A stretch of DNA of 25,013 bases, from positions 1-25,013 of IMG/VR virus record IMGVR_UViG_3300023199_000116, one strand, 5' to 3'. The notes beneath the pieces were generated by a model. The model ran no database searches, was not told where the DNA came from, and saw nothing but the letters and a program-made list of their open reading frames with translations. The translations under genes and the position numbers were made by a program. The DNA comes from a virus. Of this stretch, positions 1-25,013 are shown piece by piece (positions within the stretch are counted from its first letter, which is position 1; each line of letters begins with the position of its first letter).

Positions 1-591
1 TATCAGGCGTATAACTTTGACGACTGGTCTCAAGTATCTCAACAAATGATTGAGATAAGCGATAACGAATTTATTTCATCCCCCCGATTGAGGCTAAAGA
101 TCCCGCGTGTTATCGTACTCATGTTCTATGATAAGCTTCCCAAACGACAAATCAGATTCAGTCGAAAGAATATCTTCGAGAGAGACGACTTCACTTGTCA
201 GTATTGTGGTGTACGTCCTCCCAATCGAAGAAAGTCTCTTGAGTGGATGGAGAAAAATCAGCTCAATCTGGACCATGTTGTGCCTCGGTCTCGGGGAGGA
301 AAAACTACTTGGGATAATATTGTGGCCTCATGTCTAACCTGTAACTCTAAGAAAGGTAACCGTACTTTAGAGGAGCTTGGTTGGAAGTTGAAAAAATCAC
401 CGGGGACACCAAAGTGGCGGCCAAACATAAACATTCCAACACGACTGGTATTACACAAACAGTGGATTAGTTTCCTAGATGTGGCGTACTGGAATGTCCC
501 ACTTGAAAATGACATGTTAGATGAACCTTTCCCGGCCCGCAATTCCTCATCGTTTAAGTGGGGATTGGAGTCGGCTACTTTAGTACCTTGA
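1..591 (+). CDS. HNH endonuclease, 5' end outside the window
   Basis: Probable free-standing HNH nuclease, a mobile DNA-cutting enzyme common in phages. The frame is open from base 1 and the codons before the ATG at 46 read as protein (YQAYNFDDWSQVSQ), as in longer family members, so 46 is probably internal and the gene starts upstream. From the ATG: a basic stretch (YDKLPKRQIRFSRKNIFERD), a Cys pair CQYCG, the HNH core LDHVVPRSRGGKTTWDNI, then CLTCNSKKGNRT. The DH, the Asn of WDNI and the CxxC...CxxC zinc knuckles are all present, so the domain looks intact. The C-terminal 60 residues are unrecognised. It ends at TGA with about 130 bp to the next gene. The family call is firm; whether it homes or acts in packaging is unknown. 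Confidence 0.9.
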   Translation, partial: YQAYNFDDWSQVSQQMIEISDNEFISSPRLRLKIPRVIVLMFYDKLPKRQIRFSRKNIFERDDFTCQYCGVRPPNRRKSLEWMEKNQLNLDHVVPRSRGGKTTWDNIVASCLTCNSKKGNRTLEELGWKLKKSPGTPKWRPNINIPTRLVLHKQWISFLDVAYWNVPLENDMLDEPFPARNSSSFKWGLESATLVP

Positions 592-678
592 GTAATCAGA
601 AACTTGAAGTGGGACTTAATGGTAATCTCCTGACTGGGAAGAGGCGAGCACGATGTACGGGCTAGATAACCAAAAAAA

Positions 679-699
679 CCCTCGATATTTAATCGAGGG
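679..699 (-). terminator. Intrinsic terminator oriented for minus-strand transcription
   Basis: A perfect 8-bp stem, CCCTCGAT (679-686) with ATCGAGGG (692-699), encloses the loop ATTTA. Seven A precede it on the + strand (672-678), so on the minus strand it is followed by seven T, the layout of a rho-independent terminator. On the + strand there is no T run. No minus-strand gene is visible in the window, so its role is unclear. Confidence 0.55.
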
Positions 700-727
700 C
701 GTATCATAAAGGGTGCTAAAGGCGACA

Positions 728-1081
728 ATGACAACGTCACATGATATCTTTCAATTTTTCCGAGGGGCGTTACGCGGAGCTTACGGAAGAGAGGACCTGC
801 GTGGGAAAACTATTTTATTCATTGGTATGGGAATTCTCGCGCAGAACGTTCTGAATAGGGTTTGCTTGGACGGTGTACAAATCTATTTTAAAGACAGCAG
901 CGTTCAGAATTACAGAAACGCGCACACAACATGCACTCTGGTTTCTCCCTGGCTTGGGGAAAGCGTAGACGCGGTGCTCGACTTTGAGAAAGAACAGATT
1001 GTTCTTAAAGACAGACCGTTCCCATTTGATCGCATTTTAAATGACGCTTACACTCAGGGTATTCACGAATATTATCTATAA
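728..1081 (+). CDS. Hypothetical protein with Rossmann-like glycine motif
   Basis: A 117-residue protein of unknown function. Near its N-terminus it reads GKTILFIGMGILAQNVLNRV, a hydrophobic strand followed by GxGxxA and a helix, like the nucleotide-binding turn of a Rossmann fold. The protein is far too short for a full dehydrogenase and no catalytic domain is visible. I chose ATG 728 because AAAGG lies about 6 nt upstream. A GTG at 713 in the same frame would add five residues. In the same frame, upstream of a single TAA (707-709), an 18-codon ORF begins at 653. The gene is followed after 16 bp by another small unknown gene. The coding call is reasonably firm; the Rossmann suggestion is tentative. 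Confidence 0.7.
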   Translation: MTTSHDIFQFFRGALRGAYGREDLRGKTILFIGMGILAQNVLNRVCLDGVQIYFKDSSVQNYRNAHTTCTLVSPWLGESVDAVLDFEKEQIVLKDRPFPFDRILNDAYTQGIHEYYL

Positions 1082-1097
1082 GGGGGCACTCTGAGCA

Positions 1098-1367
1098 GTG
1101 TTAGATCCAATTAGCGTCTTGGAACAACGGCGAGATTTTTTGGGGGATATTATCGAGATAGCAGAAGCTTGTAACTGGTCAACAAAAGATATCAAGGATC
1201 TGCACAATTGCCTTTGGAATGCTCTTGTTGAAATTGACAATCTGACGCTAGAAACCTACGAAAAAACCAAAGATCAAACACTGTCTCATGCTATCTGGGA
1301 AGCCAAGATGGAAGAACTCCAGCGCTGGTTAGGTATGATTTTTGGTGTTAAGATTAAATATATCTAG
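1098..1367 (+). CDS. Small helical hypothetical protein
   Basis: An 89-residue protein starting at GTG, with AGGGGG about 12 nt upstream. The sequence is acidic and predicted by eye to be mostly alpha-helical (LEQRRDFLGDIIEIAEACNW, then LHNCLWNALVEIDNLTLETY). No signal peptide, membrane segment or metal motif is seen, and I recognise no family. It sits between the Rossmann-like gene and a small membrane protein, 8 bp from the latter, in what looks like one transcription unit. Confidence 0.65.
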   Translation: MLDPISVLEQRRDFLGDIIEIAEACNWSTKDIKDLHNCLWNALVEIDNLTLETYEKTKDQTLSHAIWEAKMEELQRWLGMIFGVKIKYI

Positions 1368-1375
1368 GAGGCGTA

Positions 1376-1600
1376 ATGAAAAATTACGTGGCGGCTGCGA
1401 TCCTTAGTATTTGTGTCTGTGGAACTGCTCTCGCGGGCGGCGGGGATTGGAATGAACCGCCGCAACAGACAGTTCCCCGAGTAGTGGTTATTCCTGAAGC
1501 TAGAGACAGTAACAACACTACGATTTGGGTAGCTCTAGTAGGGGCAGCTGCCACTTTGGGTGCTGCTTATATTACTGTTCGTCACAATCGACAGGGTTGA
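1376..1600 (+). CDS. Small exported or membrane protein
   Basis: A 74-residue protein with AGGAGG placed well before the ATG. Residues 1-21 form a signal peptide (Lys at position 2, hydrophobic core AAAILSICVCGTALA, a likely cut after ALA). A Pro/Val-rich stretch follows, then a second hydrophobic segment at about residues 49-67 (TIWVALVGAAATLGAAYITV) and a short basic tail. This predicts export with anchoring in the inner membrane, the bulk of the short middle segment facing the periplasm. A lysis (spanin-like) or host-envelope role is possible, but no lipobox or partner gene is present, so this is speculation. The next gene starts 1 nt after its stop. Confidence 0.75.
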   Translation: MKNYVAAAILSICVCGTALAGGGDWNEPPQQTVPRVVVIPEARDSNNTTIWVALVGAAATLGAAYITVRHNRQG

Positions 1601-1601
1601 C

Positions 1602-2780
1602 ATGTCTGTATCATATTGGCAAGACAGATGTGGGGGGCCGGGCGGTTGTGATATTCAAATTGAAAGTGATATCGTAATCATTGGGGCGGGATTAGCAGGG
1701 TTGTCTGCTGCCTGGTGGTTAAATAAGTTAGACTCTTCTTTAACGATTTATATATTAGATAAAGGAACTGTCGGTAGTGGCGCGTCTGGAAGAAACGCAG
1801 GATTCATTACTTGCGGCTCCACCGAACACTTTTCTCGTATGTTGTCTGCTTATGGGGAAAACAAGGCCGAGGAGATTTGGAAGTTTACAGAATATAATCA
1901 CCGTTTAATTCTAGATAAATTCGGCAAAGAGGTTTTAGAGAGAGATTGTCAGTATAGAAATAAAGGCAGTTGGACCCTGGCATCTACTGACCATGAGGTT
2001 GGGGTAATTAAGAGCACGGTGTCTCTTTTGCAGGGACGTGGTGTGAATGTAGAATGGAAAGATTCTATTTTCGAGGGCGCAGAGGGTTTTCTAGGAGGAG
2101 CTTATTATTCGGATGACGGAGAAATCCACCCATTGCGTTGGCTATGGAAAATGTTTTTTGATTGCGATAACTCTCGTGTTAATCTATTAGAAAATCGAGA
2201 GGTTTTTGAAATAGAAGAAGATAATAATGGACTTTTAATTAATGCCACCTCGGCTAAAATAAAAACACAGGCGATAGTTCTTTGCACCAATGCTTGGGCT
2301 GGAGAACTTTTTTCGTGGCTTGGAGATAAGATTGCACCTACCAGAGGACAAATTATTGTCACAGAACCAGTAGGACAGTTTATGGAACCTTCTTACTGCA
2401 GCTTTGTATTGGATTACTTTCGTCAACTGGTGGACGGAAGCGTTCTTATCGGAGGATTTAGGAATGCCGATGTAGAGAAGGAGGTAGGACTTACAGATGA
2501 AATCAATCCCCTCATTCATTCTAAACTGGAGAACTTTTTACATACACATTTCCCTCTTTTGCGGAAGAAACGAATTACCCATCGCTGGTCTGGGGTTATG
2601 GGTTTTGCGGTTGACGGATATCCAATGGTAGGTTCTTTACCAGAGGATCCCCGGATTTTTTACAACGTAGGGTTCACGGCGCACGGGTTGGGTTTTACTT
2701 TTGCCACCGGCGAATTGGTCGCTAAGTTGATTCTTGAGGGGCAAGACCCTGGCATCTTTAGTGGACGGAGATTACATTGA
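1602..2780 (+). CDS. FAD-dependent amine/amino-acid oxidoreductase (DAO family)
   Basis: A 392-residue flavoenzyme of the DAO superfamily, which oxidises secondary or primary amines or amino acids using FAD. The dinucleotide motif IVIIGAGLAGLSAA sits at about residues 24-37, followed by an acidic strand end (YILDKG) and the conserved VGSGASGRNAGF stretch that contacts the flavin. The C-terminus has TAHGLGFTFATGELVAKLI, the usual second flavin-binding helix. The N-terminal YWQD is also seen in OrdL/PuuB-like (gamma-glutamylputrescine oxidase-like) members. Length fits a complete family member. I chose ATG 1602 (AGGG just upstream); an upstream in-frame GTG at 1560 overlaps the previous gene. 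The substrate cannot be told from sequence. It is an unusual cargo for a phage and is followed directly by a broken HNH gene. Confidence 0.88.
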   Translation: MSVSYWQDRCGGPGGCDIQIESDIVIIGAGLAGLSAAWWLNKLDSSLTIYILDKGTVGSGASGRNAGFITCGSTEHFSRMLSAYGENKAEEIWKFTEYNHRLILDKFGKEVLERDCQYRNKGSWTLASTDHEVGVIKSTVSLLQGRGVNVEWKDSIFEGAEGFLGGAYYSDDGEIHPLRWLWKMFFDCDNSRVNLLENREVFEIEEDNNGLLINATSAKIKTQAIVLCTNAWAGELFSWLGDKIAPTRGQIIVTEPVGQFMEPSYCSFVLDYFRQLVDGSVLIGGFRNADVEKEVGLTDEINPLIHSKLENFLHTHFPLLRKKRITHRWSGVMGFAVDGYPMVGSLPEDPRIFYNVGFTAHGLGFTFATGELVAKLILEGQDPGIFSGRRLH

Positions 2781-3142
2781 TGCATGTAAAAGACCCCCTG
2801 GTCCAAGCTAAGGAGCTTCTAGATCTGACCCCGGATGGGTGGGGTTGACACATAAGTACAATAGGGCATGGCATTCAAAAAGAAAAGCACATAAACTAAA
2901 AAATGGAGGAAGTTATACCGCAGAACAACTTCTACAATTGTTTGTAGAACAAGATAAAAGTGCCATTATTGTAATAGAGAATTAGGAGAGTGTCACCAAG
3001 AACATAAGACTCCGCTTTCTCGGGGCGGAAGTGATGATATAAGTAATATTGTCATAGGTTGCCCCGATGTAATTTAAGAAAGCGTGATAAAACGGAAGAA
3101 GAGTTCTATACTTTTCTCTCTGAATCCAAAATGCCTGCCTAA
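2780..3142 (+). pseudogene. HNH endonuclease broken by single-base losses
   Basis: Read in three frames, this stretch makes one HNH nuclease. Frame one gives KAHKLKNGGSYTAEQLLQLF up to an A run at 2956-2959. Frame two gives KCHYCNREL, then EHKTPLSRGGSDDISNIV and GCPD up to 3068. Frame three gives CNLRKRDKTEEEFYTFL and stops at 3140-3142. Restoring one A near 2958 and one T near 3068 rebuilds the whole CxxC, HNH and CPxCNxxK signature. A third loss in the G run near 2841-2844 would join an ATG at 2780, which overlaps the preceding TGA, to the N-terminal part. It is either a decayed homing nuclease or an intact gene carrying sequence errors. No single frame encodes a working enzyme. Confidence 0.8.
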
Positions 3143-3191
3143 ATAATAGCGGGTTCTTGCAGGCATCCCGTTTAAAAGAGGTTAAGACAAG

Positions 3192-4034
3192 ATGATGGCA
3201 TATCAAAATGATTTTGTACTATGTGTTTTACATAGCGGTTCCCCAGTAAGGGAAATCAATGGCAAGGTAACCTTACCTTTCAATTCTGAATACAAGATTC
3301 GTCTAAAGAACAAGCACAGCTACCTTCGAGCGAAGGCCCGTGTTTGGGTAGATGGTAGAAAGGCTTCCAACTTGGGAGACTTTATCCTGAAGCCAGGCGA
3401 AACTCTTGACCTTGAACGATTCCTGGATGAAAGCATGATTTCCGGACGTCGCTTCAAGTTTGTTCCGCTTTCGGATAGTCGAGTCAATGATCCGACTGAC
3501 GAAGAGAACGGTATTATCAAGGTTGAGTTCTATCGTGAGGTAGACTATACCGGAGGTATCGTAATCAACCCGTGGCCCATTCGGCCTATCAGTCCTCAAC
3601 CGTGGCGTTGGGATGACAGCGGTGGAAGTCCGTATATTAGCGGCAATGGAAAAAGCACTTGGACTTTCACATTCTCAACGGTTGCTGATTCTTCTATCGA
3701 GTCTGCCGCCTTTAATTGTAACTACGTGGCACCGATAGCTACTCCAGGACAAGCAGGGGCTACCGTAGAAGGCGGCACATCAGGACAGAAGTTTGTAGAG
3801 GGGGCTGATTTCACTACAGAGGTCTTTCCTGTAACTCTACAGTTGAGAATGCAAGGCCCCAGGGAAAAGAGACCGGCGTGGTTTCAAGAATCCCCAGGAA
3901 TTGCACCTCCGCAAAAGCCTAAGCCGCAGAGGATTCGCTATTGCCCTGAATGTGGAGCACGTAGGATGAGAGGGGCTAAGTTCTGCCACAGATGTGGAGC
4001 AACTTTCCCTCGTCCAAAGAAACGAAAGAGATAG
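3192..4034 (+). CDS. Hypothetical protein with C-terminal zinc ribbon
   Basis: A 280-residue protein. The N-terminal 95 residues look like a beta-rich domain (NDFVLCVLHSG, FNSEYKIRLKNKHSYLRAKA, then VDGRKAS and a DLERFLDES stretch). I believe this type occurs in unannotated virion or large-virus proteins, but I cannot name it. A Gly/Pro/Trp-rich middle follows (NPWPIRPISPQPWRW). The C-terminus carries a zinc ribbon, CPECG-x9-CHRCG, at about residues 250-269, and ends in a basic tail (RPKKRKR). Start: tandem ATGs at 3192/3195 with AGAGG upstream. The ribbon and basic tail suggest nucleic-acid or protein binding; the function is unknown. Confidence 0.8.
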   Translation: MMAYQNDFVLCVLHSGSPVREINGKVTLPFNSEYKIRLKNKHSYLRAKARVWVDGRKASNLGDFILKPGETLDLERFLDESMISGRRFKFVPLSDSRVNDPTDEENGIIKVEFYREVDYTGGIVINPWPIRPISPQPWRWDDSGGSPYISGNGKSTWTFTFSTVADSSIESAAFNCNYVAPIATPGQAGATVEGGTSGQKFVEGADFTTEVFPVTLQLRMQGPREKRPAWFQESPGIAPPQKPKPQRIRYCPECGARRMRGAKFCHRCGATFPRPKKRKR

Positions 4035-4046
4035 CCCGGAGGTATA

Positions 4047-4114
4047 GAGGGCAGTGCCCTCACACATGTTAGTTTACACCACTGGACGGCCTCCAGGCTT
4101 AAGAGAGTCTGGGG
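4047..4114 (+). other. Two hairpins in a 96-bp intergenic gap
   Basis: The gap between 4034 and 4131 holds GAGGGC-AGT-GCCCTC (4047-4061), a perfect 6-bp stem with a 3-nt loop. It also holds an 8-bp stem with two G-U pairs, CTCCAGGC (4091-4098) with GTCTGGGG (4107-4114). Neither is followed by a T run, so these are not standard intrinsic terminators. RNA processing, stability or weak termination are possible roles. Confidence 0.45.
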
Positions 4115-4130
4115 TGCTCAAGGAGAAGTA

Positions 4131-4364
4131 ATGTTAGAGCCTTGGAAAGTAATCATTTGCCAACAGAATAAATGTCTAGCCGAAGCTTTTCAAGAAGATG
4201 GTTCGGTAAAAAGTGACTACCGCATTACTCCGGATGTTGATACACTAGAGGTGACGCAGTTCACTTGTCCGCGCTGCGGTACAGTAGAGACTTGGGGAAT
4301 TACCAGAAGAACTATTGCAAAAACATTGTGGGAACGATCTACTGAAAAGTTATTGTTTAAATAA
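4131..4364 (+). CDS. Small zinc-finger-like protein
   Basis: A 77-residue protein with AAGGAG before the ATG. Cys10, Cys15 and the pair CPRC (Cys46, Cys49) could bind one zinc ion, although the first pair is spaced CxxxxC rather than CxxC. The rest is mixed, with a basic C-terminal helix (TRRTIAKTLWERSTEKLLFK). It resembles many small phage zinc-ribbon proteins that bind nucleic acid or host factors, but no family can be named. It is 19 bp upstream of a membrane protein gene. Confidence 0.75.
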   Translation: MLEPWKVIICQQNKCLAEAFQEDGSVKSDYRITPDVDTLEVTQFTCPRCGTVETWGITRRTIAKTLWERSTEKLLFK

Positions 4365-4382
4365 CCCAAGGAGGATTAGTAT

Positions 4383-4682
4383 ATGTTTGTCGACTGGATG
4401 CAAAGTTGGCCAGATTGGTTGCAGGGGGCCTGGTTCGCCTACGTTACCTTCCATGACTTGATCCAGTGGGGGATTATGGTTATTATTGGATGGACTGCTT
4501 GGGGGCAAAGAAAACACGAACGGGAGCTTCAGTTACTCATAGAAAAACTAAGTGCGGAGTTACGTCATGTTCACGAGGAAGTTCATAACCACATAGACGA
4601 AGACGCCCAACTCCATAGAAATTTAGGTCAGTTTGGAATCAGCAGAGGGGAGTTACGTGGCCAACTTCGAATTGGTGTTTAA
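4383..4682 (+). CDS. Small membrane protein with His-rich coiled coil
   Basis: A 99-residue protein with AAGGAGG upstream of the ATG. A Trp-rich N-terminus (MFVDWMQSWPDWLQGAW) leads into a single hydrophobic segment (LIQWGIMVIIGWTAW, about residues 26-41). A charged helix follows (QRKHERELQLLIEKLSAELR) with a His-rich part (HVHEEVHNHIDED). It looks like a single-pass membrane protein with a cytoplasmic coiled coil. A holin or accessory lysis role is possible from size, but no lysin lies nearby. The next gene begins inside its last 26 bases. Confidence 0.75.
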   Translation: MFVDWMQSWPDWLQGAWFAYVTFHDLIQWGIMVIIGWTAWGQRKHERELQLLIEKLSAELRHVHEEVHNHIDEDAQLHRNLGQFGISRGELRGQLRIGV

Positions 4683-4866
4683 GAAATATCGAGAGCGATT
4701 ATTGCAGATCAAGGAGTGCGTAGTGCGTACAGTGGAACTAGATCACGAGGGAGGTCTAACTAAAGAACAAACAATCCCCTTTTTAGATAAATGTGAAAAA
4801 CAAATTGAAGAAATAGAAGACTGTGTTCGTTTATTGCAGCGTATTCAAAGGCAAAGACCGGGTTAA
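4657..4866 (+). CDS. Small charged helical protein
   Basis: A 69-residue protein. I chose GTG 4657 because GAGGGGAG lies about 8 nt upstream. A TTG at 4633 is possible but has no ribosome site. The sequence is highly charged and helical, with heptad-like leucines and isoleucines (FKKYRERLLQIKECVVRTVE, CEKQIEEIEDCVRLLQRIQR), so it is likely a coiled coil. It has four cysteines at non-zinc spacing. It overlaps the membrane-protein gene upstream and ends one base before the acetyltransferase start, so the three are probably co-translated. Function unknown. Confidence 0.65.
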   Translation: MANFELVFKKYRERLLQIKECVVRTVELDHEGGLTKEQTIPFLDKCEKQIEEIEDCVRLLQRIQRQRPG

Positions 4867-4867
4867 T

Positions 4868-5428
4868 ATGGAAATTCGAGAGTTAAAACTTACCGATTTT
4901 AAGGGAATAGAATCTTTGGCGGAGGTGGTCTTTGGTGAAGGCTATTTAGATAAAAATACCTTAGATCTTGTATGGGAAAGAACTCACAAAAATGATATCA
5001 ATTCAAGTTTCGTTCTTATTGAAAAAGACAGAGTAGTTGGCTTTCGTCTTACTTATGCTGCAGGTAACTGGTACGAGGAAGGAAATTACTGTCCAGACCG
5101 GTGGGGATGTCCCGTCGAAGAGGTTTGTTACTTTAAGATTAGTTGTTTAGATCCGGATTTTAGAGGCAGGGGGCTGGGCCAAATTTTACTAAAGAATGCC
5201 ATCGACGCAAGTATGGCACAAGGGGCTAAGGCAGGTATCGCAGATATCTGGCTAAATAGTCCAAATAACAGCGCCTATAAATACTTTAGCAGGGCCGGCG
5301 GGGAGGTGGTAAATATTTATCATAGCCGCTGGAGCGGAAAACCCTGCATTCGCTGTGGAAAATCATGCGAGTGTTTGGGTGCAGAAATGATTCTACGATT
5401 TAAGGAGCGGATATGTCAAGAGAAATGA
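4868..5428 (+). CDS. GNAT-family N-acetyltransferase with Cys cluster
   Basis: A 186-residue acetyltransferase that would move an acetyl group from acetyl-CoA to an amine. The N-terminal MEIRELKLTDFKGIESLAEV matches the first GNAT strand and helix. The acetyl-CoA loop is at about residues 96-106 (PDFRGRGLGQILL, an R-x-x-G-x-G type), followed by a helix and a late strand (KAGIADIWLN, then NSAYKYFSRAGGEVV). The C-terminus adds Cys160, Cys163, Cys167 and Cys169 (CIRCGKSCEC), a likely metal site not typical of the family. I chose ATG 4868, one base after the previous stop, over an upstream GTG at 4823 inside the neighbour. The substrate is unknown; phage GNATs can modify host proteins, antibiotics or DNA-linked groups. 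Confidence 0.85.
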   Translation: MEIRELKLTDFKGIESLAEVVFGEGYLDKNTLDLVWERTHKNDINSSFVLIEKDRVVGFRLTYAAGNWYEEGNYCPDRWGCPVEEVCYFKISCLDPDFRGRGLGQILLKNAIDASMAQGAKAGIADIWLNSPNNSAYKYFSRAGGEVVNIYHSRWSGKPCIRCGKSCECLGAEMILRFKERICQEK

Positions 5429-5772
5429 TTGACGGAGTTTGGGTTATTAAGTGTGATTTTACAGACGAAGGTGGGGGTCCCTGTGATCTCGGAGTTAACG
5501 GAGAGCCAGCAATGTTCGTAGATCCGACCGGGGGTAAAGACCCCGATGAACATTTTCAGTGTGGAAAACACCATGGGATTGTGAAGCAGGAAAATAATCC
5601 CGATTTCCAAGTTCCAGAAGACCATAAGCTTACGAACCAAGAAACTGAGCTAACTAAAGAGACTACATTGATTAAGGAGAAGGGATATATTGCCCCTGAT
5701 AAAATCGAGTTGGAAGGCTTCAAACCGAACGCAGGGGGTCGAGTTTGGGACGGCGCCAATGTCAAACGATAG
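5413..5772 (+). CDS. Hypothetical protein with Cys/His motif
   Basis: A 119-residue protein whose ATG overlaps the end of the acetyltransferase gene, with AAGGAG just upstream. The N-terminal half has Cys14, Cys23 and a CGKHHG motif (about residues 51-56), enough for one zinc site. The C-terminal half is acidic and low in hydrophobics (NQETELTKETTLIKEK) and probably disordered. I recognise no family. The tight overlap suggests coupled expression with the acetyltransferase. Confidence 0.7.
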   Translation: MSREMIDGVWVIKCDFTDEGGGPCDLGVNGEPAMFVDPTGGKDPDEHFQCGKHHGIVKQENNPDFQVPEDHKLTNQETELTKETTLIKEKGYIAPDKIELEGFKPNAGGRVWDGANVKR

Positions 5773-6019
5773 TCCTACCCTTTCCACAGGTAAATACTGT
5801 ATAAAACAGACTAGTGGCGCAGCTGCTATCTATGCACAAGATGAGAATGGTCAGGAACACTGGGTGGCGTCTACTACAGACCCTATGAAAGCCATGGAAA
5901 TTGTTGAGGGTTTGGTACTAGTAGAAATGAAAAGGTTTTACCACCCCGAAAGCGCCCCACGAATAAACGCCGCGGCGCCCGATAAACCAGTGCCTCCATT
6001 TCTGCAAAGGAAAACGTAA
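5759..6019 (+). CDS. Small hypothetical protein
   Basis: An 86-residue protein. I chose ATG 5759, which overlaps the previous gene by 14 bases; an upstream start at 5690 would lie deep inside that gene. The ribosome site is weak (GGGA). It reads as a small alpha/beta protein (GKYCIKQTSGAAAIYAQDEN, then PMKAMEIVEGLVLVEMKRFY) with a Pro-rich tail. No motif I can name. It is followed by the next ATG after 1 base. Confidence 0.6.
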   Translation: MSNDSPTLSTGKYCIKQTSGAAAIYAQDENGQEHWVASTTDPMKAMEIVEGLVLVEMKRFYHPESAPRINAAAPDKPVPPFLQRKT

Positions 6020-6020
6020 G

Positions 6021-6410
6021 ATGCGACTGGCCGAAGCAATTATGGAGAGAGACGTCCTAAAGAAGCGTTTAGAGACGCTAGAATCGCGTCTAAGGGACGA
6101 TAATAGTCTTCCGCGACACAGAGGTCAGTTAGCTGAAGAAATGCGCTCTACGGCGCTTCAGATGCGTGACTTAAATATTGCCATCGACTGGACCGAGTTA
6201 CGTAATAGCCTACACCAATTGCCCCTGAAGGCTCATCGCCACAAAATAGAAACTAGTTCTTATTTGGCAGAAGTTTTTGAAAAAATAAATCCGGATGAAG
6301 CTGATGAATTATGGCGGTCAGCTGCCGATGACCATAAGGTTATTGAGGCCGCTACGTGGCTTATAGATCTGCAAGTTCCCACCGTAGAGGGAAAAACAGA
6401 TGAACGATAA
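6021..6410 (+). CDS. DIP1984/DUF6847-like coiled-coil protein
   Basis: A 129-residue protein with AAAGGA before the ATG. The start MRLAEAIMERDVLKKRLETL closely follows the pattern of DIP1984-type proteins (M-K-L-A-E-A-L-x-x-R-x-x-L-x-x-R), which are small helical proteins of unknown role found in bacteria and phages. A helical hairpin follows (RGQLAEEMRSTALQMRDLN), then a second helical part (AEVFEKINPDEADELWRSAA) that differs from the usual family tail. The family match is by recognition of the N-terminal motif only, so it is moderately sure. It ends 17 bp before a gene with a very strong ribosome site. Confidence 0.7.
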   Translation: MRLAEAIMERDVLKKRLETLESRLRDDNSLPRHRGQLAEEMRSTALQMRDLNIAIDWTELRNSLHQLPLKAHRHKIETSSYLAEVFEKINPDEADELWRSAADDHKVIEAATWLIDLQVPTVEGKTDER

Positions 6411-6427
6411 AAGGAGGTAATCTAATT

Positions 6428-6754
6428 ATGGGAGTATTTTTGCGACCTAAAAGTACCAACCGTGTTAACGGCGATAGTACCAAGCTTGTAGCTGAGGTTA
6501 TCGGTGTAGTTCAGGATTACGAAAATGAGTACATCCCCGGAGACGGAACCTTTGATTCAAATACAGACGGCCAATCTGGTGCTTATCACCGCAAAGACCC
6601 GGTACGTCGAGAAGCAGAGCCAGGCGCTCCCCTCCCGACCGGGGGGCGGCCCGCGGGGTATACTGGTACAGGGGGGCGAAGTTGGAGGGGCTCGGTATCG
6701 CGCAATGTCTCCAGCGGCTTTGGTAAGGGTACTCGTGCCGGTAACTCTCGATAG
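6428..6754 (+). CDS. Gly/Arg-rich hypothetical protein
   Basis: A 108-residue protein with a near-perfect AGGAGGTAA ribosome site. The N-terminal half looks folded (TKLVAEVIGVVQDYENEYIP). The C-terminal half is Gly, Arg and Ser rich (PTGGRPAGYTGTGGRSWRG, VSSGFGKGTRAGNSR) and probably disordered. The DNA under residues 60-80 is a local GC island with runs of six G, unlike its surroundings. A second frame is also open across this stretch (6525-6773), but it has no ribosome site. Unknown function; abundant expression is likely from the strong site. Confidence 0.65.
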   Translation: MGVFLRPKSTNRVNGDSTKLVAEVIGVVQDYENEYIPGDGTFDSNTDGQSGAYHRKDPVRREAEPGAPLPTGGRPAGYTGTGGRSWRGSVSRNVSSGFGKGTRAGNSR

Positions 6755-6765
6755 GAGGTTTTTTA

Positions 6766-7038
6766 GTGTCTGACTATAGACTTGTGCAGTGTTTTGGTAC
6801 TAAAAAACAACCACGTAAACCAAACAAAGCGTGCCGAAAACGTTGGCTGTGGACTGCCTCTGGCGCCAACCAATATCGATTTGGACGCAATGGAACCGCA
6901 GTCTGCCCAAATTGCGGTTGTGCGCCCGATTTTCGACACCCCTTTAATCGATATCTTAATGGGGAGCTAACCGAAGACGAGGCGAAGTCTCAAATGCCAG
7001 ATTATATTAAATTGTTGCACGGCGAAAAAATATCTTGA
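6766..7038 (+). CDS. Small zinc-ribbon protein
   Basis: A 90-residue protein starting at GTG 6766, 8 nt after AGGAGG. Cys9 and Cys23 flank a basic stretch (TKKQPRKPNKACRKRWLW), and CPNCGC lies at residues 47-52, so a zinc-binding fold is likely. The rest (HPFNRYLNGELTEDEAKSQM) is helical. The many Lys, Arg and Trp residues suggest nucleic-acid binding. Its last codons overlap the -35 box of the promoter for the nucleotide cassette. Confidence 0.7.
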   Translation: MSDYRLVQCFGTKKQPRKPNKACRKRWLWTASGANQYRFGRNGTAVCPNCGCAPDFRHPFNRYLNGELTEDEAKSQMPDYIKLLHGEKIS

Positions 7039-7063
7039 CATTTTTGAATTCTTGTCTTATAGT
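7035..7063 (+). promoter_or_regulatory. Consensus sigma70 promoter
   Basis: TTGACA at 7035-7040, a 17-bp spacer, then TATAGT at 7058-7063. The -35 is perfect, the -10 is one base from TATAAT, and spacing is ideal. Transcription would start near 7070 and run into the thymidylate synthase gene. It is the only promoter of this quality I find in the window, and it implies use of host RNA polymerase. Confidence 0.85.
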
Positions 7064-7177
7064 TGGGTAAAAACGAGGATCTCTTAAAGAGAAGAGAATA
7101 GGTAAGATCTATAGTAAGATATAACAAGATAAATAAAGTTATTAAGAGGGCGAGAACCAATTAAAGGCTTTAAAATA
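7064..7177 (+). promoter_or_regulatory. AT-rich leader of the nucleotide cassette
   Basis: About 110 bp of purine-rich, AT-rich leader between the promoter and the thymidylate synthase start. It has a small 5-bp hairpin, TCTCT-TAA-AGAGA (7080-7092), and AAAGG at 7164-7168 as the likely ribosome site. No small ORF with a ribosome site and no riboswitch fold is evident. Confidence 0.4.
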
Positions 7178-7999
7178 ATGAAACAGTACTTCGAATTAGT
7201 TCAAGAAATCCTTACACGAGGAGTAGATAAGCAAGATCGTACAGGTACTGGAACTATAAGCATTTTCGGACACCAGTCGAGATATGATCTATCAAAAGGT
7301 TTCCCGTTGGTGACCAGTAAGAAGGTCCATTTTAAATCCATTGTTCATGAACTCCTGTGGTTTATCAGCGGCGAAACAAATATTCAGTATCTGCAGAAGA
7401 ACGGCGTACGGATTTGGAACGAATGGGCGGACAAAGACGGAAACCTCGGACTAGTTTATGGGTACCAATGGAGACACTGGCCCACCTATCGGAACATTGG
7501 CGATGGTCTTTTTGACGAAGGTCGCGAAATAGACCAGCTGAAAAACGCAATTCGTGGCATCCGTAAAAATCCCGATTCTCGAAGGCACATAGTTACAGCA
7601 TGGAATCCGGCCGACCTCACTGAGATGCAGCTCCCACCCTGCCACATACTGTATCAGTTCTATGTTGCTGGCGGTAAACTAAGTTGTCAAATGTATCAGA
7701 GAAGCTGTGATGTGTTTTTAGGGGTGCCGTTTAACATTGCCTCTTACGCGCTACTAACTCACCTGGTTGCTCAGGTATGCAGTTTGGGGGTTGGTGATTT
7801 TATCCACACTTTGGGAGATGCTCACATCTACAAGAACCATCTTCCGCAGATTATCACCCAGCTGGAACGTGATCCGCGCCCATTGCCGACCCTGGAATTG
7901 AATCCAGATGTGAGGGGAATTGATGATTTCAAGTATGAAGACATTCGTCTCGTAGGTTATGATCCGCACCCGCACATCAAAGGGGAAGTGTCAGTATGA
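7178..7999 (+). CDS. thyA: Thymidylate synthase (ThyA type)
   Basis: A 273-residue folate-dependent thymidylate synthase, which methylates dUMP to dTMP using methylene-tetrahydrofolate and releases dihydrofolate. The family signature is plain: DRTGTGT near residue 20, the [19 protein letters not shown] stretch, the active-site Cys155 in [32 protein letters not shown] and the late [14 protein letters not shown]. coli ThyA is 264 residues, so this is full length. The ATG has AAAGG 9 nt upstream and follows the sigma70 promoter. Its last 4 bases (ATGA) overlap the dihydrofolate reductase start, which recycles the dihydrofolate made here. Confidence 0.97.
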
Positions 8000-8586
8000 T
8001 TCTATCACTGATTGCCTCCTACGCGAAAGACGAGAAGGGTCAATTGGTAATTGGGTGTGGAAACACGTCCCCCTGGTCTAGCCACGCCGATTTGTTGAGA
8101 TTCAGGGAATACACCAGGGGGCACCCGGTTATCATGGGTAGAAAAACCCACGAAGCGATTGGAAGAGTTCTACCAGGTAGGAAAAATATAGTTGTAACGT
8201 CACGTAACCTCCAAATTCCCGGAGTAACTATTGTGCATTCTGCAGAAGAAGCATTATCTGAGTGTAAAGGGGCTAACGAAGCTTTTATTATTGGCGGACA
8301 GTCTCTTTACGAATGGGCTCTGGATAAGGTAGAACGTATGTACATTACCGAGGTAGATACGAGGGTTTCTGGGGATGCTTTTTTCCCCAATTATAAGGAG
8401 AGGCATTTTAAACCCATTCACTTGGAAAAAGTTCCTGGGGAAAAATTTACTATACTTCAAAGATTTGATCGTAGGACTACCGCACACAAAGAAATTGAGG
8501 AAGACGGAGAAGCCGCAGATATTTCTACATCAGAGATGGACGAATGGGGTGATAACTTTCTCTTTTATGAAGGATACAATCTCTAA
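7996..8586 (+). CDS. folA: Dihydrofolate reductase
   Basis: A 196-residue DHFR that regenerates tetrahydrofolate with NADPH. Seen: [10 protein letters not shown] strand, the PW and [11 protein letters not shown] helix carrying the catalytic acidic residue (Asp of HAD), [41 protein letters not shown] and YITEV. It is longer than the usual 160 residues because of an inserted QLVIGCG segment and an acidic C-terminal stretch ([20 protein letters not shown]) before the final strand ([10 protein letters not shown]). The start overlaps thyA by ATGA, so the two are translationally coupled. The call is firm. Confidence 0.95.
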
Positions 8587-8891
8587 TGGAACCGGTAAGA
8601 TTTAAAGGATGCGTTCGTTTTGAAGACGGTGAGATGGTTTGCTTTTGCTACGAGTCGGATGTAAAAGCAGGACAGTGCGAGTGTAAGTCAAAATTCGATT
8701 TGCCCGAGTGCGTTATCACACTGGAGCAGATTGCTGGCACCCGTCCTTCTGAGCAAGAGGCTCCTGCCATAGTTAAAGAGATTAAATCTGCGGAAGGGCA
8801 TCTTAGAGAGTTAGCAAAGCAAAGTCAGGAAATTAAGAAGGGTTTGCAGAACTTGGAAAAGGCAGCCAAGGGTAGCCGTTTTCGAGTATGA
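8586..8891 (+). CDS. Small Cys-rich hypothetical protein
   Basis: A 101-residue protein whose ATG shares a base with the DHFR stop (TAATG). The N-terminal 45 residues hold six Cys (GCVRF, VCFCYES, QCECKSK, ECVITL), consistent with a metal site or a small Cys knot. The C-terminal half is a charged helix (KEIKSAEGHLRELAKQSQEI). It sits inside the nucleotide cassette between dihydrofolate reductase and dNMP kinase, so it may be co-regulated with them. No family recognised. Confidence 0.7.
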   Translation: MEPVRFKGCVRFEDGEMVCFCYESDVKAGQCECKSKFDLPECVITLEQIAGTRPSEQEAPAIVKEIKSAEGHLRELAKQSQEIKKGLQNLEKAAKGSRFRV

Positions 8892-8903
8892 GAGGATTTA
8901 TCC

Positions 8904-9479
8904 ATGAAGATCATTGGATTAGGTTGTACCGCACAGGTGGGAAAAGATACTGCAGCGGATTACTTAGAAAAGAAATATCCGGGACGTGTAAAGAAAGTTG
9001 CATTTGCTGATAAACTAAAGCGCACTGCCATGGAGCTTTTTGGTTTAACTTGGGAACAATGCTATGGAGATCAGAAAACCAAGGAAACTGTAGATCCTCG
9101 TTATGGCTTAACTCCGAGAGAGATTTTACAGGGAATTGGTGAGAAGTTGCGAGAGATTTGCCCTAGTATCTGGGTTGATACGGTTTTTAACACTACTATT
9201 CCAGAACTTGAAAAAGAGGGTTTTGATATCTTTGTCATTTCCGATGTGAGATACCCGAATGAGGGCGATAAAATTCACGAGCACGACGGTGTGGTTGTGA
9301 AAATTATTCGTGATAAAGGAGGGGTTACTGTTGGACAGGAACACTCAAGTGAAACTTCAATGCAAAATTATGAGGATTTCGACTTCGTCATTGAAAACAA
9401 TACAACCTTTCGGGAATTTTATACTAAGGTGGAGGGAGTGATGGAGGTAATCGATGGTGGAAAGAAGAGAAGGAACTAG
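8904..9479 (+). CDS. Deoxynucleoside monophosphate kinase
   Basis: A 191-residue P-loop kinase of the phage dNMP kinase type (as T4 gp1), which phosphorylates dNMPs with ATP. The P-loop GLGCTAQVGKDT is at residues 5-16, followed by AADYLEKKY. FADKLKRTAMELFGLTWEQC is the usual substrate-side stretch, RYGLTPREILQGIGEKLRE follows, and FVISDVRYPNEGDKI carries the conserved DVRxxNE. AGAGGA precedes the ATG. With thymidylate synthase and DHFR it forms a dNTP supply unit. The last 26 bases overlap the next gene. Confidence 0.9.
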   Translation: MKIIGLGCTAQVGKDTAADYLEKKYPGRVKKVAFADKLKRTAMELFGLTWEQCYGDQKTKETVDPRYGLTPREILQGIGEKLREICPSIWVDTVFNTTIPELEKEGFDIFVISDVRYPNEGDKIHEHDGVVVKIIRDKGGVTVGQEHSSETSMQNYEDFDFVIENNTTFREFYTKVEGVMEVIDGGKKRRN

Positions 9480-10131
9480 CACGGGCGCAGACGTTACTGA
9501 TTTTTCTTTTGCCGCAGATAATGTGGATCGTGGAGAAGATGGTGCGGATTTTATTAAGCGCCGTCCGACTTACCCTATAGGAGATAACCCAAGGGGTCGA
9601 GAATTAGATTATCAAAATGCAACTGTTGATAACCCAGGAGAGTCTTACGCTTCTAAGAACATGATGTTTCGTGCTTATAAGGGACGGGCTCCTATTGAAG
9701 GCCAGGATTTCGGAATGCCGCAGCGGATCGGTAAGTTGCAAAATTTGAATGATCTTCGGCCGGAAGTTCCCAATCGTTCAATAGATTCTGTAGCTCTGGA
9801 TTTTTATAAAGAGCAAGAACAGAATCTTTTGGAGGACTCAGGTTTTGAGTCGCTTTTCCCTACGACGGAAATCATCGCTCCCGTTCCCGGTGCCAATCTA
9901 ACAGCCGGGACCACCATACAAGTCCATGCCAAGGGTACCCACTTGGGGCTTCAGGGCGGGTTGCAAAGGGCCATTTTATCTATTGATGGGATTGTAGTTG
10001 ACGCTGTTGTTTTAGATCGCCGCGACCAGGCGATTGGTATTTTGATTATTTTATTCCGCCCTCTAAATCCGGAAGTATGGAGATTACAGTCAGATCCTTT
10101 AATATGGCTATTTCTAATAGAGGAATCGTAG
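9454..10131 (+). CDS. Structural-like protein with Ig-like domain, N-terminal frame
   Basis: A 225-codon frame with GGAGG placed before the ATG. The first 130 residues are polar and low complexity. From about residue 140 there is an Ig-like (Big-type) beta domain: PTTEIIAPVPGANLTAGTTI, then QRAILSIDGIVVDAVV. After about residue 190 the reading turns into nonsense (AIGILIILFRPL), while the -1 frame gives the expected end of the domain (PGDWYFDYFIPPSKSG). The real product probably runs to 10307 after a -1 shift between 10002 and about 10030. It likely decorates the virion or is a tail or head accessory. It follows the nucleotide cassette with a 26-base overlap. Confidence 0.7.
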   Translation: MVERREGTSTGADVTDFSFAADNVDRGEDGADFIKRRPTYPIGDNPRGRELDYQNATVDNPGESYASKNMMFRAYKGRAPIEGQDFGMPQRIGKLQNLNDLRPEVPNRSIDSVALDFYKEQEQNLLEDSGFESLFPTTEIIAPVPGANLTAGTTIQVHAKGTHLGLQGGLQRAILSIDGIVVDAVVLDRRDQAIGILIILFRPLNPEVWRLQSDPLIWLFLIEES

Positions 10132-10307
10132 CGGATGATGCTAATAATCTTCCGCCCAAAAATGAAGACATCGAGGGTGCGCTTGGTACTCTGGACGGCC
10201 GTCCGGGATCCAAGACCGCATCTGATAAGTACCAACCCCTTTTGAATAGTACTTATTACGTTAGAACTCCAGGGGGTTCAAGTAGTATTACGGTAACTGT
10301 TACCTAA
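10077..10307 (+). CDS. C-terminal part of the Ig-like protein (-1 frame)
   Basis: This frame is open from just after a TGA at 9999-10001 to the TAA at 10305-10307. Read from about 10024 it gives PGDWYFDYFIPPSKSGSMEI and then TVRSFNMAISNRGIV, which complete the Ig-like sandwich begun in the other frame. The tail is Thr/Ser-rich (GGSSSITVTVT). ATG 10077 with GGAAG upstream could start a separate 76-residue protein, but that would cut the fold in half. I think it is the same gene, joined by a frameshift or by a missing base. Confidence 0.6.
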   Translation: MEITVRSFNMAISNRGIVADDANNLPPKNEDIEGALGTLDGRPGSKTASDKYQPLLNSTYYVRTPGGSSSITVTVT

Positions 10308-10316
10308 GGACTAGAA

Positions 10317-10820
10317 ATGCCTAAGAAAAATAGACCAACCACAACCGTAAACGTAGATGCTGTAAAGCGAGACGTTGCCAAAATGGGCAAGAAGATTGCG
10401 TCAGACGATAGTGCCCCCATGGGCCGCGAGCTTGCCCCTGGATCAGTTCGTAGAGAATCCCCTCTCGAACAGGCGATGGGCCCTAGTAAGTATCGAAAAA
10501 TGATCCATGATCATAATGATAAAAATAAACACATTTTAGATCGTCTCCCGTTTACCTTTCCCCGAAAAAAGATAGTACGCTCCAATCTATCAGATGTACC
10601 AATTGAGTGTTCGGAATGTGGACACCAGAGCTATGGTTCGGAGCATACTTACATGAAGGTGTGCGCGGGTTGTAAAAAAACTACTAAGGTTATTAATCCT
10701 GAGGCTGAGGCAAGGGGGGAAGACAGAGATTTTTCTCCTGGATTTTTGGCGAGCGTGTCTGATATTTTACGCATGCGAGAGGAGCGAGAAAAGAAGAAAA
10801 AAGACAGTAAACTTGCATAA
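10317..10820 (+). CDS. Zinc-ribbon protein
   Basis: A 167-residue basic protein with AAGGA before the ATG. The N-terminal 50 residues are polar and likely disordered. A helical part follows (YRKMIHDHNDKNKHILDRL). A zinc ribbon is formed by Cys98, Cys101, Cys116 and Cys119 (CSECG ... CAGCK). The C-terminus is a strongly charged helix (RMREEREKKKKDSKLA). The ribbon resembles those of transcription-related proteins, and the next gene encodes a NusG-family factor, so a role in transcription is possible but unproven. Confidence 0.7.
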   Translation: MPKKNRPTTTVNVDAVKRDVAKMGKKIASDDSAPMGRELAPGSVRRESPLEQAMGPSKYRKMIHDHNDKNKHILDRLPFTFPRKKIVRSNLSDVPIECSECGHQSYGSEHTYMKVCAGCKKTTKVINPEAEARGEDRDFSPGFLASVSDILRMREEREKKKKDSKLA

Positions 10821-10831
10821 ATGCGAAAAGT

Positions 10832-10847
10832 ACCTTATTATTAAGGT
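10832..10847 (+). promoter_or_regulatory. Hairpin just before the nusG-like ribosome site
   Basis: ACCTTA-TTAT-TAAGGT is a perfect 6-bp stem with a 4-nt loop, ending about 6 bases before AGGAG of the next gene. A flanking U-G pair could extend it. No T run follows, so it may act on mRNA stability or translation rather than as a terminator. Confidence 0.35.
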
Positions 10848-10864
10848 GAGATAGGAGATTTGCA

Positions 10865-11398
10865 ATGTCTGACACGCGTCGCTGGTATAGTTGGGTGATC
10901 AAAAGAAACAGATACGAGAATGTTATCGGGCACATACGCGATAACGTAGCAGAAGTGGACAAGTACTTTTACCCCATGATTAAGAAAGAGTATCAAACTA
11001 AGAAGGGAATTAGGGTAAAGGATCGTCCCCTGTACGAAGGATATTTGTTTCTTCGTTACAATAATGCGGATGAGGTTTATCATAAACTCAGTGCCTGTCC
11101 GTTTATTACTACTTTTGCCGGCGCCGTGGAAGAGTATGAGATTGGTGCGATGGAGTCGGTACAAGGCAAGCTTATTACAGAAATTAAGGCTAGTAAATTC
11201 AAGAAAGGGGATATCGTCACTCTTTTGAGTGGCCCCTTTAAAAACTTTGATGCGTCTGTGTGCGGTGTCGAAGTGGATCAAATTAAAGTTAGAATTGACG
11301 CCAATATCCTTGGGCAGAGCGGAATCGACCTTGTTTTCGTTGAGGATCAGGTGGAACGTAAGTCGGAGCTACAAAATGCTGGAGTACAGACCATCTAG
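10865..11398 (+). CDS. NusG/Spt5-family transcription factor
   Basis: A 177-residue NusG-like protein. The NGN domain (about residues 5-105) shows RRWYSWVIKRNRYENVIGHI, YFYPMIKKEYQTKKGI, DRPLYEGYLFLRYN and PFITTFAGAVEEYE, all typical. The C-terminal KOW domain (about residues 112-168) shows FKKGDIVTLLSGPFKNFDAS and a closing VRIDANILGQSG. NusG proteins bind the RNA polymerase clamp and change pausing and termination; specialised paralogs such as RfaH act as antiterminators at particular sites. A phage copy just upstream of the head module fits a late-gene antiterminator, which is inference. AGGAG precedes the ATG. Family call is firm; NusG versus RfaH-type cannot be settled here. Confidence 0.88.
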   Translation: MSDTRRWYSWVIKRNRYENVIGHIRDNVAEVDKYFYPMIKKEYQTKKGIRVKDRPLYEGYLFLRYNNADEVYHKLSACPFITTFAGAVEEYEIGAMESVQGKLITEIKASKFKKGDIVTLLSGPFKNFDASVCGVEVDQIKVRIDANILGQSGIDLVFVEDQVERKSELQNAGVQTI

Positions 11399-11415
11399 GG
11401 AACTAGGTACATACA

Positions 11416-11895
11416 ATGAAATCCGTCTCAAGTTCAGGAGCTTATAGGCCCAATGAGGAAACGCGCGCAAAAATGCGAGCTGCCAAATTAGGAACCAAAA
11501 AAGATCCACAAACCAAACGTAAAATTGGACACTCTGTTAGCAATAGCTTAACAGGTATTAATAAATCGGAAAAACATCGAAATAAAATTGCCAATTCCTT
11601 ATTAGACCTGGAAACCAGGTGTCTTCGTAGGCTTGAAGAAATGAAAGCTGATTATCCGGGTCAGGAAGAATTCTTTGATGCGAACAAGGACGACCTACTG
11701 CTTGCTATGCAAGACTGCAGGTCCGAAAAAGAACTAAAAAATTTACACCGTTACGTAGAAATTGCTCACATCGAATCCTCCCTTGGGTATGAATATTCAA
11801 GCAGTTCAGTATTTGCTGCTGAAGACGCCTTACTGAGTTTATTAGACGCCAAAAGACTTTTGGAAAGAATTATCGCTAACGCAGTAAGTATTTGA
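11416..11895 (+). CDS. NUMOD3-repeat DNA-binding protein without nuclease domain
   Basis: A 159-residue protein. Residues 11-65 hold about three tandem NUMOD3-like helix motifs: NEETRAKMRAAKLGTKK, PQTKRKIGHSVSNSLTG and SEKHRNKIANSLLDL. NUMOD3 is known as a DNA-contacting module at the end of GIY-YIG and HNH homing nucleases. No nuclease domain is present; the rest is a helical, acidic domain (CLRRLEEMKADYPGQEEFFD, LHRYVEIAHIESS). The ATG has a weak AGG site. It lies just before a 330-bp non-coding gap and the terminase genes, so it may bind DNA for packaging or regulation, or be a domesticated remnant of a homing enzyme. Confidence 0.72.
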   Translation: MKSVSSSGAYRPNEETRAKMRAAKLGTKKDPQTKRKIGHSVSNSLTGINKSEKHRNKIANSLLDLETRCLRRLEEMKADYPGQEEFFDANKDDLLLAMQDCRSEKELKNLHRYVEIAHIESSLGYEYSSSSVFAAEDALLSLLDAKRLLERIIANAVSI

Positions 11896-12227
11896 TATCT
11901 TTTGGTAATTCCTTTTAGCTATTAACTCTACCTCTATATATTAGAGGACAAAAATATTTCCTTTGTCTTATAAAGAAATAATATTCTAAAAGACAACCCC
12001 GCGCACCGCCCGGGTAGATATCAAAATTTCCCCACCGTCACGGTGTAAGACCAAAATTATTTGATTGGTAAAGTACACACCAGAAAAACCCGTTCTCGGG
12101 AATTAGGGGGACGACACGAAATTAGCAAGGAAAGGCGCACTCCTCTAATAAAACTACTCTAGTTTTATATTTATAGGAAGCCTTTTCAGGCTAGTTCTAT
12201 CTTTGCGTTCAAGGAGCCAAACACCCA
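11896..12227 (+). other. 330-bp non-coding region before the terminase genes
   Basis: No credible ORF. It holds several inverted repeats: CCTCTA-TATAT-TAGAGG (11931-11947), TTGTCTT with AAGACAA (11963-11969 and 11990-11996) and CACCG-TCA-CGGTG (12033-12045). It also has a GC patch (CCGCGCACCGCCCGGG, 11999-12014) in AT-rich surroundings. I find no good -35/-10 pair and no T-tract terminator. Placement next to the small terminase gene makes it a candidate packaging (pac/cos) site or a leader for the head operon. The ribosome site AAGGAG for the next gene is at its end. Confidence 0.5.
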
Positions 12228-12908
12228 ATGCCGCGAAAGAAAACAAAAAAGCCGGAGATCGACGAAGATAAGCTGCGAAAGTTGGCTGAGGAGGATCCTG
12301 CTTCTGCCCAATGGAATAACTCAAATAGTCGCAAGAATTTGAGGCAATACAATGACTCTCCGTTAGTTCCGGAACTCGTTTTGTCCACGGAGGCCGATGA
12401 AATAGAAATTCAGAAGCAAGTAGATGTCATTACCCGAGGAAGAAAACTAAATCCAGACTTAGTTAAGAAGCTTATCCCTAAGCGGAATGTTCTTACCCCT
12501 ACGGAAAAAGAACGTTATTCAGGAATTGTCACCACTTTTCTATCCGACTTTAGAAGTGAAGACCCCACGGCATCCGACGTCGATGACATTCTTGAAATTG
12601 CCAAGTGCGATATTATGGAGACTCGTCTTTTGGAAGCCTCCAAAAACGACCCCGCTACACTGGTAGCGGTCAGTCAAGCAATGGACAGAATCTATAAGAG
12701 AAAACAGTCGGCGAAAGAAAATTTAGCAAATCGAAGAACGGATAGAAAGGACGCTCGTTCCTCCCAAGACGTTACAATTGTAGATCTTGTTGTAGCATTT
12801 GATAAACACACCGCTGAGTTGGAGCGCGACCGTGTTGAGAAACTTCTAAAGCAACAAGAAGAAACCGGAGCCGCCCTCCGAGAGATTATTGAAAAGGAAG
12901 AGTTCTAA
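12228..12908 (+). CDS. Probable terminase small subunit
   Basis: A 226-residue, mostly helical, highly charged protein with AAGGAG upstream of the ATG. It starts with a basic patch (MPRKKTKKPE), has a middle helical domain (EKERYSGIVTTFLSDF, DILEIAKCDIMETRLLEASK) and ends in long charged helices (KHTAELERDRVEKLLKQQEE). The large terminase gene begins immediately after its stop, which is where small terminases usually lie. No family motif is plain, so the call rests on position, size and composition. Small terminases bind the packaging site and stimulate the large subunit's ATPase. Confidence 0.6.
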   Translation: MPRKKTKKPEIDEDKLRKLAEEDPASAQWNNSNSRKNLRQYNDSPLVPELVLSTEADEIEIQKQVDVITRGRKLNPDLVKKLIPKRNVLTPTEKERYSGIVTTFLSDFRSEDPTASDVDDILEIAKCDIMETRLLEASKNDPATLVAVSQAMDRIYKRKQSAKENLANRRTDRKDARSSQDVTIVDLVVAFDKHTAELERDRVEKLLKQQEETGAALREIIEKEEF

Positions 12909-15900
12909 TTGGCACTAGCTGAAGATCCGGAATTCCTTCAAAAATCACACACCCTCATACAGTTTTATCGGAAATATCCCGAGATAGCTGCCGAAGATCT
13001 TTTGGGTATCGACTTGAGTCCTATTCAAAATGTGGTCTTGCGGGCTATGTGGGATAAGAACTATGTAATGTCGATTATGTGTCGAGGTGCCGGAAAATGT
13101 ATAGGTAAGAATTCTTATATATTTACAGATCAAGGGTTGACGCAGATAAAAAACATGATGTCCAGAACAGGGATTTTACAAGAGGCAGATTTCTCTGTTT
13201 CTGATGGATATTCCTTAGCTCCCGCCCAGAAAATATACTATGACGGTGTAAAACCCGTTAACATAATTACTACCGCCTTTGGTTACTCCATCAATGTTAC
13301 TGACGAACACCCCCTTCTTATAGTATCTGAGGACGGTTGTTTAAGATGGAAAAAAGCAGCCGACATCCAGGAAGAAGATTATGTATGTTTGTCTAGAGGA
13401 GATAATGTTTGGGGAAAATCCTCCTCGGAAAAAGATCTCCCTTATTATCTAGGCCTACTTGTCGGCAATGGTTGTCTTACTAGAGAAAATTTAATTTCTT
13501 TTTCTAGTGAAGACGACGAACTTCTAAATCAATTTATATCTTTAACCGCTAACTTATTTGAGTATAAAGCTAAAATAAAAAAACCAAAAAACAGGTGTCG
13601 AGAAGTTAGGGTATATTCTAGAGATATCAGATCACAGCTTTTTTGTTTGGGATTGGATTATAGCCCGTCTTTTGAGAAAAAGTATCCCTCTTATATGTGG
13701 AATCAGGAAAGAAAGTCGGTAGTTTCTTTTCTACAAGGGCTGTTTGACACAGATGGTTATGTTTCCAAAACACGTCTGGGAGCTTCTTATTGTACTTCTA
13801 GTAAAGATCTAGCAGAGGTAGTACATCTTCTTTTGTTGAATCTCGGTATAGTTAGTAAAAAGAGATTTAAGAAGAATAAAAAGAGAGGCGCTTATATTAT
13901 AGAAATTGTTGGTAAAAACGCTATTTCATTCTGCAATACCGTAGGTTTTAGGTTGCATCGGAAACAAAATTTACTTTTAGAAAAAATAGCAGACTGTAAG
14001 ATAAATATGAACAGGGATGTGATCCCTTTTCAAAAAGAAAGATTCACAAGATTGTTTGAAGATTCTCATGGAATAGCTACCAGATCGATCCGGCAAAAAA
14101 TACATAAATATTCAAAATACTATGATGTTTCCTATGAGACCCTAGACAGCATTCTTTCATCTATAGATATTATTACAGAAGATACAAATGCCCTGCAGTT
14201 TATTAACAAAAGTAACCATTTTTTTGATCGCGTGGTTAGTAAAAGATTTGGTGCCGAAGAAGTTTACGATTTGTGTATGCCTGAAGAAAATCAACACGCC
14301 TTCGTTGCTAACGGGTTTATAAATCACAATACGTTCTTGCTTGGGGTTTTTGCCTGCTTGAAGGCCTTGCTTTACCCAGGACACCGGGTCGGATTACTTG
14401 CTCCTACTTTTCGCCAGTCCAAAATGATCTTCGACGAAATCACTAAGATATGGCAAAGATCTCCGATTCTGCAAACGGCTTCGGAAAGAAAACCAACGCA
14501 ACAGTCCGATAACTGCTATCTGCGTTTCAAGGCTACTGGGGGAAAGAATGGCTCCATTATCCAAGCTATTCCACTTGGTGATGGGTGTCTGTCCGACGGA
14601 CTCATTCTGTTGAACGACCGACTGTGCCTCATTCAAGATTTGCTTTCTGATGATTATTCCCCATTACGGGAAGAATATCTACAGAATGTATCTATTCTTA
14701 GTGAGAGTCGTTCTTTTTCCCCCGTGGAATACGTCTGGTCCAACGGTAAAACTGATAACATCTCCATAAAAACTATGCGACACTATGGCGTGGAGGGAAC
14801 TCCAAATCATCCTGTAAGGGTAGTTAGAGGTACCGAAATAGTTTGGTCTCGATTAGATCAATTGAAAGAAGGAGATTATATAGTTATTGATAGAACCCCT
14901 ACCTGGCATGGAGGAGGTTCCGAAATAACACAAGAAGAAGCATACGTTGCGGGACTGTTGGCCGGTGATGGCAATTACACAAATCAATACTATATAGGAT
15001 TTGCTACAAAAGATAGAGAATTATATCAGCGACTGAATGATTTTTTTAAACAGCACCACGGAAAAGAATTTGTAGCCGCTTCTGATTCTACACACTTTAA
15101 GCTAAGCGGAAAGAAAATTCGGGCCGACTTTTTGGAAAGACTAGGTATTTCTGGTCTTTACACCGGAGATAAATACTTTCCTTCTGAGATTCTAAAAGCA
15201 GAAAAATATAAGATGTCTGCATATATTCAGGGGTTGTTCGATACTGATGGCGGTTTTGAAGTTGGAAAAAATAAAGGCAGTGGTTGTGTTTCTTTTTATA
15301 ATACATCGTCTAGACTAGTTAAAGATCTCCAAAACATTCTACTTCTTTTCGGCATCGTATCTACAGTTTCTGTAAGGAAAAGTCGAAATAAGAACTGGGC
15401 AGATAGTTACCAACTAATGATTACTGGTAACGACGTAGAGTTGTTTTACAAGGAAATAGGATTTGGTCTGACACGCAAACAAACAGATCTTGAGCAATTT
15501 GTCTTCGGTCGAAAACGCAAAACGTCTACTTCAGATGGAATACCTCAGGCTAAAGGACTTATTACAGACATCATAGAAGAACATAAAGTCAAAGATTTGC
15601 GTAGTTTATATTTGAATTTAAACAATCAATATAAAAACGGTATTCCTGCCTACAGGATTCGTGCGTTTATTAAGCACTGCGTAAATTCAGGCATCAGAGA
15701 TTCTCGTCTTGATGTTTTGGTAGATTTGGTAGAAAAGAACTATTTTTACGATCGAGTGTCCCAAATAAGTAACTCCTGTTCGGAAACCTATGATGTGCAT
15801 GTTCCAAACGACCACACCTTTTGGTCAAATGGTTTCATTTCTCACAATACTAAAATTCGTGGTTCACGATTCTTCACTATTGTTTGTGATGAATTCCCTC

Positions 15901-17240
15901 ATATTCCAGCAGATATTTTTAATTCGGTTATTCGTCCAATGGGGGCCACGACCAGTGATCCGATGGAGCGTGTGCGTAGAGTTGAGCAACATAAAGAATT
16001 ACTAGAAAGAGGATTAATCACTCAAGAGCAGATTGACGAAGAAACTGCTTCTACGAACCAGATTGTGATTACATCATCTGGGTATTTCACGTTTAATCAC
16101 ATGTATAATCTTTATTGTGCTTACAAACTTGAGATGCTTCGGAATAACGAAAAGTATGCTGTTTTTAGGGTTCCTTACTGGCACTTACCCGAGGGATTTT
16201 TAGATATGGATAACGTTCAAGCGGCTAAACGTGAAATGTCCAGTTTAGAATTTCGAATAGAATACGAGGCAGCTTTCATTCCAGATACCGACGCTTTTTA
16301 TAAAGCCTCCCTGCTGGAAGCGTGCAGTCGAACTAATTTCCCAACCCAGGTTGTCGGGACTCCGGGAAAAACTTATTGTTTAGGTGTGGACCCGGCTAGA
16401 TCTGAAGACTCTTTTGCCCTTTGTATCATGGAGATGGATAGGCCCGCCAAAGTTGTTTGTGCGTACGAATTCCAGAAAGTTGCGTTTCCTAAAATGGCAG
16501 CTATTGTGGAAGATCTTTGCGACGCATTTAACATAGAATATATTTACATGGATGCTGCCGGCGGCGGTTTAGCTATAAAAGATATTCTAGCTGAAAATTC
16601 TCGACAACACCCCCTCGGACCCATTCTAGACCCCGATGATGCTGTTCACGAATTTAAAACCGGTCGTCACATTTTAACAATGTGTAATTTTACCACCGAT
16701 TTTATTTCAGAGTCTAACTTTGCTTGTTTACGTCTTTTGGAGCACCGGGATCTTCTCTTTCCCACCATTAATACGTCAGAGAATCCTAATGTTCAGGCCG
16801 ACGAGGCGTGGGAGACTATTCATAGAATGAAGCAGCAGATGCAAATTATCGAGTTAACAGAAACCCCCACCGGTAAGCATCATTTTGATGTGCCTAAGGG
16901 GGGAGGGCATGGAGAACAGAAGAAGGATTTGTATACCGCTTTCTTTTTAGCCGGTAGGTGCGTATATGATGTCATCTGGTCAGAGGCCCTGCCTGAAAGC
17001 ATTCTCCATCACGGGGGCGCTATACGTCCCCGAGACGGTGGAGATTCTGGCGCTTTTGGAGGATTGGATCAGCTTTCAGAATCTAATCCGGAGCTCGCAG
17101 AGCAGATCCGAGATAAGATAGAAATGACCGAAGATCCAGAAGGCTATCGTGCCCGATTGCTTCGTGGGGGAAACAAGCGAACTTTGGTAACTAGTACGGC
17201 TGCCGTTTTGAGACCGGCTTCCAGGAAAAAAAAGAGGTAA
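12909..17240 (+). CDS. terL: Terminase large subunit precursor with two inteins
   Basis: A 1443-residue precursor; removing the two inteins leaves a 611-residue packaging ATPase/nuclease. Extein landmarks: LSPIQNVVLRAMWDKNY (adenine-side motif); Walker A RGAGK (residues 59-63), completed by T475 after the first intein; Walker B FFTIVCDEF with Asp994-Glu995; coupling motif ITSSG; RNase H-type nuclease with LGVDPARSEDSFAL (Asp1161), YMDAAGGG and GEQKKDLYTAF. Both exteins rejoin to GAGKTFLLG and LGDGTKIRGSRFF, as expected for TerL. It starts at TTG directly after the upstream stop, with GGAAGAG before it. It pumps DNA through the portal, whose gene begins 3 bases after this one. Confidence 0.93.
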   Translation: MALAEDPEFLQKSHTLIQFYRKYPEIAAEDLLGIDLSPIQNVVLRAMWDKNYVMSIMCRGAGKCIGKNSYIFTDQGLTQIKNMMSRTGILQEADFSVSDGYSLAPAQKIYYDGVKPVNIITTAFGYSINVTDEHPLLIVSEDGCLRWKKAADIQEEDYVCLSRGDNVWGKSSSEKDLPYYLGLLVGNGCLTRENLISFSSEDDELLNQFISLTANLFEYKAKIKKPKNRCREVRVYSRDIRSQLFCLGLDYSPSFEKKYPSYMWNQERKSVVSFLQGLFDTDGYVSKTRLGASYCTSSKDLAEVVHLLLLNLGIVSKKRFKKNKKRGAYIIEIVGKNAISFCNTVGFRLHRKQNLLLEKIADCKINMNRDVIPFQKERFTRLFEDSHGIATRSIRQKIHKYSKYYDVSYETLDSILSSIDIITEDTNALQFINKSNHFFDRVVSKRFGAEEVYDLCMPEENQHAFVANGFINHNTFLLGVFACLKALLYPGHRVGLLAPTFRQSKMIFDEITKIWQRSPILQTASERKPTQQSDNCYLRFKATGGKNGSIIQAIPLGDGCLSDGLILLNDRLCLIQDLLSDDYSPLREEYLQNVSILSESRSFSPVEYVWSNGKTDNISIKTMRHYGVEGTPNHPVRVVRGTEIVWSRLDQLKEGDYIVIDRTPTWHGGGSEITQEEAYVAGLLAGDGNYTNQYYIGFATKDRELYQRLNDFFKQHHGKEFVAASDSTHFKLSGKKIRADFLERLGISGLYTGDKYFPSEILKAEKYKMSAYIQGLFDTDGGFEVGKNKGSGCVSFYNTSSRLVKDLQNILLLFGIVSTVSVRKSRNKNWADSYQLMITGNDVELFYKEIGFGLTRKQTDLEQFVFGRKRKTSTSDGIPQAKGLITDIIEEHKVKDLRSLYLNLNNQYKNGIPAYRIRAFIKHCVNSGIRDSRLDVLVDLVEKNYFYDRVSQISNSCSETYDVHVPNDHTFWSNGFISHNTKIRGSRFFTIVCDEFPHIPADIFNSVIRPMGATTSDPMERVRRVEQHKELLERGLITQEQIDEETASTNQIVITSSGYFTFNHMYNLYCAYKLEMLRNNEKYAVFRVPYWHLPEGFLDMDNVQAAKREMSSLEFRIEYEAAFIPDTDAFYKASLLEACSRTNFPTQVVGTPGKTYCLGVDPARSEDSFALCIMEMDRPAKVVCAYEFQKVAFPKMAAIVEDLCDAFNIEYIYMDAAGGGLAIKDILAENSRQHPLGPILDPDDAVHEFKTGRHILTMCNFTTDFISESNFACLRLLEHRDLLFPTINTSENPNVQADEAWETIHRMKQQMQIIELTETPTGKHHFDVPKGGGHGEQKKDLYTAFFLAGRCVYDVIWSEALPESILHHGGAIRPRDGGDSGAFGGLDQLSESNPELAEQIRDKIEMTEDPEGYRARLLRGGNKRTLVTSTAAVLRPASRKKKR
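13098..14330 (+). mobile_element. Intein 1, in the Walker A loop of TerL
   Basis: A 411-residue intein (precursor residues 64-474). It begins with Cys (CIGKNSYIF), has block B NVTDEHPLLI (T-x-x-H) and ends YDLCMPEENQHAFVANGFINHN minus its first residues, with terminal His-Asn and Thr +1. The LAGLIDADG nuclease motifs are YYLGLLVGNG (about residues 180-188) and FLQGLFDTDG. In the first the closing catalytic Asp is Asn187, so the nuclease may be impaired while splicing residues look intact. The insertion splits GAGK/T, so the ATPase cannot work unless splicing occurs. The DNA looks more AT-rich than the extein. Confidence 0.93.
14586..15848 (+). mobile_element. Intein 2, just before Walker B of TerL
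   Basis: A 421-residue intein (precursor residues 560-980). It begins with Cys (CLSDGLILL), has block B EGTPNHPVRV (T-x-x-H), and ends TFWSNGFISHN with Thr +1. Both LAGLIDADG motifs keep their acidic residues, VAGLLAGDG and YIQGLFDTDG, so the homing nuclease may be active. It shares layout and end motifs (GFI-x-HN) with intein 1, but the two are clearly diverged. The insertion point is between LGDG and TKIRG, about 13 residues before the Walker B acids. Confidence 0.93.
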
Positions 17241-17243
17241 TAA

Positions 17244-19130
17244 ATGTCGGACGAGGTCAAGGATAATATCAACAGGAATTTAGAGAATGCCGAAGTCCTC
17301 TCACACGAAGAAACTTCTCCGGGTGTTCACTCAATGGAAATTGAAGTTGGGGAAAGAGGTCGTTCTGCGAAGGATTTAGCTTATCTTACGGGAGAGGGAG
17401 GGCAACCCGGCCCCCTCCGTTTTCATGAGGGCGGTAGAATTATTACTCGTGACATTTTACGACGTACGGACGTTGATATTTTGCTTGAGGCGGGGGATCC
17501 GGCCAGGGTTCAACCTCAGAGAATGTATCAGAAAGCCATTTCGTTTTATAATACTAAATCACAATATGGCACAGTTATTGATATTCTTACTAACTTTGCC
17601 GCAAAGGGCTTTAAGAACGATATTGACGATCCTGACATTAAGCTTTTTTATGATACATGGGTCCGAGAGGTAGATTTTCATGCCACCGTAGAAAAAGTTT
17701 TCTTTGATTTTTTCCGAGTTGGGTTGGTCCGTACTTTTAAGATGGTAGGTAAACTGGATCCTAAGCTGAAGCCAGATAATTTCAATAGAATTATAAAAAA
17801 TAGAGCGAATGCTAATAGTTTTCAGACAGATCCAAAGCTAAAAGAATTTATGGCGTATCGAGACCTTGCTGCCGCCAAGAAAATCTGGTCAAAATCATTT
17901 GTTCCTTTAAAGTACACTATCTTAGATCCTCGGTTACTTGAGATTAAGGGCTCTACTCTTTTTGATCAAACGGAAACTTATATTAAAGCAGAAGCCTTTA
18001 ACGAACTAAGAAATGTTTTGCGAAATCCAAACCAACAAACGAAAGAACAAAGACAATTTTTAAAGTTTCTTCCCAAAGAACTTGTGGAGGCGGTTAAACA
18101 GAATAAACCCGTAAAATTGCCGACGGAATTGGTAGGAAAGTGCGACTATCGTAAGCAAGATTACGAACGATATCCCCGTCCCAAGTTTAGCCGAGCCTGG
18201 GATTTGCTTACCTACAAAGACGCGTTGATCAAGGCCGATCTTTCTACTTTGGATGGTATTACCAATTATATTCTTAAGATAACCATTGGTAACGACGAAC
18301 ATCCGGTTACTGATCAAGCGGATCTTGAAACGGTAGCGAAGTTATTTGATACTTCAAGTAAGAGTTTTGATGTTGTTTGGAATCACACGCTGAAGATAGA
18401 AAAAATTACTTTTCCGGAAATTAGTGATATTCTAGGAGAACAGAAGTTTAAGGAAGTAGATTCTGATCTTTTACAAACTTTTGGTGTTTCAAGAGCACTT
18501 CTTGACGGAACGGTTCAAGGAAACGCCAAGGCTATCGAGGCCGCTCTTAAATCCTTCGCCGAAGAAGTAGCTTACTCTAGACGTTGTGTAAAGAGATGGA
18601 TAGATAAGGAGTACGAAGAGATTGCTTTGGCTATGGGATTTGATAGATATCCTAATGTTCGCTTTGATGAAAATGCTCTTAAGGATGAGATAATGCTTAT
18701 GAGTGTGATTCAAGGTATGATTGATCGTCGCATTATTTCTTATGAAACCGGTATTGAAAAACTGGGGATGGATTTTGGAAACGAACTTACCAACATGAAG
18801 CAGGAGGCGCCGTTAGTGCAGGCTGGAACTTTTGGAATTATTGGTTCACCCTATCAAGCGCAGAAGGCACTGCCGCCAACTGAGACTCCGGTAGAAACGG
18901 ATACCACAAATGATTCTCAGAAAACTGTAGTTACTCAACAAGATTTGAAGGATTTCCAGAAGAATATAGAAGAGATGATTAAAACAGGTTTAACCACAAA
19001 ACAACCCAATATTCAAACTACACAGAGGACACCTAAGGGGACGCCGAGCGAAGGCCGTCCGCGCCGCGGCGGCCGTGGTAGGCCTCGTCAGAAATCTACA
19101 ACACCGGATATTAGGCCACGCAAGCCGTAA
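17244..19130 (+). CDS. Portal protein
   Basis: A 628-residue protein, 3 bases after the large terminase, with AGAGG before the ATG. The size, the position and portal-like stretches (KAISFYNTKSQYGTVIDILT, FYDTWVREVDFHATVEKVFF, DFFRVGLVRTFKMVGKL) support a portal, the dodecameric ring through which DNA enters the head. A long helical region follows around residues 430-480 (SRALLDGTVQGNAKAIEAAL, then YSRRCVKRWIDKEYEEIALA), matching the portal stem/wing helices. The last 80 residues are low-complexity and basic (RPRRGGRGRPRQKS). The call is by context and pattern; no short diagnostic motif exists. Confidence 0.82.
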   Translation: MSDEVKDNINRNLENAEVLSHEETSPGVHSMEIEVGERGRSAKDLAYLTGEGGQPGPLRFHEGGRIITRDILRRTDVDILLEAGDPARVQPQRMYQKAISFYNTKSQYGTVIDILTNFAAKGFKNDIDDPDIKLFYDTWVREVDFHATVEKVFFDFFRVGLVRTFKMVGKLDPKLKPDNFNRIIKNRANANSFQTDPKLKEFMAYRDLAAAKKIWSKSFVPLKYTILDPRLLEIKGSTLFDQTETYIKAEAFNELRNVLRNPNQQTKEQRQFLKFLPKELVEAVKQNKPVKLPTELVGKCDYRKQDYERYPRPKFSRAWDLLTYKDALIKADLSTLDGITNYILKITIGNDEHPVTDQADLETVAKLFDTSSKSFDVVWNHTLKIEKITFPEISDILGEQKFKEVDSDLLQTFGVSRALLDGTVQGNAKAIEAALKSFAEEVAYSRRCVKRWIDKEYEEIALAMGFDRYPNVRFDENALKDEIMLMSVIQGMIDRRIISYETGIEKLGMDFGNELTNMKQEAPLVQAGTFGIIGSPYQAQKALPPTETPVETDTTNDSQKTVVTQQDLKDFQKNIEEMIKTGLTTKQPNIQTTQRTPKGTPSEGRPRRGGRGRPRQKSTTPDIRPRKP

Positions 19131-19133
19131 GTA

Positions 19134-19208
19134 ATGGAAATTATCATACGGACCAAAAAAAAATGCCAGAAAACTGTACAACAGTTTACGGAGGACATTA
19201 GAAAATGA
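19134..19208 (+). CDS. Possible 24-residue peptide coupled to the next gene
   Basis: ATG 19134 starts a 24-codon frame reading MEIIIRTKKKCQKTVQQFTE and ending with a TGA that overlaps the next ATG (ATGA). It fills the whole gap after the portal gene. It contains a nine-A run and a perfect 7-bp hairpin, AAACTGT-ACA-ACAGTTT (19171-19187). There is no good ribosome site, so it may only be an untranslated spacer. Confidence 0.3.
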   Translation: MEIIIRTKKKCQKTVQQFTEDIRK

Positions 19209-21523
19209 CCGACAATAGTAATACAAAAGATAAGTTTAAGTCCCGCACCGCTTCGGAATTTAAGAAGGAGTTGAAGGACTTTGCCCTAGTCGTAGGAGAA
19301 GAGTGTCCTGAAGGACATCGAAGAGATCCATCTAGTGGGGCGTGTCTGCCTATCACCGGCATGGATCATACCAAGTTTACCACCAGCCTAAACGATGACC
19401 AGGGCCCCGAGTGGAGGGGCGAGGTGGATAAAACCAATGATACTTTTGATAATGAAGAAGATATCGCTGATCGCGCCGAAACCGCAATGGACGCCGAAGT
19501 AATGGACGAACGAAATAGTTGTGCACAGGGGACTACGTTCTCTTTTGTTCAAAACAAGTGCGTAACTTTAGAAGAGGCCGAAGCAGAAAATAACGACGCA
19601 TTCGCAATGAACGAAGAGGGCGAATATGTAGAAGACGCTGATCACGTTGACGTTGTTGCTCTAGATCCGGAAGGCAGAAAAGATACTATAAACTTTCAAT
19701 GCCCCCCGAATCAGTTTTTTGATCACAAGCTCAGAGAATGCGTCCCACTCAACAAAGACACAGTTATGGCGTCCGAAAATTTTAGCGAAGAATTCAAGCA
19801 GGCGGTGGCCACCTTTGCACGAATTGCTAAGACCTCTTCGGATACTACAGACGGGCATCGACATGTTGCTACCCTTAGTGCGGAGGGGGATGGGGTGACT
19901 TCCGCTGCTGGTCTCGGAGATCGAATTCACAGCCACGTGGTAAAAAATTTCGTAGTTAAAGACTTTGTTACCGAGGAATATACTTCCAGACACCCCGGCG
20001 TAATAGTTCCAGAAGAGCACCATTTGGAAGAGATGGAAGAAAACTTCGGCAGCGAACAACGCGAGGTTGCGGAGCCCCTCGATACTTCTCAGAGAAAATC
20101 TCTCCCGTCAAGTGCGTTTGGTGTTCCAGGGAAGAGAAAGTTTCCTTTGGACACTTGTAACCGTGTAAAAAACGCCATGGCCCGATTCAATCAGGCTAAA
20201 GGACTTACCGCCTCAGAAAAGTCTACGCTTCGACGTAAGATTTTGGCCCGTGCCAAGTCTTGTGGAATTCAGGTGGATAATTTCGCAAAGGCAGAAACCG
20301 AAAAAGATTTCCAAGCGGTTGTGCTGGAGATGTTACCGATTAATGAACGAGTTACAAAAATCTATTCGGTCGATATGGATAAAAAACAAGGCCCTTGTCC
20401 TCCAGGAATGGTGTGGAATCCTGTAACCAAGAAGTGCGAGAAGTCTCGAGGATTTATTGAGTCTATCCTAGAAGAGTCCAACCACCCCGAGATTGTTTCC
20501 AAGGATCCCGAGGGTCGTAGAGATCCAGTCGGTTTTCGATGTCCACCGGATCAACTTTTTGATTTCAAGCTTAGAAAGTGCATTCCTCTGAATAAAGATA
20601 CCGTATTGGCTTCCGAGACAGATGCAACGAACAGAGACCTGTCTCCTCTCCCAGAAGGTAAACCCGCCCGTCTCTCCCAGGATTGCCCTGAGGGTACTAT
20701 CTGGGATGCAGATCTTCGAAAGTGTAAGCCTCTAGACAGCAGGAAAAAGATTTCTTCTTCTGACGAGGAGGCGGCGTTGCCGGACTTTATTCAGAAAATG
20801 ATTGATAAGAAGAAGGGTAAGCGGGGTAAGAAAGAAGAGAAGTCCCAGACGCCTGCCTCTGGACCAGGCAAAGAGAAAGACGACCACGGCTGCGCTCCTT
20901 TCCAGGTGTGGAATCCTGAGACCGAAAAGTGTGAATCTAGAAAGGGTAGCTTTAAAGGGAAGAGTGAGAAGGAAAATGCAGAAAATGCAATGCCAGACAA
21001 TAGAGAGGGTCTCACGGACGAAGTTCCGGGCAAAGTTAAACTTCCCTCTGACTGTCCTCCTGGAACTATCTGGGACGGAACGCGTCGGACCTGCACCCCT
21101 TTAGATACTCGTGAGAAGAATCGACCGAGCGGGTCTTCTGGTCCACAACCGCCTACGGACGTCGCCTCCGAATCTCAGATTGAAAGCCTGTCGCTCAATA
21201 GAGTTATCTCCCACCTTGATGAAATAATTCGAGAAGAAGTTAAGGCTGGTCGAAAAGAGAAGGGTAAGGTTGCTGCTAAAGATTTGCCTAACGAAGCTTT
21301 TCCGCCTTCTTTGGTAAATTCTAGTCGACGTGCCTTGATGCACCACCTCCCCGAAGTTGCAGATGCTTACGATACCGAAACAGTGGATGTAGTTCGACTT
21401 CGAAACGCCCTTGCTCGAGTATCTTCTGTGCAAGGTTTTGCTAAGCAAGCAGTTGAGGACGCCTGTGAGCATCTTCTTTTCCACGCCCGAGAGATTTTAA
21501 AGAGTCGATTGGGAAAAATCTAA
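19205..21523 (+). CDS. Head-module protein with C-x12-C repeats (0-frame product)
   Basis: A 772-residue acidic protein with GGAGG upstream of the ATG. Eight copies of a Cys-pair motif, each exactly C-x12-C, occur at 34-47, 106-119, 166-179, 398-411, 446-459, 494-507, 563-576 and 617-630 (for example CPPGTIWDGTRRTC). Two copies lie in a longer duplication (DPEGRKD...CPPNQFFDHKLREC and DPEGRRD...CPPDQLFDFKLRKC, both followed by PLNKDTV). A His-rich stretch (DGHRHVATL, then RIHSHVV) lies at 216-246. A helical domain (LDTCNRVKNAMARFNQAKGL, 315-334) recalls DUF6582-like phage proteins, and a related one is at 694-771. It lies between portal and protease, so a scaffold or capsid-associated role is likely. 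It ends on a -1 slippery site. Confidence 0.8.
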   Translation: MTDNSNTKDKFKSRTASEFKKELKDFALVVGEECPEGHRRDPSSGACLPITGMDHTKFTTSLNDDQGPEWRGEVDKTNDTFDNEEDIADRAETAMDAEVMDERNSCAQGTTFSFVQNKCVTLEEAEAENNDAFAMNEEGEYVEDADHVDVVALDPEGRKDTINFQCPPNQFFDHKLRECVPLNKDTVMASENFSEEFKQAVATFARIAKTSSDTTDGHRHVATLSAEGDGVTSAAGLGDRIHSHVVKNFVVKDFVTEEYTSRHPGVIVPEEHHLEEMEENFGSEQREVAEPLDTSQRKSLPSSAFGVPGKRKFPLDTCNRVKNAMARFNQAKGLTASEKSTLRRKILARAKSCGIQVDNFAKAETEKDFQAVVLEMLPINERVTKIYSVDMDKKQGPCPPGMVWNPVTKKCEKSRGFIESILEESNHPEIVSKDPEGRRDPVGFRCPPDQLFDFKLRKCIPLNKDTVLASETDATNRDLSPLPEGKPARLSQDCPEGTIWDADLRKCKPLDSRKKISSSDEEAALPDFIQKMIDKKKGKRGKKEEKSQTPASGPGKEKDDHGCAPFQVWNPETEKCESRKGSFKGKSEKENAENAMPDNREGLTDEVPGKVKLPSDCPPGTIWDGTRRTCTPLDTREKNRPSGSSGPQPPTDVASESQIESLSLNRVISHLDEIIREEVKAGRKEKGKVAAKDLPNEAFPPSLVNSSRRALMHHLPEVADAYDTETVDVVRLRNALARVSSVQGFAKQAVEDACEHLLFHAREILKSRLGKI

Positions 21524-21570
21524 GCACTGAGGGTCAGGTTACTAACCCTCACGATTTTCATCCTCAGTGC
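21511..21570 (+). promoter_or_regulatory. Programmed -1 frameshift signal: slippery site plus stem-loop
   Basis: In the 0 frame the codons end TTG GGA AAA ATC TAA, giving the heptamer G_GGA_AAA (21511-21517), a canonical X_XXY_YYZ site. After a 6-nt spacer that includes most of the stop context comes a perfect 9-bp stem, GCACTGAGG (21524-21532) with CCTCAGTGC (21562-21570). The spacing is in the range known for stimulatory structures. A competing 7-bp stem, TGAGGGT (21528-21534) with ACCCTCA (21545-21551), overlaps the first. The -1 frame downstream is coding. Confidence 0.8.
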
Positions 21571-21870
21571 AGACCCGAAGAGGTTTTTGACCCTAAATCG
21601 GGATCCTGCATTCCCATAACCAATGTTAAGGGACAGGCTCCAGTAGGAACGCTAGAGTGTCCTATTGGTTTCGTCCTGGACGAGAAACTAGGGATGTGTA
21701 CGCCGGAAAATCCTAGATCTCAGGCGCAAACGAACTCCCAACCTTTTGATAAAATGGAAAGATGTGTTCAAAGCGTAAAGATAGTCGTAGGTAAGAAGCA
21801 TCCTAAGTTGAAAGATAAAGATTTAAAGAGCGCTGCGGCAGCAATTTGCAGAGCAAGATTAAGGAAATAA
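21517..21870 (+). CDS. -1 frame extension of the C-x12-C repeat protein
   Basis: A 117-codon frame open from the slippery site to TAA 21868-21870, with no suitable start codon and ribosome site near its beginning. It carries two further C-x12-C motifs, CRPEEVFDPKSGSC and CPIGFVLDEKLGMC, with the same spacing and the same Cys-Pro and F/W/L-D pattern as the eight repeats upstream. It ends in a helical motif (MERCVQSVKIVVG, then SAAAAICRARLRK) of a kind I recall at the ends of phage head proteins. Joined by the -1 shift it gives an 888-residue protein. The repeat continuity shows this is the same protein; whether the shift is programmed or an artefact rests on the signal described at 21511. Confidence 0.82.
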   Translation, partial: NLSTEGQVTNPHDFHPQCRPEEVFDPKSGSCIPITNVKGQAPVGTLECPIGFVLDEKLGMCTPENPRSQAQTNSQPFDKMERCVQSVKIVVGKKHPKLKDKDLKSAAAAICRARLRK

Positions 21871-21886
21871 CATCTTAAAAGATATC

Positions 21887-21944
21887 CCCGAAGGGTCTTC
21901 GGGATGCCGGTTAGAAACTAGGAATCCCCGAGCGATGCTCGGGG
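21887..21944 (+). other. Two tandem strong hairpins in a 152-bp gap
   Basis: CCCGAAG-GGT-CTTCGGG (21887-21903) is a perfect 7-bp stem, and CCCCGAGC-GAT-GCTCGGGG (21926-21944) a perfect 8-bp stem, both with 3-nt loops. Neither is followed by a T run. They lie after the extension stop and before AAGGAGG of the next gene. They could stabilise upstream mRNA, be processed, or end transcription weakly. The remaining sequence to 22022 shows nothing else. Confidence 0.55.
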
Positions 21945-22022
21945 AGGCATCAAAAGTGTAATAATTGCCGCATGGATTCTAGCAGGTTTTAGATCCAAGT
22001 ACGTAAACAAGGAGGCCGCGAC

Positions 22023-22307
22023 ATGTTCGGAGATTCGTTCTGGGAGTTTCTAAGAACTCTTTTAGAAAATTACGGACTGCTGGCCCTTGTTGAAGTGGTT
22101 CAGATTTTTGTTATAGTTCATCTGTTCCGGCTTCTAAACAGTAAGGAATTAGAAAAATTTAAACTAACGGAAAAACTTTTGGAACTTTCTGAAAGAAGAC
22201 TGGAAGACGCTAAAGAGGAAAGAGAAGACTACGAGGAACTCGCAAGGAATCTTGATAAGTCGATTAACCTCCTGGTAAAAGTTTTCCAGCACCGAAATGG
22301 AGATTAA
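22023..22307 (+). CDS. Small membrane-anchored coiled-coil protein
   Basis: A 94-residue protein with AAGGAGG before the ATG. Residues 15-35 are hydrophobic (NYGLLALVEVVQIFVIVHLF), a single likely membrane segment. The rest is a long charged helix (TEKLLELSERRLEDAKEERE, YEELARNLDKSINLLVKVFQ). Such an arrangement occurs in holin-like and accessory head or lysis proteins, but I cannot assign a role. It sits in the head module between the repeat protein and the protease. Confidence 0.7.
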   Translation: MFGDSFWEFLRTLLENYGLLALVEVVQIFVIVHLFRLLNSKELEKFKLTEKLLELSERRLEDAKEEREDYEELARNLDKSINLLVKVFQHRNGD

Positions 22308-22318
22308 GGAGTATATCA

Positions 22319-22519
22319 ATGTTAAACGGACATTGCCCTAGCAAGGAGGAAGCCGTTCTTATGATAGAACAAATTGATCACTTAAACAATGAAGCGGATC
22401 AGATCAAGGAAGCAGTGCAGGCGCGCAGAACTGTCACACATAAAAATTTGGCAGCTCTGTCTGATATGTTGGAACAGTTTTCGGAAGAGACACTGGCAGC
22501 AGCCGCAAACACTAACTAG
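22319..22519 (+). CDS. Small helical hypothetical protein
   Basis: A 66-residue helical protein with AAGGAG before the ATG (KEEAVLMIEQIDHLNNEADQ, HKNLAALSDMLEQFSEETLA). It has no membrane segment and one Cys. It lies between two head-module genes and is followed 15 bp later by the prohead protease. It could be a coiled-coil partner in prohead assembly, but nothing specific supports this. Confidence 0.65.
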   Translation: MLNGHCPSKEEAVLMIEQIDHLNNEADQIKEAVQARRTVTHKNLAALSDMLEQFSEETLAAAANTN

Positions 22520-22534
22520 GAGGCATAATCAAAA

Positions 22535-23953
22535 ATGTCGCAAGAGAATATGGTTAGAGTCTATGCGCCCATAGACGTGCAACAGCACGTAGCTAAGTCC
22601 GCACAGGAAAAGGCCGCCGTTCTTGCATTTCCGGAGGAAAAGCAGGGGGATCTACAGTATATTCGATCCATCCTTGTTTCTGCAGGGACAAACAAGAACG
22701 GTGCACATTTTTTACCTTCTGAAATGATGAAGGCGCATAACACTATTGTCCACAAAGCAATCGATATCGAACACGACGAAGAAAGGGTAATCGGTCACAT
22801 CTATGATTGCGCCTTCCTTTTTAAGGATGGAGAACAATTTGATCCCCTGAAATTAATGGCGGAGTATCAAGAATCTGCCAACAACCCAGACGAGGTTGAC
22901 ATCGACATTGCAGTTGCCGGTGTAATTCATAAGATGCGATTCCCAGAGTATGCTGAGGAAATTATGGCTGGAGACTGGAAGGTTTCCATGGAGTGTTACT
23001 TCAAAGATTTCGATATTAAGATTGGAAATCAAATCATCACGCGAGACGAAGCGTCAGCGCTCGGATACAATCCCGATGACTTGATTGGCGGCTTCGTTAA
23101 GGTTGTTGCAGGTCAGAAGGCCCTAGGTAAGCACTTTGTTGCTCGCGTTTTACGTAATATTACGTTTAGTGGTATGGGCATAGTGAAGAATCCTGCAAAC
23201 CCTCATTCCATTATAATGGAAACCGCTGCCCATAAGGAGTTGATGGAAAAGGGCGATCTGGTAATCGATATGGAGCACGTGGACAACCTCCGGGGTAACA
23301 GTAAGGTTAGTATTAGGAGTGAAAAAGCAGAAACACAGGTTGATAGTTCGGAAGAATTATCAGATATTTCACTTCAGGAAGTGACGACTGTGGTCGATAA
23401 TCTTTTGGCCGAACAAGTCTATATTGAAATAGATAAAGAAACTGGCGGCATTAAACGCATCCTGTCTGTTGGAGGAAAAGAGGATGCCGCTCTTCGGTGG
23501 AACGGTCCAGGGATTGGTGGTCCCGGCACGGTGGAGTCTTACCCGGACAACCTTTGCAAGAGCTTTAAGAAAAGACTTACAAAGTTTAATGCATTAGATC
23601 AGTCTGAAAATCAGATAGTCCATGAGCACTGGTGTGCTCTATTTGAGGAACCCTGCCCCGTTATTGGAGCAACTGCTAAGGCCCCCGAATGCCTCCGTAA
23701 CGTTCGGAATAGAACTACCCGCGACGAACAAGACAATGTATTAACCAAAACTGTCCGAGAGCATGTCGATCAGGGTCCCGGAAACACATTTACTACCAAT
23801 CTTCAAAATAACACCGTAGATTTTGCGCGAGCTGGCCAAACTACGGTTGGTAACAGAAGAGAACAAATTAATCGTTTGCGAGAAGAGGCCCAATCTCTAC
23901 GTAACTCCTTACGCGAATTTGAGATAACCGTTGAAAAAAAAAGTTCCGAATAA
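22535..23953 (+). CDS. Prohead protease with C-terminal extension (0-frame product)
   Basis: A 472-residue protein with AGGAGG upstream. The N-terminal 230 residues match phage head-maturation proteases of the assemblin-like serine type: LVSAGTNKNGAHFLPSEMM, IDIEHDEERVIGHIYDC with candidate catalytic His80, DWKVSMECYFKDFD with candidate Ser151, and NITFSGMGIVKNPANP. The protease cleaves scaffold and capsid proteins during head maturation. The remaining 240 residues include a Cys-containing domain (NALDQSENQIVHEHWCALFE) and a terminal coiled coil (INRLREEAQSLRNSLREFEI), possibly a fused scaffold. The gene ends in GAA AAA AAA AGT TCC GAA TAA, and the -1 frame past the A run is coding. Confidence 0.82.
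   Translation: MSQENMVRVYAPIDVQQHVAKSAQEKAAVLAFPEEKQGDLQYIRSILVSAGTNKNGAHFLPSEMMKAHNTIVHKAIDIEHDEERVIGHIYDCAFLFKDGEQFDPLKLMAEYQESANNPDEVDIDIAVAGVIHKMRFPEYAEEIMAGDWKVSMECYFKDFDIKIGNQIITRDEASALGYNPDDLIGGFVKVVAGQKALGKHFVARVLRNITFSGMGIVKNPANPHSIIMETAAHKELMEKGDLVIDMEHVDNLRGNSKVSIRSEKAETQVDSSEELSDISLQEVTTVVDNLLAEQVYIEIDKETGGIKRILSVGGKEDAALRWNGPGIGGPGTVESYPDNLCKSFKKRLTKFNALDQSENQIVHEHWCALFEEPCPVIGATAKAPECLRNVRNRTTRDEQDNVLTKTVREHVDQGPGNTFTTNLQNNTVDFARAGQTTVGNRREQINRLREEAQSLRNSLREFEITVEKKSSE
23934..23943 (+). promoter_or_regulatory. A-run slippery site at the end of the protease gene
   Basis: Nine A followed by G. In the 0 frame this gives A_AAA_AAA, a classic -1 slippery heptamer, 10 nt before the TAA. 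The -1 frame is closed by a TGA just upstream (23932-23934) and open just after, so the run lies in the only window where the frames can join. No strong stem-loop or upstream Shine-Dalgarno-like stimulator is evident. A single missing A would give the same picture. Confidence 0.55.
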
Positions 23954-24273
23954 TTAGTCAGTCTATTGATGCCACCTCAGTAGTGTCTCCGGAAGGAGTG
24001 CTGCGTTTTAAGCATAAAGTTGAAGCTTTTAAAGAGGCGCAGTCTCGAGATCCTTCTGCTTTGCGAGAAAAGGTTTCCGGTTTTATTCTTTTTGTAGGCA
24101 GCAATCCTCTTATCCTTGAAGAATCAGTAGATCGGGAACATGCGGTTTCACACGCGTCTTCCATCTTAAACGAGCAGGATACCGTGGTTTTTGTAGGTAA
24201 GCTTATTTCTAAGATTGGGGACTGTCTTATCACTAAAGACCAACTGCTGCTGACACGAAAGGTAGCGGGTTAA
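23941..24273 (+). CDS. -1 frame extension of the prohead protease gene
   Basis: 110 codons open from the A run to TAA 24271-24273, reading KFRIISQSIDATSVVSPEGV onward. It has alternating helices and strands (RFKHKVEAFKEAQSRDPSAL, then VSGFILFVGSNPLILEE, DTVVFVGKLISKIGDCLI), so it looks like a real small domain. It contains no ATG before the domain begins, and the first GTG (23983) has no ribosome site. Translation by -1 shift from the protease gene would give a 579-residue fusion. If it is a separate gene its start is poor. Confidence 0.68.
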   Translation, partial: KFRIISQSIDATSVVSPEGVLRFKHKVEAFKEAQSRDPSALREKVSGFILFVGSNPLILEESVDREHAVSHASSILNEQDTVVFVGKLISKIGDCLITKDQLLLTRKVAG

Positions 24274-24277
24274 ATTG

Positions 24278-24333
24278 GTCCTATAGAGATTATTATCCTC
24301 TCTAAGGGACACAAGGCTTCCCGAAAGGAGGCC
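24278..24333 (+). other. Two hairpins after the protease extension
   Basis: An 11-bp stem with one mismatch and one G-U pair joins 24278-24288 with 24300-24310, starting 5 bases after the stop. A second, 7-bp stem with one G-U pair joins GGCTTCC (24315-24321) with GGAGGCC (24327-24333). No T run follows either. They resemble the paired hairpins at 21887-21944. Confidence 0.5.
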
Positions 24334-24486
24334 ATGTTGCTGGTATAAGTATAGGCATGCCTTACCGGTAACGGGACAGTTTTATCTTTACTCTAACAGA
24401 AAACCGTCGAATCTTTAGTTTGGCGGTAGTTCACATTATCCCATATTCAATAACTCATGAGTTTCAAGTAAAGGAGGAAGTCAAAA
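24334..24486 (+). promoter_or_regulatory. Intergenic region with palindromes, possible late control
   Basis: No gene. It contains TGGTATAAG (24341-24349), an extended -10-like sequence without a clear -35. Two adjoining palindromes follow, GGCATGCC (24354-24361) and TTACCGGTAA (24362-24371), then GGCGGTAG (24422-24429), which matches the 8-base core of the RfaH ops element. A 12-bp palindrome AACTCATGAGTT (24452-24463) lies just before AAAGGAGG of the next gene. Together these suggest a control region for the following structural genes, but none is proven. Confidence 0.4.
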
Positions 24487-24702
24487 ATGGCAAAGCCAGA
24501 TCTACAGGCATTGAGAGTTGCGCCCACCACTGGACGAGTCCATCGCGATGATGGCAAGCTTGGTCTAGCAGATGCTAATCTCCATAACCTTCCGAGCGCG
24601 ACTAGCAACGCTACCGCAGCAACCGCGGGAGTGGCTATCGGCGGTCTTTATAAGGATGTGACTGATGTTAATTCTGTAGTCATTAAGGTTAGAACTGCTT
24701 AG
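24487..24702 (+). CDS. Small structural-like protein
   Basis: A 71-residue protein with a very strong AAAGGAGG site. It is rich in Ala, Thr, Val and Asn (LHNLPSATSNATAATAGVAI, then DVNSVVIKVRTA). The ending recalls short phage proteins with an N-L-P-x-S-x-x-x-A-G-x-L-x-x-D pattern found near capsid and tail genes. Position between the protease and where the major capsid gene is expected fits a decoration or head accessory protein. That function is an inference. Confidence 0.7.
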   Translation: MAKPDLQALRVAPTTGRVHRDDGKLGLADANLHNLPSATSNATAATAGVAIGGLYKDVTDVNSVVIKVRTA

Positions 24703-24717
24703 TAGAATTAGGGAGTG

Positions 24718-24737
24718 GTCCCGTCCTTAAACGGGAC
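24718..24737 (+). terminator. Hairpin, possible terminator
   Basis: GTCCCGT-CCTTAA-ACGGGAC is a perfect 7-bp stem starting 16 bases after the stop of the previous gene. It is followed by a T-rich but interrupted tract (CTTCTTTAGTCTTTGGTTTTT). It may be a leaky terminator or an mRNA-stabilising end. Confidence 0.45.
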
Positions 24738-24782
24738 GCTCTACCTTCTTTAGTCTTTGGTTTTTAGAAAAACTAAATCTAA

Positions 24783-24911
24783 AAGGAGACAACTTTATCA
24801 GAACTCACGGATTATCAAAAACCCGCGCTTATAGTAGATCATTTTGCTCCAGACAGCGGGGTCAGGAGGTTGGGACCGAAAAGTCCTGGTTTTTACCTCC
24901 AGTGTAGTTGA
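24783..24911 (+). pseudogene. Start-less coding fragment after a ribosome site
   Basis: AAAAGGAGA (24781-24789) looks like a ribosome site, and the frame after it reads SELTDYQKPALIVDHFAPDS and then GVRRLGPKSPGFYLQCS before TGA 24909-24911. The reading is protein-like, but the frame has no ATG, GTG or TTG (the codon at the expected place is TTA). The same bases also form nested stems (AGGAGGT with ACCTCC, inner GGGAC with GTCCT). It may be the broken or intron-split start of the next structural gene, or a structured leader that only looks coding. Confidence 0.35.
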
Positions 24912-25013
24912 AATTTTAGAATAACAAAATAATAGATGTTTTATTGTGATTTCGATCTAAAGGAAAATTATCATTTAGATCACAAAGTACCTCTTATTTC
25001 TGAGGTATCGATA
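24912..25013 (+). other. Structured window end with HNH-like fragment
   Basis: Hairpins: an 11-bp stem with a 5-nt bulge joins 24945-24961 with 24974-24984, and TACCTC (24988-24993) pairs with GAGGTA (25002-25007). From 24936 one frame reads FYCDFDLKENYHLDHKVPLI, which resembles the CxxC-LDHxxPL core of an HNH nuclease; inserting one T near 24940 would restore a leading Cys. In-frame stops precede it. The window ends before this can be resolved. Confidence 0.3.

Follow-up and report, generated by a model that had tools for sequence, protein, structure and literature searches.

The head-module repeat gene described here, which belongs to an uncultivated virus family, very probably ends in a programmed -1 ribosomal frameshift. 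The slippery heptamer, GGGAAAA, lies in the 0-frame phase G_GGA_AAA at nt. 21511-21517 of the window (the whole 25,013-base stretch analysed, an IMG/VR virus record of the linear class), and the 0-frame stop (TAA, nt. 21521-21523) follows the heptamer and a single codon (ATC), just as the earlier note had described. The -1 frame is free of stops from nt. 21469 to a TAA at nt. 21868-21870, which agrees with the 117 open codons claimed for it; the extension (nt. 21511-21870) adds 117 residues past the GK common to both forms, and the remaining two frames of this region are full of stops. By eye, no conserved Shine-Dalgarno stimulator is apparent in the 45 nt upstream of the heptamer. All features of this locus and of the neighboring head-region genes given below lie on the plus strand.

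The 0-frame ORF (nt. 19205-21523) encodes a 772-aa repeat protein with eight C-x12-C modules, which are CBM_14-like, a DUF6582-like region, and a C-terminal LPHH-type domain (LPNxAFPPSL...LMHH...VDVxRLRNALAR, nt. 21260-21517) that is conserved as far as the heptamer. Pfam matches were obtained to CBM_14 (E 3.7e-20) and DUF6582 (E 1.3e-7). The CBM_14 score of 72.3 bits (cut-off 22.1) comes with a best stretch covering only positions 28-48 of the 53-position profile, and this partial match is a lead only as to possible chitin or glycan binding by the C-x12-C modules. Searches of annotated phages found no relatives for the extension, for the portal-like protein, or for the LPHH domain, and gave a single weak match, to the DUF6582-like part only; likewise, megablast of the window against 50,697 annotated phage records gave no match. 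More distant proteins with a related LPHH domain (L064-L075) are without such a frameshift and have other architectures.

Judged by gene order alone, the product of this ORF would belong to the head module. The gene directly upstream encodes a portal-like protein (nt. 17244-19130), matching PHROG portal families at E 6.6e-7 and 9.9e-7. Downstream of the extension lie a small protein with a putative membrane helix and coiled coil (nt. 22023-22307; assigned by eye and found in the same place in relatives) and a conserved 472-aa protein (nt. 22535-23953) in the place usual for a prohead protease, followed farther downstream by genes resembling those of scaffold and head proteins. The earlier placement of the repeat gene between portal and protease stands on the portal side; the protease label does not have the same backing, as family, fold, and structure searches with the 472-aa product returned no named identity and its predicted structure reached a pLDDT of 34 only. 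From its position, a protease is plausible.

Elsewhere in the window, the terminase large subunit (1443 aa, nt. 12909-17240) contains two inteins with LAGLIDADG endonuclease domains inside. We also noted a nucleotide gene set (nt. 7178-9479) comprising a thymidylate synthase, a dihydrofolate reductase, and a deoxynucleotide monophosphate kinase-like protein, together with a NusG-like protein (nt. 10865-11398, E 7.5e-8) and a FAD-dependent oxidoreductase of the DAO family (nt. 1560-2780, E 5.6e-57). A tRNA search of the window found none, and the window had no match in Rfam. Two short G+C-rich inverted repeats, CCCGAAGGGTCTTCGGG (nt. 21887-21903) and CCCCGAGCGATGCTCGGGG (nt. 21926-21944), lie between the -1 stop and the next gene; neither is followed by a T run, and neither matched Rfam.

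Relatives of the locus were sought with two queries, the extension and the final 86 codons of the 0 frame, and 22 further contigs were found (21 virus contigs and one contig from a metagenome-assembled genome, L042). Three of the 22 are 196-298 kb in size, and two of these, from the same sample, are identical at the locus. L042 (WJJK01000045.1; 49.6 kb) was independently deposited under an Altiarchaeales MAG label; it is probably a viral contig binned with the MAG, either through misbinning or as a hint of an archaeal host. The homologue comparison called for by the earlier note bore out its reading, with an in-phase X_XXY_YYZ heptamer followed, zero or one codon on, by the 0-frame stop at 23/23 loci. 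Each of these loci has its extension in the -1 frame (the sequence of L034 ends 15 codons into it), and a fusion encoded in one frame was found at none of the 23. At the level of sequence, the heptamer, its phase, the stop, the -1 coding, and their conservation are established.

The heptamer itself varies, with GGGAAAA at 10 loci and AAAAAAA at 13; with A_AAA_AAA in place of G_GGA_AAA at more than half of the loci, it is the slippery shape that is kept and not one sequence. Mapped onto the 0-frame protein tree, the heptamer type requires three changes, one of them forced by well-supported branches. L019, L021, and L025, which had been candidates for long-linker exceptions, were dismissed as such, all three carrying A_AAA_AAA GAG TAG. 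Across the 23 loci, the Lys at the slip site is always encoded by AAA (21% of Lys codons in these ORFs) and the Gly always by GGA (31% of Gly codons), counts that, like the conservation itself, are not independent trials because the loci are related, and that point in the same direction everywhere. A/G-type X_XXY_YYZ heptamers occur elsewhere in these ORFs at 5 per 16,617 in-frame codon positions, against 21/21 non-identical loci at the slip site.

As a homopolymer run in metagenomic sequence, the site is where an assembly or sequencing error might be looked for, and a decaying gene could be split in the same manner. However, the identical split recurs in 23 contigs from many samples, including the independently deposited L042, while the heptamers and run lengths vary among the loci, and the extension is under purifying selection, its median dN/dS of about 0.18 being near the 0.165 of the upstream domain. 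Sequencing error is excluded by the conservation of the split, and we consider the chance that error or decay accounts for the locus to be negligible.

The same runs raise transcriptional slippage, in which stuttering of the polymerase along the A's would yield mRNA lacking one base or carrying two more, from which the -1 frame is read. In some IS elements and secretion genes, such slippage is known to take the place of frameshifting (PMC5009743), and 13 of the loci here have runs of 7-8 A's. Against this, four non-identical loci (L017, L020, L022, and L034) have 4 A's only and two, the window included, have 5, so that these short runs at six loci make slippage by RNA polymerase unlikely as the common mechanism. 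Polymerase slippage also needs no tandem X_XXY_YYZ phase, yet the GGG ahead of the A's is kept at every GGGAAAA locus. We therefore regard transcriptional slippage as a very unlikely explanation of the conserved arrangement; it could contribute at the loci with 8 A's.

Ribosomal frameshifting as the preferred reading gains further support from the region past the stop. In the window, the 5' arm of a stem, GCACTGAGG (nt. 21524-21532), begins directly past the stop and 6 nt past the heptamer, and pairs with a 3' arm, CCTCAGTGC (nt. 21562-21570), to give a perfect 9-bp stem, or an 11-bp form with one G-U pair in which the arms span nt. 21524-21534 and 21560-21570. The 6-nt spacer falls in the 5-9 nt range usually studied (PMC5009743). 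Over 19 loci, the fold past the stop is more stable than under synonymous randomisation of the -1 codons (Stouffer z -4.4), and a stem starting right at the stop is stronger than the synonymous expectation (combined p 2e-5). The stem arms differ by group (GCACTG/CAGTGC in one and GCGGATG/CATCCGC in the other), and L042 has a stem of its own, GCGGGTGGAA with TTCCACCCGC (z -4.6). Covariation is weak, with one two-sided change per group, which is not above the shuffle control. The 9-bp stem at 6 nt that the earlier note had reported thus stands for the window and keeps its position in most lineages, and does not extend to every one of them, a stem at that place being absent in L019, L021, L025, and L026; we conclude that the stem is likely a feature of most lineages, not proven in all.

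The extension continues the architecture of the 0-frame protein. It had been claimed that the C-x12-C repeat, present eight times upstream, carries on in the -1 frame, and we counted exactly eight modules in the 0-frame protein and two in the extension. The first of these (CRPEEVFDPKSGSC, nt. 21568-21609) is the best conserved part of the extension, and the second is CPIGFVLDEKLGMC (nt. 21658-21699); the CBM_14 score of the extension (20.3 bits) lies below the cut-off of 22.1. They are followed by a helical C-terminal module (KMERC...AICRARL, or AICRSRL; nt. 21751-21858), predicted as two helices with a pLDDT of about 85. A fold search with the model of the extension (pLDDT 70, pTM 0.34) gave no significant match. 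Across relatives, the extension comprises a common core of two C-x12-C modules and a variable tail, with the helical module present in the window and most relatives, and the tail absent or different in L020 and L022-L024. The modular nature of the extension is new here.

With a conserved protein sequence of its own and an overlap with the end of the upstream ORF, the -1 ORF might be taken for a separate gene with its own start. At most loci, however, there is no ATG, GTG, or TTG in the -1 frame ahead of the conserved CRPEE module, so that a separate start does not explain these extensions. The -1 frame of L014 and L015 opens only at the heptamer, and conservation of the heptamer would not be expected of a separate gene, which leaves this explanation highly improbable.

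In two relatives, the tail is a Dps/ferritin domain (PF00210), with E 1e-21 over profile positions 2-137 of 142 in L017 and E 1.4e-18 over positions 7-136 of 142 in L038. The L017 tail also matched a solved Dps structure, 8ff9 (E 9.7e-31). Such frameshift-linked Dps fusions are confined to L017 and L038, and the window has no Dps tail. Separate Dps-like genes begin no more than 10 bases past the end of the extension in three other relatives (L009:5356-5871, L026:5315-5809, and L042:5692-6210). By eye, the Dps domain of L017 is like those of L009 and L042, and that of L038 like that of L026, a likeness which suggests two fusions of the neighboring Dps gene. There is no start codon between the core and the Dps domain of L017, and its Dps domain, therefore, seems reachable by frameshift only; in L038, initiation at an internal ATG behind AAAAGGAGAGG would be an alternative route to the domain. 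A Dps appended through a frameshift appears to be new, and we found no report of one.

We infer from these features the slippage itself, its efficiency, the tRNA step, and the place of both forms in the virion head. With the ribosome at GGA AAA, the Gly and Lys tRNAs would re-pair together one base back (GGG AAA), helped by the stop one codon on and, in most lineages, by the stem-loop right behind the stop. The majority of ribosomes would end at the TAA to give the 772-aa protein, while a minority would continue in the -1 frame, adding the 117 residues with two further C-x12-C modules and the helical tail. As the first 771 residues are common to both forms, the long form is probably incorporated, as a minor subunit, where the short form builds its structure, and would supply that structure with an additional C-terminal module. 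More tentatively, and with the odds somewhat against it, the frameshift may be a device by which the head receives cargo domains, on its surface or inside, in a small and fixed number, the repeat protein being the carrier, the -1 frame an exchangeable slot, and Dps the cargo in at least two lineages, travelling with the virion.

Among tailed phages, the most familiar programmed frameshifts are those of tail chaperones and of a few coat or major tail proteins. The frameshift described here concerns a different head-region gene, is exceptionless in the sample, and occurs in a lineage with contigs near 300 kb, where the -1 frame would act as an exchangeable slot for C-terminal modules, Dps among them. 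Gene callers would divide such genes, with the long form overlooked. The locus also lends itself to testing how phages control the proportions of plain and decorated head subunits. The mechanism is known, and its use in a head-module repeat gene appears new; literature searches that took in few subscription papers found no precedent, either for portal-adjacent genes with a frameshift or for frameshifts of jumbo phages.

With the tail chaperone frameshift (gpG/gpGT in lambda, and its relatives), the site shares the slippery class, the -1 direction, and a minor long form; the slip site of the phiCbK tail assembly chaperone is AAAAAAC (PMC3556154). Tail chaperone genes directly precede the tape measure gene, whereas the gene here has a portal-like gene on its upstream side and head-module genes downstream, and no tape measure gene was seen downstream (judged by gene order) in the part of the window and relatives examined. 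By position, then, this is not a tail-chaperone frameshift.

A likeness in use is found in the coat proteins extended by frameshift in T7/T3, the Lactobacillus phage A2, and the Listeria phages A118, A500, and PSA, and in the Ig-like domains appended by frameshift, where the direction is -1 in most and +1 in PSA (PMC5009743). There, as here, a short major and a long minor head form differ by an added C-terminal domain. Those systems, however, concern the major coat gene and add Ig-like domains, whereas here it is a gene for a Cys-repeat protein beside the portal, and what is added is C-x12-C units followed by a helical or a Dps tail; Pfam and PHROGs gave no match to Ig-like domains or to coat proteins. 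The Ig-like cases also alternate between frameshift types and in-frame fusion, in contrast to the frameshift found in every relative examined here. Finally, phage-encoded Dps is known, for example in the 'Gratiaviridae', where it is described as a phage-encoded enzyme (PMC8008677). In L009, L026, and L042, Dps is encoded by the next gene past the extension, whereas the head-module protein of L017 and L038 has the domain fused to its -1 frameshift product.
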